This document shows, one piece after another, positions 1 through 62,837 of a stretch of 62,837 nucleotides of DNA (its first letter is position 1; every line of letters starts with the position of its first letter). Under the pieces are notes generated by a model. The model ran no database searches. It worked only from the letters and a program-made list of their open reading frames with translations, and was not told the DNA's origin. The position numbers and the translations under genes are program-made. Location: positions 1 through 62,837 of the forward strand of contig CATNBA010000009.1 in assembly GCA_950096985.1 (NCBI GenBank). The letters run 5' to 3'. The stretch is from an uncultured Candidatus Melainabacteria bacterium. Its GTDB lineage: Bacteria; Cyanobacteriota; Vampirovibrionia; Gastranaerophilales; Gastranaerophilaceae.

Positions 1-486
1 CCGGATATCCTTCGCCATGGCCAGAAACATCTTCCGGAGGTTCTCCGCCTGCATCTCCAGCTTTTCATCCGGCTGGTCAGTCCCTGTAGACAGGGGAATC
101 TTCTCCAGCTTCGTGACTCCGTCCACCAGCAGAGCCACATCGTCTCCGAATTCCTTCTTCAAATCCTCCTCTGTCATAATGGTATCCTCCACCACATCAT
201 GGAGAATACCAGCCACTATGGTTTCCTTGTCCAGCTCCAGATCGGCCAGAACAATGGCTACGTTCAAAGGATGAATGATATAAGGTTCTCCGGACTTACG
301 GAACTGATCTTTATGCGCCTTCTCAGCAGTCTTATATGCCTTCTCAATCATGGAGATATCGTCGCTGGGATGATATTTCCGCACACGGGCAATAAGCTCC
401 CGATATAATTCTTCGGGATCGACAAATTCATGATATTCACTCATTTTTCCGTCGTCAAAAAATTCCTCGTTCTTTTCTTCCGCCAT
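1..486 (-). CDS. relA: RelA/SpoT-family (p)ppGpp synthetase/hydrolase, N-terminal part (truncated by window edge)
   Basis: The reverse complement reads as 162 codons from an ATG at 486 to the window edge with no stop, so the C-terminal part is missing. The visible part is the HD hydrolase domain of a long RSH enzyme: a helix with K-x-G-E-P-Y-I-x-H-P followed by the metal-binding H-D-V-V-E-D motif. RSH enzymes make and degrade the alarmone (p)ppGpp. The intact HDxxED motif suggests hydrolase activity; the synthetase, TGS and ACT domains would lie beyond the edge. It follows apt on the same strand, as in the apt-relA arrangement common in Clostridia. Base composition matches the first 3 kb, not the AT-rich remainder. 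Confidence 0.93.
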   Translation of the reverse strand, partial: MAEEKNEEFFDDGKMSEYHEFVDPEELYRELIARVRKYHPSDDISMIEKAYKTAEKAHKDQFRKSGEPYIIHPLNVAIVLADLELDKETIVAGILHDVVEDTIMTEEDLKKEFGDDVALLVDGVTKLEKIPLSTGTDQPDEKLEMQAENLRKMFLAMAKDIR

Positions 487-583
487 ACTCATCCACACTT
501 TCTACGCCCATTCAGTGCTCCCGGAGCCTTCTTTCCCGGTAAAACCCCTGCTTTCCACAAAAAGCTTATCTCCCGGACAGTCC

Positions 584-1108
584 CTACTTTCCCTGGTAGC
601 AAATCGCCGAATCCAGACGATATCCCGCCAGCTTCTCTCTGCCTTTCAGTCCTGCCAGCTCCATCAGCACCACGATTCCCACAACTTCTCCGCCCAGGCT
701 TTCCACCAGCTTCACCATGGCTTCGGTGGTTCCTCCTGTGGCGATGAGATCGTCCACTATCAACACCTTCTGACCCGGTTGAATGCTGTCCTTATGCATC
801 TCAATGACGGCACTGCCATACTCCAGATCATAAGAGACAGAGACCGTTTCTCTGGGAAGCTTCCCTGCCTTCCGAATCAGAACGAAGGGCTTTTTATTAT
901 TATAAGCAATGGGCGTTCCAAATATAAATCCCCTTGATTCAGGTCCGGCTACCACATCGTAATCCAGGTCCTTCACCAGCTCCTGCATGGTGTTCACTGC
1001 CAGCTGCAGCCCCTCTGCGTCCTGCAGCACACTGGTCACATCCCGGAAAATAATCCCTTCCTCGGGAAAATCAGGGATACTGACTACGTATTCTTCCAGT
1101 TTCTTCAT
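584..1108 (-). CDS. apt: adenine phosphoribosyltransferase
   Basis: This 174-residue protein has the full length of bacterial Apt. It carries the N-terminal I-P-D-F-P-x-x-G-I-x-F-R-D signature, the A-G-P-E-S-R-G-F segment, and the PRPP-binding loop V-L-I-V-D-D-L-I-A-T-G-G-T-T near residues 117-130. It converts adenine and PRPP to AMP in the cytoplasm (purine salvage). The start places MKKLEEYV at 1108. It lies about 100 bp upstream of relA on the same strand and downstream of the CBS-domain gene, suggesting cotranscription. Its G+C-rich codon choice fits a Lachnospiraceae-like origin. Confidence 0.96.
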   Translation of the reverse strand: MKKLEEYVVSIPDFPEEGIIFRDVTSVLQDAEGLQLAVNTMQELVKDLDYDVVAGPESRGFIFGTPIAYNNKKPFVLIRKAGKLPRETVSVSYDLEYGSAVIEMHKDSIQPGQKVLIVDDLIATGGTTEAMVKLVESLGGEVVGIVVLMELAGLKGREKLAGYRLDSAICYQGK

Positions 1109-1153
1109 CTTAACTACCTCTTTTCCTGTATGTATTTTCGTTCTCGCCGTCTG

Positions 1154-1570
1154 TCATTCTCTGTTCTGGTCCACAAAATATTTTATGATATCACTTCTGG
1201 TGACAATGCCGATAAAGACACTTCTATCGTCGATAACCGGTACAAAATTCTGATTTTTCGCCCGTTCCAGCAGATTCTCCATAGCCGTGTCAATGCAGGC
1301 CGGCTTTACCTTTCCATTCTGCAGAAAGTCCCTCACGGTCATATGCTCCAGATTCTTCAATGTGATATCCTCCAGATTCTGATTATAGGCAAGTATATTC
1401 CAGAGGAAATCCGCCACGCTGATCACGCCTACATATCGGTCCTCCCTGTCAATGACAGGTATGGCTGAAAATCCGCTTCTGCGCAGTTTCTCAAGTCCCT
1501 GCCGCAGCGTCATATCGTCCCGCAGATATGCCACCTCCGCCTTTGGCAATAAAAAAGATGCTATATTCAC
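1154..1570 (-). CDS. CBS-domain-pair protein
   Basis: A 138-residue protein made almost entirely of two CBS motifs: one around residues 15-60 (S-A-I-P-V-I-D-R-E-D-R-Y-V-G-V-I-S) and one around 75-130 (N-F-V-P-V-I-D-D-R, then I-G-I-V-T-R-S-D-I). CBS pairs usually bind adenine nucleotides and act as energy or second-messenger sensors, and stand-alone versions regulate partner proteins. Its ATG overlaps the end of the upstream DUF308 gene by 4 bp, so the two are probably translationally coupled. No catalytic domain is visible and the partner is unknown. It belongs to the G+C-richer left segment. Confidence 0.88.
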   Translation of the reverse strand: MNIASFLLPKAEVAYLRDDMTLRQGLEKLRRSGFSAIPVIDREDRYVGVISVADFLWNILAYNQNLEDITLKNLEHMTVRDFLQNGKVKPACIDTAMENLLERAKNQNFVPVIDDRSVFIGIVTRSDIIKYFVDQNRE

Positions 1571-2283
1571 AATTCCGCTCCTTCATCACTGACTTTTTCC
1601 GACATCTCTTCGTCACTTTTCTCCGCCCCGTCTTCCCTTAGCGCCTCTTCTGCGCCATTCTCTTCCTGCTCTCTGCGGGAATTACTTTCCTTCACTATCT
1701 CTTCCACGAAGCTGCTGTCCACAACCTCCATGCGGTCCACAAACCTTTTGAGCCCGGCGGCCACATAGACAGCTGTTATGCAGTCCGTGACACCACTGAA
1801 AATCAGTCCCGCACCCACAAGCTGGAACAGCAGAATCACCGTATCAAAAGGATTGGCAATCAGTATCACACCGAAAATCACATTGATAATAGCCAGAATC
1901 AGCATCACCGTCCAGTTCCCATATCCGGCCCGTTTCATGTCGATTACATTCTGCAGCTTGCCGCAGCCGCTGGCCAGCACCAGAATCCCCAGTATCACGG
2001 GAACCAGAGAGATAATCCATTCCACCTTATAGAGAAAAAGAATGCCTACTGCTATGCCCACAAGCCCATACTCGAAATCATGTCGGTAATAGTTCAGGCT
2101 GTTGTCTCTCAGCAGATAGCAAATCATGGACACAGCCCCAACCAGAATGAGCAATATCCCAATCAGATACCCCAATGTCTTAATCATTGTCTCCGGAATG
2201 ATAAGCGCCACAATTCCCAGCACCACATACAGCAGGGAACTCAGTATGGCATCCCACTTGACTTTTTTCAGCAGTTCTTTCAT
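1567..2283 (-). CDS. DUF308 (HdeD-like) membrane protein
   Basis: A 238-residue protein with about six hydrophobic helices in residues 10-175, in the pattern of DUF308/HdeD proteins (for example VVLGIVALIIPETMIKTLGY). A charged, Glu-rich cytoplasmic tail follows from about residue 190 (many EE, ED and EK pairs). HdeD was named for acid resistance in E. coli, but the molecular role of the family is not established. A GGGAGG ribosome-binding site lies just upstream of the ATG, and the 3' end overlaps the CBS gene. Coupling to a CBS sensor suggests, by inference only, a regulated membrane function. Confidence 0.82.
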   Translation of the reverse strand: MKELLKKVKWDAILSSLLYVVLGIVALIIPETMIKTLGYLIGILLILVGAVSMICYLLRDNSLNYYRHDFEYGLVGIAVGILFLYKVEWIISLVPVILGILVLASGCGKLQNVIDMKRAGYGNWTVMLILAIINVIFGVILIANPFDTVILLFQLVGAGLIFSGVTDCITAVYVAAGLKRFVDRMEVVDSSFVEEIVKESNSRREQEENGAEEALREDGAEKSDEEMSEKVSDEGAEL

Positions 2284-2313
2284 TCTTCATTCCTCCCCGT
2301 AGAAGAAATTTTT

Positions 2314-2345
2314 TTACAAAAAGAACTCTTTTCGCCGAAAAGAGT
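2314..2345 (-). terminator. intrinsic terminator after the SEC-C gene
   Basis: On the minus strand a perfect 9-bp stem (ACTCTTTTC pairing with GAAAAGAGT, 2325-2345) with a 3-nt loop is followed by a short T-rich run at 2322-2314. It sits between the SEC-C gene and the DUF308 gene, so it either ends the SEC-C transcript or attenuates read-through. Confidence 0.7.
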
Positions 2346-2389
2346 CCTTTCTCTTCCTGTGAACGGCCACTGTCAGCCTTCCTGGTCAC

Positions 2390-2893
2390 TTACCTTTTAC
2401 CGCAGCACTTCTTATATTTCTTGCCGCTTCCGCAGGGACATGGATCGTTTGGATATATTTTAGCACCCTTCACAATCGTGGTGGAGGATTTCTGCTCCTT
2501 ATACAGAGCCTTTCTGGTATCTTCGTCAAAAATATCCTCCCACTCTTCCAGATTATACAGCCAGTCGGCTTCGGCGGCCACCATATTCTTATAGAGAAGA
2601 GCCTTATCAAAGCCTAAATTTACCTCCGTATCCTCTTCCATCTCCTCAATGGGATTGGCCTCCTTCAGGCTGTCATTGATGCCGTCCAGGAAACCGGTCA
2701 TTGTCATGACAGATACCTCATATTTATCGGCCAGCTCCTTCACCGTGCCCTTCACCACATCCTCCGGATTCTTCAGAAGTTCAGCGTAAATCTCCTTCTC
2801 CTCCTGAAAATAATCCTGCCAGAGCGCCTGCAGTTCGTTCTTATCTGCCGACTCATTGTATGCAATTTCTCTCCATTTCTCCAATAAAGCCAT
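2390..2893 (-). CDS. SEC-C metal-binding motif protein
   Basis: A 167-residue protein whose last 22 residues are a canonical SEC-C zinc motif ([16 protein letters not shown]), as at the C-terminus of SecA. The first 140 residues are acidic and helical, with no signal peptide or membrane segment, so the protein should be cytosolic. Homologues of this layout are known mainly in Clostridia; their role is not established, though SEC-C domains bind SecB or ribosomes in other proteins. A GGTGG ribosome-binding site and a full promoter (2976-3004) lie upstream. This is the last gene with Firmicutes character before the composition changes. Confidence 0.85.
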
Positions 2894-2975
2894 ATTCTAC
2901 CACCTTTTAAATCTTTCCGGCCTGCAGCCGGATGTATTCTTCCGCGGAGAATTCCGAGTTTTTTCCGCTTCTAAC

Positions 2976-3004
2976 AGTATATACCAGATTATCATCGAAG
3001 ACAA
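2976..3004 (-). promoter_or_regulatory. promoter of the SEC-C gene
   Basis: On the minus strand TTGTCT (3004-2999), a 17-bp spacer and TATACT (2981-2976) form a good sigma-70/SigA promoter about 83 bp upstream of the SEC-C start codon. It is the last element that clearly belongs to the G+C-richer segment and sets the left limit of the composition junction. Confidence 0.65.
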
Positions 3005-3027
3005 TAAAAAATTTTTTAAAATAATAT

Positions 3028-3055
3028 TTGAAATTTAAAATGTTTCTGTTATTAT
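3028..3055 (+). promoter_or_regulatory. promoter of tRNA-Leu
   Basis: TTGAAA (3028-3033), a 16-bp spacer and TATTAT (3050-3055) precede the tRNA by 21 bp. The layout is the same as at tRNA-Ser near the right end (TTTACT, 16 bp, TATTAT), which ties this promoter and its tRNA to the AT-rich genome. Confidence 0.6.
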
Positions 3056-3076
3056 AAAGAAGTGAAAATTAAATAA

Positions 3077-3160
3077 GCCGAAGTGATGAAATTGGTAGAC
3101 GTGCTAGACTCAAAATCTTGTGTGGGCAACCACGTGCCGGTTCGAGTCCGGCCTTCGGCA
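3077..3160 (+). tRNA. tRNA-Leu (anticodon CAA)
   Basis: The gene folds as a class II tRNA. The acceptor strand GCCGAAG (3077-3083) pairs with CTTCGGC (3153-3159), the D-arm contains TGGTAGA, the anticodon loop is CTCAAAA giving CAA, there is a variable arm, and the T-arm contains GGTTCGAGTCC. The discriminator base is A and CCA is not encoded. The anticodon stem has one U-U mismatch. A promoter lies upstream and a strong terminator immediately downstream, so it is a single-gene transcript. Confidence 0.97.
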
Positions 3161-3193
3161 AATAAAAAGACACCTAACAGGTGTCTTTTTATT
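3161..3193 (+). terminator. intrinsic terminator of tRNA-Leu
   Basis: AATAAAAAGACACC and GGTGTCTTTTTATT form a perfect 14-bp stem around the loop TAACA directly after the tRNA. The T-run is part of the stem, so the hairpin could work in both directions and also serve the convergent histidine kinase gene. Confidence 0.85.
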
Positions 3194-3224
3194 TGATTAA
3201 TTAACAAAACAAACATTACAGAAA

Positions 3225-3965
3225 TTACCAGCAAATAGAGGCATCCTGGCAACTGCACAAAGGTATTTCAAAAATAAATTTATTACATGTTCCATTACAA
3301 TCCAGATATATTTTGCCGTTATGAGCATCTATAACCTTTTTTGCAAAATAAAGTCCAAGACCAGTTCCTGACTGAGAACCCGAAACATGTTTTTCAAAAA
3401 TATGTTCTTTTATTTCAATAGGAATTTCCGGACTACAATTTTCAAAACAAAATATCATATTTTTATTATCTTTGAATACAGATATTATCAAATCACTATC
3501 ATTATAAGAATAATTAAGAGAATTATTAAGTATATTTGAAATAACTCTACGTAACTGTATTTCATCCGCATTAACTTCTAAAACATCTGATTTGAAATCT
3601 AGTAAAATATTTATATTTTTATTACATGCGAATGATTTTACTTCATTTATACAATTTTGTATCAATTCCTTAGCACTAAATTCTTTCTTAACTAAATATA
3701 TAACTCCATTATCAAACTTATATGAATCAAGGATTGATTGAAGCATATCGTGCATGTAATTTGAGGATTCCAAAATTATATTAAGCATTTCTTTCTGCTT
3801 AGAATTCAATTTCCCAAATGTTCCTTCCGCAAGCATTTTTATACTCAATAATTGTGCTTGAACAGGATTTTTCAAATCATGTGCAAGCGTTGCAAATAAT
3901 AACTCTTTTTTCTTTAAATCATTAGTATCCAATTCAGAGCATGATACATTAACACTTCTTGACAT
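3225..3965 (-). CDS. soluble sensor-less histidine kinase
   Basis: A 246-residue protein consisting of a HisKA dimerisation domain with the H-box A-H-D-L-K-N-P (phosphorylatable His near residue 29) and a HATPase_c domain with an N-box (N-I-L-N-N-S-L near 143-149) and a G2 box (G-T-G-L-G-L-Y-F-A-K near 195-205). No transmembrane segment, PAS or GAF domain is present, so input must come from a partner protein. No response regulator is adjacent; the nearest is at 35,552. The ATG has a TGAGGT ribosome-binding site and a near-consensus promoter upstream. AT-rich codon use matches the rest of the chromosome. Confidence 0.9.
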   Translation of the reverse strand: MSRSVNVSCSELDTNDLKKKELLFATLAHDLKNPVQAQLLSIKMLAEGTFGKLNSKQKEMLNIILESSNYMHDMLQSILDSYKFDNGVIYLVKKEFSAKELIQNCINEVKSFACNKNINILLDFKSDVLEVNADEIQLRRVISNILNNSLNYSYNDSDLIISVFKDNKNMIFCFENCSPEIPIEIKEHIFEKHVSGSQSGTGLGLYFAKKVIDAHNGKIYLDCNGTCNKFIFEIPLCSCQDASICW

Positions 3966-3983
3966 AAACTTACCTCAAAAGGC

Positions 3984-4012
3984 ATTGTATACCAATAACT
4001 CAAATTTGACAA
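3984..4012 (-). promoter_or_regulatory. promoter of the histidine kinase gene
   Basis: On the minus strand TTGTCA (4012-4007), a 17-bp spacer and TACAAT (3989-3984) form a near-consensus housekeeping promoter ending 19 bp upstream of the kinase start codon. Confidence 0.7.
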
Positions 4013-4016
4013 TAGC

Positions 4017-4475
4017 CTATAAGCCCAAACGCTTTTTTATTTTAACTAGAGTGAGCATATTATTAAAATATTGAGGACAATAGTTATAAGGTGTCATTAA
4101 AGGAACAATATTTTTTAATTCTTTAGAAGCAGTTTCTCTATCATACATTTCATCTACATATGTGTGAATTAACATAGTGACAGAATTAGTCGACGCATCT
4201 AAAACAGGACAAAATTCTTCATTTTTATTCGCCTGTGCATCCTATTTGTTTGTAATTAATAACACCTTGCAGTCAGTGTTACGTTTTTTTATAAATTTAA
4301 ACTTGCTAAAAGGATTTGAATTACTAACAATTAAACGTGCAATCAATTCATCATCCGCGCATATATTCTGTGCATTAATATTAATCTGTTCAATTCTGTA
4401 TTTATTAATACCGAAAGCTATGAATAATAGCACTAAGCAACCAATTAAAATAAAACAAACTTTTTTATAATTCAT
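4017..4475 (-). pseudogene. small membrane-anchored protein gene interrupted by an in-frame TAG
   Basis: Reading from ATG 4475, 77 codons encode a protein with an N-terminal hydrophobic anchor (FILIGCLVLLFIAFGI) and a soluble tail, ending at TAG (4244-4242). The same frame continues without interruption for 74 more codons (starting D-A-Q-A-N-K-N-E-E-F-C-P) to a second TAG at 4017-4019. The second half is as protein-like as the first, so the simplest reading is one gene of about 152 codons with a nonsense mutation. I recognise no family. No clear ribosome-binding site is visible. TAG terminates many other genes here, so genome-wide recoding is unlikely. Confidence 0.55.
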
Positions 4476-4621
4476 ATTTATATTATAAACTATTTTTCTG
4501 AATATGCAAGATTTACATTTATACATACTTTGTATTTTTTTTAATCTTTTTTGGTAACATAAAAAGAAATAGCAAAAAATTTTTTGTTCGGTTTTTAAAA
4601 TAGCAGAAAAGGATTTACAAA

Positions 4622-5479
4622 TTGCAAAACACTTTAACTCGTAACGAAATTAATAACAAAAAAAGTTTTCTACAATCCGAAACAAATCTTTGTATTTTCA
4701 TTGAAGCAAGACTGAAACAAATTTTTTCAGATGAATTAAATTCACATTATTCAATATTTCGCAAGGTAAAACCATCTGCTATCCATAAAATGGCATTATT
4801 CTTATCAGGAGCCATTACAAGATCTTGTTCTATAGGAATTGCGGGCGAAACAGCAAGCGGTAAATCAACTATCGCTTACGATATTATTGATACTATACAA
4901 AAATTTGCAAATGAGTATTCTATACAAGATGCAATTACAAGAATAAATACTGACGATTATTATTATGATCGTTCGGAAATGGTAAAACAGGCAGGAAGTT
5001 TTGCGGAATTTGCAAAACACTACGATTTGGATGTTCCTGAGGCTCTTGAACTTGAATTAATGAAAAAACATATCAAAACTTTATTATATGGCGAGGCTGT
5101 ATATTTGCCGGAATATGATATGTCTGGTACAGCAAGAAGAACTGATAATGTAAAACTTGCAAAACCTTCAAAAATAATTATTTCAGAAGGTTTATTTACA
5201 CTTACTGAAAAAGTGGCAGATGCATTTGATTTTAAAATATTTGTAGATGTTTCAACACAATCTCAAAAAGAAAGATTTTATAAAAGAGCAGTTGAAAGAG
5301 GCTTAGGGGATTCTGCCGATGAAGTATATAGAAATGCATCAGATAAAGCAAAAACACATATACATCCAACTGCAATGAAAGCTGATATTATTTTATCTGG
5401 AGAAGCAGACAGAGCTGCATATAGAAGATTTATCAGCAAAATACTTGCCCTTATTGAAGAAATACATTATAATAAATAA
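4622..5479 (+). CDS. uridine kinase / phosphoribulokinase-family protein
   Basis: A 285-residue P-loop kinase. The Walker A motif G-E-T-A-S-G-K-S-T lies near residues 76-84, then T-D-D-Y-Y-Y-D as in uridine kinases, P-E-Y-D-M-S-G-T-A-R-R as the substrate lid, and I-I-I-S-E-G-L-F as the strand before the effector loop. Family enzymes phosphorylate uridine or cytidine with ATP or GTP. The N-terminal 60 residues are extra and rich in Lys and Asn, so the substrate is uncertain. The start used is TTG at 4622 with AAAAGGA 9 nt upstream. The next gene starts 20 bp after the stop and may be cotranscribed. Confidence 0.75.
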   Translation: MQNTLTRNEINNKKSFLQSETNLCIFIEARLKQIFSDELNSHYSIFRKVKPSAIHKMALFLSGAITRSCSIGIAGETASGKSTIAYDIIDTIQKFANEYSIQDAITRINTDDYYYDRSEMVKQAGSFAEFAKHYDLDVPEALELELMKKHIKTLLYGEAVYLPEYDMSGTARRTDNVKLAKPSKIIISEGLFTLTEKVADAFDFKIFVDVSTQSQKERFYKRAVERGLGDSADEVYRNASDKAKTHIHPTAMKADIILSGEADRAAYRRFISKILALIEEIHYNK

Positions 5480-5498
5480 CAGACTTGGAGAAAATAAA

Positions 5499-6476
5499 TT
5501 GCGAATAACAGCACCCTACAATACCGGCGCACGTTTACCGATGTTTACGGGCGAACAGAATAAAGATAAAAAATATACAGACCCCTTAATGAATTGGCCT
5601 GTTCGCGGGCTTGCTTATACTAACGAACTCGGTGCCGCATTAAGTGAAATTGCTCCGAAAGTAGGTGTCTTATTATGGTTCCCTGCAATGCTGTATTTCG
5701 GGGCTGATATTTATGACAAGTATAAAAATGAAAAAACTTCATATGACCCTAACGCACAAAGAGGTACTGAACAGGCAATATTCCAACTTTTAGCCAGTGT
5801 TGTACTGCCAACAGCTGCCGTTATTGCGGGACAAAAGACAGCTTCTGTAATGGGTTCAATGGGTAAAACAGGGTTAACTCTTCAAACACAAGAAGAAGTT
5901 ATAAACTTCATGGATGAATTTAACAGCAGAAGACATTTTGGTAAATTTGTAAACAAAAGGCAAGAATTCAAAGACCATTTTGTTGAATCTTTCACAACAA
6001 AACGCGAAAAATTAATTAGAGAACACAAAATAAAAAATCCAATTAAGTTTTTAACTGACGCTATATTCACAACCAGACACCCCGAAGCAATTGCTATGTC
6101 ACAAAAGGATAAAGTTCTAAAATTTGCGGATCAAAATATAGATTCAATGTTCAAAATGTATGATGAATTGATGTCAAATAAAAAACCACAAGAGTTTTCT
6201 TACAAAATGTGGAAAAAATTCAATAAATTAAAAGAAAAATATGCCAAAGATCCTGACTACAAAACAACTTATTTAAGGGACGCTTCAGAAGATATTATCA
6301 AAAAATTCCAAAAAAACAAAATGACACGTGCAAAACTTTTAAAAACAGTAGGCGGTTTTGTGGCACTGGGACTTGCTATTAAACCGATAGATCATTTTGT
6401 TGAAACAGTTGTAATTAAAAAAGTTGTTGAACCTAATTTAAGCAATGTCTTTAATAAGAACGAACAGAAAGCTTAA
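5499..6476 (+). CDS. lineage-specific membrane protein with FTG motif
   Basis: A 325-residue protein from a TTG at 5499, chosen because GGAG lies 8 nt upstream; a longer reading from 5445 would overlap the kinase gene. Near the N-terminus is M-F-T-G-E-Q. Hydrophobic segments follow at about residues 48-68 and 90-120, then a long Lys-rich region, and a final hydrophobic stretch near 285-310 ending V-V-E-P-N-L. No known domain is recognised. It resembles in layout the proteins at 9485, 47467, 48042 and 50262: an N-terminal hydrophobic pair, a charged middle and a C-terminal helix ending in a Pro-containing motif. Function unknown. Confidence 0.75.
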   Translation: MRITAPYNTGARLPMFTGEQNKDKKYTDPLMNWPVRGLAYTNELGAALSEIAPKVGVLLWFPAMLYFGADIYDKYKNEKTSYDPNAQRGTEQAIFQLLASVVLPTAAVIAGQKTASVMGSMGKTGLTLQTQEEVINFMDEFNSRRHFGKFVNKRQEFKDHFVESFTTKREKLIREHKIKNPIKFLTDAIFTTRHPEAIAMSQKDKVLKFADQNIDSMFKMYDELMSNKKPQEFSYKMWKKFNKLKEKYAKDPDYKTTYLRDASEDIIKKFQKNKMTRAKLLKTVGGFVALGLAIKPIDHFVETVVIKKVVEPNLSNVFNKNEQKA

Positions 6477-6904
6477 ACTGCTATTTTTACAACTACCTTT
6501 TTAACTTGTTGCCCTTTTCCCATTTGCGGTCTATGTGCCTCATGAGGATATATCATGGCAAACTTAAAAGGTTTGAGCTGTAATGTATCAGGAGTTTTTT
6601 CTGAATTTTCAAAGAACATTACATCTCTTTTTTCATCATAAGGTTCACTTATTTTTAACTCATTGACCGGAACATAATCAAGTTCTTCTTCACCTTGAAT
6701 AAGCATTTGAATATCAATATATTTTTTATGCGCCTCAAATTTGCAATTTTCAAGCGGTTTTGTGTTATAAATATCTATATTTGCATACGCTGTGTCATCA
6801 ATTTCATAATGCCCGGTTTCTGTAGGCAAATTCATTAAAAAGCTAACAACTTTTTCTGAAACTATATTATAATTTTCCAAATTTTTTATATTGTCAGTAA
6901 TCAT
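6473..6904 (-). CDS. YhcH/YjgK/YiaL-family protein
   Basis: A 143-residue single-domain beta-sandwich protein of the YhcH/YiaL (EbgC-like) family. It shows F-E-A-H-K-K-Y-I-D-I-Q, then E-E-L-D-Y-V-P and the metal-ligand segment Y-P-H-E-A-H-R-P near residues 119-126. Family members bind a metal and are linked to sialic acid or other sugar metabolism, possibly as sugar epimerases or lyases; no single reaction is settled. Its ATG overlaps the transketolase stop in an ATGA arrangement, so it is the last gene of a sugar-related unit. It converges with the preceding plus-strand gene, overlapping by 4 bp. Confidence 0.88.
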   Translation of the reverse strand: MITDNIKNLENYNIVSEKVVSFLMNLPTETGHYEIDDTAYANIDIYNTKPLENCKFEAHKKYIDIQMLIQGEEELDYVPVNELKISEPYDEKRDVMFFENSEKTPDTLQLKPFKFAMIYPHEAHRPQMGKGQQVKKVVVKIAV

Positions 6905-7722
6905 AATTCTGCGTATGCTCTTTCAAAATCCTCTTTATTAGGAGCTTTACCATGCCACCCTGCGTTATTTTCCATAAATGACACTCCTTTACCCTTTATT
7001 GTATTTGCAATAATTGCAATCGGCTTATCATTTTGTTTTGCTTTTTCTATTGCATCATAGATTGCACGAATGTCGTGACCGTCAACCTCTATTACATCCC
7101 AGTTAAAAGATTTAATCTTTTCAGATAAATTATCAAGCGATTTTACATTTTCCGTACATCCGTCAATTTGTAATCTGTTTCTATCAATGATTGCAACAAT
7201 ATTATCAAGATTTTCATGCGCACCGTGCATAAACGCTTCCCAGACACTGCCTTCCTGAAGTTCTCCATCACCCATTAAACAAAATACATGAGCAGGATTT
7301 TTATCAAGCCTTAACGCCATTGCAATACCGCATGCAATAGATAAACCTTGTCCCAGCGAGCCTGTAGCAACATCAATGCCCGGACAAATAGGAACAGGAT
7401 GTCCTTGAAGTCTTGAACCGAAAAGTCGAAAAGTCATAAGTTCTTCTTTCGGAAAAAATCCCAATTGTGCAAGTACAGAATAAAGTATTGAAGAAGCGTG
7501 GCCTTTTGATAAAACAAATCTGTCACGATTTTGAAATTCTTTATCTTTAGTCCATTTTGGACAAAGTTTCATACATTTATGATATAGAACTGTCATTAAT
7601 TCAGTTGATGACAGTGCTCCGCCGATATGACCTGATTGAGCATTATATACCATTTTTAATATATTTTTTCTGCTTTCTTTGCATAATTCATTTAATTTTT
7701 CAACTTCAATATCTGTTAACAT
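6901..7722 (-). CDS. transketolase, N-terminal (TPP-binding) subunit
   Basis: A 273-residue protein corresponding to the first half of transketolase. It includes G-H-I-G-G-A-L-S-S near residues 31-39, the catalytic S-K-G-H-A-S, and the TPP motif starting G-D-G-E-L-Q-E-G and ending with N-R-L-Q-I-D-G. Split transketolases need a separate C-terminal subunit to transfer two-carbon units. No such subunit is next to it: upstream is a TagA-like transferase whose stop directly abuts this ATG, and downstream is YhcH. The partner must be encoded elsewhere, or the protein works with a different second half. The linkage suggests supply of an unusual sugar for envelope polymers. Confidence 0.92.
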   Translation of the reverse strand: MLTDIEVEKLNELCKESRKNILKMVYNAQSGHIGGALSSTELMTVLYHKCMKLCPKWTKDKEFQNRDRFVLSKGHASSILYSVLAQLGFFPKEELMTFRLFGSRLQGHPVPICPGIDVATGSLGQGLSIACGIAMALRLDKNPAHVFCLMGDGELQEGSVWEAFMHGAHENLDNIVAIIDRNRLQIDGCTENVKSLDNLSEKIKSFNWDVIEVDGHDIRAIYDAIEKAKQNDKPIAIIANTIKGKGVSFMENNAGWHGKAPNKEDFERAYAEL

Positions 7723-8424
7723 CTAAACTCCTTTGGGAACAAATCTGTCACGTAAAACTTTTAACATAAATAGAGGCAATGCAGGAAAAATCCTTTTAAA
7801 CCTTTGCGGTTCTTTAATTGTCCTGTAAAGCCACTCCAATCCTAATTTCTGATATATTTCGGGGGCTCTTTCAACAACTCCCGACCAAACATCAAAACTG
7901 CCGCCTACACCAATAAATAACGTTTCCGGCATCAGCTTTTTAGCTTTTATAATAAACAATTCCTGTTTTGGCGACCCGAGAGCACATAATACAAGCCGCG
8001 GATTATTTTCTTTTAATTCACTTAGAACTCTATCATCGTCATTAAAATACCCGTCCTGAGAGTATACGATATTCAATTCTTCAAATTCTTTCTTTAAATT
8101 TTCACACGCCTTTTCGATAATTTCAGGTTTGGCTCCAACAAGAGCAACGGTTTTACCATCTTTTGCACACTCTTCAATCATTCGGTGAGCAAACTGAATA
8201 CCCGGTATTCTGCGTACATTTCGCCCAAAGACGAGCAGCCCCAATTCAACACCAATACCGTCCGGAATAACGAGCTCTGCTGAATTAACTATTTCTATCA
8301 TATCAGGATTAGACATCATTTCAGGATTAATTGTAACTACCTGACCTGATATAGTTTTTGCATAGTCTACTGCGTTTTCAAAATTAAATGTATCTATTTT
8401 AAAGCCTAATAATTCTGCTCTCAT
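7723..8424 (-). CDS. WecG/TagA/CpsF-family glycosyltransferase
   Basis: A 233-residue protein with the GT26 family hallmarks: V-T-I-N-P-E-M-M near residues 30-37, I-P-D-G-I-G-V, A-L-V-G-A-K-P-E and L-G-S-P-K-Q-E. GT26 enzymes transfer N-acetylmannosamine(uronate) or glucose to a lipid-linked sugar on the inner face of the membrane, in teichoic acid, enterobacterial common antigen or exopolysaccharide synthesis. The C-terminal basic and aromatic segment (Y-R-T-I-K-E-P-Q-R) fits membrane association. In a diderm with LPS genes, a role in surface glycan or O-antigen synthesis is likely. It leads a three-gene unit with half a transketolase and YhcH. Confidence 0.9.
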   Translation of the reverse strand: MRAELLGFKIDTFNFENAVDYAKTISGQVVTINPEMMSNPDMIEIVNSAELVIPDGIGVELGLLVFGRNVRRIPGIQFAHRMIEECAKDGKTVALVGAKPEIIEKACENLKKEFEELNIVYSQDGYFNDDDRVLSELKENNPRLVLCALGSPKQELFIIKAKKLMPETLFIGVGGSFDVWSGVVERAPEIYQKLGLEWLYRTIKEPQRFKRIFPALPLFMLKVLRDRFVPKGV

Positions 8425-8439
8425 ATGTTTATTATAATT

Positions 8440-9453
8440 TTAATCTGTTAAATTTGCAAGTTTGAAAAGATAATCTTCTTTAGCACCTGTCTGCAAACCT
8501 TTAGGTATAAAGTTTTCCTTAAACTTTTCAACTGCATATCTATCTGTCATTCCTGAAATATAATCGGTAACAATACGCTCAATTTTAGTTTCTTCACAAA
8601 CCGGTTTAAGCATATCACAATACAAAAAGAACAATTCTTTAATTACGTTTTTTGCCTTTTTTTCTTCAAGCTTAGCCGGTGAATCAATATAGACATTTTC
8701 AAACATCCATTCTCTTAATTTAGTTGTGTAATGCCATGCTTCTTCACTCATTGCAACATTAGGCTTACCTAATGAATTAGTAATTATCTCACTAATCATT
8801 TTATTTAAACGTTTAGTTTGTACTGAAGAAAAATAATCTATACAATCCTTTGGCAAGTCGCTTTCCGAAATAATACCTGCCCTTATGCTGTCTTCTATAT
8901 CATGGTTTATATATGCGATTTTATCTGCAAGTTGAACAATTTGCGCCTCGGGAGTTTTAGGTGTATAACCCCAAGTATGAGTTAATATCCCGTCAATTGT
9001 TTCGGCACAAAGGTTCAAATCTTCCAAAACTTCAACAACTCTAACACTTTGGATATTATGGTGAAACCCACCTTTAACAAGCTCATTTAAGACACCCTCT
9101 CCGCAATGTCCGAATGGAGTGTGACCTAAATCATGTCCCAATGCTATAGCCTCTGTTAAATCTTCATTCATATCAAGTGCGCGTGCAATTGTTCGTGCAA
9201 TCTGCGAAACTTCAAGCGTATGGGTCAAACGTGTTCTAAAATGATCATCAAAAGGTGATAAAAAGACTTGAGTTTTATGCTTTAAACGCCGAAATGCTTT
9301 TGAATGCAAGATTTTATCCCTGTCACGTTGAAAATCTGTTCTCATATCACAGGGAGATGCCTCTTTTTTTCTGCCTTTTGTAAATTTGCTCTTAGTTGCA
9401 AATTCACTTAAATTATCAATTTCTCGTTGTTCCAATTTCTCTTTAATATTCAT
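8440..9453 (-). CDS. dgt: dGTPase-like HD-domain triphosphohydrolase
   Basis: A 337-residue protein with the HD-superfamily metal ligands in dGTPase order: F-R-T-R-L-T-H-T-L-E-V near residues 70-80 and L-G-H-D-L-G-H-T-P-F-G-H near 108-119. N-terminal D-M-R-T-D-F-Q-R-D-R-D-K and S-K-A-F-R-R-L-K-H-K-T-Q-V are typical of the shorter bacterial dGTPase-like proteins. The family hydrolyses dNTPs to deoxynucleosides and triphosphate. It lies 16 bp upstream of the TagA-like gene on the same strand, which looks like simple clustering rather than a shared pathway. Confidence 0.92.
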   Translation of the reverse strand: MNIKEKLEQREIDNLSEFATKSKFTKGRKKEASPCDMRTDFQRDRDKILHSKAFRRLKHKTQVFLSPFDDHFRTRLTHTLEVSQIARTIARALDMNEDLTEAIALGHDLGHTPFGHCGEGVLNELVKGGFHHNIQSVRVVEVLEDLNLCAETIDGILTHTWGYTPKTPEAQIVQLADKIAYINHDIEDSIRAGIISESDLPKDCIDYFSSVQTKRLNKMISEIITNSLGKPNVAMSEEAWHYTTKLREWMFENVYIDSPAKLEEKKAKNVIKELFFLYCDMLKPVCEETKIERIVTDYISGMTDRYAVEKFKENFIPKGLQTGAKEDYLFKLANLTD

Positions 9454-9484
9454 ACAAAAATTTTAACAAAAAAGAAAAAATTTG

Positions 9485-10795
9485 TTATACTTTATCCGGT
9501 TGAGCTTTTTTAGTATGAAAATCAATATCCAGAGCATATTGCTTACGAACGTTATCAGCAGCAACACCGAGTTTATTAATTACCCATCCTGACAACAGAC
9601 CGAACATTAATGCCTTGCCTCCGGAAACCAGTCTTGCTGTACAGTATAAAGAGGTTGCAATTGCACCTACGGCAGGAATACCGTATTTTAATGATGCAGA
9701 TATTCTTTCATCCTTATCTTTTGATTTTCCAAGAAACCAGGCAACAGCTCCGCCTGCTCCGACAATAGATATGACATCAGTAGGTCCTGCACCTAATTTT
9801 AAATCTCTTGCTTTGTCGTAGTATTTATTTGTTTCCGTATTTATAGATTTGTTTAAAGATTTAACCGCTTTTTTAGCATGAGTTTCTAACTGTAAATAAT
9901 CTTTCTTTGGCAGAATTTGTTTATATAGCTTTAATATCTCCTGTAATGCGTCCTTTGAAGCTTTTTCAAACTGTCCTGTTTTCTTAGACATTTTCTTCTT
10001 ATGCGGAAGGAGATAATCTTCTGCGATATAAGAACTCCACATATTTTTTGATTTAAAGTTTTTTATATCACTTAAACTTGCATTCCAAAAGTAATCAAAT
10101 AACCCCTCTGAAGCTTTATTCATTTGCCTCAAACGTTCATTTCTTGCATTAATTCCAAAACCTGCTTCAAGTCCGGAGTTCAAAGCAGTCATTCGAGTTG
10201 TAATTTCAGATACGGCATCTGCAATTTTAGCATCATTAGGATTTTCTCGCAGCAGCCTTTCATTTAATTTAAGCATGTGCTCATTCATACCTGCAAACCT
10301 TTTATGAGTTTTTGCATAAGATGAGTTAACGGTTCGTCTGCTTATTTTATCAAAAACTCCGGTTATACTCTCATGTATTTTTCGCGAAAACGTCCTTTCA
10401 CCATTTTTGCCAAACATCAATCTTTGAAGAGTAACGTCTTTTAATGTTGTAAAATTATTTATACTTTCAAATCGATTTCGAAAAGCATCAATTTTAGCAA
10501 GAGAGAATTTGTAAAAATTCTTTAATTTACTGTCTTTTGCCAGTTTTTTTTCTAAAGAAATTTTCCACTTGTTTAAAACTTTTGAAAATGATTTTGACAT
10601 TACACCTTTCATCAAAGCAAGTGTGCCAAATCCCGCTCCCATTGCATACAATACAATCTTCTTACCGGAAATACCCGCCTTATTTTGCTCATCACCTTCT
10701 TGTTGTTTAGGCACAATTAAGTAACTGCCGTTTTGCGGCTGTTTAAATTCGCTAAAAGCACGCGAAGAAATATTACTGCCTACCTGATTAATCAT
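9485..10795 (-). CDS. lineage-specific membrane protein, 436 residues
   Basis: No recognised domain. The N-terminus (MINQVGSNISSRAFSEFKQP) is polar. A hydrophobic segment lies near residues 46-65 (I-V-L-Y-A-M-G-A-G-F-G-T-L-A-L), followed by about 260 residues rich in Lys, Asn and Ser that read as helical. Further hydrophobic stretches occur near 338-352 and 367-405 (V-G-A-I-A-T-S-L-Y, L-M-F-G-L-L-S-G-W-V-I-N-K-L-G). The start is at the ATG, with no strong ribosome-binding site. The layout resembles the proteins at 5499, 47467, 48042 and 50262. It lies between dgt and lpxB, separated from both by short gaps. Function unknown. Confidence 0.7.
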   Translation of the reverse strand: MINQVGSNISSRAFSEFKQPQNGSYLIVPKQQEGDEQNKAGISGKKIVLYAMGAGFGTLALMKGVMSKSFSKVLNKWKISLEKKLAKDSKLKNFYKFSLAKIDAFRNRFESINNFTTLKDVTLQRLMFGKNGERTFSRKIHESITGVFDKISRRTVNSSYAKTHKRFAGMNEHMLKLNERLLRENPNDAKIADAVSEITTRMTALNSGLEAGFGINARNERLRQMNKASEGLFDYFWNASLSDIKNFKSKNMWSSYIAEDYLLPHKKKMSKKTGQFEKASKDALQEILKLYKQILPKKDYLQLETHAKKAVKSLNKSINTETNKYYDKARDLKLGAGPTDVISIVGAGGAVAWFLGKSKDKDERISASLKYGIPAVGAIATSLYCTARLVSGGKALMFGLLSGWVINKLGVAADNVRKQYALDIDFHTKKAQPDKV

Positions 10796-10822
10796 TATAT
10801 ATATATAAACACAAAAAAACAG

Positions 10823-11956
10823 TTAAATTTGACCACTTTGTAAAGCTTTGTAAACAGCTTGAGCAGCCTCTTTAGAAGAAACTTTATCCGATAATAAACT
10901 TTTAACTTCGCCGAGCTGCAAAATATTATTATTTCGGTATTCACTGTCATATAAAAATCGTTCAATTTCGTAAGAAATTCTATTAATATTAACGTCGCTC
11001 ATCAATAATTCCGGCACAATCAGCCTGTCAGAAATTATATTTGGGAGAGATACACGTTTAATACATCTTACAAGCAAATAAATAAAATAAAAAAGCCATG
11101 GACCGCGATACGCAATAATCATAGGGGTTTGATACAAACAAGCCTCAAGAGCAACAGTTCCAGATGCAAGTATTAAAGCATCAGAAACGCTCAATAAAGC
11201 TTGATTTTCTCCCTTAATAACTTTAAAATCGGTCTTCTTCAAAAACTTATTATAAACTTCATCCGATAAATTAGGTGCATGTGAAACACAAAACTGCAAA
11301 TCAGGATGTTTCTTTTGTAAAAATTGAGCAGTTTTAACAAAAATATCCATCAAATATTTTAGTTCAAACACTCTTGAGCCCGGGAAAATTGAAACAAGTT
11401 TTTTTTGTTTATCAAATCCGTGTTTTTCAAAAAACTCATCTTTATCAGTTTTTTCAGATAATTGTGACACGAGCGGATGCCCGCAGTAATGACATTTTAT
11501 ACCGTAACTTTCATATAACGGCTGCTCAAAAGGGAAAATACAAAGAACTTCATCAACATTCTTTTTGATTTTGTGAATTCTGCCTTTCCTGCTTGCCCAA
11601 ACCTGTGGAGGAATATAATAAAGAACCTTAATTCCCGCTTTTTTCAAAAATCCTGCAATTCTAATGTTAAATCCGCCATAATCAATTAAAAGTACAGCAT
11701 CAGGCTTAAATTCTTTTGTTAAGTAATCAACAAGGCGTTTTCCTAGCATTATATGATTAAAAATAATTTGTGGCGAAAGACCTACAGATGACATTTTTGA
11801 ATGGTTCTCAAAGAGTTTTACACCTGCTTTAGCCATATTCTCTCCGCCGATACCTTCAATTTCAATATCAGCATTAAGTTCGTACAAAGCTTTCACAACA
11901 TGTGATGCGTGAATGTCTCCCGAATATTCTCCTGTTACGACAAATAATTTCTTCAT
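10823..11956 (-). CDS. lpxB: lipid-A-disaccharide synthase
   Basis: A 377-residue GT19 enzyme with the N-terminal G-E-Y-S-G-D-I-H-A motif, the I-E-G-I-G-G-E-N-M segment, F-P-F-E-Q at about residue 143, the G-H-P-L-V motif, and F-P-G-S-R-V-F-E-L-K near 194. It condenses UDP-2,3-diacylglucosamine with lipid X to form the lipid A disaccharide, at the inner face of the inner membrane. It overlaps lpxI by 4 bp (ATGA), so the two successive lipid A steps are translationally coupled. This is strong evidence that the AT-rich organism has an LPS-bearing outer membrane. Confidence 0.96.
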   Translation of the reverse strand: MKKLFVVTGEYSGDIHASHVVKALYELNADIEIEGIGGENMAKAGVKLFENHSKMSSVGLSPQIIFNHIMLGKRLVDYLTKEFKPDAVLLIDYGGFNIRIAGFLKKAGIKVLYYIPPQVWASRKGRIHKIKKNVDEVLCIFPFEQPLYESYGIKCHYCGHPLVSQLSEKTDKDEFFEKHGFDKQKKLVSIFPGSRVFELKYLMDIFVKTAQFLQKKHPDLQFCVSHAPNLSDEVYNKFLKKTDFKVIKGENQALLSVSDALILASGTVALEACLYQTPMIIAYRGPWLFYFIYLLVRCIKRVSLPNIISDRLIVPELLMSDVNINRISYEIERFLYDSEYRNNNILQLGEVKSLLSDKVSSKEAAQAVYKALQSGQI

Positions 11957-12768
11957 ACCGCCATTATTACAATATTATGTTCATCAGCGTATCTGATTAC
12001 TTTTTCCTGATTTACTATAATCGTTTCGTTAGCCTCAACAGCAATCAATGATGCTTTATATCTTCTCATTGTTTTTAATGTTCTTAATCCTATAGCCGGA
12101 ATATCAAATCTTTTATCTTGAGAGGGCTTGGCAACTTTAACAATAACAGCACCTTTTCTTGCGTTTTTACATCCGCGTTTAATACACATATCAGTGCCTT
12201 CGATTGCCTCAACAGCCATAGCCATTTTGTCTTTGATAACAACAGACTGCCCGACATCAACTTTACCCATCTCTTTAGCTAACCAAAAACCGTAATTAAC
12301 ATCTTCCATCTGACTTTCGGTTGGTTTTAATTTACCGAGAACTCCTGATGGTATCATAAGATTTTTAATAAATATAGTCTGATCAAGCACTTTAATATTA
12401 CGTTTTTCAAACTCATTTACTATCAAAAGCATAACTTCATCATCATTAAGCCTTTTTACTGATTTTAAAATTTCAATTGCACGTTTATCAAACTTATGAA
12501 GTTTCAATAATACACGTTTATGTACTTTTCCCAAAAAAGTAACCTGTTTTATTTCATTTTCTGTAAAAATATTTTCAATTTTTGTCATTTCGCCCGGATG
12601 GCAAGAATAAACTTTTGAACAATATTTTTTTAACTCTTTCAAATTATCATTAGCAAGGGAAACGCATATAACTTCAAATCCGTTTTCTTTTGCATGACGA
12701 GCCATTTCAACGGGTAAAATCCCATCTCCTGCTATTAATCCCTGTTTATTTTCCAACATTAAAGACAT
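11953..12768 (-). CDS. lpxI: UDP-2,3-diacylglucosamine pyrophosphatase LpxI
   Basis: A 271-residue protein of the LpxI (formerly DUF1009) family: N-terminal G-L-I-A-G-D-G-I-L-P-V and the C-terminal domain with the family motifs V-G-Q-S-V-V-I, A-V-E-A-I-E-G-T-D near residues 191-199, and F-D-I-P-A-I-G. LpxI hydrolyses UDP-2,3-diacylglucosamine to lipid X, an alternative to LpxH. A GAGGAAAG ribosome-binding site precedes the ATG. The gene is followed without a gap by lpxB, which uses its product. Presence of LpxI rather than LpxH is common in alphaproteobacteria and cyanobacteria-related lineages. Confidence 0.95.
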   Translation of the reverse strand: MSLMLENKQGLIAGDGILPVEMARHAKENGFEVICVSLANDNLKELKKYCSKVYSCHPGEMTKIENIFTENEIKQVTFLGKVHKRVLLKLHKFDKRAIEILKSVKRLNDDEVMLLIVNEFEKRNIKVLDQTIFIKNLMIPSGVLGKLKPTESQMEDVNYGFWLAKEMGKVDVGQSVVIKDKMAMAVEAIEGTDMCIKRGCKNARKGAVIVKVAKPSQDKRFDIPAIGLRTLKTMRRYKASLIAVEANETIIVNQEKVIRYADEHNIVIMAV

Positions 12769-12794
12769 ATCTTTCCTCTTTTACCCTAATTATA

Positions 12795-13421
12795 TCACAA
12801 TTTTTTCTTTAGTGAGTTGATTTCATCAACTTCTGATTTATTAAACAAAACAGCTCCGCCCATAAGTTTGGTATTAAAAACAACCTGAGCATAACTTTCT
12901 GCAAGTTCCAGTTTTAAAAACGCATCTTTTATAGTTTTATCTCCGACAATAAAACCATGATTTGCCATCAATACAGCATCATAATCTTTAAAATATTTAG
13001 CAGTTTTTTCAACCAAATCCATTGAAGAAGGAAGACCGTATTCTGCCAGAGGTATTTGTCCGAAATAAAACACATTTTCTGCCATAACGGGTTCATCCAA
13101 AGGAATATGGCAACATGCAAAGGAACTTAAATAAGGCGAATGTACATGGATAATATAATTTACATCAGGTCTCTGTTTATAAAATTCAGCATGTAACATT
13201 TTTTCGGAAGAAGGTTTTTTATCACCTTCAACCAAATTACCTTCAAAATCCATTAAAACAAGTTCATCCTCAGACAAATAACCGTTTGCCGACCCGGATG
13301 AAGTAATCAAAATCTTATCTTTGTATCTTGCAGAAAAATTACCTGAATATCCCGGTGTAAAATTTTTCACACCGGCAAGTCGTCCGTATTCAATTAATTC
13401 CTGTTTTAATTTATCCAACAT
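12795..13421 (-). CDS. class II aldolase/adducin-family protein
   Basis: A 208-residue protein with the class II aldolase fold: N-F-T-P-G-Y-S-G-N-F-S-A-R (substrate phosphate loop), T-S-S-G near residue 42, the zinc ligands in I-I-H-V-H-S-P-Y near 91-98, and M-A-N-H-G-F-I-V-G near 153-161. Family members cleave or epimerise sugar phosphates (L-fuculose-1-P aldolase, L-ribulose-5-P 4-epimerase, MtnB). The exact substrate cannot be told from sequence. Its ATG shares one base with the lptD stop (TAATG), so it is coupled to the envelope operon, which makes an LPS-sugar role plausible but unproven. Confidence 0.87.
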   Translation of the reverse strand: MLDKLKQELIEYGRLAGVKNFTPGYSGNFSARYKDKILITSSGSANGYLSEDELVLMDFEGNLVEGDKKPSSEKMLHAEFYKQRPDVNYIIHVHSPYLSSFACCHIPLDEPVMAENVFYFGQIPLAEYGLPSSMDLVEKTAKYFKDYDAVLMANHGFIVGDKTIKDAFLKLELAESYAQVVFNTKLMGGAVLFNKSEVDEINSLKKKL

Positions 13422-15535
13422 TATAACTGTTCCCTGTCAGGGTCTTCAATATCTATAACTTCCGCATACATCATCTTTTTAACTCTTGTTTGCGGCTGAT
13501 TATCGTCAAAGACTTTTAATTCAACAATTTCTTTATCGCTTTTAGCTAATCTTTCAGGATGTTTGATTACCATTTTTTCATATTCAATTCCTGAACCTTT
13601 TGTATCCATAGCAACTACAAGAGCAAAATATGTATGTTTTCTTACCCAATCGTAGCCTAAATTCAATTTTAAATCATCAGGTCCTAATGAAACAACAAAA
13701 GTACATTCCTGAAAAGCTTTTCCGTTTGGCGAATCCCCGGTAACATTAATATTACCTGACCAAGCTACAGACAAATATTTAGTTAAACGTAAAGCTTCTC
13801 TGATATAAATACTTCCATGACCGTATCTGTATGTATCATAAACCTTTAGCGGAGTACCGTCTTCGTAGGCTGATGCAAAATATCCGATATCCTGCATCCA
13901 ATATTTATACTGGGTATGAATTTTAGGCCCTACTCTTCCTATAAATTGAGTATCGCCTGTACCGTATAAAGCAGCACTCCCCTGCATAACAAATGAAATA
14001 TCAATAGCTTTTCTGTTTTCTCTATCAACATATTTATACAAACTCTGGTCAGCCTGTGCCATATATCTTGTTCTGGTTGTACCGATGTTTGAAGGATCCA
14101 GAGTCTCACCATATCTGTTGAAATCACTGTTATGCATATAACCAAAACCTAAACGGTGTCTGAATTTCAAATCAAGTCCGTCACCAATAGTTGATGGAAT
14201 AATGCCGTTGTCATTATAAATTAATTCAAGATTATATTTAGCCATTCTCGGCCCGATAAACCATTCATCCATGTATGAATTCATACCGTATTGCATATAT
14301 AGCTTATCGTCTAAATATTGTTTACCTTTCAAAATAAACATATCAGACCCTGATCCGTATCCGAAGTCAGTGTAATTAGTTGCACTGCGGTATTTCAAGA
14401 AAGCGCCTATACCAAAATCCTCTTTTTTATTAAGTATAGGTAATACCTTTAAAGTTGAACCGCCCTGCAAAGGAGTATCCAAAGTATATCCGGGTCCTAA
14501 AAACATACCAAATCTGCCGCGAGAGCCTAATTCAGGATAATTTCCTTCAAAATATTCCTGATTTTTATTAGTATGCATCCTAATTGTAGGAAGTGTAAAC
14601 AATTTAAAATCACCGTAGTGAATTTTAGCTTTTTTCAAAGTTATTGTATCGGTATTTTTTTTAGCATCAATAATAACTTCTTTTGCTTTAACCGTAACAG
14701 CAGTATCTCCGATTTCTTCTGTTATAGAAGATTTATCTTCTTCTTCAACAAACATATTTCTAAAACGGTCACCGCCTACCATTTTTGTATGAAAATTCAA
14801 TATGTAAGAATCTTTTGAAACCATTTGACCGTCATATAATACAATCAGGTCTTCATCCATTTCTGCTTTTCTTGCAGTTACAGTCATAAATGAAGCTTTT
14901 GTTTCAACGTTATCCAAAAATGCATTTTCTTCATTCAAATTTACATTAAGATTTTCACCCCAAATACTGTGTCCGTCTTTTATAATCTCAACTTTATCAA
15001 AGGCTTTTAAAATATTTGAGGCTGTATTATAAACAATTTTATCAGCTTTTATAGATACATTTTGCGGAGGAAACGACAGAACCGGCGAACCTGTTGCAAT
15101 AATATCCATTGTTTGTTCATCATAATCTATTTTATCAGCATCAAGCAGAACATTATTCGCCGTTACCTGTTCTTTAACTGCACCTTGAAGTTCCAGAGTT
15201 TCATCACTTATTGGTGTTGTTACTTCTTGTTCCGGATTATCTTTTTTCTGAAGTTTTTGTTCTTTTTCAAGAAGTTTTTGCGCTTTATTATATTCTCTTT
15301 CGCGCAGGTAATTTGTCATCTTTATTCTGGTTTTTTTGAATAAAGGCAGTGTTTTAATAGGTTTAGCAGTACTTCCTTCAATGACCTTAACCTCCGGCAT
15401 AGGCATTGACGGAGCTTCATAAAACTGTTCCTGAATATTTTCTAAATCTTCGGGAGTTTCAACCAAATCTCGAGCCATAGCTCCATTGGTTATTATTGAT
15501 AATATTAATGCTGATAAAATTAAATGCTTTTTCAA
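13421..15535 (-). CDS. LptD/OstA-like outer-membrane LPS assembly protein
   Basis: A 704-residue protein with a signal peptide (hydrophobic core, cleavage probably after A-M-A near residue 21) and a periplasmic OstA/LptA-type beta-jellyroll with alternating D-K-I-D-Y-D and D-K-I-V-Y-N repeats at about residues 130-270. A long C-terminal region of alternating aromatic and polar strands follows (for example LYMQYGMNSYMDEWFIG), typical of a beta-barrel. LptD inserts LPS into the outer leaflet. Sequence and length diverge from proteobacterial LptD (about 780), so I give no symbol. It lies upstream of the aldolase, lpxI and lpxB on the same strand, and 12 bp downstream of the M23 peptidase gene. 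Confidence 0.82.
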   Translation of the reverse strand: MKKHLILSALILSIITNGAMARDLVETPEDLENIQEQFYEAPSMPMPEVKVIEGSTAKPIKTLPLFKKTRIKMTNYLREREYNKAQKLLEKEQKLQKKDNPEQEVTTPISDETLELQGAVKEQVTANNVLLDADKIDYDEQTMDIIATGSPVLSFPPQNVSIKADKIVYNTASNILKAFDKVEIIKDGHSIWGENLNVNLNEENAFLDNVETKASFMTVTARKAEMDEDLIVLYDGQMVSKDSYILNFHTKMVGGDRFRNMFVEEEDKSSITEEIGDTAVTVKAKEVIIDAKKNTDTITLKKAKIHYGDFKLFTLPTIRMHTNKNQEYFEGNYPELGSRGRFGMFLGPGYTLDTPLQGGSTLKVLPILNKKEDFGIGAFLKYRSATNYTDFGYGSGSDMFILKGKQYLDDKLYMQYGMNSYMDEWFIGPRMAKYNLELIYNDNGIIPSTIGDGLDLKFRHRLGFGYMHNSDFNRYGETLDPSNIGTTRTRYMAQADQSLYKYVDRENRKAIDISFVMQGSAALYGTGDTQFIGRVGPKIHTQYKYWMQDIGYFASAYEDGTPLKVYDTYRYGHGSIYIREALRLTKYLSVAWSGNINVTGDSPNGKAFQECTFVVSLGPDDLKLNLGYDWVRKHTYFALVVAMDTKGSGIEYEKMVIKHPERLAKSDKEIVELKVFDDNQPQTRVKKMMYAEVIDIEDPDREQL

Positions 15536-15547
15536 AATTTAGCCTTC

Positions 15548-16666
15548 TTAAATGTAGTTTAATGGATTGTTTGGTTTACCGTTAATTCTTACTTCAAAAT
15601 GCACGTGAGGTCCGGTACTATAGCCTGTCGTGCCTTCAAAACCTATAACATCACCTTTATTAACATACTGCCCCTGCCCAACTTTTATTGAGGACATATG
15701 TGCATAAAGTGTAGTGGTAGGTTTACCGTTAATTGTACCATGGTCAAGTATAACTACCTTACCATATCCGCCGTACCATCCCGAGTATATTACTTTACCG
15801 GAATTTGACGCCCTGATACTACCCTTGTTAGGACCTGCAATATCTACTCCCGAATGGAATGTTTTACTGTTAAATATAGGGTGTGTTCTCCATCCGAAAG
15901 GTGATGATATACGACCGCCTATAGGACGTAAAAATCCTGCAGAAGATACTTTTATAGAGCTGTCACCTTTATTTCTGGCAATCATACTTTGAATACTTGC
16001 CGACTGCCTTGCTAATTCTCTCTCAGCCTGTTCATAGGTTCTTCTGTCAGTTTTATATTTATTAATTAAATTTTGGTTTTGAGCTATTGCATACTTAATA
16101 TTTTTTTGTTGAGAATTAATATTCTGAATTGATTGATCTAATGCAATTTTTCTTGCCTGAATATCTCTTTTCATCATTGCAATCTTTTGAGATTTTGCTT
16201 TTACTGCCATCATTCTCGAGTAGTCTTTTTTCAAAACAATTTTTTCAAAATAAACTACGTCAAGCAAAGAATTCAAATCTTTAGCCGTAAATATTAATTC
16301 AAACATGCCTGTGCGCTGGTTTTTATAAACCTGCCTTATTCTCTGCCTCATCTGAATATTTGCATCATTAAATTGAGCAACAGAACTTGCGAGTTCCCTT
16401 TCCATTTGAGCTAATTGAACTTCCAAAGAAGCACGTTGTTTCTGAGAAGATTGCAAGCTGTTTGATGCCTGCTCAAGCTTTCTTTGATTTTTAGATAATT
16501 TGCTTTTTTCAGCATTTTCAAGATTTTTTAAACGCTTAATTTTTTCCTGAGTAACTTTTTGTTTCTGCTGAATTGTTTTCAATTGATCCGCGCATGCAAA
16601 TTGGCTTATATTCCCTATAAGCATACAAAGCATCACTATAAACAATTTTTTTACAAATTTACTCAC
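15548..16666 (-). CDS. secreted coiled-coil M23 metallopeptidase (EnvC/NlpD-like)
   Basis: A 372-residue protein with a signal peptide (FIVMLCMLIGNISQFACA), a long coiled coil at about residues 30-225 rich in Gln, Lys and Leu, and a C-terminal LytM/M23 domain. The zinc ligands are intact: H-S-G-V-D near residue 270, L-Y-A-H-M and H-V-H-F-E near 350. That predicts active peptidoglycan endopeptidase activity, unlike E. coli EnvC, whose domain is degenerate. EnvC-type proteins act in the periplasm in septal cell-wall splitting. The start codon is GTG, with TAGGT as ribosome-binding site overlapping the stop of a 34-residue ORF. Neighbours are LPS assembly genes. Confidence 0.93.
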   Translation of the reverse strand: MSKFVKKLFIVMLCMLIGNISQFACADQLKTIQQKQKVTQEKIKRLKNLENAEKSKLSKNQRKLEQASNSLQSSQKQRASLEVQLAQMERELASSVAQFNDANIQMRQRIRQVYKNQRTGMFELIFTAKDLNSLLDVVYFEKIVLKKDYSRMMAVKAKSQKIAMMKRDIQARKIALDQSIQNINSQQKNIKYAIAQNQNLINKYKTDRRTYEQAERELARQSASIQSMIARNKGDSSIKVSSAGFLRPIGGRISSPFGWRTHPIFNSKTFHSGVDIAGPNKGSIRASNSGKVIYSGWYGGYGKVVILDHGTINGKPTTTLYAHMSSIKVGQGQYVNKGDVIGFEGTTGYSTGPHVHFEVRINGKPNNPLNYI

Positions 16667-16673
16667 AATGTAC

Positions 16674-16778
16674 CTATTTAATCATAAGAGGCAGTAACAT
16701 AAGTCCGACAGTCCAGGCAATAAAAGTTATCGCAATAATCGCAACTATCGTTTTTTGATTTTTTCTGAAAAATTCCAT
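16674..16778 (-). CDS. 34-residue single-span membrane protein upstream of the M23 peptidase
   Basis: Reading from ATG 16778 with a strong GGGGAAAGG ribosome-binding site: MEFFRKNQKT, a 22-residue hydrophobic helix with one Trp, then LMIK and TAG. Its stop lies 7 bp from the GTG of the M23 gene, and the peptidase ribosome-binding site overlaps it, so translation of the two is probably coupled. The charged start and single helix give N-in topology by the positive-inside rule. The N-terminus resembles the membrane anchors of PpiD/SurA-N proteins, so it could be a relic of such a gene; I favour a small membrane protein. No family recognised. Confidence 0.6.
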   Translation of the reverse strand: MEFFRKNQKTIVAIIAITFIAWTVGLMLLPLMIK

Positions 16779-16821
16779 ACCTTTCCCCTTTTATATACAG
16801 TGTACTATAAAAATATTCTAT

Positions 16822-16850
16822 TTGCAAAATTTTAAAAAATCTATTAATAT
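16822..16850 (+). promoter_or_regulatory. promoter of a probably leaderless transcript
   Basis: TTGCAA (16822-16827), a 17-bp spacer and TAATAT (16845-16850). The ATG of the next gene starts 7 bp after the -10 box and has no ribosome-binding site, so the predicted transcription start is at or one base before the start codon. Confidence 0.55.
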
Positions 16851-16856
16851 AGCTTT

Positions 16857-19163
16857 ATGGAATTTATTAATGAAACAGCTGATAAAAAAACAATATTGAA
16901 ACAAGATATAGGTATTAATCCTGTTCTTATTGAAAATAATGTAAGCAAAATTGAAAACATTTTGGAATTTTTCAATACACCATCTCCGTTATTACTTATA
17001 AATGGATTTATGGGTACAGGTAAAGTTCATGTTGTAAATCAGGCTCTTTCTTTTTTGAATAAGGATGTCATAACACTTAAATACAATTGTTTTGAAACAA
17101 CTATACTTGATGATATTTTACTTGAATTTTTTGATAGTTTTAAAAAACTTACAGCACAAGGAACAATTCCTACACCAAAAGCAAAAACAGAAAACTTTAC
17201 GCAAAAGATTAACGCCTATTTTGAATGCATAGATAAACCCGTATTAATTGTAATCAATTCATTTGAACAAATACTCAAAGATTACAAACAGGAAATTACG
17301 GATTTTTTCTTTCACCTGTCAAAATCATATAAAATTAAAACAATTATTATCTCAAGAAAGTTTGATTACGAAGATTTTAAACAAAACTATCAGCGCGTTT
17401 CGATTAATGCGCTTGAAAAAGGTATTTTTGAAAAATATTTAAGAGAAGAAGGCTTTAAACAAATAGGACCTCTTTCTGATGAACTTTACAAATACACCAG
17501 AGGATACTGGTTCTATACAACTCTGGCAATAAGAATTATGCAGTTTAGAAAGCTTTCGCTTGCAGATTTTATGTCAGGATATACACAAAGCTTTCAGACA
17601 TTCAATGACTTTATTTTACGGGAGGCACTTTCACTTGTAGACCCTGTAAGCGGTCATTTATTCAGATTTTTAACTATCATGCGTCATCCTGTTAACATGA
17701 AACTTTTACAAACATTGAACCTATATGATGCAGATAGAATTGCTTATTTTGTAGATAACCTTGTTTTAACCCGAGAAGGTTCAATGCTTTATTTGCAGGA
17801 TTATTATAAAACCATTGCAGAAAATTCAATTACCGAAAATATTGCAATAAAAATACATAAAAGCTGCGTTGATTTATATAATACGCAATTACCTCTGAAA
17901 CCACTTGAAAGAGATTTACTAATCTCAAGACAAACAATGCGTAAAGAAATTGAATACCATAGTCTTTATATTCCCAAAAAGCCTGTACTTATTCAAAAAC
18001 CTGTATCTCAACCTGAATTTATACAAACTGTCCGCCAAACTGCACCTACAATTAAAGAAAAAGACGAACAAATTAAACACATTTCTTTTGTTTTTGAAAC
18101 AGAAGCTGATGAAATGGCAATAATGAATAAAATTGCAAATTCAATAAATAAATTTGTTGATATTTCAGATAAAAAATCGCAGGCTCTGGATGAAGTTAAA
18201 GATTTATCTCTAATCGACCTGATAAATCTTGCAAAAACGGAAGAACAAAATTTTGAATACCTGAAAGCAGTAATGATTTATCAAAAAGCATTAACAATGA
18301 ATACTGATGACGATTACTACACATTCCTGCCAACACTTTACTCAAGACTTGCAACAGCTTTCAAAAATATGTCGGACTGGTTTAATGCACAAAAATACTT
18401 TGAACTTGCTGTAGAATTCTATATTTCAACAGGCGACACCGAAAAAATTAACCAGTATAAGTTTGAAATTGCAAATATTTATTATATTACATTCAAAACT
18501 GACAGAGCTGAAAATTTGTTGAATGAAATTTTATCTGAAGATATTTCCGAAAATTTAAAAATTAAAGCTCAATTGCTTATTTCGTCAATAAACGGGGCAG
18601 AGTTAAACTTACCGTCATCAACTTCAGGAATAGAGAAAAATGTTCTTACAGAGTTGTATTTTAAATATGCTGTCTGCAGAGATGATGAAGGCGATATAGA
18701 AAACGCTGTGAAATATTACAAAAAATGTGTTGAAACATCGCAGGATATTAAAATTAATGCCTACCTTTCATCATCTCTAACAAATTTAGCATCCATTTAT
18801 GATGAAAACGGAAAAACAGAATTAGCGATAAAATATTTGCATGAAAGCTTGAGACTTGATGAAATTTCAAATAATTACAACGGAATTTATGTGTCAGCTA
18901 TGAAACTTGCAGAAATCAGCAAAGAGAACTCTCTGGAATACTTAGATCGCGCAAAAAAATGTGCGCTTGAACTTAATGAACCATTTTACATAACATCCGC
19001 TGAAATTGCATTAGGTGATTTATACAATAAGAACAAAGATTATAAAAACGCACTTATACATTACAATGATGCACTTAAAACGGCTAAAAATGATTTCAAC
19101 AAAGAAAATATTGATAAAATACAAATTCGTATAAATGACATTAAAAAGGTATATAATGGATAA
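16857..19163 (+). CDS. STAND-like NTPase with C-terminal TPR repeats
   Basis: A 768-residue protein. Residues 30-230 look like an AAA/STAND NTPase: L-L-L-I-N-G-F-M-G-T-G-K as P-loop and P-V-L-I-V-I-N-S-F-E-Q as Walker B. In the P-loop the usual Ser/Thr after GK is replaced by Val (G-T-G-K-V-H-V), so nucleotide handling may be impaired. After a helical linker, residues 450-765 contain about six TPR-like units (for example Y-L-K-A-V-M-I-Y-Q-K-A-L, N-A-L-I-H-Y-N-D-A-L). Such architectures act as signalling or assembly scaffolds. The promoter sits directly at the start codon. It overlaps rsmG by 8 bp. Confidence 0.75.
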   Translation: MEFINETADKKTILKQDIGINPVLIENNVSKIENILEFFNTPSPLLLINGFMGTGKVHVVNQALSFLNKDVITLKYNCFETTILDDILLEFFDSFKKLTAQGTIPTPKAKTENFTQKINAYFECIDKPVLIVINSFEQILKDYKQEITDFFFHLSKSYKIKTIIISRKFDYEDFKQNYQRVSINALEKGIFEKYLREEGFKQIGPLSDELYKYTRGYWFYTTLAIRIMQFRKLSLADFMSGYTQSFQTFNDFILREALSLVDPVSGHLFRFLTIMRHPVNMKLLQTLNLYDADRIAYFVDNLVLTREGSMLYLQDYYKTIAENSITENIAIKIHKSCVDLYNTQLPLKPLERDLLISRQTMRKEIEYHSLYIPKKPVLIQKPVSQPEFIQTVRQTAPTIKEKDEQIKHISFVFETEADEMAIMNKIANSINKFVDISDKKSQALDEVKDLSLIDLINLAKTEEQNFEYLKAVMIYQKALTMNTDDDYYTFLPTLYSRLATAFKNMSDWFNAQKYFELAVEFYISTGDTEKINQYKFEIANIYYITFKTDRAENLLNEILSEDISENLKIKAQLLISSINGAELNLPSSTSGIEKNVLTELYFKYAVCRDDEGDIENAVKYYKKCVETSQDIKINAYLSSSLTNLASIYDENGKTELAIKYLHESLRLDEISNNYNGIYVSAMKLAEISKENSLEYLDRAKKCALELNEPFYITSAEIALGDLYNKNKDYKNALIHYNDALKTAKNDFNKENIDKIQIRINDIKKVYNG

Positions 19164-19743
19164 AACAAATTTTAAGAAATATATTGACGCATTTTTAAAT
19201 CAAAATGCTAAGGTGAATTTAATATCAAAAAACGATGAAAAATTTTTGTGGGAAAAACATATTTTCGACAGTCTCGCAATAGAAAAATTCTTTAGTAAAT
19301 ATCATAGTGGCAAGACTCTGCTTGATATCGGCACAGGAGGGGGCTTTCCATCTGTACCGATTGCCTTAAATTATCCTGATATTGAAGTTTACGCACTAGA
19401 CAGTATCAGAAAAAAAATCAATGCAATTGAAAATATAAAAGAAGAATTAAATATAAAAAACCTTAATACCATTTGCGACAGAGCAGAAAATGTTAATAAA
19501 AAATTTGATATAATTACATCGCGCGCTGTTGCAACTCTTGATAAAATTACGGGTTATGCTATGCCGTTGCTGAAAAAAGACGGTTATTTTGTAGCTTATA
19601 AATCAATTCGAGCACAGGAAGAAATTTCTGAAGCTCAAAAAACATTGAAGAAATATAAGGCAGAAATTATTGATATTATAGAGTATGATTTACCGCTAGA
19701 AGAAAATCATACCCGCAATTTGATTATTATTAAGCATAAATAA
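19156..19743 (+). CDS. rsmG: 16S rRNA (guanine527-N7)-methyltransferase
   Basis: A 195-residue SAM-dependent methyltransferase. The GidB/RsmG signature is clear: N-L-I-S-K-N-D-E near residue 20, H-I-F-D-S-L-A, then L-L-D-I-G-T-G-G-G-F-P-S-V-P-I-A near 58-73 as SAM-binding motif I, and T-S-R-A-V-A-T-L near 116-123. RsmG makes m7G527 in the 530 loop of 16S rRNA; loss gives low-level streptomycin resistance in other bacteria. I start at ATG 19156, inside the end of the TPR gene, because AAAAAGG lies 7 nt upstream; an upstream in-frame start at 19135 has no such support. Confidence 0.95.
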   Translation: MDKTNFKKYIDAFLNQNAKVNLISKNDEKFLWEKHIFDSLAIEKFFSKYHSGKTLLDIGTGGGFPSVPIALNYPDIEVYALDSIRKKINAIENIKEELNIKNLNTICDRAENVNKKFDIITSRAVATLDKITGYAMPLLKKDGYFVAYKSIRAQEEISEAQKTLKKYKAEIIDIIEYDLPLEENHTRNLIIIKHK

Positions 19744-19769
19744 TGTGCAATCGCAGCTGCGATTGCACA
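19744..19769. repeat. 26-bp perfect palindrome after rsmG
   Basis: TGTGCAATCGCAG is followed at once by its exact reverse complement, immediately after the rsmG stop. It is followed by eight A, not T, so it does not look like a normal terminator in either direction. It could be a REP-like element, an mRNA 3'-end stabiliser or a protein-binding site. Confidence 0.7.
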
Positions 19770-19776
19770 AAAAAAA

Positions 19777-19804
19777 CCACTCAATAAATTGAGTGGGTCG
19801 TTTT
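19777..19804 (+). terminator. likely terminator of the TPR/rsmG transcript
   Basis: CCACTCAAT and ATTGAGTGG form a 9-bp stem with a 2-nt nominal loop, followed by GTCGTTTTC. The T-run is short, so termination may be partial. The remaining intergenic DNA to 20165 holds a 12-bp palindrome ATTGTTAACAAT (20081-20092), TATAAT-like boxes and no ORF or RNA gene I can recognise. Confidence 0.5.
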
Positions 19805-20165
19805 CTGCATCCTAATGGTCTCTTTTAGTGTTTATTATTTAGGAGTTTATATGTTTTTGGGGTTAATGAATCTATTTATATTTAGTGTTTCGACTACACT
19901 TAAATCTTACTTAATTATTATTGCACATTGCATTTTAAATGTCAATAGAATGCATTAATAAATTTTTCACAAACCTGAAAATGCCCATATAGTGTATAAT
20001 CTACACTTTACAAAACTTAATACTTTGTTATTACAGCTCATTTAATGGGTATAGAATAATGCAACCGGGATATGTTAATAATTGTTAACAATAAAGTAAA
20101 TAAAAAAGCAATTATCTGAACAATATATACTTTATATATACAAGAGTATAAAATAGGAAAGAATT

Positions 20166-20405
20166 ATGTCAGCAACTGAAAAGATTGGCGGTATTTCACG
20201 CAGGGTATTCAATCCTGTTGAAGCTGTTAAATTATATGCAACAACAAATAAACATATTGGTGCGGTAAGTTCCGAAAACCCTTTTAAAGGTACTGTAAGC
20301 TGGGGCTTATATGCTTGGAACTATGGTGAAGGCGGGCAGGTCGACCCGACTGAATATGCCGAAGATGGAACCGAATACCATCAGAAAACATTGTGCTGGG
20401 CATAA
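20166..20405 (+). CDS. small lineage-specific protein (79 residues)
   Basis: MSATEKIGGISRRVFNPVEA, then a segment with N-P-F-K-G, W-G-L-Y-A-W and a polar acidic tail ending K-T-L-C-W-A. No signal peptide, membrane segment or known domain. AGGAAAG lies 6 nt before the ATG. The next small gene starts 9 bp after its stop with its own AAGGTGGG site, so they form a two-gene unit ended by a strong terminator. The pairing of N-P-V and N-P-F motifs and a short hydrophobic C-terminus ending in Ala recurs in the small protein at 52,698. Function unknown. Confidence 0.65.
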   Translation: MSATEKIGGISRRVFNPVEAVKLYATTNKHIGAVSSENPFKGTVSWGLYAWNYGEGGQVDPTEYAEDGTEYHQKTLCWA

Positions 20406-20414
20406 GGTGGGACA

Positions 20415-20762
20415 ATGGGTGCGTTAGATGCAATAAACAGTATAGGTTTACACATACCATCACCTGACGATTGCGCTACTGATGGAAACGGTGATATATT
20501 TGCAGATACTAAAGGATATCCTGAAGTTGATCCTGCAACTCGTCCTGAAATCACAGAAACAGACAGCAGTGCACAATATGCTGCCAATAATCCTAACTGG
20601 GGTGTAACAAACTCTTACAATAATAACGAATATGCCTATGAAGTTGCACGAAACCTTATGCAAAAAGGGACTGCCGGCACAAATCCTTTTTCAAATGACG
20701 ATTTTAATCGAATGCTTTATCAAGAAAAAGGTTCTGCTTTGAATTTGTACAGTTTAGCATAA
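20415..20762 (+). CDS. small lineage-specific protein ending NLYSLA
   Basis: A 115-residue acidic, Asn- and Asp-rich protein with no signal peptide, membrane helix or recognised domain. Near the end it has T-N-P-F-S-N-D-D-F and the C-terminal hexapeptide N-L-Y-S-L-A, nearly the same as the end of the 59-residue protein at 52,698 (N-L-Y-C-L-A). A conserved C-terminus after a variable body suggests a recognition or sorting tail. Translation should start at 20415 with AAGGTGGG upstream. Cotranscribed with the preceding 79-residue gene. Function unknown. Confidence 0.65.
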   Translation: MGALDAINSIGLHIPSPDDCATDGNGDIFADTKGYPEVDPATRPEITETDSSAQYAANNPNWGVTNSYNNNEYAYEVARNLMQKGTAGTNPFSNDDFNRMLYQEKGSALNLYSLA

Positions 20763-20795
20763 AAAACGACGATACCCTAAAGTATCGTCGTTTTT
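20762..20795. terminator. bidirectional intrinsic terminator
   Basis: AAAAACGACGATAC and GTATCGTCGTTTTT form a 14-bp perfect stem with loop CCTAAA, with T-runs on both strands. It ends the two small plus-strand genes and the convergent minus-strand aminotransferase gene. Confidence 0.92.
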
Positions 20796-20809
20796 GTCAT
20801 AGTAATTAA

Positions 20810-21934
20810 TTAAACAGCCGCAACCGATTTAGATTTTTCAATACAATCAATTAATGTTGATGCTACTATTCTTTGTTCTTCTTCTGTAAGTTCAGGGAAC
20901 ATTGGTAATGATACTACCAAATCTGTATTTTCTTCAGATACCGGTAATGACCCTCTGCCAACACCTAAGTATTCATGAACTTTTTGTAAGTGTAAAGGAA
21001 TAGGATAATATAACATTGCGCCTATACCACGTTCTTGCAGCATTTTGTGCACTTCGTCACGGTTTGGAATTTTTACTGTGTACTGGTGGTAAACACAATA
21101 TGTATCATCCAACTCAACAGGTGTTTGAATATCTGCACAGTCTTTAAATAATTCATTATAGTAATAAGCGTGTTTACGTCTCATTTCGTTCCACTCTTTA
21201 ATATGAGGAAGTTTTACACGTAAAATAGCTGATTGAATTTCATCAAGTCTGCTGTTTACACCAATTTCATCATGATGGTAACGAATAGCACCGCCATGAT
21301 TTCTTAAAGCGATTACGCGGTCTTTAAGAGTTTCATCATTACACATGATTAAGCCGCCGTCGCCCATACCGCCTAAGTTTTTAGTCGGATAGAAGCTTAA
21401 ACATCCGAATTCACCGAATGTACCTACCATTTTACCTTTGTATAAAGCTCCCACTGCCTGACAGCAGTCTTCAATTACGTGTAAGTTATGTTTTTTGGCA
21501 ACTGCCATAATTGTATCCATATCACAAGGCTGTCCGTATAAGTGAACAGGTATAATCGCTTTTGTTTTTGAAGTTATAGCAGCTTCTAATTTTGAAGCAT
21601 CCATATTAAATGTATCTTTATCAATATCAACAAAAACAGGTTTTGCACCGACAATGCCGATAGCTTCTGTAGTTGCAACAAATGTAAATGCAACTGTAAT
21701 AACTTCATCACCTTCACCGATGTTTAATGCTCTTAGTGCAAGGTGTAATGCGTCAGTACCGGAATTTAAGCCTACAGTATATTTGCATCCGTAAAAATCA
21801 GCCATTTCCTGTTCAAAAGCTTTTGTGTTCGGTCCTAAAATGTAAGAGCCTGAACGTAAAACTTCACAAACTGCTTTTTCAACTTCTGCCCCAATTGCTG
21901 CGTACTGACGTTTTGAATCTAAAATAGGTATCAT
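20810..21934 (-). CDS. DegT/DnrJ/EryC1/StrS-family PLP aminotransferase
   Basis: A 374-residue fold-type I PLP enzyme. Seen are G-L-N-S-G-T-D-A-L near residues 55-63 (phosphate binding), H-L-Y-G-Q near 131, I-E-D-C-C-Q-A near 155-161 and S-F-Y-P-T-K-N-L-G-G-M-G-D-G-G, whose Lys near 187 should hold PLP. Family enzymes aminate keto-sugar nucleotides, giving amino sugars for O-antigen or other glycans. It is the last gene of a minus-strand block with an O-antigen ligase, DUF4330 protein and heptose kinase, which supports a surface-polysaccharide role. The precise sugar cannot be told. Confidence 0.93.
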   Translation of the reverse strand: MIPILDSKRQYAAIGAEVEKAVCEVLRSGSYILGPNTKAFEQEMADFYGCKYTVGLNSGTDALHLALRALNIGEGDEVITVAFTFVATTEAIGIVGAKPVFVDIDKDTFNMDASKLEAAITSKTKAIIPVHLYGQPCDMDTIMAVAKKHNLHVIEDCCQAVGALYKGKMVGTFGEFGCLSFYPTKNLGGMGDGGLIMCNDETLKDRVIALRNHGGAIRYHHDEIGVNSRLDEIQSAILRVKLPHIKEWNEMRRKHAYYYNELFKDCADIQTPVELDDTYCVYHQYTVKIPNRDEVHKMLQERGIGAMLYYPIPLHLQKVHEYLGVGRGSLPVSEENTDLVVSLPMFPELTEEEQRIVASTLIDCIEKSKSVAAV

Positions 21935-21995
21935 ATATCTCTCCTTTTTTCCTATATCTATTATAATTTTAGTTTACCACAGGATTTCCATGCCT

Positions 21996-23309
21996 TTATA
22001 TAAGCTTAATAAACACTCTTACAATTGCAACCATAGTCCAGAAAATAAATTGAATTTGCGGTCTAAAAAATACTGTATCAACAAGCCCGTGAACACTTAC
22101 GGCACATATTGAAATCAATGCTGCTGCAACAAAAATAACCGCATTGGTATCTACTGATTTTAGTATAAATTTTACGGCATCTTTTATTAATGTTATCAAA
22201 AATCCCATATATGCAATCAGTGCAAAAATACCGCTTTCAACAGCAATTTCAAGATAAATATTGTATGCACTAAGTGCATCAAAACCTGTTTTCATATATA
22301 AACCATAGATTTCGCGAAAATTTTTGTTGCCAACACCTATACCTAAAAGCCAGTTATCTTTAAACATGTCAAAAGATGATTGATAAACATTAAACCTGAA
22401 CGAATTTGAACTATCCTGACGCATAGCAAATATAGACAAAACTCTTGCTCGCAGTGACGAACTCAGCATGACTGCAAAAGTTGCAATTGCAGCTACTCCG
22501 CCGACAAGGGATAAATAAATTTGTTTATAATTTTGCCACAAATATTTTGCAGAAACCGCAAACATCCCGGCTATTATTACCATCATACCGATAAATGCAC
22601 CCCTGCACCCTGTCAAAAACAAAGTTACAGTTGATAATAGTGCAAATAATAATGAACCTGATGCAAAATTATATTTTTTATTATTAAGACAATATGCACT
22701 AATCCCGTATAAAGCAGGTATGCCCGCAACAAAATATCCGCCTAACAAATTAGGATTTAAAGGTTTTAATGTTCCATAAACTCTTGTCATAACCTGTTCC
22801 GGATTAAGTTTTGAAACATCCTGCCAGGTAGAAATTTCTTCAACATGAGCAAAATTCTGCAAAAATCCTGCAACAGCCTCAAAACTCACACAAACACCGA
22901 TTACAGATAAAATATAAGGAACTTTATCTCTGTTATATTTCAGATATTGTACCGTTGAAGCATAAAATGCAAGATATGTAAAAGTTTTAAAAAAGCCTTT
23001 CAAACTCAATGCAAAAAGTGTAGATCCTGCAAGACTTATTATTACTATCATAAAGTAGGCTAACAACCACAGTTCAAAAGTTTCACAGTCAAGCCGCTGT
23101 CCTTTTTTAAAAACTATTTTTACAAATGTTAAAAACACTGTTATTAACGCAATAAAACCGATTATATCTGATGGCATAACGGTTGATGCAATAAATACAC
23201 CGGCAATTGATGCAAAAATAAGTTTGTCTATATTCTGTAAAAACAAGCTGTTTTCATATAAATATTCTGTTTTATTCTGAGTAAATTCTAAAATCTTATT
23301 GAACATCAT
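21996..23309 (-). CDS. O-antigen ligase / polymerase-family membrane protein
   Basis: A 437-residue integral membrane protein with about ten to twelve hydrophobic segments. A large loop in the second half contains the region typical of Wzy_C/WaaL proteins (F-R-F-N-V-Y-Q-S-S-F-D-M-F-K-D-N-W-L-L-G-I-G-V-G-N near residues 302-326). WaaL joins O-antigen to lipid A-core on the periplasmic side; related Wzy enzymes polymerise O-units and the two are hard to separate by sequence. The ATG overlaps the end of the DUF4330 gene by 14 bp, so both are translated from one mRNA. Loop N-F-R-E-I-Y-G-L-Y follows the conserved GxGxxNF motif. Confidence 0.87.
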   Translation of the reverse strand: MMFNKILEFTQNKTEYLYENSLFLQNIDKLIFASIAGVFIASTVMPSDIIGFIALITVFLTFVKIVFKKGQRLDCETFELWLLAYFMIVIISLAGSTLFALSLKGFFKTFTYLAFYASTVQYLKYNRDKVPYILSVIGVCVSFEAVAGFLQNFAHVEEISTWQDVSKLNPEQVMTRVYGTLKPLNPNLLGGYFVAGIPALYGISAYCLNNKKYNFASGSLLFALLSTVTLFLTGCRGAFIGMMVIIAGMFAVSAKYLWQNYKQIYLSLVGGVAAIATFAVMLSSSLRARVLSIFAMRQDSSNSFRFNVYQSSFDMFKDNWLLGIGVGNKNFREIYGLYMKTGFDALSAYNIYLEIAVESGIFALIAYMGFLITLIKDAVKFILKSVDTNAVIFVAAALISICAVSVHGLVDTVFFRPQIQFIFWTMVAIVRVFIKLI

Positions 23310-23862
23310 TATTTGTATTTATAGCATCATGAAATTTATTATCATTAGTTTCTGGCATAACTTTTAAATCTGAAACTGTACCGTTGAATTTGTAATCTTT
23401 ACCTTCAAGAGTAATCGGCAAACCCATTTTTATCTTGTTACCGCCAACAACAGCACCGTCTTTAGTAATTTTTGCGGTGTCTGTTAATGTAACCGTAATG
23501 TCATACATATTTGCCTGGGAAACATCTTCAACTACCATAACTTTTTTGCTGTTTAAAACAGGTAATACAACTTTTTTTCTTTCAGCTTTAACAGAGATAA
23601 TATCTAAATCAGAATAAGGAACATTTCTTATACTGATAAAAGTTTTGTCTTTAGCCTGCATAGGAATTTCGTTACCGGTAAGAGTTACGCCTCTGATAAA
23701 TACCTGAAACGAAATTTTAGAAGTAGCCTCAATTTGATTAGATGCAGTTTGTCTAAAATTTTTAAATGTAAAAAATCCAACGATTAAGGCAAGAATTATC
23801 CCTGCTATAATAATTAAATCTACAGTTTTAAATTTCTTTAAAATTTCTGTTATTTTTTCCAT
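23296..23862 (-). CDS. DUF4330-domain membrane-anchored protein
   Basis: A 188-residue protein with a cytoplasmic start, one transmembrane helix (residues 15-32, I-I-I-A-G-I-I-L-A-L-I-V-G-F-F) and a periplasmic beta-rich domain that matches DUF4330 (V-F-I-R-G-V-T-L, then M-G-L-P-I-T-L-E-G). The family occurs mainly in Cyanobacteria and relatives and has no known function. Here it sits between the heptose kinase and the O-antigen ligase, overlapping the latter, so a part in LPS or glycan export or ligation is a reasonable inference. Confidence 0.78.
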   Translation of the reverse strand: MEKITEILKKFKTVDLIIIAGIILALIVGFFTFKNFRQTASNQIEATSKISFQVFIRGVTLTGNEIPMQAKDKTFISIRNVPYSDLDIISVKAERKKVVLPVLNSKKVMVVEDVSQANMYDITVTLTDTAKITKDGAVVGGNKIKMGLPITLEGKDYKFNGTVSDLKVMPETNDNKFHDAINTNNDVQ

Positions 23863-23885
23863 AAAATTCTCTCCATATTTTACTG

Positions 23886-24890
23886 TTAGAGTTTTTCAAC
23901 AGCATTTAAAAGTTCATCAACAGATGTTGTCGCACATCCGAATTGTCTGACAACGATACTGGCTGCAATATTACCGATAATTGCCGCATAAGCAGGGTCT
24001 GCCCCTGTTGCAAGCGCAAGTGTATAAACTGCGGTAACAGTATCGCCTGCACCTGTAACATCAAATACTTCCGATTTATTAAACACAGGAATTTTTGTGT
24101 AATTTCCGTGAGTTCTGGCTACAAACATTCCATCAGCTCCACAGGTAATCAGAATTGATTTTGCATTTGTTTCTTCGAGCAATTTATCTCCTGCTCTTTT
24201 TAAATCATCTTCGCTTTCGATTGAAAAACCAACTGCTTTTTGTGTATCAGGTAAATTTGGTGTCATTGAAGTTACATTTTTATAAACGTCTAATTCTTTT
24301 TGTGCGTCAACAACAACAATTTTGTTATACTGATTAGCAAGTCTTATAGTTTCTTGAATAATATTTGGTGTAAGTGTTCCGATATGATAATTTGATAAAA
24401 TAACAGCATCATGTTCGGGAATTGCTCTTTCAATTTGTTTTAAAACTTCCTGTTCAATCTCTGGACTTAAATATCCGTCTGTTTGTCTGTCAATTCTTAC
24501 AATCTGCTGTGTAATAGAAGTTGTAATTGAGCCTGAAATTCTTGTTTTTGTAGTAGTTTTTCTTGACGGATCAACAACTAATCGTCCGCAATTTACATTA
24601 GCGAGTTCAAAAGTTTCGCGTAATTGTCCTGCCTGAAAATCATCTCCACAAACACCTATTACGCTGACTTTTCCGTTATTTAAGGCTGAAACGTTATGAG
24701 CCGCATTTGATGCTGCTCCTAAAATTAATTTTGTATTTGAGTGACGAAGAATTAAAACAGGAGCTTCACGGGAAATTCTTTCCGCGTCACCGTAAATCAT
24801 TTCATCAATAGCTAAATCGCCGACAACAAGAACTTTTGGTTCTGTAAGTTTTTTAATATATGAAACTAATTGTTCCTTATTAATATACAT
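23886..24890 (-). CDS. RfaE1-like heptose-7-phosphate kinase (PfkB family)
   Basis: A 334-residue PfkB/ribokinase-fold kinase. N-terminal V-L-V-V-G-D-L-A-I-D-E and R-I-S-R-E-A-P-V match the HldE/RfaE kinase domain, as does L-G-A-A-S-N-A-A-H-N near residue 57. The catalytic G-A-G-D-T-V-T-A near 279-286 has the expected Asp. It should phosphorylate D-glycero-D-manno-heptose-7-phosphate at C1 for LPS core heptose. The HldE nucleotidyltransferase domain is absent, so a separate partner must exist elsewhere. It leads the block with DUF4330, O-antigen ligase and aminotransferase genes. Confidence 0.87.
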   Translation of the reverse strand: MYINKEQLVSYIKKLTEPKVLVVGDLAIDEMIYGDAERISREAPVLILRHSNTKLILGAASNAAHNVSALNNGKVSVIGVCGDDFQAGQLRETFELANVNCGRLVVDPSRKTTTKTRISGSITTSITQQIVRIDRQTDGYLSPEIEQEVLKQIERAIPEHDAVILSNYHIGTLTPNIIQETIRLANQYNKIVVVDAQKELDVYKNVTSMTPNLPDTQKAVGFSIESEDDLKRAGDKLLEETNAKSILITCGADGMFVARTHGNYTKIPVFNKSEVFDVTGAGDTVTAVYTLALATGADPAYAAIIGNIAASIVVRQFGCATTSVDELLNAVEKL

Positions 24891-24927
24891 ATAAAGACTT
24901 CCTTATCTGTATATTAACACAAATGAA

Positions 24928-26192
24928 TTATTTGTAAACTTTGCCAGTATAAACGACTTGTCCGTTGCGGACGATTTCCACTGTCTGAGCGGTTTGGGTG
25001 ATATCATCAAGTCCTACTTTTTCTTTTTCCGATTGGGTCGGTTCAAGTCCGTCAAATATAATACGTCCTTCTATAAGTCCTGTTGGAGGTTGAGTCGTGT
25101 AATCGCAGAATTGAATAATCGGAGCACTGTCAGAGCTTTCCATAAATATTCCATTTCCTATAGTGTATTCTTTTCCGTCGACTTTAACAATATCGCCTTT
25201 TTTGATTTGTATTTTAGCGTCTGTTAAACCTCCGTTATCTACATCCGGCATTCTCATATGTTCAAACGTTACATTACCGTCAAAATCATCAATATAATTG
25301 GTATATCCTCTGTTACACCATTCATCTATATCTTGTGTCAGTAAATCAGGATTTGTCAGGTATTCGGTAAATTGGTGATTATTATATCTTGAATAATTCG
25401 GGAGTTCTCCTTTATCTATCAAAACAGCACAGGTCATTACTCCCAATGTCTCACAGGCTCTTTCTTCCCACTTAGTATTTATGTAAGGTGCTGTGATAGG
25501 GTTACCCGAGACATCACGGTATCTTGTATCGCCGATTTCGCTTTTATCGGGATTATCTCTTAAGTAAGCTTCATCACAGTGATTTGCCTCATGGACAAGC
25601 ATTGTGACCATATTAGCAAGATTATCAGTGTCTTGAAGCTTTGTATTAACAGTGATTGCGTATCCGTCACTTTTGTCTCCGCCATGCATTGTGTCGTGAA
25701 GCGGATCATCTTCATATTTTATATTCGCAATATATTTAAGCAACCTGTCACGTTTAGCAGAAGATATACCGAGTTTTTCCAAATCTGCATCAGAAAGATT
25801 AGCCAAGTGCTCTTGCAAAAACTCCTGAGCTTTCCCCACATTAGCTTTTAACTCGGGCAAAGAAATTTTTTGCGAAATTCTTTGATTTTTATCAACTAGG
25901 TTCACAGAAGAAGTACGCGAAACTGAAACATCCTGATTAATTGAATTCAAAAAAGCATAAGGATTAGATATATCAAATAAATAATTATTATAATTGTTAG
26001 CTCCTAAACCAAATCCATTGTTTAACCCTGAATTAAAGATGGAATTACAGCCGTGAAAGCCCCCCCCCCGTTAGGATTTTTAACAACCATACCGGTTAGT
26101 CCAACACCAAATGCGCCAAGTCCTATTACTTGGGTCCATTTCGCGAAATTACCGTTATACCAATTGTTTTTTAAAGATTGCCAAAATGTCAT
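24928..26192 (-). pseudogene. metallopeptidase-like envelope protein gene, frame-broken at a G10 tract
   Basis: From ATG 26192 a frame runs 56 codons: MTFWQSLKNN, a hydrophobic segment (V-I-G-L-G-A-F-G-V-G-L-T-G-M-V-V), then Gly codons from a run of ten G, and a stop at 26022. One more G in the run (or one triplet less two) joins this start to the long frame that ends at 24928, giving about 421 residues. The long part contains H-E-A-N-H (HExxH-type zinc motif) in M-L-V-H-E-A-N-H-C-D-E-A-Y and a nearby K-W-E-E-R-A. I read one gene, either phase-variable or affected by an assembly error. Read alone from the TTG at 25950, the downstream frame would give 340 residues without an anchor. Confidence 0.72.
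26060..26069. repeat. homopolymer C10 (G10 on the coding strand)
   Basis: Ten consecutive C on the plus strand inside the N-terminal coding part of the metallopeptidase-like gene. In such AT-rich DNA this is very unlikely by chance. Tracts of this kind are typical slipped-strand phase-variation sites and also typical places for sequencing error. Confidence 0.95.
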
Positions 26193-26244
26193 AAAATAAT
26201 ATACGCCATAATCATCTAAAAACTTTAATATCTGTTAAATTATA

Positions 26245-26979
26245 TTAAGCATGCCTTTGGGTCGGATGTAAAATCATTTCTGCAAGCACTTCACAACCAT
26301 CAAAATCTCTTGAACGCATAATGGCAGCAGCAGTTTCTCTATCATAATCCACAAATCTGTGCTCTATAGAAAATCCTCCGTTTTCTATATCCGCAATAAC
26401 ATAACAAGCTTCAGGATTTGATGTCATAGGACGTCCGACACTGCCAACATTCACAAGAGTTTTTCTGCTGTCAGTTTGATAACCGCATGGAACATGTGTG
26501 TGTCCGCAAAATATTAAATCTACTGCAACATCTTTTAAAATTTCTTCAATCTGCTCAAGCGGCATATCGGGCAATATATCTTCATTATTTCTTCTTGGCG
26601 AACCATGCACCATCAATATCTTTACCCCCTCAATTTCTAAATTTTTTTGTGCAGATAAATTTCTTAAATATTCTTTTTTATCATCTTCAAGGAAATAAAC
26701 GTCATCCACAAGTGCTTTTGCCATTACCGGGAATTTTGATTTCATATCTTCTATAATTTCAGGAGAAAAATCCGCAATTAATTTATCGGTATTTCCCTGA
26801 ATAATTTCCCAATTATCCTGCTTTCTTACAAAATCAATTACCATTCTCGGCTGAGGACCTGCCATAGCTAGATCTCCAAGGCATAAAACTCTTTCACAAC
26901 CCTGTGATTTTATATCCTCCATAACCGCATCAAGTGCTTGCCAATTAGCATGAATATCAGAAATAATTGCAACTCTCAT
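26245..26979 (-). CDS. YfcE/MJ0936-like metallophosphoesterase
   Basis: A 244-residue calcineurin-type phosphoesterase. Metal-ligand motifs are all present: I-S-D-I-H-A-N at residues 6-12, L-G-D-L-A near 34, Q-G-N-T-D-K near 68, V-H-G-S-P near 138 and C-G-H-T-H-V-P near 173-179. Members hydrolyse phosphodiesters or phosphomonoesters with a dinuclear metal centre; the substrate is not predictable. I start at ATG 26979 because AAAGGAGAAAG lies just upstream; a longer frame reaching 27126 would run into ispG on the other strand. It is divergent from ispG. Confidence 0.9.
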   Translation of the reverse strand: MRVAIISDIHANWQALDAVMEDIKSQGCERVLCLGDLAMAGPQPRMVIDFVRKQDNWEIIQGNTDKLIADFSPEIIEDMKSKFPVMAKALVDDVYFLEDDKKEYLRNLSAQKNLEIEGVKILMVHGSPRRNNEDILPDMPLEQIEEILKDVAVDLIFCGHTHVPCGYQTDSRKTLVNVGSVGRPMTSNPEACYVIADIENGGFSIEHRFVDYDRETAAAIMRSRDFDGCEVLAEMILHPTQRHA

Positions 26980-27008
26980 GACTTTCTCCTTTGTGTTATC
27001 ATAATAAT

Positions 27009-28064
27009 ATGATAAAAAGAAGAAAATCAAAACAAATTTCAATAGGAAATGTAAATATTGGCAACAATGCTCCAATAAGTGTTCAATCAATGTGTAACAC
27101 AGATACTCGCGATATACAGGCAACATTAAACCAGATTAATGAAATGTCTGATAAAGGCTGTGAACTTGTAAGGTTGGCGGTTTTAAACAAAGATGCCGCA
27201 GATGCAATAAAAGAAATTGTAAAAAAATCTCCTGTACCTTTAATTGCAGATATTCATTTTGACTATAAACTTGCAATCCAATGTATAAATAACGGTATTA
27301 ATGCATTAAGACTTAACCCGGGCAATATAGGCAAACGGGAAAATGTTGAAAAAGTGGTTACACTGGCAAAGCAGCAGCAAATACCTATAAGAATAGGAGT
27401 TAATGCAGGTTCTTTAGAAAAAGACTTACAGGATAAAGATATTCCTTTGTCTGAAAAAATGGTTTTAAGTGCATTGGGACACATAAAAATACTTGAAGAT
27501 TTGGATTTTGATTTAATCAAAGTTTCACTTAAATCTTCCGATGTTTTAACAACCATTGAGGCTTACCGTTCAATTGCAGAAAAAATCCCATACCCACTCC
27601 ATCTTGGAGTAACCGAGGCGGGAACTTTACGCGGCGGACTTATCAAATCTTCCGTAGGCTTAGGTACTCTGCTTGCGGAAGGTATTGGCGATACCATAAG
27701 AGTTTCTTTAACCGAAAACCCTGCAGAAGAAGTTACTGCCGGATTTGATATTCTGAAAAGTTTGGGGCTTCGCGAAAAAGGTGTCAACTTCATCTCATGC
27801 CCTACTTGTGGCAGAACGCAAATTGATTTAATCGGACTGGCAAAAAGAGTTGAAGAAAGATTTAAAAACCTTGATAAACCTATTACTATAGCCACTATGG
27901 GGTGTGCCGTAAACGGTCCTGGGGAGGCAAAACACGCTGATTTTGGAATAGCCGGCGGAGTTGGCGAAGGAATAGTTTTCAAAAAAGGCGAAATTATCGC
28001 AAAAGTTCCCGAAGATAAACTTCTTGAAAAACTCGAAGAAATTATAATAAAATCATACGAATAG
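27009..28064 (+). CDS. ispG: 4-hydroxy-3-methylbut-2-enyl diphosphate synthase (MEP pathway)
   Basis: A 351-residue IspG/GcpE. It shows I-S-V-Q-S-M-C-N-T-D-T-R-D near the start, R-L-N-P-G-N-I-G, and the 4Fe-4S ligands in I-S-C-P-T-C-G-R-T and M-G-C-A-V-N-G-P-G-E-A. IspG reduces MEcPP to HMBPP, the penultimate step of the MEP isoprenoid pathway. The size is that of the short, bacterial-type enzyme without an insert domain. I start at ATG 27009 (M-I-K-R-R-K-S-K); a TTG at 26991 is possible and neither has a clear ribosome-binding site. Confidence 0.96.
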   Translation: MIKRRKSKQISIGNVNIGNNAPISVQSMCNTDTRDIQATLNQINEMSDKGCELVRLAVLNKDAADAIKEIVKKSPVPLIADIHFDYKLAIQCINNGINALRLNPGNIGKRENVEKVVTLAKQQQIPIRIGVNAGSLEKDLQDKDIPLSEKMVLSALGHIKILEDLDFDLIKVSLKSSDVLTTIEAYRSIAEKIPYPLHLGVTEAGTLRGGLIKSSVGLGTLLAEGIGDTIRVSLTENPAEEVTAGFDILKSLGLREKGVNFISCPTCGRTQIDLIGLAKRVEERFKNLDKPITIATMGCAVNGPGEAKHADFGIAGGVGEGIVFKKGEIIAKVPEDKLLEKLEEIIIKSYE

Positions 28065-28101
28065 TATATGGCAGATTTTTTGTAAAGAAATTATAATATC
28101 T

Positions 28102-28129
28102 TTGTAACTGCTACAAAAAGTATTATAAT
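28102..28129 (+). promoter_or_regulatory. promoter of the secreted-protein operon
   Basis: TTGTAA (28102-28107), a 16-bp spacer and TATAAT (28124-28129), followed 15 bp later by the ATG at 28145 with GAGGTGG as ribosome-binding site. Confidence 0.65.
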
Positions 28130-28144
28130 TACATTGAGGTGGAA

Positions 28145-28465
28145 ATGAAAAAAAGATTTTTAACAATAGGTTTATTAATATTATTTGCATTACCTTCGTT
28201 TGCAGAATTGACTGTAGAAGATACTGTGAGTGAAGATTATATGCGAAATAACGGTTATTCACAAGCTACAATTAATGCGGCAAGAAAATCTGTAGCAAAG
28301 GCAAATGGCGAACCGTTAACAGAGCCTGTAGAGGACGAAAGATATAACCAGCCGTTTATTAAATTTATTAGACGTGTATTTATGTATACAGACCCGGCAC
28401 TTGATGATCATTCATTTATGAATGACCATGATATCAAAACTTCACCAAGTATTGATGATTTATAA
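28145..28465 (+). CDS. small secreted protein of unknown function
   Basis: A 106-residue protein with a clear signal peptide (MKKRFLTIGLLILFALPSFA, cleavage after F-A). The mature part is polar, contains N-N-G-Y-S-Q-A-T-I-N-A-A-R and F-I-K-F-I-R-R-V-F-M-Y, and ends with a Lys/Asp-rich tail. No known domain seen. I use ATG 28145; the in-frame GTG at 28139 is part of the ribosome-binding region. The following TPR gene begins inside its 3' end (11-bp overlap), so this is the first gene of an envelope operon. Confidence 0.75.
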   Translation: MKKRFLTIGLLILFALPSFAELTVEDTVSEDYMRNNGYSQATINAARKSVAKANGEPLTEPVEDERYNQPFIKFIRRVFMYTDPALDDHSFMNDHDIKTSPSIDDL

Positions 28466-29087
28466 AAATATATTCGTAATAACAGCACTGTTCTTAACAA
28501 TAAACACCTCATTTGCAATTCAATCCGGAAGGGTTGAACATAATTCAGTGCTGTTTGATTATAAAAATTTAAATTTTACAGAAATTCAAAAAGAAGCTGA
28601 CAATTTTTTTGTATTATACAAAAGAAATTCTGTACCTGAAACTAAAGAACATTACTTAAATTCAGCTGCCGGAAAATATTATATTTTAACCAAAGTTGAT
28701 AATAGCAGAATTGAACCATATGTTCAGCTTGGCAGAATTTATGATGAAAAAAATAAACCAAGACTGGCAAAAGAAAACTTCTGTAAAGCAATAAATATAA
28801 ATTTTAAAGACCCGAGTGCTAATTTTTATTTCGGGGAATTTTTCTATAAAAGAAATGAATACAAAAAAGCTTTGTACCATTATAATATTGCTTATAATAA
28901 CGGATATAGCAATAAATATACTTTAAATTTAAGACTTGCAACAATTTATGAAAAATTTGCAGATTTAATTAACGCAAAAAAATTTTATGATGTATCATAT
29001 TCTATGAAGCCGTCTACCGAGCTTCAGAAAAAAATCCGATCTCTTGATGAGGCAGATTATAGAAAATCCGGATATTACAGGGAGTAA
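28455..29087 (+). CDS. secreted TPR protein
   Basis: A 210-residue protein with a signal peptide (N-I-F-V-I-T-A-L-F-L-T-I-N-T-S-F-A) and about three TPR-like helix pairs from residue 80 on (Y-V-Q-L-G-R-I-Y-D-E-K, A-N-F-Y-F-G-E-F-F-Y-K-R-N-E-Y-K-K-A-L-Y-H-Y-N-I-A-Y). TPR proteins in the periplasm usually hold protein complexes. Start at ATG 28455 overlaps the preceding gene, and the next gene follows after 3 bp, so all three are probably translated from one mRNA. Partner unknown, perhaps the glycosidase downstream. Confidence 0.8.
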   Translation: MIYKNIFVITALFLTINTSFAIQSGRVEHNSVLFDYKNLNFTEIQKEADNFFVLYKRNSVPETKEHYLNSAAGKYYILTKVDNSRIEPYVQLGRIYDEKNKPRLAKENFCKAININFKDPSANFYFGEFFYKRNEYKKALYHYNIAYNNGYSNKYTLNLRLATIYEKFADLINAKKFYDVSYSMKPSTELQKKIRSLDEADYRKSGYYRE

Positions 29088-29090
29088 GAG

Positions 29091-31019
29091 ATGAAAAAAT
29101 TAATAATGAGTTTAGCGTTAATGCTGATTGCAAATTCGGCATGCCATGCAGATGAACTTTCAACCGTTCTTACTGCGAGACGTCAAATAAAAAGTCAGCC
29201 GCTTGTTAATACTATTACAGAAACAGATGACAATATTCAGGAAGTTAGTTTTCCTGAAGAAATTTTGCCGCCTGTATTCAAACCTTATCAGCCTGCAAAA
29301 AACGAAGTGGTTTTCAGCTACACAAAAAATTTAATTAATGCAATGGACCCTACAGCTTTGACCAACAGAACAGGAAGTTATCTGCCTGGTGCACGCGGTA
29401 TAAATCAACTTGTAATTTATACTCCAAATTACGGTATAAGAACAAATACAAATGAATTCGGCGCAGAAGCTGTTGTTCAGGGAAATACCGTAACTGAACT
29501 TTCAGGCGCTGATTCTTTCATTCCAAATGACGGACTTGTTATCAGCGGACACGGACGCGCAAAAGTCTGGATGAATTCTGCAATTAAAGTGGGCACAAAA
29601 ATATATATAGATAAATCTTCCAAACTTATATATACATATACAACTTCTGAAAGCTATATATATGAATCCGAAAAAAAGATTGCAGAAGCAGAACAAATGC
29701 TTGAATACTATCGTTCAACAAGCCCAGATTACAATTGGAAATTGCCCTACAGCTATATTAATGATGCAAAAAATTACTTAAAAAAAGCAAGAAAAAATCC
29801 TGAAGAAGTCCAAAAATATTCACAAGCAGCAATAGATGCCTCAAATGATGCTTTAAAAAGTGTACTCCCATATAAAAACGGGGAGTTAAAGGGTATTTGG
29901 TTAAGACCAACAGAAAAAACAGAGGCTGATATTAAAGCATCACTCGACAGACTGAAAACTGCCGGAATTGATAATATTTTCCTCGAAACTTATTACCACG
30001 GCAAAACCATATTCCCCAGTAAAACAATGCAGGCTTATGGATTTACTCCGCAATATGAACAATTTGTAGGAATTGACCCTCTTGAAATATGGATTAGAGA
30101 AGCACATAAACGTAATATGAAAGTTCATACCTGGTTTGAAACTTTCTATGCAGGTAACCAAAATCCTGATACAAATCCCCAAAGCATTCTTGCTAAAAAT
30201 CCATCCTGGGGTAATAAAACAAAAAAAGATGCTGATTTACTCTCTCCGTCACGTTCTGCATCAGAACATAACGGATATTTTCTTGACCCTGCAAATCCTT
30301 ATGTACAGGATTTTATTGTTAAATTATTGGATGAAATAGCAACAACTTACAAACCTGACGGGATTAATCTTGATTATATAAGATACCCGAACTGCATAAG
30401 TACTAATGAGAATGCTAATTGGGGATTTACGGAATATGCAAGAAACGAATTCTTTACCATATACGGAGCAGATCCTTTTGTCCTAAAAAAGACAGACCCG
30501 CTCTGGCAGGATTGGAATAATTATCGCAGAGAACAAATTACAAATATGGTAAAAAAAGCAGGACAGATTGGCAAAAGAACAAACACATATATAAGTGCAG
30601 TAATATTTCCCGATAGACAGTCTGCCTTAAATTCTAAGCATCAGGATTGGAAAACCTGGTCAACCAGAGGATACTTAAATGGTTTAACTCCGCTTTTCCT
30701 AACCTGCGATTCAAAAACAGCAAACAAAATGATGTCTGATGTAATTAACGCAAAATCAGGAAACACTGATTTTTATGCAGGGCTTTTTGTAACCTTTATG
30801 GGCGGCTCGGATGAAGATTTGATAAGACAAATCCATGAGGCAAGAAAAGTTAATGCTAACGGTGTAATTTTATTCGATTATGCGCACCTTAACAACAAAT
30901 ATATAAATACATTGTCAAAGAGCGTATTTGCATCTCATTCACCGATTAAACAAAGTAATACGGCTAGGGAAGACCAGTGTCAGAGACGCAAAGGCTGGTG
31001 GGTTTTCGGTAAGGAATAA
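29091..31019 (+). CDS. secreted family-10-like glycoside hydrolase (GHL10/DUF187)
   Basis: A 642-residue protein with a signal peptide (I-M-S-L-A-L-M-L-I-A-N-S-A-C-H-A). After about 180 residues of beta-rich sequence and a helical linker comes a TIM-barrel domain of the YddW/GHL10 type from residue 265: G-I-W-L-R-P-T, I-F-L-E-T-Y-Y-H-G, V-H-T-W-F-E-T-F-Y and G-I-N-L-D-Y-I-R-Y-P. Relatives hydrolyse peptidoglycan- or polysaccharide-linked sugars at the cell surface; for most, activity is untested. It ends with a Gln-rich basic tail. It is third in the operon after the small secreted protein and TPR protein. Confidence 0.88.
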   Translation: MKKLIMSLALMLIANSACHADELSTVLTARRQIKSQPLVNTITETDDNIQEVSFPEEILPPVFKPYQPAKNEVVFSYTKNLINAMDPTALTNRTGSYLPGARGINQLVIYTPNYGIRTNTNEFGAEAVVQGNTVTELSGADSFIPNDGLVISGHGRAKVWMNSAIKVGTKIYIDKSSKLIYTYTTSESYIYESEKKIAEAEQMLEYYRSTSPDYNWKLPYSYINDAKNYLKKARKNPEEVQKYSQAAIDASNDALKSVLPYKNGELKGIWLRPTEKTEADIKASLDRLKTAGIDNIFLETYYHGKTIFPSKTMQAYGFTPQYEQFVGIDPLEIWIREAHKRNMKVHTWFETFYAGNQNPDTNPQSILAKNPSWGNKTKKDADLLSPSRSASEHNGYFLDPANPYVQDFIVKLLDEIATTYKPDGINLDYIRYPNCISTNENANWGFTEYARNEFFTIYGADPFVLKKTDPLWQDWNNYRREQITNMVKKAGQIGKRTNTYISAVIFPDRQSALNSKHQDWKTWSTRGYLNGLTPLFLTCDSKTANKMMSDVINAKSGNTDFYAGLFVTFMGGSDEDLIRQIHEARKVNANGVILFDYAHLNNKYINTLSKSVFASHSPIKQSNTAREDQCQRRKGWWVFGKE

Positions 31020-31021
31020 AT

Positions 31022-31050
31022 TTGCAATATAGCAATATTTGAAATATAAT
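31022..31050 (+). promoter_or_regulatory. promoter of comEC, probably leaderless
   Basis: TTGCAA (31022-31027), a 17-bp spacer and a perfect TATAAT (31045-31050). The GTG start of comEC lies at 31058, so the transcript should begin at or next to the start codon. Same -35 and spacing as at 16822. Confidence 0.65.
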
Positions 31051-31057
31051 AATTGCG

Positions 31058-33442
31058 GTGATTAAGAATTGTGTGAATACTGCTTTACAAAATAAAAATG
31101 CGGTAATGTTTATTACTGCTATTATTTTTATGTGCGGGATTTTGAGTTTCTTTAACGATAACGGGATTTTATGCGCAGGAATTTTAACCGTTGTTTCAAT
31201 TTTTATGATAATTCGGAATTACCTGCCTGCAAAATATATTATATTCTGGATTGTCATATTTTATCTTGGATTTTCTAACTCTTATTTCAGAATTCATTCG
31301 ACAGACGGGCTTGTCAGCAGTGCGGGACAAAAAGTTTCAATTAAAGGACAAGCTGTATCTATACCAAATTCTAATGACAAACTTAAAACTAAATTTTTCT
31401 TTAAAGTATCTGAAATTAATGGAGAAAAAGTTTCGGGTAAAACACTCGTAACAATTGCCTCTGATGATGAAGACTTTTCACAGTTCCAAATCGGAGACTT
31501 TTATGAAATGTACGGAAATTTAAGAACGCCATTTAAAGCAGGAAACCCATCACAGTTTGATTACGGCAAATATCTAAAGAATTTTGACACATACACTGTT
31601 TTTTATGCAAATAAAGAAAACTGCAAACCATTAAAAGATAAACTTTCATTCAAATGGCAATTCTTACAAAATCTGAATATACTAAGAGATAAAATCATTG
31701 GAGTTCACAGTAAATATTTAAAATCGCCAAATCTTGAAATATTAGGCGGTATAGTATTCGGGGATGATGCCGTTGCACCGCCTGATTATATTAAAACATC
31801 ATTTGTAAATTCAGGACTTTTACACATTCTTGCCGCATCAGGAATGAACGTAGCTTTTATTTACGGATTCTGGGTATTTTTTATGAGACGCATAAAAGTA
31901 CCTTTTAAATTAACTGTTTTAAGCGGTATGGGAATTGTGATAATTTATACTTTTATGACAGGTTTAGGCGCATCAGTAATCCGAGCAGCACTAATGTTAT
32001 TGCTTGTGCTTGCAGGGAAATTAATAGACAGAGATGCGCACAGTGTGTCTCTTCTTGCACTTGTCGCAATGATTATGCTTATATATAATCCCGCATTTAT
32101 TAATGATGTTGGATTTCAGCTTTCATTCCTGGTAACTTTCGGGATACTCACTACTGCAAATATTATATTTGAAAGGTTTAAGGACAGCAAAATACCAAAT
32201 TGGCTTACAGGGGCAATATTAATTCCTATTGTTGCACAAATTTGGGTTGCACCTATACAGATGTTTTATTTTAATACTTTCAGCACATATTCGGTACTGG
32301 CAAATGTTTGTAGTATGCCGTTTTTAAGCGTCATAAGTTTTGGCGGTTTTATAAGTTCAATACTTGCGATATTCACTCCGTTTACAGACAAAATTTGTAT
32401 GGTTTTTGATTTTGTACTGAATTATATTTTACACTGCATAGTATTTATTTCAAACTTTTTCTCAACGCTTTCACATTCTCTTTTGACTACAACACATCCA
32501 AATATTTTTCAAATCAGTATTTATTACATAATTATTTTGCTCATTACACTTTCCATTAAAACGACATTTAGTAAAAAAATTATTACTATTTGCTTATCTT
32601 GTTTAATCTTACTATCAATTACCGTGATAAATATCCCCTCGAGAGATCTGCAAATTATAACATTTGATGTTCAAAATGCAGATTGTTTCCTTATCAAAAC
32701 TCCGCAAAATAAATACTTTATAATCGATACAGGCAGAGCAAGCTATAGAGGAAGTAAGGCTCAGGCAAATTCTATTATTATTAAATATCTGAAAGACAGA
32801 GGGATTAAAAATATAGAAGGCATGATTATTACACACTTTGATAACGATCATTCCGGCGGGGCTGTAGATATAATGAATAATCTTAATGTAAAAACAGTAT
32901 ATATAAATACCTTCAAAGATAAATCAATGACTTCAGTAAATATATACAAAACTTTACGCACAAAAGAGATTTCGACAAAAATTCCAAAAGGGATAATATA
33001 TTCTGAAAATGATTTTAGATTAAATACATTTATTGCAAATTCACAAGAAGATAATGAGAAATCAATTATTACACATCTAAATTATAAAGATTTTGACATG
33101 CTGTTTATGGGTGATGCGGGTACAGCCGCATTTGAACAATTAAAGACAAAAATGCCTGTAAATATTGATGTATTAAAAGTAGGACATCACGGCGGTCCTA
33201 ATGTTGTAAATTCTGAAATGATTAATCACTTGAGCAATAAGATTTCTATAATATCAACAGGACCAAACGCATTCGGTCATCCAAACAGAGGAACACTTGA
33301 TATTTTAAGAAATACTGATATCTACAGAACTGATAGGCATAATTCAGTAAAAATTAACACAGACGGTAAATCCTACAGAGTTTATACATACAATCCGTCT
33401 AAACACAAATATATATTATCTGACAGAATTTCTGTCTTCTAA
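31058..33442 (+). CDS. comEC: ComEC/Rec2-family DNA uptake channel
   Basis: A 794-residue protein with all three ComEC parts: the N-terminal OB-like extracellular domain (residues about 70-190), the Competence core of many membrane helices with H-I-L-A-A-S-G-M-N near residue 253, and the C-terminal metallo-beta-lactamase domain with I-D-T-G, T-H-F-D-N-D-H-S-G-G near 595-604 and V-G-H-H-G near 709. ComEC carries single-stranded DNA across the inner membrane during transformation. The THxDxDH motif is intact, so the domain may be catalytic. The start is GTG with no ribosome-binding site but a perfect promoter 7 bp upstream. Its end overlaps pyrF, convergent, by 27 bp. Confidence 0.92.
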   Translation: MIKNCVNTALQNKNAVMFITAIIFMCGILSFFNDNGILCAGILTVVSIFMIIRNYLPAKYIIFWIVIFYLGFSNSYFRIHSTDGLVSSAGQKVSIKGQAVSIPNSNDKLKTKFFFKVSEINGEKVSGKTLVTIASDDEDFSQFQIGDFYEMYGNLRTPFKAGNPSQFDYGKYLKNFDTYTVFYANKENCKPLKDKLSFKWQFLQNLNILRDKIIGVHSKYLKSPNLEILGGIVFGDDAVAPPDYIKTSFVNSGLLHILAASGMNVAFIYGFWVFFMRRIKVPFKLTVLSGMGIVIIYTFMTGLGASVIRAALMLLLVLAGKLIDRDAHSVSLLALVAMIMLIYNPAFINDVGFQLSFLVTFGILTTANIIFERFKDSKIPNWLTGAILIPIVAQIWVAPIQMFYFNTFSTYSVLANVCSMPFLSVISFGGFISSILAIFTPFTDKICMVFDFVLNYILHCIVFISNFFSTLSHSLLTTTHPNIFQISIYYIIILLITLSIKTTFSKKIITICLSCLILLSITVINIPSRDLQIITFDVQNADCFLIKTPQNKYFIIDTGRASYRGSKAQANSIIIKYLKDRGIKNIEGMIITHFDNDHSGGAVDIMNNLNVKTVYINTFKDKSMTSVNIYKTLRTKEISTKIPKGIIYSENDFRLNTFIANSQEDNEKSIITHLNYKDFDMLFMGDAGTAAFEQLKTKMPVNIDVLKVGHHGGPNVVNSEMINHLSNKISIISTGPNAFGHPNRGTLDILRNTDIYRTDRHNSVKINTDGKSYRVYTYNPSKHKYILSDRISVF

Positions 33443-34174
33443 TGCAGTTTCAATTTCGTCAATAATAAGCTTTGCGGCTGCAACTCTGTCTTCTGCGGTT
33501 GTAATAGGTCTTCCAACAACCATAAAATCAACACCAGATAAAATTGCATCACGCGGAGTATCCACTCTTACCTGGTCATTAACTGATGACCACGTAGGAC
33601 GTGTTGCTGGACATAGAATAATAAAATCCTCACCAATTTCTTTTCTAATTCTTTTTGCCTCTTCTGCGCTGGCTACAACACCATCAAGTCCCGTTTCTTT
33701 TGCAACTTTTGCAAGTTGAATAACAAAATCTTCAATATTTTTATCTACACAGAGTTCTGTTGTAAGTGTTTTTTGACCAAAACTTGATAAAAGAGTAACA
33801 CCTAAAATTGTCGGTGGTTCAAGCCCGTATGATTTTGCCGTAGCACGAGCTGCTTTAACAACAGCAGAAGTCATTTTAGACCCGCCTTGTATATGAACAT
33901 TAAAGAAATCCACATTATTTTTAACAAGGTTTATACAAGCTTTTTGAACAGCATGAGGAATATCATGAAACTTACCGTCATAATAGCACTTTGCTCCGTT
34001 TTCGCGCAACAATCTAAATGCCTCAAAGCCGTAATTTACAATTAAAGGCAAACCTATTTTAAAATATCCCACATAATCTTTTAATTCTTTAACGAGGTCT
34101 TCTGCCTCTTTCAAATTATCTACATCCAACGCTAAGATAATTCTGTCTTTTGCAGTAAAAGGTTTTTCTATCAT
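33416..34174 (-). CDS. pyrF: orotidine 5'-phosphate decarboxylase
   Basis: A 252-residue TIM-barrel enzyme. N-terminal I-I-L-A-L-D-V-D-N, the catalytic Asp/Lys array in Y-Y-D-G-K-F-H-D-I-P-H near residues 62-72, and V-G-R-P-I-T-T-A near the C-terminus are all visible. It makes UMP from OMP. I start at ATG 34174 (MIEKPFTAKD) because TTTTGGA lies just upstream; the extra N-terminal codons to 34192 are not conserved in the family. The last codons overlap the end of comEC on the other strand. Confidence 0.96.
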   Translation of the reverse strand: MIEKPFTAKDRIILALDVDNLKEAEDLVKELKDYVGYFKIGLPLIVNYGFEAFRLLRENGAKCYYDGKFHDIPHAVQKACINLVKNNVDFFNVHIQGGSKMTSAVVKAARATAKSYGLEPPTILGVTLLSSFGQKTLTTELCVDKNIEDFVIQLAKVAKETGLDGVVASAEEAKRIRKEIGEDFIILCPATRPTWSSVNDQVRVDTPRDAILSGVDFMVVGRPITTAEDRVAAAKLIIDEIETALEDRNSVR

Positions 34175-34218
34175 ATTCCAAAATATTATCACTACGGTAA
34201 AATAAAATCAAGATGTAA

Positions 34219-35292
34219 CTAAAGTTCCATTTCTTCAGGCACTTTTGGAATTTCTTTAGTATATGTACACCCGAGTTTTTCGAGTTTTGTTATTTGATTT
34301 ATAATATTACCTGTTCCATTAAGTTTTTTTAGTGAAGTATCAAGATTGTCACGAATTTTCAAAAGTTCTGACAACAACGCAGCAAACTTATCATGAACAC
34401 TTGTACAAAGTTTTGCCATTTCCAATACATTCTTATTCTGGCGGTCTACAACATGGAAAGAATTAATAATCTTTAAAGAAGCCAACAATGTCGACGGAGA
34501 AACAGGCATTACCTTGTTTTTCCACGCAAAATCCCACAACGCACACTCATCACAGAACATCATAGAATAACAACTTTCTATAGGTATAAACATTAAAACA
34601 TAATCAGGCGAAGTTTCTTCAACGGAATAATCACGCTTTGCAAGTCCTGAAATATGAGCTTTTGTTGAATCTATAAATTGTTTATAATGAATTTGTTTTT
34701 CACTATCATTTTCTGCATTTACAAACCCGTCCCAAGCCGCAAAAGAAGTTTTACTGTCAATAAATATACATTTACCCTCTGGCAGAAATACTGTTGCATC
34801 AGGTCTACCCTCAGCTGTTCCCATTTGAATTTTATATTCTTCGTCTTTGCGCAAACCTGATGCTTCAAGAACTCTTTCCAGAACAATTTCCCCCCAGCGG
34901 CCAGATGTTCTGTTATCAGATTTCATAACATTTACAAGCGAATTTGCATCGTGCGAAATTTTATTACCTGTTTCAAGAAAATTTTTAATATTCATATCGA
35001 ATTTTGTAAAATGTTCTGTTTCCGCTTTGAAATTTTCCTCGGCACGTTTTTCAAAATCCTCAATACGCTCTCTAAAACGTCTGAAAAATTCCTCTAACTT
35101 TTCTTTATTGTGCTCGGAAAGTTCTGATGAACTCTCTTTAAAAATTCTGTTAGCTGTATTTTCAAAATACAACTTCATTTGTTCGAGCATCATATCCTGA
35201 GATACTTTATTATTTTTATTAATAACTTTGAACGGTATAAATACGCACAAAGCACCAACTAAAAAACCAACCAAAAATACGATTATATCCAT
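34219..35292 (-). CDS. rmuC: RmuC-family DNA recombination protein
   Basis: A 357-residue protein with an N-terminal membrane helix (I-I-V-F-L-V-G-F-L-V-G-A-L-C-V), a coiled coil to about residue 115, and a nuclease-like core starting G-R-W-G-E-I-V-L-E-R-V-L-E-A-S-G-L and continuing R-P-D-A-T-V-F-L-P with I-D-S-K-T-S. RmuC restricts genome rearrangements at inverted repeats in E. coli; its core has a restriction-endonuclease-like fold and the D...SxK residues are present here. It is 26 bp upstream of pyrF on the same strand. Confidence 0.93.
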   Translation of the reverse strand: MDIIVFLVGFLVGALCVFIPFKVINKNNKVSQDMMLEQMKLYFENTANRIFKESSSELSEHNKEKLEEFFRRFRERIEDFEKRAEENFKAETEHFTKFDMNIKNFLETGNKISHDANSLVNVMKSDNRTSGRWGEIVLERVLEASGLRKDEEYKIQMGTAEGRPDATVFLPEGKCIFIDSKTSFAAWDGFVNAENDSEKQIHYKQFIDSTKAHISGLAKRDYSVEETSPDYVLMFIPIESCYSMMFCDECALWDFAWKNKVMPVSPSTLLASLKIINSFHVVDRQNKNVLEMAKLCTSVHDKFAALLSELLKIRDNLDTSLKKLNGTGNIINQITKLEKLGCTYTKEIPKVPEEMEL

Positions 35293-35493
35293 CTGCCTTT
35301 TCTCCCTTTAACAAAATTATACCACAAGCGGATTAATTCAAATATATTAGAATATTTGAAAATCAATCATGCGGTCACAAAACGTAAAAGCATGGTGTAG
35401 AGCATGGTTGAGGCATTTTATCAATCCAAAGATGTAAGACAAATTCTCAAACCCACAACAAGTTAATATCAATCAGGGCATGGATGAAAATAA

Positions 35494-35528
35494 CCCTCTA
35501 AAAGTAGTAGTATCTATAGTGTAGAGGG
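35494..35528 (+). promoter_or_regulatory. leader hairpin of the response regulator gene
   Basis: CCCTCTA (35494-35500) can pair with TAGAGGG (35522-35528), enclosing a TATAGT box at 35515. It lies 23 bp upstream of the response regulator ATG (GGGAGA ribosome-binding site). The remaining intergenic DNA 35293-35493 shows no gene or RNA I recognise. Confidence 0.35.
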
Positions 35529-35551
35529 AACTAAAACAGGGAGATGATAAA

Positions 35552-36241
35552 ATGAGAGAGTTTAAAAGAAAATCAAGAATACTTTTAATTGATGACAATG
35601 CTGATCATTTAAGAGGAGTTAAAGAACTTATTACACTTGAAAGCAGCTATGATGTAGTAGGCGCAACAACAAGTGCTAATATGGGTATAAGCCTCGCTAA
35701 AAAATATCGTCCCGACATTATATTAATGGATATAAATATGCCCGAAAAAGACGGCTTACAAGCTATCCAGGAACTTGAAAAACTTGAGCTTGGCGTAAAA
35801 GTTATCGCTTTAAGCGGCTATGATGATGCTGACTTAATTTTTAGAGCTATGAAACTCGGTGCCAAAGGCTATGTTTTAAAAACTATGGCATCCGCGCAGT
35901 TAATCTATGCAATTGACGAAGTTGCATCCGGAAAAATCTACCTTCCTACAGCTCTTACCTCAAGATTTTTTGAATACTTCCAGCGTTCTTTCAAAGAAGA
36001 AGCATCTGTTTCAGAAGAAAATCTTCTTACCTATTTGACAGCAAGAGAAGAAGAAGTCTTGGAATTATTAACACAGGGCAATAACTACAAAGGTATTGCA
36101 GGAAAATTATTTATCTCGGAAACTACTGTTAAGACACACGTAAACAATATTTTCCAAAAATTACAGGTAAATGACAGAACTCAAGCAGTACTTTATGCGC
36201 TAAACAACGGTTTTGCAAACAGAAAAGCAATCCGAGCATAA
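35552..36241 (+). CDS. NarL/FixJ-family response regulator
   Basis: A 229-residue two-domain regulator. The receiver domain (residues 8-125) has the acidic pair D-D near 15-16, phosphoacceptor D in I-I-L-M-D-I-N-M-P near residue 60, S near 88 and K109. After a linker, the LuxR-type HTH (residues 160-215) reads L-T-A-R-E-E-E-V-L-E-L-L and E-T-T-V-K-T-H-V-N-N-I-F-Q-K-L-Q-V-N-D-R-T-Q-A. Phosphorylation should control dimerisation and transcription. A soluble histidine kinase follows 64 bp downstream and is the likely partner. Confidence 0.95.
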   Translation: MREFKRKSRILLIDDNADHLRGVKELITLESSYDVVGATTSANMGISLAKKYRPDIILMDINMPEKDGLQAIQELEKLELGVKVIALSGYDDADLIFRAMKLGAKGYVLKTMASAQLIYAIDEVASGKIYLPTALTSRFFEYFQRSFKEEASVSEENLLTYLTAREEEVLELLTQGNNYKGIAGKLFISETTVKTHVNNIFQKLQVNDRTQAVLYALNNGFANRKAIRA

Positions 36242-36260
36242 AAAAAAATTAAAAATTTGC

Positions 36261-36289
36261 AGAGGTTCGGTATAAACTACCGAACCTCT
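36261..36289 (+). promoter_or_regulatory. hairpin between response regulator and kinase (attenuator candidate)
   Basis: AGAGGTTCGGTA and TACCGAACCTCT form a 12-bp perfect stem with loop TAAAC, followed by a weak CTTGTT. The CCTCT arm could also pair with the AGAGG ribosome-binding site of the kinase gene at 36296-36300, so the structure could lower kinase expression relative to the regulator. Confidence 0.6.
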
Positions 36290-36305
36290 CTTGTTAGAGG
36301 ATTTT

Positions 36306-36956
36306 ATGAACAACACAATTTCAGAACAATCAAGATGTATAGCACACGAAATAAGAAATCATATTTCCATTTGCGAACTTTATACAAGAATTATCAAAAA
36401 AAATCTTGAAAACAATGGCATTAAAAACGCCTCAATAGATAATGCAATAAATTGCATAACAAAATCTTTAAAAATTATGAATAATTCCCTTTTAGATTTA
36501 AAATCTTTGAATAATTTTTCACCTGAAATCTGCGATATACAAGCAGTCTTGCAAGAAGGTATAAACCTTTCAACCGTTTACATCGGCGATAAAGATATAA
36601 AAATCAATCTTGAAGGAAAGGACACTGCGCCTGTATTTATTGATGAAAATAAATTCCTTGCATGTATGGTCAATATTATCAAAAATGCAATTGAGGCTAT
36701 CACTGATAAAGGTGAAATTAATATATCACTTCAAATTAACGAAATTGTTTCAATAAAAATCTCAAATAACGGCGAACCGGTCAAAAATCCCGAAAGTATT
36801 TTTTGTGCAGGATTTACAACAAAATCTACAGGTAGCGGACTTGGACTTCACATTTGCGCCCAAAATCTGCTTGCACAAAATGCTGAAATAAAATTAACCC
36901 GAGCAACAGCTGATATTACAGAATTCGAAATTACTCTGCCCATTTATAAAAATTAA
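36306..36956 (+). CDS. soluble histidine kinase, partner of the NarL-type regulator
   Basis: A 216-residue kinase core with no sensor or membrane part: H-box A-H-E-I-R-N-H near residue 16, N-box M-V-N-I-I-K-N-A-I-E-A near 122, F-C-A-G-F-T-T-K-S (F box) and G-S-G-L-G-L-H-I near 182-189. Length is near the minimum for a HisKA/HATPase protein. I start at ATG 36306 with AGAGG 5 nt upstream. It converges with mgtC, overlapping by 4 bp. Together with the upstream response regulator it forms a two-component system whose input is unknown. Confidence 0.9.
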   Translation: MNNTISEQSRCIAHEIRNHISICELYTRIIKKNLENNGIKNASIDNAINCITKSLKIMNNSLLDLKSLNNFSPEICDIQAVLQEGINLSTVYIGDKDIKINLEGKDTAPVFIDENKFLACMVNIIKNAIEAITDKGEINISLQINEIVSIKISNNGEPVKNPESIFCAGFTTKSTGSGLGLHICAQNLLAQNAEIKLTRATADITEFEITLPIYKN

Positions 36957-37660
36957 TCCACAAACTCTTGTATTGAAATAGATTCAATACCGTCAATTTT
37001 CTGGAACGTTTTGTACATAGTCTGAATAGGTTTTTTCCCTACAACATCAAGGATTACATTGATTTTTGTAAGATTTTCATCCTGTTTATTTAATTTTTTG
37101 GATATTTCTCGCAAATGCGTATAATGTTCTACTAAATAATTATAGATATCATCAGATTTTTCACTCAAACAAGAAATATTAACTTTCAAACGTTTTGTAT
37201 TTTTGGTGCTTGATACAAGAACATTTTTTTCAAAAACCCTTACTGATACAAGTGTAATTATTGATAAAATTGTTCCAAGAATTGCTACAACATACATTCC
37301 GGCACCGCATGCCATACCAATACTTGCAGCAATCCACAAAGTTGCCGCAGTCGTAAGCCCGAAAACAGTTGCACCGTGGCGAAGAACAGTCCCACCGCCA
37401 ATAAAACCGATACCAGTAACAACCTGAGCCGCAATACGCGCCGTATCTCTTACCCCTGTTGCCTGTGCTACAATTACGTTATCCCCGTCAGCAAAAGTCG
37501 GAAAGCCGTAAATAGAAATTATTGTAAATATACATGCACCCAAACAAACAAGAATATTTGTTCTCAAGCCCGCATATTTATTAGTCATTTCGCGTTCCAA
37601 ACCGATTGCAAAACCTAACAATAACGCTGATAAAACTCTAATAACAATATCTAAAAACAT
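36953..37660 (-). CDS. MgtC/SapB-family membrane protein
   Basis: A 235-residue protein. The first 150 residues have four to five hydrophobic helices with the MgtC hallmarks G-F-A-I-G-L-E-R-E, G-L-R-T-N-I-L-V, G-I-G-F-I-G-G-G-T and G-L-T-T-A-A-T-L-W. The C-terminal 85 residues look like an ACT-type cytoplasmic domain, as in MgtC of Salmonella. MgtC inhibits F-ATPase and helps growth in low Mg2+ in pathogens; many relatives are untested. The ATG shares one base with the oppC stop, so it is the last gene of that operon. Confidence 0.92.
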   Translation of the reverse strand: MFLDIVIRVLSALLLGFAIGLEREMTNKYAGLRTNILVCLGACIFTIISIYGFPTFADGDNVIVAQATGVRDTARIAAQVVTGIGFIGGGTVLRHGATVFGLTTAATLWIAASIGMACGAGMYVVAILGTILSIITLVSVRVFEKNVLVSSTKNTKRLKVNISCLSEKSDDIYNYLVEHYTHLREISKKLNKQDENLTKINVILDVVGKKPIQTMYKTFQKIDGIESISIQEFVD

Positions 37661-38727
37661 TAACGCACCTTACTTTTCGGATCCAACACATCTCTAATTG
37701 TATCACCTATTAAGTTAAAAGCCAATACCGCAACAAAAATTAAAAATCCGGGAGTTAAAAGCCATGGTCTGTAAATTATATTCGTATATTCCTGCGCCTC
37801 TTTAAGCATATTCCCCCAGCTTGCATCAGGCTGTTGAATACCTAAACCTAAAAAGCTTAAACCAGATTCGGACAAAATATAAGATGGTACGGATAATGTC
37901 ATTGCAACTATTACAAAACTCGTTGTTTGAGGCAAAATATGTTTTATGATTATGCGAAGGCGCGATGCGCCGATTGATTTAGCCGCCTGAACGTACTCTT
38001 GATTTTTTATAGATAAAACCATACCACGAACCACACGGGCAAACCCTGCCCAGCCAATAAGCGCAAGGATTACGACAATAAGCATAAACCTTTGAACACT
38101 CGTCATTCCCGACGGCAGGATTGAAGCTAAAATTATCAAGAGATAAAAACTCGGGATAGACATAACAGCCTCAGCAAACCTCATCATAATCATATCGGTT
38201 TTGCCGCCAAAATAACCCGCAATACCCCCATATAAAAGCCCGATAGGGAATAATACAAACAAGGCAAGAAACCCAATTGTCATAGAAATTCGCCCGCCAA
38301 AAAGCAATCTTGAAAAAACATCACGCCCATTAATATCAGTACCTAGCAAGAACAATCTTCCGTCATTATCAGTCGTTACAAGGTGACGTGTCATCGGGAT
38401 TAAACCTAAAAACTTATAAGGCTGACCTTTTGCGAAAAACTTCACATAATGCTTTTGACTTCTGTCAAGCGTATAGACAATTTTCAAATCACTCGGGTCA
38501 AATTCTCGCTTATAATTGTAGGTATAAGGTTTTGAAAATTTACCGTTTTCATCTATCGTAAAAATTTTAGAAGGCGGAACATAAGCCATTGTTCTATCCG
38601 AAAAATCTTTTGTATAAGGTGCAATGAAATCCGCAAAAAACAATGCAAGATAAATTATACCGAGAACTATCAGGGCAATTCTTGCAAATTTATCTTTCCA
38701 AAGTTGTCTTAAAACATCTTTTATCAT
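37660..38727 (-). CDS. oppC: peptide ABC transporter permease (OppC/DppC type)
   Basis: A 355-residue permease with the OppC_N segment (helix at residues 17-35), a periplasmic insert of about 90 residues with several Tyr/Lys-rich turns, and a BPD_transp_1 domain of five helices from about residue 145 with the EAA loop A-A-K-S-I-G-A-S-R-L-R-I-I-I-K-H-I-L-P near 248-266. It forms the channel with OppB. It overlaps oppB by 4 bp. The insert is longer than usual for OppC (about 300 residues). Confidence 0.9.
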   Translation of the reverse strand: MIKDVLRQLWKDKFARIALIVLGIIYLALFFADFIAPYTKDFSDRTMAYVPPSKIFTIDENGKFSKPYTYNYKREFDPSDLKIVYTLDRSQKHYVKFFAKGQPYKFLGLIPMTRHLVTTDNDGRLFLLGTDINGRDVFSRLLFGGRISMTIGFLALFVLFPIGLLYGGIAGYFGGKTDMIMMRFAEAVMSIPSFYLLIILASILPSGMTSVQRFMLIVVILALIGWAGFARVVRGMVLSIKNQEYVQAAKSIGASRLRIIIKHILPQTTSFVIVAMTLSVPSYILSESGLSFLGLGIQQPDASWGNMLKEAQEYTNIIYRPWLLTPGFLIFVAVLAFNLIGDTIRDVLDPKSKVR

Positions 38728-39698
38728 GCCTGACCTCCTCTAATCCTCGGATCAGTCATAATAAGCAGAATATCAGCAATTAAGTTACCCAAAATAAGCA
38801 TTACCGCACCCATCATCAAAGATGCCATAACAAGGTTTATGTCAGACTTTAACACCGCTTCTAAAATCAAACGTCCCAACCCCGGATATTGAAAAACGTA
38901 TTCAGTCAAAGCCGCCCCGCTTAAAAGCCCAGCAAATTCAAATCCAAGAAGTGTAATTAAAGGGTTAACCGCATTTCTTAAAGCGTGCTTAAAAATAACT
39001 TTGAACTCGCTCAAACCTTTTGCTCGGGCAAATTTAACATAGTCGCTGTCTAAAACATCCAATAAATTTCCTCTCATTTGTCTTTGCAAACCTGCAAGAG
39101 AAAGCGTAAATAAAACAGTTACAGGCAAAACAAGGTGTTTCGCAATATCTACAACCTTTTGCCAGAAACTCATCTCTAAAAAATTTGAACTCGTCAAACC
39201 GCCAACGGGAAACCAACCCGTTTTAACGGCAAAAATCAATAACAAAACCGCAAAGAAAAACGAAGGTATTGCCATTCCTATACTGGTCAAAACAGTTAAA
39301 ATTCTGTCAAAAGACGTTTTCCAATTCACTGCTGCAAGAATTCCCATCGGAACTCCGACAATCCAAGATAAAAAGATTACAATTGTAGTCAAAAGCAAAG
39401 TATTTGGGATACGTTCTTTCAACTTCGTACTGACTTTTTCGCCATTCGAAGTTACACCCAAATCACCTTTGACAAACGACTTTGCCCATTTAGCATACTG
39501 AACAATTATCGGTTTATCCAATCCCAAACGCTGAGTTTCTGCCTGCAACGTTTCTTTTGAAACTGAAGGGTTTAACCTCAATTCTGCAAGAGGGTCAACG
39601 GGCGACAAGCGTATTATAAAAAAGCTTATCAGCGAAACTATAATAAGCAGCGGTATTGTCTGTAAAATTCTTTTTAGTATGTATAACAAAATTTGCAT
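38724..39698 (-). CDS. oppB: peptide ABC transporter permease (OppB/DppB type)
   Basis: A 324-residue permease with six helices. It shows I-L-K-R-I-L-Q-T-I-P-L-L at the start, Q-R-L-G-L-D-K-P-I-I-V-Q-Y near 51-63, and the EAA loop F-A-R-A-K-G-L-S-E-F-K-V-I-F-K-H-A-L-R-N near 222-241. It pairs with OppC to form the peptide channel. One base is shared with the oppA stop and 4 bp with oppC, so the order is oppA-oppB-oppC-mgtC in one operon. Confidence 0.92.
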   Translation of the reverse strand: MQILLYILKRILQTIPLLIIVSLISFFIIRLSPVDPLAELRLNPSVSKETLQAETQRLGLDKPIIVQYAKWAKSFVKGDLGVTSNGEKVSTKLKERIPNTLLLTTIVIFLSWIVGVPMGILAAVNWKTSFDRILTVLTSIGMAIPSFFFAVLLLIFAVKTGWFPVGGLTSSNFLEMSFWQKVVDIAKHLVLPVTVLFTLSLAGLQRQMRGNLLDVLDSDYVKFARAKGLSEFKVIFKHALRNAVNPLITLLGFEFAGLLSGAALTEYVFQYPGLGRLILEAVLKSDINLVMASLMMGAVMLILGNLIADILLIMTDPRIRGGQA

Positions 39699-41527
39699 TA
39701 TTCTATATACAACTCCTCAATATTATGCGTAACTCCTCCAAGTGATGTCGGATATACATTTTTAAACTTATTACGTATTGCAACAATTCTTATTGGTGAA
39801 TAAATGTATATTAGAGGTTTTTCATCATAAACAATTGCTTGATATTCATCATAAAACCTTTTTCTATCCTCAAATTTGGTCGCTAGAGCACCTTGCGTAT
39901 AAAGATAATCTATACGATTTTCAAACGGGTAACGACGGCTTTTTTCATCGCCCTCTAATCTTTGATTAAATATATGCAATGTTCCGTCAGAAAGCCAAAC
40001 ATTCTTACCGCCGTTTGGTTCAAGCGGAGAGCCTGTAAATCCCATTATAACCATATCCCAGTCAAGCGTTGCCATAAGCTTGTTTACAAGTGAATTAAAC
40101 TCAACGGGTTTAAAATTCACCTTCATGCCCAAATCTTCAAGGTCTTGTTTTACCATAACACCTATTGCTTCACGCTCAGTATTTCCCGCATTTGTATAAA
40201 GGTCAAATTCTACATGATTTCCAAAACGGTCTAATAAATGACCTGCCTTATCCCAATAGAACCCGGACTTTTTCAAAAGTTCGCGCGACTTCTCCAAATC
40301 CTTGTCATAAGGTTTTAAATCCTTGTTTAGGAATATTGAATTTAAGGTTTCCGGTGTAAATAACGGATAACCAAGCCCGTTTGCGATATTAAACACCATG
40401 TTTTTTCTATCGAGAGCGTAATCTACTGCCTGTCTGAAATTTTTATCCTGAAACCAAACTTGTTTTTTCTGGTCTACATAATATTTACCTTTGTCATTTT
40501 TTCGGTTATTCATATTCATTGAAAGATACATCGTCCCCATATCTGGACCGATATTATAAACAGTAAAATTTGAATGTTTTTCCATTTCTTTAAAACGCGC
40601 AACATTAGCACCCTGCAAACTTATCTCATCAAGCTCGCCACCCTCAAATTTTAAAACCTGATTGTTTATATCACCAACAATTAAATAAACAAGTTTTTCA
40701 AGGTAAGGCAGTTTTTGTCCATTTTTATTTATAACGTAATAATTAGGATTTTTTTCAAACACAACACGCTGTGCCGGAACATATTCTTTAATTTTAAACG
40801 CACCCGAAGTTACAAATTCTTCAGGTCTCGTATTTGTTGATAAAAATCCGTCAAAGTATGCTTTACCGCGATTTACGGCAGGTTCAAAAATATGTTTTGG
40901 CGCAATCGGCGAAGATAACATTCTCAAAAATGGCGCAAAAGGTTTAGGGGTAACAAATTTTACCGTAAAATCATCAATTTTGGTTACTGTAGGTAATTTA
41001 CCATCAATTATTATGGAATCACGTGTTGAGGTGTTGCCGTATCCGCCAAGAATAATTTTATTCCATGTGAACACGACATCATCTGCCGTAATCGGTTTTC
41101 CGTCCGACCATTTTATGCCATGGCGCAGATTTACGAGATATTCGCAGTCATTAACCGTAAATGATTTTGCAAGCTTTGGTATAGTTTCACCAGTAACGGG
41201 ATTTGTAGTTACAAGTCCGTCATACATAATCTCTGACATCGTAGATGAAATATTATCTTTAGAATTAAACGGGTTAAATGTTTTTGGACCTTCACCAATA
41301 GTAGAAGTTACAAAAGTACCGCCAAATTTGCCAATTGGAGCTTGTGACTGCAAATAATCAATCCCATTTATCGTTACATTTTGTTCAATTGGATAATCAG
41401 CCAAAATAAGTTCGTCTTTCGGACGCAATTGCGGTGTTTCTCCTGCCGCAAAATCGCGCTTTATACAAGCTTTGCAAAGCCCGAGAATTAGTACCAAAAC
41501 TATTAGAACATACATAACCCGTTTCAT
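39698..41527 (-). CDS. oppA: extracellular solute-binding protein, family 5 (OppA type)
   Basis: A 609-residue protein with an N-terminal hydrophobic export signal (V-L-I-V-L-V-L-I-L-G-L-C) and two Cys shortly after, though neither sits in a clean lipobox. The SBP_bac_5 domain includes L-R-H-G-I-K-W-S-D-G-K-P-I-T-A-D-D-V near residues 133-150 and R-Q-A-V-D-Y-A-L-D-R near 363-372. It should bind peptides or related solutes in the periplasm and hand them to OppBC. No OppD/OppF ATPase gene is next to this operon, so ATPases must be shared or encoded elsewhere. Confidence 0.92.
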   Translation of the reverse strand: MKRVMYVLIVLVLILGLCKACIKRDFAAGETPQLRPKDELILADYPIEQNVTINGIDYLQSQAPIGKFGGTFVTSTIGEGPKTFNPFNSKDNISSTMSEIMYDGLVTTNPVTGETIPKLAKSFTVNDCEYLVNLRHGIKWSDGKPITADDVVFTWNKIILGGYGNTSTRDSIIIDGKLPTVTKIDDFTVKFVTPKPFAPFLRMLSSPIAPKHIFEPAVNRGKAYFDGFLSTNTRPEEFVTSGAFKIKEYVPAQRVVFEKNPNYYVINKNGQKLPYLEKLVYLIVGDINNQVLKFEGGELDEISLQGANVARFKEMEKHSNFTVYNIGPDMGTMYLSMNMNNRKNDKGKYYVDQKKQVWFQDKNFRQAVDYALDRKNMVFNIANGLGYPLFTPETLNSIFLNKDLKPYDKDLEKSRELLKKSGFYWDKAGHLLDRFGNHVEFDLYTNAGNTEREAIGVMVKQDLEDLGMKVNFKPVEFNSLVNKLMATLDWDMVIMGFTGSPLEPNGGKNVWLSDGTLHIFNQRLEGDEKSRRYPFENRIDYLYTQGALATKFEDRKRFYDEYQAIVYDEKPLIYIYSPIRIVAIRNKFKNVYPTSLGGVTHNIEELYIE

Positions 41528-41596
41528 AGTTTCAGAATAACATGAACATAAATTTTGTTTATAGCCGTATTGTCGATATTATTCAAAAAATTAATT

Positions 41597-41645
41597 TTTC
41601 CTTAAGGAAATTTATTTTTACATAAATTTGTTATATAAATATATT
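41597..41645 (+). promoter_or_regulatory. groESL promoter with a palindromic operator candidate
   Basis: The 14-bp palindrome TTTCCTTAAGGAAA (41597-41610) lies 6 bp upstream of -35 TTTACA (41617-41622), followed by a 17-bp spacer and -10 TATATT (41640-41645). The CIRCE element bound by HrcA in many bacteria is not present, so heat-shock control would be by another factor. Confidence 0.5.
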
Positions 41646-41670
41646 ATCAGTAAAAGAAGGGAGAATTATT

Positions 41671-43613
<1,943 letters not shown>

Positions 43614-43632
43614 TTTCATTCTGTAACATAAT

Positions 43633-43662
43633 AAAAAAGGCGAGAAATTTCTCGCCTTTTTT
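43633..43662. terminator. bidirectional terminator between groEL and the convergent gene
   Basis: AAAAAAGGCGAGAAA followed by its exact reverse complement, a 30-bp perfect palindrome ending in T6 on both strands. It ends groESL and the minus-strand gene at 43664. Confidence 0.93.
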
Positions 43663-43663
43663 A

Positions 43664-44833
43664 TTATTCAATTCTTTTACCGCCAGGCATACCGTCTGGA
43701 GCAGGTAAGAATGTTCCCTGATCAGTTTTCCAAGCCCGACGCCCGTCCTCCAATGTTATACGCTCGAGATTAGTATAGTTTTTACCGTTTCTTTGGAAAA
43801 ATGAACTTTCAACACATGGTCCGTCGGTCCAATCTTGCATCACTGTTTTATATTTACCAAGCATAGTGTTTAAAGATGAATAATCTAACCCTAAACTAGT
43901 ATATTCATCATGTTCTGGTTGATCGAATATATTAAAGGTAGCTTGCCACTCATCAGTTCCAAATTCAGGTGCATCTTTAAACCTGTCCCTAACTTTTGGC
44001 ATATTATACAACTTTTCAATTTCTGTCATTCTATCATCCATGCGTTTTAATTGCGCATCATATCCCTGATATGTAGTATCATTTGCCAGGAATTCTTCAA
44101 GCTGCTCTGGCGATAGATGTCCCTGCATTGATGAAACTTGTTTTGCTCCTTCTTGAACAATTTTATCATAATCGTCATTTTCACCTTTAATAGGATCTGT
44201 AGTTAAAGGGGGTTCTAATACATTAGTTGTTACTAGCTTTTTCAATTCATCTGCACTTACTGGCTGTCCGTTTCTTTTAAAAGTAGGGATAATATCATTG
44301 TTAGACATAATAAACGATACTTCAACGTCCTCCGGTAAAGGTTGACCTAATGTTTCTTGAACAAGAGCATCAGCCTGCTCTTTTGTTAAAGTTTGAGAGG
44401 AGCCTGTAACACTCACTGCATCATTTGAAACCTCTGGTTCTTGAGATACTGCCTGCTCAGTTGTTTCCTTTTCGTCTTTCGCAACTTCCTCAACAGCCTG
44501 CTGCACAACTTGCGGCTCTGCAACCGTTTCCGGCTGCGCGGATTGACCTGTTAACAACTGTACAATTTTATTCCAAACATCTTGAGCCAGTTCTATAACC
44601 TGACCTGCCATCACTTTAAAATCAGTCTGCCAGTTTGAGTGGTCATTGAGTTTTTCAACATCATCACCACCAGTATAAATTTGTGCACCACCTTCTTGAG
44701 CATTTTTTACTTCACTCATTACCTGTTGCCAGACTGACAGAGTATTATTTGAGATTGTACCTCCATCTGCTTGAACTTGTGCTTTTATTGCTTGTGTAAT
44801 ACCCTGACCGTTAGAAACATTAATTTGAACCAT
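43664..44833 (-). CDS. acidic low-complexity protein, lineage-specific
   Basis: A 389-residue protein with no signal peptide or membrane helix. The N-terminus MVQINVSNGQGITQAIKAQV is followed by a polar region rich in Asn, Gln and Asp, a Glu/Ala/Val-rich linker (residues 100-150), T-L-T-K-E-Q-A-D-A-L-V-Q-E near 152-164, helical segments and a C-terminus ending P-D-G-M-P-G-G-K-R-I-E. No domain is recognised. A CAGGAGAAA ribosome-binding site precedes the ATG. The upstream region holds a five-base tandem repeat. Codon use fits the chromosome. Function unknown. Confidence 0.7.
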   Translation of the reverse strand: MVQINVSNGQGITQAIKAQVQADGGTISNNTLSVWQQVMSEVKNAQEGGAQIYTGGDDVEKLNDHSNWQTDFKVMAGQVIELAQDVWNKIVQLLTGQSAQPETVAEPQVVQQAVEEVAKDEKETTEQAVSQEPEVSNDAVSVTGSSQTLTKEQADALVQETLGQPLPEDVEVSFIMSNNDIIPTFKRNGQPVSADELKKLVTTNVLEPPLTTDPIKGENDDYDKIVQEGAKQVSSMQGHLSPEQLEEFLANDTTYQGYDAQLKRMDDRMTEIEKLYNMPKVRDRFKDAPEFGTDEWQATFNIFDQPEHDEYTSLGLDYSSLNTMLGKYKTVMQDWTDGPCVESSFFQRNGKNYTNLERITLEDGRRAWKTDQGTFLPAPDGMPGGKRIE

Positions 44834-44916
44834 AGGTTTCTCCTGCTTTATACTCTGTTAATATATAAAAACAAATGAAACATTACGTATTCAGCGTAAA
44901 GCATACGGATACACGA

Positions 44917-44939
44917 ATGCTATGCTATGCTATGCTATG
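44917..44939. repeat. tandem repeat of ATGCT, 4.6 copies
   Basis: Four perfect ATGCT units plus ATG between cysK and the gene at 43664-44833, 84 bp upstream of that start codon. Unit length five is not a multiple of three and the site is non-coding, so a change in copy number would alter promoter spacing or leader length. The other bases in 44834-44986 show a promoter-like TTGTTT/TATAAA pair on the minus strand. Confidence 0.85.
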
Positions 44940-44986
44940 AGGCATTTTCGCACATTTTAAACGAATAAACTAAATTTTACAAAAGT

Positions 44987-45889
44987 TTACAAAACACTTA
45001 AATATCTTTCACCTGTATCGGGTAAAATTACAACAATAACTTTATTTTCATATTTTTTCGAATACTCATTTGCAACATATATTGCTGCGCCGGATGAAAT
45101 TCCGCACAAAATTCCTTCTTTTTTTGCACATTTGCGTGCAGTTTCAATTGCATCTTCATCTGATACGGTATAAATTTCATCAATAACATTTCTATCAAAA
45201 TTTTCGGGAACAAAATTTGCACCAATGCCTTGAATTTTATGAGCCCCTGCCATCCCATTTGAAAGCAAAGGAGAAGACAAAGGTTCAACCGCAACTGCCT
45301 TAATATTAGGATTTTTAGATTTCAGAGCTTTCGCAATACCTGAAATAGTTCCGCCTGTACCAACACCTGCAATAACAATATTAACATTACCATCTGTACA
45401 TTGCCAAATTTCTTCGGCAGTTGTTTTGGAATGTATTTCAGGATTGGCGGGGTTTGAAAACTGTTGAGGAATAAATGAATTTTTTATTTCTTTATGAAGT
45501 TCATTAGCCTTATCAACAGCCCCTTGCATTCCTTTTGCCCCTTCTGTCAAAACAAGTTCAGCTCCATATGCAGATAAAAGTTTTCGTCTTTCCTCACTCA
45601 TTGTTTCAGGCATTGTCAAAATCATACGATAACCTCTGACTGCACATACCATAGCCAGCCCTATGCCTGTATTACCGCTTGTAGGTTCAATAATTACCGT
45701 ATCTTTATTAATAAGCCCTCTTTTTTCCGCATCATCAATCATATTCAAAGCAGGTCTGTCTTTCACCGATCCTGCAGGATTAAAACTTTCAACTTTAGCA
45801 AGAATTACAGATTTACCTGTATTTAATTTATTAATTTTAACTAATGGAGTATTTCCAATTAATTCTAATATATTATCAAAAACCATCAT
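44987..45889 (-). CDS. cysK: cysteine synthase A (O-acetylserine sulfhydrylase)
   Basis: A 300-residue fold-type II PLP enzyme. It shows I-G-N-T-P-L-V-K at residues 11-18, the PLP Lys in P-A-G-S-V-K-D-R near 33-40, P-T-S-G-N-T-G near 68-74, and G-T-G-G-T-I-S-G near 176-183. It forms L-cysteine from O-acetylserine and sulfide. The two possible starts are adjacent ATG codons. No cysE is nearby; downstream lies an unrelated gene. Confidence 0.95.
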
Positions 45890-45904
45890 ACTTTTATAAT
45901 AAAA

Positions 45905-45929
45905 AAGGGTTGATAAAAAATCAACCCTT
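45905..45929 (-). terminator. terminator of the sigma/anti-sigma/Spy-like operon
   Basis: On the minus strand AAGGGTTGA pairs with TCAACCCTT around a T-rich loop and is followed by TTTTTTAT, 7 bp after the stop of the LTXXQ protein gene. Confidence 0.85.
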
Positions 45930-45935
45930 GGTAAA

Positions 45936-46508
45936 TTATTTTTCTTCTATAAGACGATCTTCAGGAATAGGCATCGGCTCGTGTTTTGGACGAGGATGTT
46001 TTTTGAATTCTTTATCGAATTTTTTACGACCTTCTTCTTTCATTTTTTTCAGTTCTTTCAATTGAGATTTTGTGAGCAAAGCTTCAAAATTTTTCATATT
46101 TTCCATTCGTAATCTGTGCATTTCATTTCTCAATGCGCCAATTTCACGTTTTAATTGCTCAATTTTTTCATTTTGTGCCTGAACAGCCATTCTTGAAAGT
46201 TTTACAGCCTCAATTTCCGCACGTTTTTCTTTAATTTTTTCCATTATAGGTTTCATTTGCTCAAAACTTTTTTGACGAAGTTCTTTAGCCTTTGCTTTTT
46301 GTTCATCCGTAAGCTTCAATCTTTGTTCAAATTCAGCATGACGTTTTGCAAAATCAGGACCTTTTGGTGGTCTTTTACAGTTACATTGAGGTTTTTCGCA
46401 ATTACATTTAGGTTTCTCTTTAATAGCGGCAGCATTCTCAACTGCGAAAACACTTGATGCTGTTGCAAAAACAATTAAACTTGCCATAATTAAACTTTTT
46501 TTCATCAT
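45936..46508 (-). CDS. periplasmic LTXXQ (Spy/CpxP-like) protein with Cys-rich motif
   Basis: A 190-residue protein from ATG 46508 (AAGGATG upstream); a longer frame has no ribosome-binding site. A signal peptide ends near S-S-V-F-A. Then comes a Cys-rich motif, [12 protein letters not shown] (CxC...CxC), and a helical body with [13 protein letters not shown] near residue 65 and L-T-K-S-Q-L near 147, the LTXXQ repeats of Spy/CpxP. Those are periplasmic chaperones or stress sensors. The four Cys could bind a metal, as in metal-sensing relatives. It is the last gene of an operon with an anti-sigma and an ECF sigma factor, so it is probably the output or feedback gene. Confidence 0.82.
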
Positions 46509-46522
46509 AAAGTACATCCTTT

Positions 46523-47014
46523 CTATAATAAATCTTCTAACTTTTGTGCTAATTCTTTTTTTGCGTTGTATAGTCTTGATTTTACCGTTCCAAGCGGACA
46601 TTTAAGTTTTTGTGCTGTTTCTTCATAGCTGTAACCGTAAATTTCACAGTACATAACAACTTCTTTGAATTTTGGTTTTAAAGAATTAACCGCGGCTGTA
46701 ATTCTTTTTTGCCTGTCATTACTGATTAAAGTAAGTTCAGGTGATTGCTTTTTATCTTTTACAGTTGTCAAAATTTCATCATCTCCAGTTGACTGATTTT
46801 TATATTGTGATGATTTCAGATAATCTTTTGACACATTTTTGGCAATAGTATTTATCCAGCTTTTGAAAGAGCCCTGCTCTTTGTATTTATCTTTATTTTT
46901 CCATATTTTTACGAAGACTTCCTGCTCCAAATCTTCATTTGTTTCTTTTGTGATAAGTCTTATAATACTTCTAACGTTATTTTTGTTATTTTTTACAATC
47001 TCTTTAAAATCCAC
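46523..47014 (-). CDS. ECF-type RNA polymerase sigma factor
   Basis: A 163-residue sigma-70-family protein. Region 2: D-L-E-Q-E-V-F-V-K-I-W-K-N-K-D and S-F-K-S-W-I-N-T-I-A-K-N near residues 27-62. Region 4: L-K-P-K-F-K-E-V-V-M-Y-C-E-I-Y-G-Y-S-Y-E-E-T-A and G-T-V-K-S-R-L-Y-N-A-K-K-E near 110-153. I start at GTG 47014, overlapping the anti-sigma stop as TAGTG, with GGTGG upstream; the longer frame reading into the anti-sigma gene is a shadow. The order anti-sigma then sigma is opposite to the usual one. It should switch on the downstream LTXXQ gene and others. Confidence 0.9.
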   Translation of the reverse strand: MDFKEIVKNNKNNVRSIIRLITKETNEDLEQEVFVKIWKNKDKYKEQGSFKSWINTIAKNVSKDYLKSSQYKNQSTGDDEILTTVKDKKQSPELTLISNDRQKRITAAVNSLKPKFKEVVMYCEIYGYSYEETAQKLKCPLGTVKSRLYNAKKELAQKLEDLL

Positions 47015-47358
47015 TATTCCACCATTAACAAACCGTAAGCATCTACAGGCAGTCCTAAATCTTCTGCACTTAATGTATTTCCGTATTTGATTATATCTGA
47101 TATGTCTGTATTGAAATTTACTACACCCATCGTTACTGTGCTTAGCATTATAGTAAGCATTGCACAAGCAATTTTCAATTTTGCAGTATTTCTGCGTTTA
47201 GAAATATAGTATGGTTTAACCTCTTTTAACAACTCGGAAACTTTATCCATAACTTCCTGTTCTTTTCTGCAATCCTCACAGTTTTCTATGTGTTGTATTA
47301 AAGTTTCTTCGTCACCAAAAATAAATAATCCTTCGTATTTAGTACATCTATCTTTCAT
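47014..47358 (-). CDS. anti-sigma factor with zinc-finger motif and one membrane helix
   Basis: A 114-residue protein. An N-terminal Q-H-I-E-N-C-E-D-C motif (Hx3Cx2C, residues 22-30) is the zinc anti-sigma signature. A transmembrane helix follows at about residues 63-82 (I-A-C-A-M-L-T-I-M-L-S-T-V-T-M-G-V-V), and a short periplasmic tail of about 30 residues. It should hold the ECF sigma at the membrane until an envelope or redox signal. Its 3' end overlaps the sigma start by 1 bp, giving coupled translation and fixed stoichiometry. Promoter-like TATAAT lies upstream at about 47414-47419. Confidence 0.88.
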   Translation of the reverse strand: MKDRCTKYEGLFIFGDEETLIQHIENCEDCRKEQEVMDKVSELLKEVKPYYISKRRNTAKLKIACAMLTIMLSTVTMGVVNFNTDISDIIKYGNTLSAEDLGLPVDAYGLLMVE

Positions 47359-47466
47359 TTTTCCGTCCTTTATACTACTATAACGAATGTAAAATAAAAA
47401 AGTTCATTTTTTTTATTATACACTAGCAAAAAAATTTTTGTTCAAGTTTTATAAACTAACGTAATC

Positions 47467-48045
47467 ATGTCATTTATTAATTTTATAAAAAATACATGCT
47501 CCAAATTGGGCAATAATAACAAATCAATATACCCGATGATTGCAATTGCGAGTGCTAACGGAATTTGCCGTCCGACATTTACTATGCTTAAAAAAGGCGA
47601 AAATCCGGAGAGTAAAAAGTATGCCGCTTTAAGAGAGTTATTAACCGAAGTTATTGCAGTTCCTACATATTGGGTATCAGGTGAACTTATGGCAAAATTA
47701 GGTAAACAAATTGCCTCTAGAGCTACTGATATAAAAATTCAAAAACTTGAAGCTCAAGGTCAAAAACTTACCGAAAAAGTTAAAACAGACATGAAAAGTT
47801 CTGCCGTAAAAAAAGGACAGGCAGGTTTAATGCTAATAGGTGTTTGCACAGCAGCAGGTCTAATTATCCCAGCTTTATGCTCTGTCGCAGTAAAACCTGT
47901 TATGAATAAAATATCACCTAAAAAAGGTCTGGATATAAAAGAAAATGCGGTTACTCCGCCAGCTGTTTTAATCCCGCAACAGCAAATTACCAGACCTGCA
48001 TTTAAAAATATTACTCAATCAGGGATGAAAGTAGGCGGCGTATGA
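47467..48045 (+). CDS. lineage-specific membrane protein (GxxRP...F family), member A
   Basis: A 192-residue protein. N-terminal part: A-S-A-N-G-I-C-R-P-T-F-T-M-L near residues 28-41, then K-K-Y-A-A-L-R-E-L-L-T-E-V and a hydrophobic segment. A Lys-rich helix follows, then a second membrane segment near residues 118-140 (G-L-M-L-I-G-V-C-T-A-A-G-L-I-I-P-A-L). The tail is Pro/Gln-rich. It shares layout and motifs with the next gene, which it overlaps by 4 bp (ATGA): G-R-P-G-F, K-x-A-A-x-x-E-x-L, and a C-terminal helix ending in A-x-x-P-V. No ribosome-binding site is visible. Function unknown. Confidence 0.75.
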   Translation: MSFINFIKNTCSKLGNNNKSIYPMIAIASANGICRPTFTMLKKGENPESKKYAALRELLTEVIAVPTYWVSGELMAKLGKQIASRATDIKIQKLEAQGQKLTEKVKTDMKSSAVKKGQAGLMLIGVCTAAGLIIPALCSVAVKPVMNKISPKKGLDIKENAVTPPAVLIPQQQITRPAFKNITQSGMKVGGV

Positions 48046-48665
48046 TCAGTGCAATTTCAAAAGCTGTTTCAAATCCTACACTCGTTAACGTTGCTCAAAA
48101 TACCGATGCATCGGTAATTTGTAAAACTACCGTAAATGCAATCGGACGTCCGGGATTTATTTTAATTGATAGCAATATTGATGAAAATACAAAAAAATTC
48201 GCGGCAACAAAAGAATTTTTATATCAGGCAACGTGCTTAGCTGTATATATGGCTGTAATTGTACCAATATTTAAAAAAGGTGGTTTTAAATTCGCCAAAG
48301 AAAAAATATTCAAAAATACCGAAGGTTTTGAACATTTCAAAAACTTTAAAGAATACACTCATTACAGAAAACTTGCAGATAACATTAACGTAAATAACAG
48401 ATTACAAACTTTAAACAAAGAAATTTCAGATAAAAACTGCAAAGTTAAAGATATGTATAATGAAACTTTAATAGCGGAATTAAATAAAGAAAAACCTGAA
48501 AAGTTTAATTCAGTAAAAGGCGCGGTTGATTTAAGCAACATTATAGGTTCTGTTGTAGGCTTAGCACTGGTTGCACCGCAGGTAAGCCAGGCTCTTATTC
48601 ACCCTGTACTAAGATTTGTAGGACTTGAAAAAAAAGAAGATAAAAGTATAGATACAAAAGCTTAA
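48042..48665 (+). CDS. lineage-specific membrane protein (GxxRP...F family), member B
   Basis: A 207-residue protein and the sister of the preceding gene: V-N-A-I-G-R-P-G-F-I-L-I near residues 31-42, K-K-F-A-A-T-K-E-F-L-Y-Q near 52-63, a hydrophobic segment (A-V-Y-M-A-V-I-V-P-I-F), a Lys/Asn-rich middle of about 85 residues, and a C-terminal helix (I-I-G-S-V-V-G-L-A-L-V-A-P-Q-V-S-Q-A-L-I) followed by H-P-V-L. The two genes overlap by 4 bp and are likely translated together, which suggests a heteromeric pair. Predicted topology is two membrane spans with a soluble middle. Function unknown. Confidence 0.75.
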   Translation: MISAISKAVSNPTLVNVAQNTDASVICKTTVNAIGRPGFILIDSNIDENTKKFAATKEFLYQATCLAVYMAVIVPIFKKGGFKFAKEKIFKNTEGFEHFKNFKEYTHYRKLADNINVNNRLQTLNKEISDKNCKVKDMYNETLIAELNKEKPEKFNSVKGAVDLSNIIGSVVGLALVAPQVSQALIHPVLRFVGLEKKEDKSIDTKA

Positions 48666-48684
48666 ATAACACATAGGATATTAA

Positions 48685-48709
48685 AAAAGGGCTCTAATTG
48701 AGCCCTTTT
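48685..48709 (+). terminator. terminator overlapping the 3' coding end of trmFO
   Basis: AAAAGGGCTC and GAGCCCTTTT form a 10-bp stem with loop TAATT. On the plus strand it ends the family A/B pair. The stem covers the last codons of trmFO (K-G-L-N-stop) on the other strand, so the sequence works as coding DNA and terminator at once. Confidence 0.85.
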
Positions 48710-49995
48710 AAGTATTCAATTGAACGTTGTGAAAGTAATTCTGCTTTTAGCTTTTTATTCTTACGCTCCTTTTTAGGTAGTTCTATGGAAGCAATAATTC
48801 CCCAGTTCGAATTTATCGGCTGAAATTTCTCATGATTTTCATCACTTATATATTGAGTTAAAGACCCAAGAATTGTTTCTTTAGGTAAAACTAAAAGTGG
48901 TTCATTATTTATTAATCGAGCCATATTAATTCCCGCCAGCATACCTGTCGCGATGGATTCAGTGTATCCTTCAGTACCCGTCAATTGACCTGCAAAAAAC
49001 AGGTTTTCACGTTTACGTGTTTGAAGTGATGCATTCAATACTTTTGGCGAATTTATAAATGTATTTCTATGCATTACACCATAACGGACAATATTAACAT
49101 TTTCCAGTCCGGGTATTGATTGCAATAATTCTTTTTGACTTCCCCATTTAAGATTAGTTTGAAATCCTACAAGATTAAATAATGTTTTTGCAGAATTATC
49201 CTGCCTAAGTTGAACAACCGCATAATTTTCTTCACCCGTGCGTTTATCGACAAGTCCTACAGGTTTCATCGGTCCAAAACGCAATGTGTCCACACCACGT
49301 GAAGCAAGAACTTCTATTGGCAAACAGCTTTCAAAAAATTTTGCATTTTTCTCAAATTCTTTAAGTTCAATTTTTGGAGCATTTATCAAAATATCATAAA
49401 ACTTTTCATACTGCTCTTTATTCATCGGACAGTTAATATAAGATGCCTCACCTTTATCATAACGACTTGCCCAAAAAGCTTTATCAAAATCAATACTGTC
49501 TTTTTCAACAATCGGAGCGATAGCATCAAAAAAATGTAAATGCTCGTTTTCAGTAAATTCTTTGATTGAATTTGCGAGAGCATCAGAAGTCAAAGGTCCT
49601 GATGCAATAATCGTATTACCATCAGGAATTTGCGTTACTTCATCTTTTATAACACTGATATTAGGATTATTTTGAATTTTATCGGTTACAGTTTGAGAAA
49701 ATAACTCCCTGTCGATAGCCAGTGCATTACCGGCAGGTACGGAACAATCTCTAGCTATCTGAATTAATTCTCCGCCCAAAAGCTCCATTTCTTTTTTCAA
49801 TAACCCTGAAGCGTTGGAGCAATCCCCTGCACCAAGACTGTTTGAACATACAAATTCTGCAAACTTTTCTGTCTTATGAGCTCCTGTAGATTTTACGGGG
49901 CGCATTTCGTATAAATTGACTTTTATTCCTCTTTTTGCAAGCTGTAATGCGGCTTCACTACCCGCAAGTCCTGCACCGATGATATTTACTTCCAT
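48694..49995 (-). CDS. trmFO: methylenetetrahydrofolate-tRNA-(uracil-5-)-methyltransferase
   Basis: A 433-residue FAD/folate enzyme. N-terminal I-I-G-A-G-L-A-G-S-E-A-A is the Rossmann FAD motif, followed by Y-E-M-R-P-V-K-S-T-G-A-H-K-T and V-C-S-N-S-L-G, and later Y-E-K-F-Y-D-I-L, T-L-R-F-G-P-M-K-P-V-G-L and G-T-E-G-Y-T-E-S near 345. It makes m5U54 in the tRNA T-loop using methylene-THF. TrmFO is typical of Firmicutes, Cyanobacteria and relatives in place of TrmA. Confidence 0.96.
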   Translation of the reverse strand: MEVNIIGAGLAGSEAALQLAKRGIKVNLYEMRPVKSTGAHKTEKFAEFVCSNSLGAGDCSNASGLLKKEMELLGGELIQIARDCSVPAGNALAIDRELFSQTVTDKIQNNPNISVIKDEVTQIPDGNTIIASGPLTSDALANSIKEFTENEHLHFFDAIAPIVEKDSIDFDKAFWASRYDKGEASYINCPMNKEQYEKFYDILINAPKIELKEFEKNAKFFESCLPIEVLASRGVDTLRFGPMKPVGLVDKRTGEENYAVVQLRQDNSAKTLFNLVGFQTNLKWGSQKELLQSIPGLENVNIVRYGVMHRNTFINSPKVLNASLQTRKRENLFFAGQLTGTEGYTESIATGMLAGINMARLINNEPLLVLPKETILGSLTQYISDENHEKFQPINSNWGIIASIELPKKERKNKKLKAELLSQRSIEYLKGLN

Positions 49996-50116
49996 AAAAT
50001 AAGTTTACCAAGTAAAAAAAATAGTGTCAATTTTTTGCCCAAACGGGTGATTTTTTATTTATAATAAGGGTTTATTACGGGTTTGTAAATTTATTGTTAT
50101 ATTTGTAGTAAATAAC

Positions 50117-50145
50117 TTGCAAATTTACAAAATATTAAGTATAAT
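50117..50145 (+). promoter_or_regulatory. promoter of the 630-residue family member
   Basis: TTGCAA (50117-50122), a 17-bp spacer and TATAAT (50140-50145). The predicted transcript has an untranslated leader of about 110 nt before the ATG at 50262. No riboswitch is recognised in the leader, and 49996-50116 holds nothing I can identify. Confidence 0.65.
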
Positions 50146-50261
50146 AAATACACTTAATACATTTATCTTAATTTTTCTTAAAATTATTATCAGAAAAAGC
50201 AATAAGTGTAAAAGTGATGTTTTTAAATATGTGTGTAGTTATGAAATTTTAAAGTAGGGAC

Positions 50262-52154
50262 ATGTCAGTAAAAGCAATAAATCAATCACCAAATACTGTT
50301 AAAAACAGTAATCTGAAAAATTCTTACAACAAACAACAATCCTTCACAGGTAGTTTCAACCCGGTAGTTACTCTTATGGATGCTATAGATAAGGGCGGAT
50401 TTGCAGCATCATTTATTGCTCAAGACGGGATTGGCATGGTTGCTCCACGTATTTATGAAGGATTAAACCGCAACAGACAAAAAGATGAAAACGGCAAAAA
50501 AACAGGTCCTCTTAACTGGGAATTTGCCAGACGTGAAGGCATAAGAGAAATTCTTAGCGGACCAAGCGCATTTTTAATCCCGCTCGGAATACTCAGTGTT
50601 GTCAAAAAAACATCAGGTACAGCTAATAATGTTCATGTAAACCACATTGAGGCATTAGGGGCAGATTTTGCATCTTATGCTAAGAATAATAAACAGCATT
50701 TGAACAGTCCTGTTAATTTCAAAAGAGGATATTATGCACAGGTTTTTGAAAATGTTATCACAAACTCAGCTGACAACAATTTAAAGGGGCTGGCACTTAA
50801 GCAAAAAGCCCAAGCATTTGCTGATAAACTGATTGAAATTGAAACTCATCGTTCTAACAGAAATAAAAAACAAGCTAATAAACTTCAAGCTCAACTTGTA
50901 GATGAGTATTCAAAACTTAGAAAATCAAGCGTATCATCTTCAAGTGATGAATTAGGTGCAGTTTTGAAAGTAAACGGACAAGAAAAAACAGTAAACACAA
51001 ATATCAGACGATTAACACAAAGTTTGACTGATTATACAAGTGATGCACTTAAACATGTATCATATAACTCAGATAATATTACAGATGCTGTTAAAAAGTT
51101 CAACACTCACAGAGCAGGCACAAGGGTGCTTACAAACCTTGGCATGTGGGGAGCTGTAGTTAGTTTCTATACACTAATTCCTAAACTCTATAATATGGGT
51201 ATTAAACATGACCCGGGCTTAAAAGGTTTAGAAACAAACAATGACACAGAAACCAAACAATCGAAAGACCCGTCATTTACAGGTCTTGCATCAAAAGCCG
51301 GCGAAACTGCAATGAAAGGCGGTAAGGCAAGTAAACTTCTGGGAAACTTCGAATTCAACGGAGCATCTATGACAGTACCGGCAATGCTAACATTACTTTT
51401 TGGGTTCTGTTTGCCACCTCGTTATATAAATGCGAAAAGCGATAAAGAACGTAAAGAAATCATTGTTCGAGATATATCAAGTTTCGGTGCAATTCTTTTT
51501 GGTGCTAAAGCATTATCAAGAGGTTTCTCCGATGCATTTGCCAATATGTCTGGTCTTGCCCTAAACATAAAACCTCAAGACCATCAAAACGGTTTTTTAC
51601 ATAAACTTAAAAACTATTTTACAGCAGGAAACGGTATTGAAGTACTAACAAGCGAACAGATTGTAACCAAATACAGCAATATAGATGGTTATAAAGACGG
51701 TATTAACGGTTTCTTTGACTTCCTGCAAAATAATGGCGGAAATGTTAAAAAAGTATTAAACCTTGATACTACAGTTAAAGAACAATCTGACGTTATCATG
51801 CAAAAATTTGGCAATAAATCTTTAAAGGATGCAACTTTAGAGGAAATTAAAGAGGCATTCAACAAAGCTAAAGGTTCAGAAGCTCTTGAAAAAATATATA
51901 CAGTATTCTCTGCTAAAGATAATAAATTCATCAACAGAGCAAAAACATTCAATAGCGCATTTGGCTTTGCATCTACCCTTGTTCTTGTACCTGCATTTAT
52001 GATGTGGCTAGCAAGATATTGTGAAAAAATGACTAAAAAAGCGGTTGAAAAAGAAATGGCATTAAAAGCAAAAGAAACTCAGTCTAAAGTTCCTCAAACA
52101 GCAGACATTATTGCCACCAATAAACCAACTATGGCAGGATTTTTAAATAATTAA
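50262..52154 (+). CDS. large lineage-specific membrane protein with FTG motifs
   Basis: A 630-residue protein. Near the N-terminus it has Q-S-F-T-G-S-F-N-P, near residue 341 D-P-S-F-T-G-L. Hydrophobic segments occur near residues 109-120 (F-L-I-P-L-G-I-L-S-V-V), 298-312, 372-390 (V-P-A-M-L-T-L-L-F-G-F-C-L-P-P-R), and 585-600 (S-T-L-V-L-V-P-A-F-M-M-W-L). The remainder is Lys/Asn-rich and helical. Start at ATG 50262 follows AGGGAC at very short spacing. It resembles the proteins at 5499, 9485, 47467 and 48042 in layout. A strong promoter and terminator make it a one-gene unit. Function unknown. Confidence 0.78.
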   Translation: MSVKAINQSPNTVKNSNLKNSYNKQQSFTGSFNPVVTLMDAIDKGGFAASFIAQDGIGMVAPRIYEGLNRNRQKDENGKKTGPLNWEFARREGIREILSGPSAFLIPLGILSVVKKTSGTANNVHVNHIEALGADFASYAKNNKQHLNSPVNFKRGYYAQVFENVITNSADNNLKGLALKQKAQAFADKLIEIETHRSNRNKKQANKLQAQLVDEYSKLRKSSVSSSSDELGAVLKVNGQEKTVNTNIRRLTQSLTDYTSDALKHVSYNSDNITDAVKKFNTHRAGTRVLTNLGMWGAVVSFYTLIPKLYNMGIKHDPGLKGLETNNDTETKQSKDPSFTGLASKAGETAMKGGKASKLLGNFEFNGASMTVPAMLTLLFGFCLPPRYINAKSDKERKEIIVRDISSFGAILFGAKALSRGFSDAFANMSGLALNIKPQDHQNGFLHKLKNYFTAGNGIEVLTSEQIVTKYSNIDGYKDGINGFFDFLQNNGGNVKKVLNLDTTVKEQSDVIMQKFGNKSLKDATLEEIKEAFNKAKGSEALEKIYTVFSAKDNKFINRAKTFNSAFGFASTLVLVPAFMMWLARYCEKMTKKAVEKEMALKAKETQSKVPQTADIIATNKPTMAGFLNN

Positions 52155-52165
52155 TTCATAACTAC

Positions 52166-52196
52166 AAAGGACGGCTTTATTTAAGCCGTCCTTTTT
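52166..52196 (+). terminator. intrinsic terminator
   Basis: AAAGGACGGCTT and AAGCCGTCCTTT form a 12-bp stem with loop TATTT followed by TT, ending the 630-residue gene. Confidence 0.92.
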
Positions 52197-52218
52197 CTTT
52201 TATTAAAAAAATTATCTA

Positions 52219-52422
52219 TTATTCTTCGCCAATTAAAGCATTGATATCAGCAACCATTGCATCAGGGTCAAAACCGTGAACTTTTGCGCCTGCCTCCAAA
52301 TTTTCAAAATGAGCAGCTGCGCAACCTATACAGCCTAAACCATATTTTTGAAACACAGCAACGCTTTCCGGACAAGTCTGAACAATTTCCATAATATTCA
52401 TATCCTTAGTAATCTTAGCCAT
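52219..52422 (-). CDS. DUF1858-domain protein
   Basis: A 67-residue protein, essentially one DUF1858 domain: M-A-K-I-T-K-D-M-N-I-M-E-I-V, P-E-S-V-A-V-F-Q-K-Y-G-L-G-C-I-G-C-A-A-A-H-F-E-N-L-E-A-G-A. The C-x-x-C could bind a metal or an iron-sulfur centre, and similar domains sit near hybrid-cluster and redox enzymes. I use ATG 52422 with AAGGAGAAGGA upstream. It stands alone with its own promoter region. Function not known. Confidence 0.88.
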   Translation of the reverse strand: MAKITKDMNIMEIVQTCPESVAVFQKYGLGCIGCAAAHFENLEAGAKVHGFDPDAMVADINALIGEE

Positions 52423-52547
52423 AATCCTTCTCCTTTTCTTTGACTTAATTGCAAAATTCATTAAACTACTATTAGTATATCCCTGTGGCGGGTGGAGCTA
52501 CACGCTCCTTAAAAATATTATACAATAAAAATAGAAGGATGTGTATT

Positions 52548-52706
52548 ATGGAATTTATCAGAAGTTTATTCAAAGAAGACGAAAAAGCAATAGGTCTTTG
52601 TAGTTTCAAAAAGAAAAAACAAAAGACCTACTCTTTTACTCCGCAATTCAGTACTGTAAATTTAATTTACAGCACAAATACCAAAAATAATTTTCTTCTA
52701 AGCTAA
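52548..52706 (+). CDS. 52-residue Lys-rich small protein
   Basis: MEFIRSLFKEDEKAIGLCSF followed by K-K-K-K-Q-K and a polar tail ending in F-L-L-S. AAGGATG lies 7 nt upstream of the ATG, and a longer frame from 52485 has no such support. TATTATACAATA upstream (52516-52527) could be a -10 region. No domain, signal peptide or membrane helix. The last 9 bp overlap the convergent gene at 52698. It may be a real small protein; evidence is a ribosome-binding site and an open frame only. Confidence 0.45.
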   Translation: MEFIRSLFKEDEKAIGLCSFKKKKQKTYSFTPQFSTVNLIYSTNTKNNFLLS

Positions 52707-52877
52707 ACAGTACAAGTTTTTTCCGTGAACCTCATCTCTGGATTCCGGACGATTAGGATTTGCATTTTCAAAATTAAAAGCATTTTGAGCAAACTTGTTA
52801 TCAGCTTGTTTGTTTACCTGAAAAGGATTTGCTGTTTTATTTACAGGATTAATCCCAAAAAGTTTTCCAATTGGCAT
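52698..52877 (-). CDS. 59-residue lineage-specific protein ending NLYCLA
   Basis: Starts MPIGKLFGINPVNKTANPFQ with GGAGTAATT ahead of the ATG at 52877. It is Asn-rich and polar, with N-P-V and N-P-F motifs, and ends G-K-N-L-Y-C-L-A. The last six residues are almost those of the 115-residue protein at 20415, and N-P-V/N-P-F recur in the protein at 20166. Such similarity between distant loci supports a real family. The stop TAG overlaps the end of the 52-residue gene on the other strand. Function unknown. Confidence 0.65.
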   Translation of the reverse strand: MPIGKLFGINPVNKTANPFQVNKQADNKFAQNAFNFENANPNRPESRDEVHGKNLYCLA

Positions 52878-52968
52878 AATTACTCCAAAATTTCCCTATA
52901 TTTATATAAAGTATTTATTTGTTTAAAAATTGTCTAAATATAGAAAAAACATTAAGTATTATTAAGTA

Positions 52969-53484
52969 TTACTGGTCACTTTCATGATGTTCATTATCCT
53001 TCATTAAACGCTCGAAATCAGAAGGTTTAATACTTTGAACAAACTTTTTAAATTCCTGTGCCTCAGCTTCATCTTTAGCAGAATCTGTAGAAACAGAACC
53101 ATTTGAAATAACATTTGCAGTAACAAATATAGGAGCATCAACTCTTATTGCAACGGCAATTGCATCGGACGGGCGAGAATCTATTTCAACGGTTTCGCCA
53201 TTATCATTGGTTAAAAATAAAGTCGCATAATAAGTATCTTTTTCTACATCATTAATTTCAATTTTATCAAGCTTATAACCTGTTTTTTCAATAATACTAA
53301 TAATCAAATCATGTGTCATAGGACGTGTGACTGATAAATTTTCAATTTTTCTTATAATAGCACTTGCTTCAGCTGACCCAATCCATATAGGGAGTGCTTT
53401 TCTGTTATCTTTATCATGTAAAACAACAATTGGAGATCCTGTTCTTGTATCAAGGGCAATGCCCATAACTTTCATTTCAATCAT
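52969..53484 (-). CDS. bifunctional nuclease (BFN)-domain protein
   Basis: A 171-residue protein of the BFN/DUF151 family: V-V-L-H-D-K-D-N-R-K-A-L-P-I-W-I-G near residues 20-36, E-A-S-A-I, R-P-M-T-H-D-L near 54-60, and V-E-I-D-S-R-P-S-D-A-I-A-V-A near 99-112. Plant BFN homologues have DNase and RNase activity; the bacterial role is unsettled. The C-terminal 35 residues are an acidic tail rich in Asp, Glu and Ser not found in the core domain. It is a stand-alone gene upstream of nothing on its strand. Confidence 0.9.
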   Translation of the reverse strand: MIEMKVMGIALDTRTGSPIVVLHDKDNRKALPIWIGSAEASAIIRKIENLSVTRPMTHDLIISIIEKTGYKLDKIEINDVEKDTYYATLFLTNDNGETVEIDSRPSDAIAVAIRVDAPIFVTANVISNGSVSTDSAKDEAEAQEFKKFVQSIKPSDFERLMKDNEHHESDQ

Positions 53485-53545
53485 AGTAAAATAAACCTTT
53501 CTCTAACACAATTTTAACCTAACAAAAGAAAGTGGTCAACAGATA

Positions 53546-53573
53546 TTTACTAAAAAAATATTTATGTTATTAT
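53546..53573 (+). promoter_or_regulatory. promoter of tRNA-Ser
   Basis: TTTACT (53546-53551), a 16-bp spacer and TATTAT (53568-53573), 16 bp before the tRNA. Same layout as at tRNA-Leu. Confidence 0.6.
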
Positions 53574-53589
53574 AGGAATATACTCATGC

Positions 53590-53678
53590 GGAGTAATGGC
53601 CGAGTGGCTGAAGGCGGCACCCTGCTAAGGTGTTATGTGGAGCAATCTGCATCTAGGGTTCAAATCCCTATTACTCCG
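53590..53678 (+). tRNA. tRNA-Ser (anticodon GCT)
   Basis: An 89-nt class II tRNA. Acceptor GGAGTAA pairs with TTACTCC, discriminator G. The anticodon stem CACC/GGTG surrounds loop CTGCTAA with anticodon GCT, and there is a long variable arm. The T-arm contains GGTTCAAATCC. CCA is not encoded. The last 17 bp (53661-53677) recur with one mismatch at 53857-53873, which marks this tRNA as an integration site for a genomic island. Confidence 0.96.
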
Positions 53679-53682
53679 AATA

Positions 53683-53716
53683 AAGACGGTTTGACTTTTG
53701 TCAGACCGCTTTTATT
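53683..53716 (+). terminator. likely terminator of tRNA-Ser
   Basis: AAGACGGTTTGAC can pair imperfectly with GTCAGACCGCTTTT around loop TTTT, and is followed by TATT. It lies just downstream of the tRNA. The stretch from 53720 to 53856 shows no gene. Confidence 0.6.
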
Positions 53717-53856
53717 ATGGTGATTATTGAGATTTTAACCTCAAACTTTGTTTGTAGGTTCAGCGCCACACGAGCAGAGTGCAAAGGCTTAAGTGTGAAA
53801 AAATAAAATTTTTGAAACACTCAACCGTAGACTCGTTTAACGCGAGTGTGGTAAGA

Positions 53857-53873
53857 CAAATTCCTATTACTCC
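53857..53873 (+). repeat. attachment-site-like repeat of the tRNA-Ser 3' end
   Basis: CAAATTCCTATTACTCC matches 53661-53677 (CAAATCCCTATTACTCC) at 16 of 17 positions. Such a direct repeat of a tRNA 3' end is the usual trace of tyrosine-integrase insertion. The interval between the copies is only 179 bp, so it would be a leftover of an excised or degraded element, or the inner edge of a nested one. It is not part of a complete second tRNA. Confidence 0.6.
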
Positions 53874-53903
53874 CTTTTTAAATTTTTTGAGGTGCAGATA
53901 GGG

Positions 53904-54050
53904 TTAATCTTTTATTAAAACATGATTACCATTAATAGTTACCCATTTCCCGTCTGCTTTTTCTGAAGTGGTTGAATAACTTTTTTCTTTTTCATGTGTT
54001 TTGGCATCTGACGGTAAATCGTTTTTGTAAGGAATTCCGATACTGTTCAT
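53904..54050 (-). CDS. short phage-derived protein fragment
   Basis: A 48-residue frame from ATG 54050: MNSIGIPYKNDLPSDAKTHE, a Ser/Lys-rich stretch, then K-A-D-G-K-W-V-T-I-N-G-N-H-V-L-I-K-D and stop. The W-V-T-I-x-G-x-H-V-x-I motif is one I associate with ends of phage head or MuF-type proteins. There is no good ribosome-binding site and no upstream coding region, so this is probably a remnant of a larger phage gene. It lies between the tRNA repeat and the Mu-like module. Confidence 0.4.
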   Translation of the reverse strand: MNSIGIPYKNDLPSDAKTHEKEKSYSTTSEKADGKWVTINGNHVLIKD

Positions 54051-54287
54051 TTGGGCAAGTGTTAAGAAACAGGACAATACAGAAAAGGGGAACCAGCCTT
54101 AAAGTCACTGAATATAAAAGAATTTAGGAGTTTTTAGGGTTGCAGAAAAGTCCGATATGTCCGATTTTCGTCATTATTGCGTCCTGAAAAGGTCTAAATT
54201 TATAGAACAATATGCCCAAAAGCCTTATTTCTGTAAGGGAATATCGATTGACAATCATTGGACTTTTGGTATTTAAAAAGTAACATT

Positions 54288-54358
54288 GGTTCCGGAAAAA
54301 ATATTTTTCTGTTACTAAACGGAACCTTAACGGAACTTCTAGAGGAACCAAACGGAAC
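54288..54358. promoter_or_regulatory. array of CGGAAC boxes, downstream side of the Mor-like gene
   Basis: GGTTCCG (54288-54294, inverted) is followed by CGGAAC at 54320, 54331 and 54353 and AGGAAC at 54343. The direct copies start 10-12 bp apart, about one helical turn. They run into the last codons of the Mor-like gene. They look like repressor operators or transposase end-binding sites. Confidence 0.6.
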
Positions 54359-54674
54359 TTTTATTTTTTACCATTTTTCCTTCAACATGTTCTTTAATTA
54401 CTTTATAAACATATCTGGTGGTTGTTTGACATTCTCTTGCAAGTTTGTTGTAATTATCTGTAGCTATATAATTATCTATAATGTATTGTCTTTTATATGC
54501 TTGGTTGCAATGGGCATGGATAGAAAATTTCTGTCCAGCCGCACGGAACATTAATTTCTTTGTTGCTTCTAAGCCAATGATAGAGCATAGATATTGCAAA
54601 TCTTCGGTTGGCAAATTATCTTCTGTAATGTATTTTGCCCATGCGGGTTCTTCAGGTTCTTGGCGTCTAATCAT
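54339..54674 (-). CDS. Mor-like HTH transcription regulator
   Basis: A 111-residue protein. Residues 20-50 (N-L-P-T-E-D-L-Q-Y-L-C-S-I-I-G-L-E-A-T-K-K-L-M) fit the Mor activator family of Mu-like phages, in which a dimerisation helix follows this motif. The C-terminal 60-95 region has an HTH, with Y-I-I-D-N-Y, N-K-L-A-R-E-C-Q-T-T-T-R-Y-V-Y-K-V-I. It is divergent from the MuA-like gene and flanked by CGGAAC boxes on both sides. In Mu the place next to A is held by the c repressor, so this gene may repress or activate the transposition genes. Homology is moderate. Confidence 0.65.
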   Translation of the reverse strand: MIRRQEPEEPAWAKYITEDNLPTEDLQYLCSIIGLEATKKLMFRAAGQKFSIHAHCNQAYKRQYIIDNYIATDNYNKLARECQTTTRYVYKVIKEHVEGKMVKNKSSVWFL

Positions 54675-54748
54675 ATTATTCCTTTAATTTTGGTATGTAG
54701 CTTTTCATCTGACAGAGTTACACTTACCCCTTTTCTTTATTATAGTAC

Positions 54749-54781
54749 AAACGGAACCAAATTCGGTTCCGTTTAGTTCCG
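54749..54781. promoter_or_regulatory. CGGAAC operator cluster between Mor-like and MuA-like genes
   Basis: AAACGGAACC (54749-54758) and its inverse GGTTCCGTTT (54765-54774) form a 10-bp inverted repeat with a 6-bp spacer, followed by a third, inverted copy GTTCCG (54776-54781). TATAAT for the Mor-like gene lies at 54743-54738 on the minus strand, and TACAAT at 54801-54806 could serve the MuA-like gene, so the boxes sit between and over both promoters. The leader from 54807 to 54941 holds no ORF I trust. Confidence 0.65.
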
Positions 54782-54941
54782 TTTTAAAAAATTTTCTTAG
54801 TACAATAAATATTTTGTTTTTTCAATATCAGAAAAACAATGTTTTTGTGGGTTTGAAGTGGCAGTTGTTGATATGTTTCGATATGGATACATTGACTACA
54901 CATATATCTCAAGCAGAGTTAATGTGTGAGAGGAGATAATT

Positions 54942-56912
54942 ATGCAAAACTCAAGTGATTACTGGATTACAACTAAAGAACTTGCACAAATTAAAGGTGT
55001 ATCTGAAAGAGCAGTTCGTAAGGCAATAAGCAAAAATAAATATGTTATAAGAAAATGCTCAAAATCTTACGAAATTCTGGTAACATCTTTGGAAGAAAAT
55101 GTTAGAGAAAAAGTAACATCAAGCAAAGAAAAACCTGCCCAACTTATACCGATAAGTTATATAGTACCTGAAGCTCAAAAGAAATTGGCTCTTGCAAAAT
55201 ATGATTTAATCAAAAAATGGGATGAATATAGAAATACCAAGAAAAATAAAACAATTGCTGGAAAAGATTTTATTGATGCATACAACAGTGGCTGTATTTG
55301 TAATGATTTGTTTAATATTGTCGGCAAAGTTGCTATTGGAACAATTTATGAATGGCATAAGAAACTCCGTTTTAATAATGATGATTGGCACTGTTTGATT
55401 AACAACTATACGTTTGGCGAAAAAACTAAAAAATCTAATTTATCTGAAGAAGAAAAGTCTGAACTTTTGAAAAATCTTCTTCATCCAAACCAGTTAAACA
55501 TAGGAAAAGCAATCAAATATACAAAAATGGCATTAACTCACCGTGGATTTAAAAATTTGTGCTGCGATTTAACATATAGAAGATTTGCCAACAATTACAA
55601 AAATGAACATTATAACATTTGGGTTGAGGCAAGAGAAGGTAATAAAGCTCTGCACGATAAGGTTTTACCATATATCACAAGAGATATTTCAAAACTGGAA
55701 GTCGGGGATGTTATTGTTGGCGATGGTCACAAATTAGCATTTTTTGTTAAGCATCCATATAAAGGGACTTTTGTAAGACCGACTTTGGTTGCTTATCAAG
55801 ATTGGAAATCAGGCGGTTTTGTCGGGTTTGAAATTATGTTGGAAGAAAATACTCAATGCATTGCAAGTGCATTAAGAAACTCAATAATAAATTTAGGTAA
55901 GGTTCCAAAATATGTTTATCAAGACAATGGTAAAGCTTTTAAGGCAAAATATTTTATCGAAAATGGAATAACGGGATTATTTACCAATCTTGGTACTCAG
56001 CCGATTTATGCAAAACCCTACAATGCAAAGGCAAAGCCTATTGAAAGGCTATTTAGAGAGTTGCAAGATAGTTTTGAAGTAATACTTCCATCTTATACTG
56101 GCACAAGTATCGTCAAAAAGCCTGCTCAATTAAAAAGAAACGAAAAACTTCATAAAGAAATTTTTAAGGTCAATATTCCAACAATAGAGCAAGTTGTAAG
56201 AGTTCTTGAGATTTGGTTGCAAAAATATCATTACGAACAAAAATGTCCACATATTGAAGATAAAACAATAGGCGAAGTTCTTGAAAGCGGTAGAGGTGAA
56301 GGGATTAATATTGATACTTTAGATGACCTTATGATGGCTCGTGAAATTAAAAACATTTACAGAAACGGGATTTTATTTCTCAAAAATAATTATTATGACG
56401 AAGCGTTATTTGGTTATAAAAAGAAAGTAATTATTAAATACAGCTTGTTCGATTTGAGCTCAATTAAGGTTTACAAATTAAACGGGGAATTTATATGCAC
56501 CGCTAAAAGAGTTGAACCTGTTCACCCGTTAGCAAATTATTTGGGCGAAGCAAAAGACATAGAAGACTTAAAACAAAAAACAAAATTAAAGAAACAGTTA
56601 GAAAAAAGAACGGAACAAGAATACATAAATCATCTAAAACGAAATCAGGTTTATACTCCACTATTAACAATGGATTTACCTGAGAAACAAAAAGAGGATG
56701 AGATAAAACAATTCAGCCTTGAAGTTAAAGCGGATTTCCAAGCAGAAAATTTAAACGGCTGTTTCAAAACAAGATTTGAAAAGTATGAGCACTTGATTAA
56801 GAAAGAAAATCTTACCAAAAGTGAACAAGACTGGATTGCAGAATATAGATTAACGGATGAATACGAACAAATATATGGCGAAGAAGATAATAAGGAGGTA
56901 TTTAATGCGTAA
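54942..56912 (+). CDS. MuA-like DDE transposase
   Basis: A 656-residue protein in the MuA/TnsB-type integrase-like superfamily. N-terminal residues 8-45 are a Mu-type HTH (W-I-T-T-K-E-L-A-Q-I-K-G-V-S-E-R-A-V-R-K-A-I). The catalytic core spans about residues 250-385 with D261 (V-G-D-G-H), D328 (Y-Q-D-N-G) and E368 (K-P-I-E-R-L-F). A beta-barrel-like region and a charged C-terminal helix follow. It should cut and join transposon ends with the help of the downstream ATPase. GAGAGGAG is the ribosome-binding site. It overlaps the ATPase gene by 8 bp. Identity with phage MuA is low. Confidence 0.88.
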   Translation: MQNSSDYWITTKELAQIKGVSERAVRKAISKNKYVIRKCSKSYEILVTSLEENVREKVTSSKEKPAQLIPISYIVPEAQKKLALAKYDLIKKWDEYRNTKKNKTIAGKDFIDAYNSGCICNDLFNIVGKVAIGTIYEWHKKLRFNNDDWHCLINNYTFGEKTKKSNLSEEEKSELLKNLLHPNQLNIGKAIKYTKMALTHRGFKNLCCDLTYRRFANNYKNEHYNIWVEAREGNKALHDKVLPYITRDISKLEVGDVIVGDGHKLAFFVKHPYKGTFVRPTLVAYQDWKSGGFVGFEIMLEENTQCIASALRNSIINLGKVPKYVYQDNGKAFKAKYFIENGITGLFTNLGTQPIYAKPYNAKAKPIERLFRELQDSFEVILPSYTGTSIVKKPAQLKRNEKLHKEIFKVNIPTIEQVVRVLEIWLQKYHYEQKCPHIEDKTIGEVLESGRGEGINIDTLDDLMMAREIKNIYRNGILFLKNNYYDEALFGYKKKVIIKYSLFDLSSIKVYKLNGEFICTAKRVEPVHPLANYLGEAKDIEDLKQKTKLKKQLEKRTEQEYINHLKRNQVYTPLLTMDLPEKQKEDEIKQFSLEVKADFQAENLNGCFKTRFEKYEHLIKKENLTKSEQDWIAEYRLTDEYEQIYGEEDNKEVFNA

Positions 56913-57594
56913 ATTATTTGTAAAAACCCATAATGTCAAAAACTTCGTAGAATTAATGAACAACCTTATTGATAAATCTAATGAAGTTCCAAAAATGGGA
57001 TTAGTATATGGTGATCCCGGATTAGGTAAAACCAGAGTCGCAGTTTGGTGGGCAAATAGAAATGATGCGGTTTATGTTAGGGCTCAAAACAACATGACAA
57101 GTCACGGAATACTGGAAAAAATTGTTGAAGAACTGGGTGAAGCTCCGTCTAAAAAATCTACAGATTTAATAAAACAATGTATTGCACATTTAAGACTCAA
57201 TCCACAAGTTATCATCATTGATGAGGTTGACTATCTTATAGGTCGTTTTAAAACAATTGAAACATTAAGAGATTTACACGATTTAACAGGAGCGCCTGTT
57301 GTATTAATCGGAATGCAAGAAGCCAAAACAAAACTTGGGAAATTTAGGCACCTATATGACAGAATTTCTGAAATTGTAGAATTTAAAACTTTTTCCAAAG
57401 ACGATATGGAAGTTATTGTTGAAGAATTATCCGAAATTAAAATAACAGACGAGGCAAAAGAAATATTTTTTGAAAAATCAAACCGTTTTCGTCAAGCAAT
57501 TAAAGGCATTGCAACCTTAGAAAATTTAGCAAAAACAAACGGATTAAATAAAATTGATGTAAAACAAGTGAAAGGGCTAACCATTGAAAAATAG
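56905..57594 (+). CDS. MuB/TniB/IstB-like AAA+ ATPase
   Basis: A 229-residue ATPase. Walker A G-D-P-G-L-G-K-T at residues 36-43, Walker B V-I-I-I-D-E at 102-107, and a sensor region V-V-L-I-G-M-Q-E near 129-136, followed by R-I-S-E-I-V-E-F. MuB-type proteins polymerise on DNA, select targets and activate the transposase. The C-terminal half is helical. I start at ATG 56905 because a perfect AAGGAGG lies upstream; the frame can be extended to 56857 but that lies inside the transposase gene. Confidence 0.9.
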   Translation: MRKLFVKTHNVKNFVELMNNLIDKSNEVPKMGLVYGDPGLGKTRVAVWWANRNDAVYVRAQNNMTSHGILEKIVEELGEAPSKKSTDLIKQCIAHLRLNPQVIIIDEVDYLIGRFKTIETLRDLHDLTGAPVVLIGMQEAKTKLGKFRHLYDRISEIVEFKTFSKDDMEVIVEELSEIKITDEAKEIFFEKSNRFRQAIKGIATLENLAKTNGLNKIDVKQVKGLTIEK

Positions 57595-59227
57595 AGATTT
57601 AATTATAAAATCAGCAAGAAGATTAGATAAATTCACTCTTGATGATATAATCTTGGTTTCAGAGATTGATGAACAAGAAGTCGCAGATATTTTATCAGAA
57701 TTATTAAATGAAAAAATTGTCGTAAAAAACAATAATACTTACTTCTTTAATATCAAAAACAAAAGCAAAAATGGTAAGATAGCCTTCGAAACGGAGATTG
57801 AACCAATCATAATTGAAAAAGAAGAAGGTTATGATTATTTTCTCACCCTGAACAAAGAAACCCAAGAACGTATCAGAAGTTATATTGATTTGCTAAACTT
57901 TGTAAATCAAGCAGGTGGCAAAAATCTAAAACAACTAGTTGAATTATTTAATCAAACATCGGGTTACAAAAATATTTCTCTTTGTACATTGGGGCGGATA
58001 CGAACAAATTATAAAAGATATGGTTTTAAAGGTATTTTACCTTCATATAGTAAAGGTAATGTTGAATGTTCCATACCTGATGAACTATACAATTATTTTA
58101 AAAAATATTATTTAACTAATCAGAAATTGTCGGCAACAGATGCGATTTATCAAGCTCAAAAACAATTACAAGCAGAACAAAAAATCGAGCAACCTTATGC
58201 ACATACATCCGGTGCATTCTTGAGAAAATTAAAATCAGAATTTAAACCGCAACAAATTGAATATTTTAGAAATAACATAGTTCCACCCAAAGAAAAATCA
58301 GAAACTAAAAAAGAAATAAAAGAGCCTTTGGATATGCTATTTAAGGATGCAGCAAAAATATATTTTAACAGACTAAAAACAGAAAATAAGTTTGAGAGAA
58401 TAATGCATCAGAAAACAGATTATAAAAACCACTTGAAAGAATATTTTGGAGATTTACGGATAAGAGAAATCACAAATAAAGTTGTGGCAAGGTTTAAACA
58501 AAAACAATTTGATAGCGGATATCAGCTTATTTCTGTAAATATTTATATTTTAACTCTTAAAAATATTATTAATGCCGTTTGTCCTAAAACAAATTATCTT
58601 GTATCAAGAAGTAAAAGTCTTAAAGAAAATACTTATGCTATGGATATGAATTTATTAACCGAAAATCAAATTTCAAAATTACTGGACATTTGTTATAAAA
58701 AATATCCTGAAGCCTATCCGATATTGTACATTTCCTTATCTACAGGGGCAAGTATCCCCGAGTTATTGGGATTAACTTGGGATAGAATTGATTTTAGAAA
58801 TGAAATAATTTTTCTAAAATACTTTCTATATGGTGATAAACTCGTTATGACTAAATGCAATTCTACAATGCGTAGATTGAAAATAGATTGGAATATTTGT
58901 GAGGATCTTGAGTACAAATACCATATATCAGATCCTGAACCTAATGATTTTATTTTTAGATTTGAGAGTAATAAACAACCTCAACAGTATATCGAAGAAA
59001 ATGTTTTGCAACCCTTAGCAAAAGAAATTGGTGTTTCAAAATTAAATCCGAGTGATGTTCAACATAATTTTGTTAATATGTGTATTAAACAAAATATTCC
59101 GCTCACATATATTCAAAAATCACTTGGGTACTATGGGATAACCAATTTTGTTAAGGTATATCGAAATTTAATAGAACAACAAGAAGAAGATTATTATAAT
59201 CCGCTTGATAAGATTTTGAAAAAATAA
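57584..59227 (+). CDS. fusion of Mu-transposase-like DNA-binding region with degenerate tyrosine recombinase
   Basis: A 547-residue protein, starting at TTG 57584 with AAAGGG upstream and overlapping the ATPase gene by 11 bp. Residues 1-55 resemble a winged helix. Residues 95-225 (T-L-G-R-I-R-T-N-Y-K-R-Y-G-F-K-G and later K-L-S-A-T-D-A-I) look like the end-binding HTH region of MuA/TnsB transposases. Residues 250-335 match a core-binding SAM-like domain and 355-530 a phage-integrase fold. In that fold the catalytic set is mostly lost: Arg I is Ser390 in T-G-A-S-I-P-E-L-L-G-L, the HxxR motif is S490-D-V-Q493 and the second His is Tyr516. K424 and Tyr526 remain. So it probably binds DNA rather than cutting it. 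Confidence 0.75.
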   Translation: MKNRDLIIKSARRLDKFTLDDIILVSEIDEQEVADILSELLNEKIVVKNNNTYFFNIKNKSKNGKIAFETEIEPIIIEKEEGYDYFLTLNKETQERIRSYIDLLNFVNQAGGKNLKQLVELFNQTSGYKNISLCTLGRIRTNYKRYGFKGILPSYSKGNVECSIPDELYNYFKKYYLTNQKLSATDAIYQAQKQLQAEQKIEQPYAHTSGAFLRKLKSEFKPQQIEYFRNNIVPPKEKSETKKEIKEPLDMLFKDAAKIYFNRLKTENKFERIMHQKTDYKNHLKEYFGDLRIREITNKVVARFKQKQFDSGYQLISVNIYILTLKNIINAVCPKTNYLVSRSKSLKENTYAMDMNLLTENQISKLLDICYKKYPEAYPILYISLSTGASIPELLGLTWDRIDFRNEIIFLKYFLYGDKLVMTKCNSTMRRLKIDWNICEDLEYKYHISDPEPNDFIFRFESNKQPQQYIEENVLQPLAKEIGVSKLNPSDVQHNFVNMCIKQNIPLTYIQKSLGYYGITNFVKVYRNLIEQQEEDYYNPLDKILKK

Positions 59228-59236
59228 GGAGCAATT

Positions 59237-59665
59237 ATGAAAAAGCAAATGTTGGCAGAGTCTGCTGCAAATCTATATATTGAAAAATTTATGACATTAG
59301 AAACTATTGCAAAACAATTAAACGTAAGCGAAAGAACACTTCGACGTTGGAAAGCAGAGGGTAATTGGGATGCAAAAAGATTTAACTATATTCAATCAAA
59401 AACAACATTTCATGAGGATTTGTATAGTTTTGGCAAAAACCTTTTAGATTCAATAATGACAGATATGAAAAACGGTGAAAAAGTAGAGCCCTCAAGAATG
59501 TACACCTTAACTAAAATTATCAATATGCTCAAAAATGTAAAAACTTATGAGGATAAGGTTAAAAACGAACAATTTTTACCAGAGGTTCAAAAATCAGAAG
59601 GTTTATCACCTGATATTATCAAAGAAATTGAAGAAAAGATTTTAGGTATAACTTATGATGGATAA
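59237..59665 (+). CDS. HTH protein like Mu gp27/DUF1804 or small terminase
   Basis: A 142-residue protein. Residues 5-42 read as an HTH with a terminase-small-subunit look: A-A-N-L-Y-I-E-K-F-M-T-L-E-T-I-A-K-Q-L-N-V-S-E-R-T-L-R-R-W-K-A-E-G-N-W. The rest is helical and charged and ends K-I-L-G-I-T-Y-D-G. Proteins of this type in Mu-like phages are DUF1804 or gp27-like. It follows the recombinase fusion by 9 bp with AAGGAG, and it is the last gene of the transposition operon. It may bind DNA ends or act as regulator; no packaging gene is present. Confidence 0.6.
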   Translation: MKKQMLAESAANLYIEKFMTLETIAKQLNVSERTLRRWKAEGNWDAKRFNYIQSKTTFHEDLYSFGKNLLDSIMTDMKNGEKVEPSRMYTLTKIINMLKNVKTYEDKVKNEQFLPEVQKSEGLSPDIIKEIEEKILGITYDG

Positions 59666-59786
59666 AATTTGTTATAAGACGAGTTTTAAGGGTTAAAACA
59701 TCTTCCGATAAGTATTTTATATAAATCAGATTTACCCCACCTTAACAAGCGAGTTGAACACTTTTTGAACGGGGTTTAATCATTAT

Positions 59787-60017
59787 TTAAACCAAAGAAT
59801 CTTTATTCCCTTCCGCTTGAATAAAAAACGCATTCAAAAAATCAGCTTCTGCTCTTAAATTTTTAATAATCGGAGTTAAATTGTATAACTCTTCTATTTC
59901 TTGTTGTGTGTCGCAAAAATAATCAGCCACAACTGCGATGTTATAAACCGCTTCAGCTTTTTTACTTAATAACTTAAACTCTTTGTCCGTAATATTAAAA
60001 CCACTAACTTCTTTCAT
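59787..60017 (-). CDS. small protein of unknown function (76 residues)
   Basis: A 76-residue, helical, acidic protein (M-K-E-V-S-G-F-N-I-T-D-K-E-F-K-L-L, then Y-N-I-A-V-V-A-D-Y-F-C-D-T-Q-Q-E-I-E-E-L-Y). A strong AGGAGG lies before the ATG. No domain recognised. It sits between the transposition operon and the defence genes, on the opposite strand from the former. A short inverted repeat with GGTTTAA arms lies after its stop. It might be a cargo gene, or a relative of small antitoxin-like proteins, but nothing shows this. Confidence 0.6.
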   Translation of the reverse strand: MKEVSGFNITDKEFKLLSKKAEAVYNIAVVADYFCDTQQEIEELYNLTPIIKNLRAEADFLNAFFIQAEGNKDSLV

Positions 60018-60111
60018 AATCTATCCTCCTTTTTGACACACAACACATTAGCGACAAAGATAGAGGAATGCTAGTGAAGATAAGAAAGAAGTTACATATA
60101 GACACAAAAAT

Positions 60112-61116
60112 TTATTCTTCAATAGTTAATAATTTTATGTTTTCTTTTGAAATCATATCAGCAAGTTCTTCTTCTGTTGGAAGAACCGTTTTATATTTAC
60201 TTGCAAAAATCTGTTGGCTTTCTTTTAACACAGAATATTTAACCATTGTTTCAGACTTGTCTGTGCATAAAATTATCCCTAAAGTTGGGTTGTCGTCAGC
60301 TCCACGCTTTAATTCATCAAACATTCTGACATACATATCCATTTGTCCAATATCAGCATGAGTTAGTTTTGTGGTTTTTAAATCAATTACAACAAAACAT
60401 TTTAGGATGTAATTATAGAAAACCAAATCTGCATAGAAATGGTCTGTTTCGGTGCTAATTCTGAATTGACGAGCTACAAAACTAAACCCTTTGCCAAGTT
60501 CAAGCAAGAATTTTTGCAAATTGTTGATTAAAGCTGTTTCTAATACGCTTTCTTTACCTTCAATATTTTCAGGCAAGTCAAGGAATTCTAAAACATATGG
60601 ATCTTTTATAAATTCATTTGTGTCAATTATCATAGGTAAACACTTTTCAGTATCATTCTGCACTTGTGTTGATAAAAGTCTATGATAATAACCACTTTTT
60701 ATGTTTCTCTCTAGTTGGCGATAAGACCAATTCTGTGATGAAGCTTCTTTTAAATAGTAATCACGTTCGCTAGAATTATCTATGCGTAAAATTCGGGCAA
60801 TGTTTGACCAACTCAAATTCGCTAGACACTGTCTGTCGAATTCAGGATATGTGATATAAAATTGGCGCATGTTCTTTAAATTCGCTTCTGAAAAACCTTT
60901 GCCAAAAGTATCCGTAAGGTATTTCGACAAATTTTCAATAAGCTTTGTTCCATATTCTGCTCTTGAACTTCCACCTTGTTCTTCTTCAACAATACGCTGA
61001 CCGATTTTCCAATAAGTTTCGACCATAATGGAATTAACCGAATGATAAGCTTTCGCACGAGCAATATTAAGTAATTCAGCTATATCATTATAAATTTTAG
61101 AAACTTCATTTGCCAT
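60112..61116 (-). CDS. DUF1016/YhcG-family PD-(D/E)XK nuclease
   Basis: A 334-residue protein. The N-terminal DUF1016_N part (Y-W-K-I-G-Q-R-I-V-E-E-E-Q near residues 35-47, F-S-E-A-N-L-K-N-M-R-Q-F-Y near 75-87, L-S-W-S near 101) is followed by a nuclease part with Y-A-D-L-V (D230) and V-V-I-D-L-K-T-T-K (D245 and K247). These are the metal-binding residues of a PD-(D/E)XK fold. The family is common in phage-defence islands and next to restriction-modification genes; a general function is not fixed. No restriction-modification gene is adjacent. A copy of its 5' end lies beyond AbiH at 62271-62375. Confidence 0.9.
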   Translation of the reverse strand: MANEVSKIYNDIAELLNIARAKAYHSVNSIMVETYWKIGQRIVEEEQGGSSRAEYGTKLIENLSKYLTDTFGKGFSEANLKNMRQFYITYPEFDRQCLANLSWSNIARILRIDNSSERDYYLKEASSQNWSYRQLERNIKSGYYHRLLSTQVQNDTEKCLPMIIDTNEFIKDPYVLEFLDLPENIEGKESVLETALINNLQKFLLELGKGFSFVARQFRISTETDHFYADLVFYNYILKCFVVIDLKTTKLTHADIGQMDMYVRMFDELKRGADDNPTLGIILCTDKSETMVKYSVLKESQQIFASKYKTVLPTEEELADMISKENIKLLTIEE

Positions 61117-61165
61117 GAATACCTCCGAATAGCTTTATTTTAGCATAAATAAAGATTTATGGCTT

Positions 61166-62233
61166 TTATATGTTGCTCAATTGAACTTCTTTTTGTTGGA
61201 CTAGAATGCCTCTTTCAGGGTCATCCTGTTTAATAAATCTGACTTTTGTCATAACTTCTTCTTCGCCAATTATTAAATCAATATTACTCTGCATTCGTGC
61301 CAATGCTTCTTCATCGTGATAATAAATATTTATAATAGATTTTTCCCTTGCTAAAAGTATATGCTTTAAAATATTATGATCAGTTTTATCAAGAGAATGT
61401 CCAATTATATGAAATCTAGGAATATACATTTTTTTAGGATATTTTAGTTCATTTAATAGTTCTTGATATGACTCAATTGTTCCATATTTATGTCTTTGAT
61501 GATGTTTTTTAAATATATTAAATTCAACAGGAATCTGCTCATTGTCAAAACTATGAGTTCCTAAAACTAAATTGCAACAATCCTCATTATTTATTTTCCC
61601 ATGTATATATACTGCTTTTGTTTTTATTCCACAAGTATTATGGTTGAAATTGATTTTATAAAGTTGTTCGCAAGTATCTGTATAATTAAAATTTAATAAA
61701 CTTACACAATCACTATTAAGGCGTAATTTATATTTAGGTGCATTTTGTATTTTTTGAGTTTCTTCTATTAAATATTTTTCAAATTCTTTTACAAAATCCT
61801 GAAGTTGATTATATAAAAAATTAATAAAATCTTTAATTGGCACATTATAGCAATCACCCCTAAAAAAAGAATCAGGTTTTCTAAAATATTTTCTAGATTC
61901 GTCAAAATTAAATCCTTCACAATCTTTTGCTATCCAAAATGCTATATTTTTATATCTTTCATCTGAAACACTGTTTTCAAAATATGACAATTCACTTAAT
62001 TTTACAATTACATTATAAATCTCATTTTCAAGATCAATCCATTTGTCACCAGACAAAATTTTATTTAAAAAGTGCTTAGCCCAAACATTGTTATATAAGA
62101 AGTTGTGACTTTTATCTACCCCCACACTTCTTGTAGTACTGTATTTTTCTTGATAATATTTCAGAAAATCCTCATATTTTGTATCTAAGCCATGTGCTAA
62201 ATCAAATCCATTCCCTAAAATCAAAATATCCAT
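61166..62233 (-). CDS. AbiH-family abortive-infection protein
   Basis: A 355-residue protein. The AbiH signature is at the N-terminus: I-L-I-L-G-N-G-F-D-L-A-H-G-L at residues 3-16, then Y-E-D-F-L. It resembles a nucleotide-binding loop. Further in are L-L-N-F-N-Y-T-D-T-C near 183-192, H-G-K-I-N near 215-219 and I-G-H-S-L-D-K-T-D-H near 280. AbiH in Lactococcus lets infected cells abort phage growth; the mechanism is not known. I start at ATG 62233 with GAGGTG upstream. It lies between two direct copies of the DUF1016 5' region. Confidence 0.9.
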   Translation of the reverse strand: MDILILGNGFDLAHGLDTKYEDFLKYYQEKYSTTRSVGVDKSHNFLYNNVWAKHFLNKILSGDKWIDLENEIYNVIVKLSELSYFENSVSDERYKNIAFWIAKDCEGFNFDESRKYFRKPDSFFRGDCYNVPIKDFINFLYNQLQDFVKEFEKYLIEETQKIQNAPKYKLRLNSDCVSLLNFNYTDTCEQLYKINFNHNTCGIKTKAVYIHGKINNEDCCNLVLGTHSFDNEQIPVEFNIFKKHHQRHKYGTIESYQELLNELKYPKKMYIPRFHIIGHSLDKTDHNILKHILLAREKSIINIYYHDEEALARMQSNIDLIIGEEEVMTKVRFIKQDDPERGILVQQKEVQLSNI

Positions 62234-62270
62234 TTTGCCACACCTCAAACTATCCCAAACAGAATAAAAC

Positions 62271-62375
62271 TTTTTTCGAAGAAATATTAAGTATTTTTGT
62301 TATATAGCTATAAATTTTAGAAGCTTCATTTACAATGAGTATCTTCGCCACCCTTTATCTTAACATAAACAAAAA
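62271..62375 (-). pseudogene. decayed second copy of the DUF1016 gene start and leader
   Basis: Minus-strand sequence here aligns with 61150-61050, the promoter side and first codons of the DUF1016 gene. In the remnant the start codon is ATT in place of ATG, and the following codons give V-N-E-A-S-K-I-Y against A-N-E-V-S-K-I-Y of the intact gene, then lose similarity after about 22 codons. The upstream part (TTTGTTTATGTTAAG against TTTATTTATGCTAAA) is also shared. The two copies are direct repeats flanking AbiH. Confidence 0.7.
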
Positions 62376-62476
62376 CAGGAATTACGCACAACCTTTTTAT
62401 AACAATTAATATATTGGAACAAAAAAGGATCACTCGTCATATTCATGGTAAGATTATAAAAAAAATAGGGGTGTAA

Positions 62477-62837
62477 ATGGGTTACAGATTTAGAAAAAGT
62501 ATAAATTTAGGTGGCGGATTTAAAATAAATCTGAGCAAATCTGGTATTGGTTATAGTTGGGGTGTTCCCGGTATGAGATATACTAAGTTAGCGAATGGAA
62601 GGGAAAGATATACTTATTCTATTCCGGGAACGGGTCTCTCTTATGTTGAAGATGCTTCTTCTGGAAGGCATCAGCAACAGCAAACTTATAATGATAATCC
62701 GAATACTGTTGGTGTAATAGAAGAAAAAGTTAGCAACACTGATTTTGAAGGAAATTCTGGTTTTGATGAGTTTATAAAAAAAATCAATGAATTTCGCAAT
62801 ATAGATCAAAACATTAAAACTAGTATATTAATTCTAT
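62477..62837 (+). CDS. DUF4236-domain protein (truncated by window edge)
   Basis: An open frame of 120 codons from ATG 62477 (AGGGGTG upstream) to the window end. It begins M-G-Y-R-F-R-K-S-I-N-L-G-G-G-F-K-I-N-L-S-K-S-G-I-G-Y, then S-W-G-V-P-G, and I-P-G-T-G-L-S-Y, the full DUF4236 domain. The family has no assigned role; it is often joined to other domains or found on mobile elements. The Gln/Asn-rich linker after residue 65 and the helical end suggest that a second domain follows beyond the window. It is divergent from AbiH. Confidence 0.85.
   Translation, partial: MGYRFRKSINLGGGFKINLSKSGIGYSWGVPGMRYTKLANGRERYTYSIPGTGLSYVEDASSGRHQQQQTYNDNPNTVGVIEEKVSNTDFEGNSGFDEFIKKINEFRNIDQNIKTSILIL

Follow-up and report, generated by a model that had tools for sequence, protein, structure and literature searches.

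A Mu-derived transposon with defence cargo in Gastranaerophilales, its oriented insertion beside tRNA genes and a candidate target selector protein

The window analysed here is a stretch of 62,837 nucleotides from an uncultured Candidatus Melainabacteria bacterium (contig CATNBA010000009.1, hereafter C9), and a compact transposition module followed by defence genes lies near its end (Table 1). The MuA-type DDE transposase and the MuB ATPase, whose PDB matches are TnsC and MuB, share one operon. A preliminary description, made from the sequence alone, had named the Mor, MuA, MuB, recombinase-fusion and gp27-like genes; all five are at the places it gave, with profile matches, the catalytic residues D261, D328 and E368 of MuA were verified in the translation, and the reading frames overlap or abut, as it had said. 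It was also right that no phage structural gene is recognised after the operon in the window, where the genes for the YhcG-type, AbiH-like and DUF4236 proteins come next. Copies of the YhcG-type nuclease, 89–91% identical, reside inside relatives of the element; a copy of the AbiH-like protein, 81% identical, resides inside the relative G148, which has a perfect target duplication; and the DUF4236 protein shares its family with cargo between the ends of G145b. The cargo of the relatives consists mostly of restriction-modification, GmrSD, AbiH, YhcG and similar defence genes. No match to TniQ/TnsD or TnsA was found among the window proteins (the cargo list covers 25 of 64 families), and the scanned module and cargo proteins, which represent the sequenced part of the element (≈ 5 kb missing), include no cas family.

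Table 1. Features of the element and its left flank (positions in the window; a dot marks features without strand).
Feature	Position	Strand	Basis or remark
tRNA-Ser(gct)	53589..53679	+	ARAGORN; Rfam RF00005
3' piece of interrupted host gene (phage-type muramidase, GH108)	53907..54059	-	joined flanks give one ORF
Target-site duplication GCAAG	54055..54059	.	second copy at right end, contig C12
Left end, starts TGTTAAGAAACAGGACAATACAGAAAAGG, conserved in relatives	54060..54365	.	four left ends aligned; motif scans
Candidate MuA sites, ACAGAAA or GCAGAAA core	54078, about 54142, 54227, 54305	+, +, -, -	motif scans
ACGGAAC direct repeats, candidate operator	54318..54365	.	sequence; conservation among left ends
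Mor-like regulator, divergent from MuA	54339..54674	-	PF08765 E 1.3e-5, above cut-off; phrog_836
MuA-like DDE transposase	54942..56912	+	phrog_310 E 2e-94; PF09299; Mu transposase 4fcy_A
MuB-like AAA+ ATPase (target capture)	56857..57594	+	phrog_296 E 1e-50; PF05621 TniB
Third transposition protein, recombinase fusion	57584..59227	+	PF00589
Mu gp27/small-terminase-like HTH protein	59237..59665	+	phrog_756, PF10668, PF11985
Small conserved ORF, 76 aa	59787..60017	-	recurs here and in further Mu-like elements from the same genomes
Cargo: YhcG-type PDDEXK nuclease (DUF1016)	60112..61116	-	PF06250, PF17761
Cargo: AbiH-like abortive-infection protein	61166..62248	-	PF14253
Cargo: DUF4236 protein, cut by contig end	62477..62837	+	PF14020

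The left end of the element is TGTTAAGAAACAGG at position 54060, upstream of the start at 54288 that had been assumed, and the element continues past the end of the window. Because C9 ends at 62837, the right end is missing from the window, and a search there for strong matches to the left end in inverted orientation found none, the contig stopping before the right end. The right-end motif was derived from the relative G052 and then located on C12, another contig of the same genome, at position 54330, 627 bp inside that contig. Both ends are of the TG...CA type, beginning TGT, and are flanked by the 5-bp target duplication GCAAG. When the host flanks on C9 and C12 are joined, they yield a single in-frame muramidase ORF, the 5' part of which lies on C12 and matches PF05838. 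The duplication and the restored ORF together suggest that C9 and C12 are the two sides of one insertion; ≈ 5 kb of this copy, between the end of C9 and the part on C12, is without sequence, and a DUF4011-helicase-nuclease gene like that of G145b would be expected there. The 48-codon remnant mentioned in the preliminary description is probably the minus-strand piece beside the left end, the best candidate for it. This piece has no phage-head match and is the 3' end of the host muramidase gene that the element interrupted; the reading as a phage head gene was dropped because the joined flanks restore the muramidase ORF. In addition to the candidate operator repeats, further ACGGAAC copies occur in both orientations at 54748–54790, on the opposite side of the Mor gene.

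Twelve relatives with both ends known, all from Candidatus Gastranaerophilales, measure 10.5–19.5 kb and are flanked by host genes. No phage structural gene was recognised between their ends, the cargo having been scanned as a sample. Perfect 5-bp duplications were present in seven of the twelve; they were looked for and not found in G052, G177, G208a, G145a and G145b, and the left end of G052 starts with TA. Recombination between copies or mutation of the ends is a possible reason for the missing perfect duplications. The checks that had been proposed, for TGT ends with a 5-bp duplication and for related genomes lacking the element, thus turned out positive in the element itself and in these seven relatives for the former, and in one uninterrupted homologous site (G281 and G171) for the latter.

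The insertions are targeted to tRNA genes in a fixed orientation. Among 45 left-end loci, 29 have a tRNA gene no more than 600 bp away, against 0.62 expected by chance (≈ 47-fold excess), at distances of 38–561 bp with a median of 101 bp, and 18 of these are at 38–112 bp. The 3' end of the tRNA gene faces the element in every case (29:0). These loci span 23 unrelated flank groups, and the targeted tRNA genes comprise many isoacceptors. Three further loci face tRNA 3' halves. The remaining 13 have neither a tRNA gene nor a 3' half in reach, two of them having less than 110 bp of flank and most being without a known right end. G202, G148 and G188 have perfect duplications, yet no tRNA gene lies within 600 bp of either of their ends; near the ends of the tRNA-less insertions, no other structured RNA was found at gathering threshold. 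In the element described here, tRNA-Ser(gct) precedes the left end by 381 bp, its 3' end pointing toward the element, and is presumed to be the target feature.

The third protein consists, in order, of a winged helix, a MuA Igamma-like domain, and the core-binding and catalytic domains of a tyrosine recombinase, a fold seen by structural comparison (Z 18 to the Tn1549 integrase). It is without both catalytic arginines of tyrosine recombinases: in close copies R-I is replaced by S390, and H-x-x-R by S490-x-x-Q493. YopR and SroF (8bpz, 9rgl, 9rd5) are among the other matches of this structural comparison. The SroF entry is titled as a phage repressor with tyrosine-recombinase fold, and YopR is likewise a phage repressor having this fold. 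The preliminary description had overlooked that tRNA genes are the target and that the recombinase has lost its catalytic residues.

The link between target preference and the third protein comes from a comparison of clades; in the MuB tree, the independence of the two clades associated with tRNA genes is not clear. Elements whose third protein is a winged helix plus core-binding domain (184–205 aa) are near tRNA genes in 5/5 cases, those whose third protein has no recombinase domains (414 or 252 aa) in 0/10. Because the latter clade shows no such association, a general preference of the Mu-like elements in these genomes for tRNA genes was rejected. Four elements (L175, L178, L188, L189) lack a nearby tRNA gene despite having a third gene of the full recombinase type. 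The dead tyrosine recombinase TnsF has been shown experimentally to be the selector of the comM target of Tn6022 (PMC10293859), and by analogy the third protein is probably a target selector as well.

We favour the view, with a probability of roughly two thirds, that the element is a non-viral transposon with defence cargo, descended from a Mu-like phage, and that its third protein directs insertion to the 3' flank of tRNA genes. The ends and duplications show that the element is joined to its target with a stagger of 5 bp; from what is typical of the family, MuA would bind both ends and carry out this joining. MuB would capture the target. Insertion on the 3' side, usually 40–110 bp from the tRNA gene, is shown statistically. 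The dead recombinase half of the third protein may bind the tRNA gene at its 3' part (T arm), and the winged helix and the MuA-like domain in the middle may link the protein to MuA/MuB or to the element's ends; MuB would thereby be loaded next to the tRNA gene. Defence cargo would thus be placed at tolerated sites found in every host, and spread between genera would follow. The broader proposal, that the Mu family possesses a selector of its own, in which a dead tyrosine recombinase joined to a MuA end-binding-type domain reads any tRNA gene at its 3' part, the T arm, and guides MuB/MuA to insert 40–110 bp downstream, as a general bacterial tRNA-gene homing system with an origin separate from TniQ/TnsD, TnsF and CRISPR guides, has in our view an even chance of being correct.

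It is also conceivable, though rather unlikely, that the choice of the tRNA flank is made by MuA or MuB, or by a host factor such as terminators, transcription or AT-rich DNA, and that the third protein has another role, perhaps that of an assembly factor or of a repressor of phage type whose recombinase fold is inactive. The repressors YopR and SroF among its structural matches would fit this, as would the short third proteins lacking a catalytic domain that also accompany tRNA insertion; against it, the third gene sits in the MuA/MuB operon while the divergent regulator is Mor, and related elements with MuB about 46–51% identical but a different third protein lack the tRNA association in similar hosts. 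Near-random insertion as in phage Mu, followed by survival of the harmless insertions, would account for an association with tRNA 3' flanks, which are safe sites for many mobile elements. The size of the excess and the absolute orientation speak against such survival, as do insertions beside tRNA genes that interrupt ORFs (the muramidase gene and the gene struck in G208) and the absence of tRNA genes (0/10) near another Mu-like clade in the same bacterial family, so we consider it improbable.

That the element is a Mu-like prophage, ordinary or decayed, with structural genes past the contig end, appears highly improbable. Distant relatives of the operon, in G069 and G046, have links to terminase or tail genes, the gp27-like protein is a phage relic (its gene being absent in several relatives), and part of the element's own copy is unsequenced. 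The delimited relatives, however, are short and bounded by host genes, the expected duplication at the element's own right end was found inside another contig, and a scan of 2.9 million viral contigs yielded no relative of the third protein. The earlier interpretation as a Mu-derived transposon with defence cargo and not a prophage is borne out by the same relatives and the same scan.

Phage Mu and transposable prophages share with the element MuA, MuB, a Mor-type regulator, a gp27-like protein, the 5-bp duplication and TG...CA ends. Mu is the textbook random-target transposon; the element, unlike it, inserts beside tRNA genes, has an extra third transposition protein, and bears defence cargo without recognised head, tail, lysis or packaging genes. 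Tn6022, a Tn7-like transposon, is likewise a cargo transposon of the DDE/AAA+ kind whose operon encodes a catalytically dead tyrosine recombinase. The core of the element, however, is MuA/MuB and not TnsABC, its targets are tRNA flanks and not comM, and its third protein has a winged helix and a MuA-like domain at the N-terminus where TnsF, a TniQ partner, has zinc fingers. Mu-like CRISPR-associated transposons (types I-A and V-F; PMC11656645) are likewise cargo transposons that recruited Mu-type genes, whereas here the candidate selector is a protein. Tn7-like transposons carry defence systems (PMC8649781) at sites that adjoin conserved genes, tRNA genes among them (PMC11656645); they differ in transposase lineage and in using one attachment site instead of many different tRNA genes. 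Retrotransposons of Dictyostelium and yeast also integrate at tRNA-gene flanks, in gene-dense genomes (PMC5006619), by unrelated machinery. To repressors of SPbeta type with an inactive recombinase fold, the third protein is alike by fold only.

If the interpretation holds, this Mu-derived element, with its oriented insertion beside tRNA genes and its candidate selector, would show that dead recombinases have been recruited to choose targets outside Tn7-like elements, and a tool for insertion at safe sites might work in any bacterium, because all have tRNA genes. It would also explain the spread of defence islands among uncultured gut bacteria. Identity to G052 amounts to 98% for MuB, 95% for MuA and 92% for the fusion, compared with only 61% for the host gene trmFO, which suggests that the element has spread horizontally.

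All five genes of the preliminary description (Mor, MuA, MuB, the recombinase fusion and the gp27-like protein) were found in place and confirmed by family profiles, and the MuA triad D261, D328 and E368 is present in the translation. PDB matches of the module's MuA and MuB include the solved Mu transposase, MuB and TnsC. Defence-type genes do follow, YhcG and AbiH, and then a DUF4236 gene, at which the contig stops; the window is the whole of this contig (C9) of a 1.65-Mb draft genome. Both the ends and a 5-bp duplication, for which the preliminary description had proposed to look, were found. The same module occurs in related genomes, and alignment of the window with three of these relatives placed the left end at an onset of similarity at TGTTAAGAAACAGGACAATACAGAAAAGG. 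The element's own right end is absent from the window; C12, another contig of this genome, carries it at its end. GCAAG stands after the right end on C12 and, in the window, before the left end. When joined, the flanks from the two contigs form a single in-frame ORF, which encodes a muramidase domain (glycoside hydrolase 108). In another genome of the family, G052, a copy is embedded between host genes in a 61.6-kb contig, and its right end has the same design. The sequenced portions amount to 8,778 bp (window) and 627 bp (C12). In the related element G145b, DUF4236 is followed by a large helicase-nuclease, an ion channel and the right end; if the cargo order is the same here, the element would measure ~15 kb in all, with ~5 kb missing.

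Coordinates of features in the window and in related loci (L, loci of the same bacterial family)
Feature	Sequence	Coordinates
Left end of the element	window	54060
Third gene of the operon	window	57584-59227 (+)
76-aa ORF	window	59787-60017
Further Mu-like element, same genome	L005 (contig C40)	478-6671
Further Mu-like element, same genome	L006 (contig C38)	4303-7748
Element with proper ends, MuA or third gene deleted or cargo-replaced	L139	2001-18500
Same	L140	2002-12456
Same	L152	
Sugar-nucleotide and glycosyltransferase-like genes (G208a)	L123	10579-18707
Small tyrosine recombinase in cargo (181-184 aa)	L044	12108-12659
Same	L123	10579-11133
Same	L148	11269-11814
Left-end-like tandem repeats	L192	about -2210 to -2140 before MuB
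Same	L193	several places

A left-end search matched 58 of 288 genomes of the family, some by short stretches only. The 12 elements with both ends known are 10.5-19.5 kb long; seven have perfect 5-bp duplications (TTGGA, GTGGG, TCCGG, CCACA, TTTAT, TACGG, CTTAT) and five have unequal flanking pentamers. The uninterrupted site matching the G208 insertion is present in two relatives. The left end is followed by variable cargo, Mor in reverse orientation, MuA, MuB, the third gene, a gp27-like gene (often lost among relatives) and further variable cargo up to the right end. No phage structural genes were recognised in the maps of the delimited relatives. Distant relatives of the operon adjoin terminase or tail genes, which supports an origin from a Mu-like phage. 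The analysis shows a non-viral Mu-type transposon that has defined ends, a duplication, an empty site (that of the G208 copy) and defence cargo. The elements in the table with MuA or the third gene deleted or replaced may have decayed or been moved in trans; duplications flank those of L139 and L140.

Close MuB proteins occur in 125 of 288 genomes of the family. MuB of the window and G052 are 98% identical, compared with only 61% for trmFO; therefore the element moves between genera and spreads horizontally. Named records carrying it are Candidatus Gastranaerophilales or gut bacteria, and one short contig binned as Clostridia.

Cargo was surveyed in a sample of 60 proteins, for which the 25 commonest families were listed. 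These are mostly restriction-modification proteins (N6_N4_Mtase, N6_Mtase, HsdM/S/R, ResIII) and GmrSD, along with AbiH, Fic, reverse transcriptase and protein kinase. In G208a, judged by eye and not by profile, sugar-nucleotide and glycosyltransferase-like genes take the place of defence genes. Three elements carry a small tyrosine recombinase, in L044 with an apparently intact HxxR motif (HTLR). The 76-aa ORF, which has no known domain and is possibly a regulator or anti-defence gene, recurs with ~100 bp of downstream DNA in C40, L181, L190 and the window's element family.

Insertion is strongly oriented beside tRNA genes. Of 45 left-end loci whose flanks were scanned with ARAGORN, 29 have a tRNA gene no more than 600 bp away, where ~0.6 would be expected from the 38 tRNA genes in the window's 1.65-Mb genome (binomial P ~6e-43). 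The tRNA 3' end pointed towards the element in all 29, 26 at the left end and 3 at the right, at a distance of 38-112 bp in 18. Targets comprise 13 tRNA species, and the flanks fall into 23 unrelated groups. Three more loci have, facing the left end, no more than the 3' half of a tRNA (GTTCRANTC plus acceptor strand); among the loci checked, the motif never lay on the opposite strand. This, together with the range of isoacceptors targeted, suggests that what is read may be the T arm or the 3' end. The elements of G202, G148 and G188 have good duplications yet lie away from tRNA genes, and no other known RNA family accounts for insertion at tRNA-less loci. In L192 and L193 a tRNA gene lies upstream of the tandem end-like repeats, a picture that resembles repeated insertion at one hot spot. 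A similar intergenic sequence (GTACGGATAGATTGAGAT...), which may be the end of another mobile element, is found at insertion sites of G148, G319, G115 and G063 (L129, L140, L127, L045).

In the AlphaFold model of the third protein (pLDDT 79, pTM 0.49), which defines the single domains better than their relative placement, a winged helix occupies residues 1-57 and a tyrosine-recombinase region residues 251-546, with a helical region in the middle. The recombinase region superimposes on Tn1549 integrase (Z 18, rmsd 6.4, 259 residues). The middle region matches transposase profile phrog_310 and, in a distant homologue, PF09039, the Mu Igamma end-binding subdomain. At the catalytic positions, S390 takes the place of R-I and S490-x-x-Q493 that of H-x-x-R, without variation among ten close copies; the histidine of the third site has mostly given way to tyrosine. 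R-I is missing in 23 of 23 aligned proteins, and the loss is therefore old. Since nucleophile Y526 alone is clearly kept, the sequence makes an active recombinase very unlikely.

The main alternative is a repressor like YopR and SroF, which share a similar fold in structural comparison. We infer instead that the third protein makes the target choice. In other Mu-like elements of the same bacterial family, whose left-end positions are approximate for most, third proteins with a winged helix and a MuA-like part (414 or 252 aa) accompany a correctly oriented tRNA in 0 of 10 cases, whereas those of 184-205 aa (winged helix and integrase SAM-like core-binding domain) do so in 5 of 5, with the left end ~40-50 bp from the tRNA in two. 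A precedent for this candidate role is TnsF, a dead tyrosine recombinase which was established by experiment as the target selector of Tn6022 (PMC10293859).

No such elements were described in the largely open-access literature covered on Mu-like transposons, cargo or defence, nor in that on these bacteria. Novelty is thus provisional: the Mu transposition core and the idea of a dead-recombinase selector are known, and their combination and target range would be new.

Loci L175-L194 display a broad radiation of Mu-like elements in the family, with differing cargo and third genes of 186, 252, 414, 508-516 or 568 aa; L179 and L181, from different genera, share one insertion neighbourhood. Of the two further elements in the window's own genome, that on C40 encodes a second MuA-like DDE protein placed after a 220-aa winged-helix protein, and that on C38 is followed by ATPase and OLD-like genes.

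Follow-up and report, generated by a model that had tools for sequence, protein, structure and literature searches.

The present analysis identified a cargo transposon of the MuA/MuB type in Gastranaerophilales, most mapped copies of which lie on the 3′ side of tRNA genes. We consider it reasonably likely that the product of its third core gene, C, selects these targets through a tyrosine recombinase half that has lost its catalytic residues. The copy that was analyzed is located in a stretch of 62,837 nucleotides (contig CATNBA010000009.1, hereafter the window) from an uncultured Candidatus Melainabacteria bacterium.

Boundaries and gene content of the element

The relevant features of the window are the following:

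53589–53679, + strand: tRNA-Ser(GCT) gene (ARAGORN; Rfam RF00005), 3′ end towards the element and 380 bp from its left end; presumed target landmark
53871–54059, − strand: 3′ part of a host gene, convergent to the tRNA gene and interrupted by the insertion; uninterrupted in genomes G008, G046 and G318
54060–54093, + strand: left end of the element, TGTTAAGAAACAGGACAATACAGAAAAGGGGAAC; conserved in 20 loci, boundary confirmed by empty sites
54339–54674, − strand: Mor-like transcription activator gene, divergent from the transposase operon (Pfam Mor, 1.3e-5; phrog_836 late activator, 8e-8)
54942–56912, + strand: gene A, Mu-type DDE transposase (Mu-transpos_C, 2e-14; phrog_310, 2e-94)
56857–57594, + strand: gene B, MuB/TniB-like AAA+ ATPase (AAA_22, 4e-20; TniB, 6e-11; phrog_296 DNA transposition protein, 1e-50)
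57584–59227, + strand: gene C, proposed target selector; winged helix (residues 1–60), MuA/TnsB-like DNA-binding segment (residues 93–235) and dead tyrosine recombinase (residues 250–545)
59237–59665, + strand: small HTH protein similar to Mu gp27/DUF1804/terminase small subunit (Phage_terminase, 1e-8; DUF1804, 1e-6; phrog_756, 6e-18)
60112–61116, − strand: cargo, YhcG/DUF1016 PDDEXK nuclease, candidate defence gene (PDC-S02)
61166–62248, − strand: cargo, AbiH-like abortive infection protein (Pfam AbiH, 3e-36; PADLOC AbiH)

Comparison of 16 close loci revealed a shared left end (TGTAAAGAAACAGGACAATACAGAAAAGGGGAAC) at position 54060 of the window, and Hamming scans located the right end (GTGTTACTTTTTCTGCTTTCTCATGTTAATTAACA); the mapped ends read TGTAAAG...TTAATTAACA. 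Both ends were found in 12 elements with sizes ranging from 14.2 to 19.5 kb. Seven of them are flanked by exact 5-bp direct repeats (TTGGT, GTGGG, CTTAT, CCACA, TCCGG, TTGGA and AAGGA), and the five that lack matching target site duplications (TSDs) probably result from nested insertions or rearrangement at crowded loci. At the left boundary, the three uninterrupted genomes, which belong to the same genus, read ...TTTGGGCAAG/AATTTC... and the window reads ...TTTGGGCAAG/TGTTAAG.... The joined flanks of another copy (G073b) are also contiguous in G265, G053 and other genomes of the same genus. The copy of the window is known from its left end only, the contig stopping at position 62837, before the right end and the TSD.

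The D-D-E motifs of transposase A are visible (GDG, QDNG and ERLFRE). The divergent Mor-like gene and genes A, B and C are present in all 12 complete elements, and the gp27-like gene in eight. Much of the other cargo is related to defence and includes type I restriction-modification systems, a GmrSD-type nuclease, Shango (SngABC), methyltransferases and HNH nucleases. A scan of most cargo genes of two TSD-complete elements found no structural phage gene (head, tail or packaging), and the gp27-like HTH protein is the sole packaging-like gene product of the elements. A plain Mu-like prophage was ruled out, since the defined ends hold only core genes and defence cargo. The most frequent cargo gene on the left-end side of the mor-like gene encodes a Ser/Thr protein kinase (L004, 4404–5552, and homologues; six of the 12 elements). 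The left-end region of the window (54100–54360) and its mor-A intergenic region (54745–54785) contain repeats (GGTTCCGTTT/AACGGAACC and GTCCGATATGTCCGATTTT) that look like putative operator or transposase binding sites.

Insertion behind tRNA genes

For 15 of the 20 copies whose left end was mapped, a tRNA gene (Ser, Met, Gln, Ile, Phe or His) has its 3′ end 39 to 380 bp away and always faces the element. This gene is located at the left end of the element in 11 copies and at the right end in four, showing that insertion beside a tRNA gene occurs in either orientation of the element. The host carries 38 tRNA genes in 1.65 Mb, and a random point would qualify with a probability of about 0.9%. 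The observed frequency has a binomial P of about 4e-27 compared to random sites and of about 2e-13 compared to intergenic sites only (about 8% chance, assuming an intergenic fraction of 12%). The original prediction had guessed that the element targets tRNA genes; these positions agree with it, and target selection at tRNA genes is well supported.

The tRNA cases verified by a TSD are 43, 53, 71 and 109 bp away from the gene, and the greater distances concern copies without verified TSD. In some of the longer gaps, the DNA between the tRNA gene and the element resembles ends of other family members, and several elements therefore seem piled behind the same tRNA gene. In the window, the 380 bp that separate the tRNA-Ser(GCT) gene from the element are partly native host DNA, also found in the empty-site genomes. 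For five of the 20 insertions, no tRNA gene lies within 400 bp; two of them (G101a and G150) sit in sequence resembling ends of other family elements, and an Rfam search at four non-tRNA insertions found no other RNA gene nearby. TniQ/TnsD (PF06527) was not detected in 15 host genomes by a search that found the positive control, plasmid R751.

Domains and fold of protein C

ORF C is intact and encodes 547 amino acids from a TTG start codon. It overlaps gene B by 11 nt, an overlap that is retained among close relatives and that agrees with its initial description as a third gene coupled to the transposase and ATPase genes; the small HTH gene lies directly 3′ of it. The protein carries one core-binding domain and a complete but mutated catalytic domain. 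The tyrosine recombinase fold that had been proposed for residues 250–530 was recovered by: (i) Pfam, with matches to Phage_integrase (residues 358–529, E 9e-10) and to the SAM-like N-terminal domain (residues 253–305), (ii) PHROGs, in which the C-terminal half matches phrog_1 integrase (2e-20), and (iii) structural comparison, the best solved match being the integrase of Tn1549 (6en2, Z 18, residues 250–544), with further matches to XerA and to the HP1 and P2 integrases. The AlphaFold2 model, built from 28 relatives, has a mean pLDDT of 79 (about 90 across the catalytic domain). YopR (8bj6, 8bpz) and SroF (9rgl, 9rd5) also match the fold of C (Z 11–12).

The original prediction had also likened residues 95–225 to MuA/TnsB, and this likeness holds as well. 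PHROGs relates residues 90–229 to the transposase family phrog_310 (E 3e-4), and second Mu-type transposases of related elements are found with a profile built on residues 93–235 (best about 1e-31), which gives stronger support than Foldseek on residues 1–238, in which TnsB (8ea3, 7svw, 8aa5) and MuA (4fcy) are among the top matches with weak E-values (about 0.06–0.1). Modelled alone, the N-terminal part is predicted to fold as a winged helix similar to MarR/ROK-type domains (Z about 10), with a helical part behind it. Viral contigs searched with the single C protein gave no match, and phage records gave only ordinary integrases over its C-terminal half and transposases at 23–34% identity.

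Some loci depart from this organization. In L060 (14135–15803) and L014 (441–2071), C is split into two overlapping frames at nearly identical positions (around residue 278). In L081, the recombinase part and the part containing the winged helix and MuA-like segment are separate neighbouring genes; a programmed frameshift or a natural split is possible. Two tandem diverged C genes, each with a recombinase half, are found in L065 (5157–8432), L064 (10660–13974, − strand) and L075.

Loss of catalysis and selection on C

Among the catalytic set R-K-H-R-H-Y, C keeps only K424 and Y526: Arg I is replaced by S390, HxxR by S490-D-V-Q493 and the second His by Y516, exactly as had been read initially. 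None of the about 30 full-length relatives keeps the full set, as Arg I and the His of HxxR are absent from all of them. Close relatives also lack the second His and most of them have an Arg instead of K424; several distant relatives have a Phe instead of Y526. C is under purifying selection: when the copy of the window is compared with its 92% relative, dN/dS is about 0.09 over the full protein and 0.08 over the dead catalytic domain alone (range 0.08–0.10). Since all relatives are dead and dN/dS is low, the loss of catalysis is old and the domain is kept for a use other than strand exchange. A damaged ordinary integrase was ruled out because of both the absence of the catalytic set in all relatives and this selection.

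Diversity of the A-B-C family

The transposase was found in 161 of the 288 genomes of the family. A search for the same three-gene set in other Gastranaerophilales, one of the checks proposed at the outset, identified about 105 oriented A-B-C loci. In these loci, C starts where B ends and encodes nearly always the same winged helix first, followed by: (i) a MuA-like segment and a recombinase (n = 35), (ii) another HTH module (n = 23), (iii) a core-binding domain with a lost or truncated catalytic domain (n = 17), (iv) a MuA-like segment and that same HTH module (n = 15), or (v) a MuA-like segment only (n = 14). By eye, the other HTH module resembles an IS1595-type transposase domain. Where a tRNA or tmRNA gene lies nearby, it faces the element (45 loci), with one exception.

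The third proteins consisting of the winged helix and another HTH are encoded at tRNA or tmRNA genes in 17 of 23 cases, and those with the MuA-like segment only in five of 14. A tRNA gene is nearby in none of the five loci encoding a C of 508/509 aa with a recombinase half, none of the 15 encoding a C of 414 aa and three of the 17 encoding a C of about 260 aa (core-binding class), the flanks being often incomplete in these three groups. The main caution raised by this distribution is that tRNA homing follows the lineage of the element and not the mere presence of the recombinase half. The original interpretation stands for the tRNA target, and its tie to the recombinase half does not follow from the distribution (17 of 23 without this half, none of five with it).

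Smaller elements with a winged helix and another HTH (L109, L115, L117, L118, L119, L121 and L122) have their right end (...AAATGTCCCATTAAAACCCA) nearly always next to a tRNA-Asn gene and apparently home to one isoacceptor. Related elements are found behind a tmRNA gene in L150 (4863–5263) and L104, and a decayed remnant that keeps C fragments and an intact right end lies behind a tRNA-Ala gene (L082 of G023, about 9690–15842). A second Mu-type transposase gene follows C in L076 (4255–6261; C40, the window's own genome), L146 (9860–11824), L156 (9914–11869) and L162 (9847–11802); its D-D-E motifs are visible by eye in the C40 copy, and no closer relative of the MuA-like segment of C was found than its DNA-binding part. 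Comparison of left flanks in the 414/509-aa class found no single conserved gene. Sister elements encoding a 690-aa transposase (L130, L133, L143 and others) carry, among other defence genes, Gabija-like pairs of OLD-TOPRIM ATPase and UvrD helicase genes; on their left flank, the gene clusters c66/c68 and c40/c87 were each encountered in three loci.

Proposed role of C and alternative explanations

Tyrosine integrases commonly use the 3′ ends of tRNA genes as attachment sites. For this reason, and since C is the only DNA-binding protein with variable modules that is always encoded with A and B and TniQ is undetected in the hosts, we infer that C itself carries out tRNA target selection through its recombinase half, in a role plausibly similar to that of TnsD/TniQ. 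We hypothesize that this non-cutting half binds the 3′ part of tRNA genes (T-arm/acceptor region), as this region is often the attB site of active tyrosine integrases and is the only sequence common to the different tRNAs hit. The winged helix, constant across nearly all versions of C, would recruit or activate the ATPase B. Under the guidance of B, transposase A would then place the element, in one orientation or the other, at a point tens to a few hundred bp downstream of the tRNA gene, leaving this gene intact. The MuA-like segment in the middle of C could attach to the element ends or provide additional target contacts. Selection by an inactivated tyrosine recombinase also has a precedent in TnsF, which chooses the target of Tn6022 (PMC10293859). 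The variable distances to the tRNA gene (39–380 bp) and the five of 20 insertions beyond 400 bp count against a recombinase-based selector.

The strongest alternative, although unlikely in our opinion, is that the shared core (B, A or the winged helix of C) determines homing to tRNA genes, the dead recombinase half being an accessory arm for DNA binding that serves, for example, the element ends or the modulation of the ATPase. It would account for third proteins that lack a recombinase domain and are nonetheless found at tRNA or tmRNA genes (other HTH, 17 of 23; MuA-like, five of 14) and for elements with a dead recombinase found elsewhere (none of five for the 508/509-aa proteins), figures that cast doubt on the recombinase half as the reader. 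However, sister elements with related A and B are rarely near tRNA genes (none of 15 with a 414-aa C, three of 17 for most of the 260-aa class), implying that A and B alone do not dictate homing, and the nearly constant association of one group with tRNA-Asn suggests a reader specific to each version.

The structural matches to YopR and SroF would fit a transcriptional repressor or architectural regulator of the element, since the dead recombinase fold of MrpR/YopR is the master repressor of SPbeta (PMC10516654). We find this improbable: C comes last in the A-B operon, overlaps B and is not a divergent repressor gene, the divergent Mor-like gene already covers a regulator-like role, and repression would leave tRNA homing unexplained. 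It is even harder to believe that C plays no part in the choice and that insertions behind tRNA genes merely persist because they are harmless. Sites outside tRNA genes, sometimes in the 3′ ends of convergent genes, would fit such a selection. However, the enrichment remains about tenfold when only intergenic sites are considered, the G073b insertion, at 109 bp from the tRNA gene, disrupts the beginning of the following gene, and a bias towards tRNA genes is absent from related elements whose cargo is similar.

Target selection by C through its recombinase half may be part of a broader scheme, for and against which we see equal grounds. In this scheme, C proteins would be a modular family of target selectors of MuA/MuB-type transposons, in which a constant winged helix that serves as adaptor to the ATPase and bears exchangeable modules for reading DNA (from tyrosine recombinases, MuA-type transposases and the other, IS1595-like HTH module) plays the TniQ/TnsD part and several versions specialized independently for tRNA or tmRNA genes.

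To our knowledge, MuB-type transposition is regarded as showing little target specificity and as having no dedicated selector. In the open-licence literature, we came across no account of this element, nor of any selector belonging to the MuA/MuB type. Mu and IS21 are presented as relatives in an extensive survey of the target selectors of Tn7, in which no selector is reported for IS21 (PMC10293859). Target selection by a recombinase fold was initially thought to be new; this must be withdrawn, as TnsF of Tn6022 was already known (PMC10293859). Dead tyrosine recombinases have so far been shown to act as selectors only in Tn7-type elements, and the new features here are the MuA/MuB-type setting devoid of TniQ, the fusion, tRNA genes as target and the exchangeable domains. 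If C is indeed the selector of a MuA/MuB-type element, the co-option of dead recombinases for homing arose outside Tn7 and without TniQ. It would also explain the accumulation of defence islands behind tRNA genes in gut bacteria of the Gastranaerophilales. As tRNA targets are universal and safe, the system is attractive for studying, and possibly building, site-directed insertion.

Comparison with known systems

The element shares with phage Mu a Mu-C DDE transposase, a MuB/TniB-like ATPase, a Mor-like activator, a gp27-like protein, a 5-bp duplication and TG...CA ends. It differs from it by its size (14–19.5 kb), its defence cargo with no structural gene found, its strong preference for tRNA genes and its additional gene C. 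A DDE transposase of the TnsB/MuA group, an AAA+ ATPase and a 5-bp duplication are common to Tn7-like elements and Mu and thus do not discriminate between them. As in Tn402/Tn5053 (TniABQ) and Tn7 (TnsABCD), one operon encodes a transposase, an ATPase and a third DNA-binding protein, and the element homes beside a conserved gene without destroying it. However, TniQ/TnsD was not detected, the third protein is made of recombinase and transposase DNA-binding parts, and insertion occurs in either orientation with a variable spacing, whereas that of TnsD is fixed.

The integrase of Tn1549 has the closest solved fold (6en2, Z 18); unlike it and other tyrosine integrases, C lacks the catalytic residues and is not expected to perform strand exchange. 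Reuse of the tyrosine recombinase fold as a repressor is known for MrpR/YopR of SPbeta (PMC10516654). C resembles this protein and SroF of phi3T in the reuse of the fold for DNA binding, but these are phage repressors that lack a MuA-like part and are not encoded in a transposon operon.

One of the closest known parallels is TnsF of the Tn7-like element Tn6022, an inactivated tyrosine recombinase experimentally shown to be a target selector (Faure 2023, PMC10293859) and encoded, like C, with a DDE transposase and an AAA+ ATPase. The architecture of TnsF comprises zinc fingers at the N-terminus, two core-binding domains and a catalytic domain that is only partial (PMC10293859), whereas C has a winged helix, a MuA-like segment and a full catalytic domain. 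Furthermore, TnsF works via TniQ and targets comM (PMC10293859); insertion into comM is not the pattern of the present element, 15 of 20 insertions being located behind tRNA genes, and C would act on the 3′ side of these genes in a setting in which no TniQ was detected.
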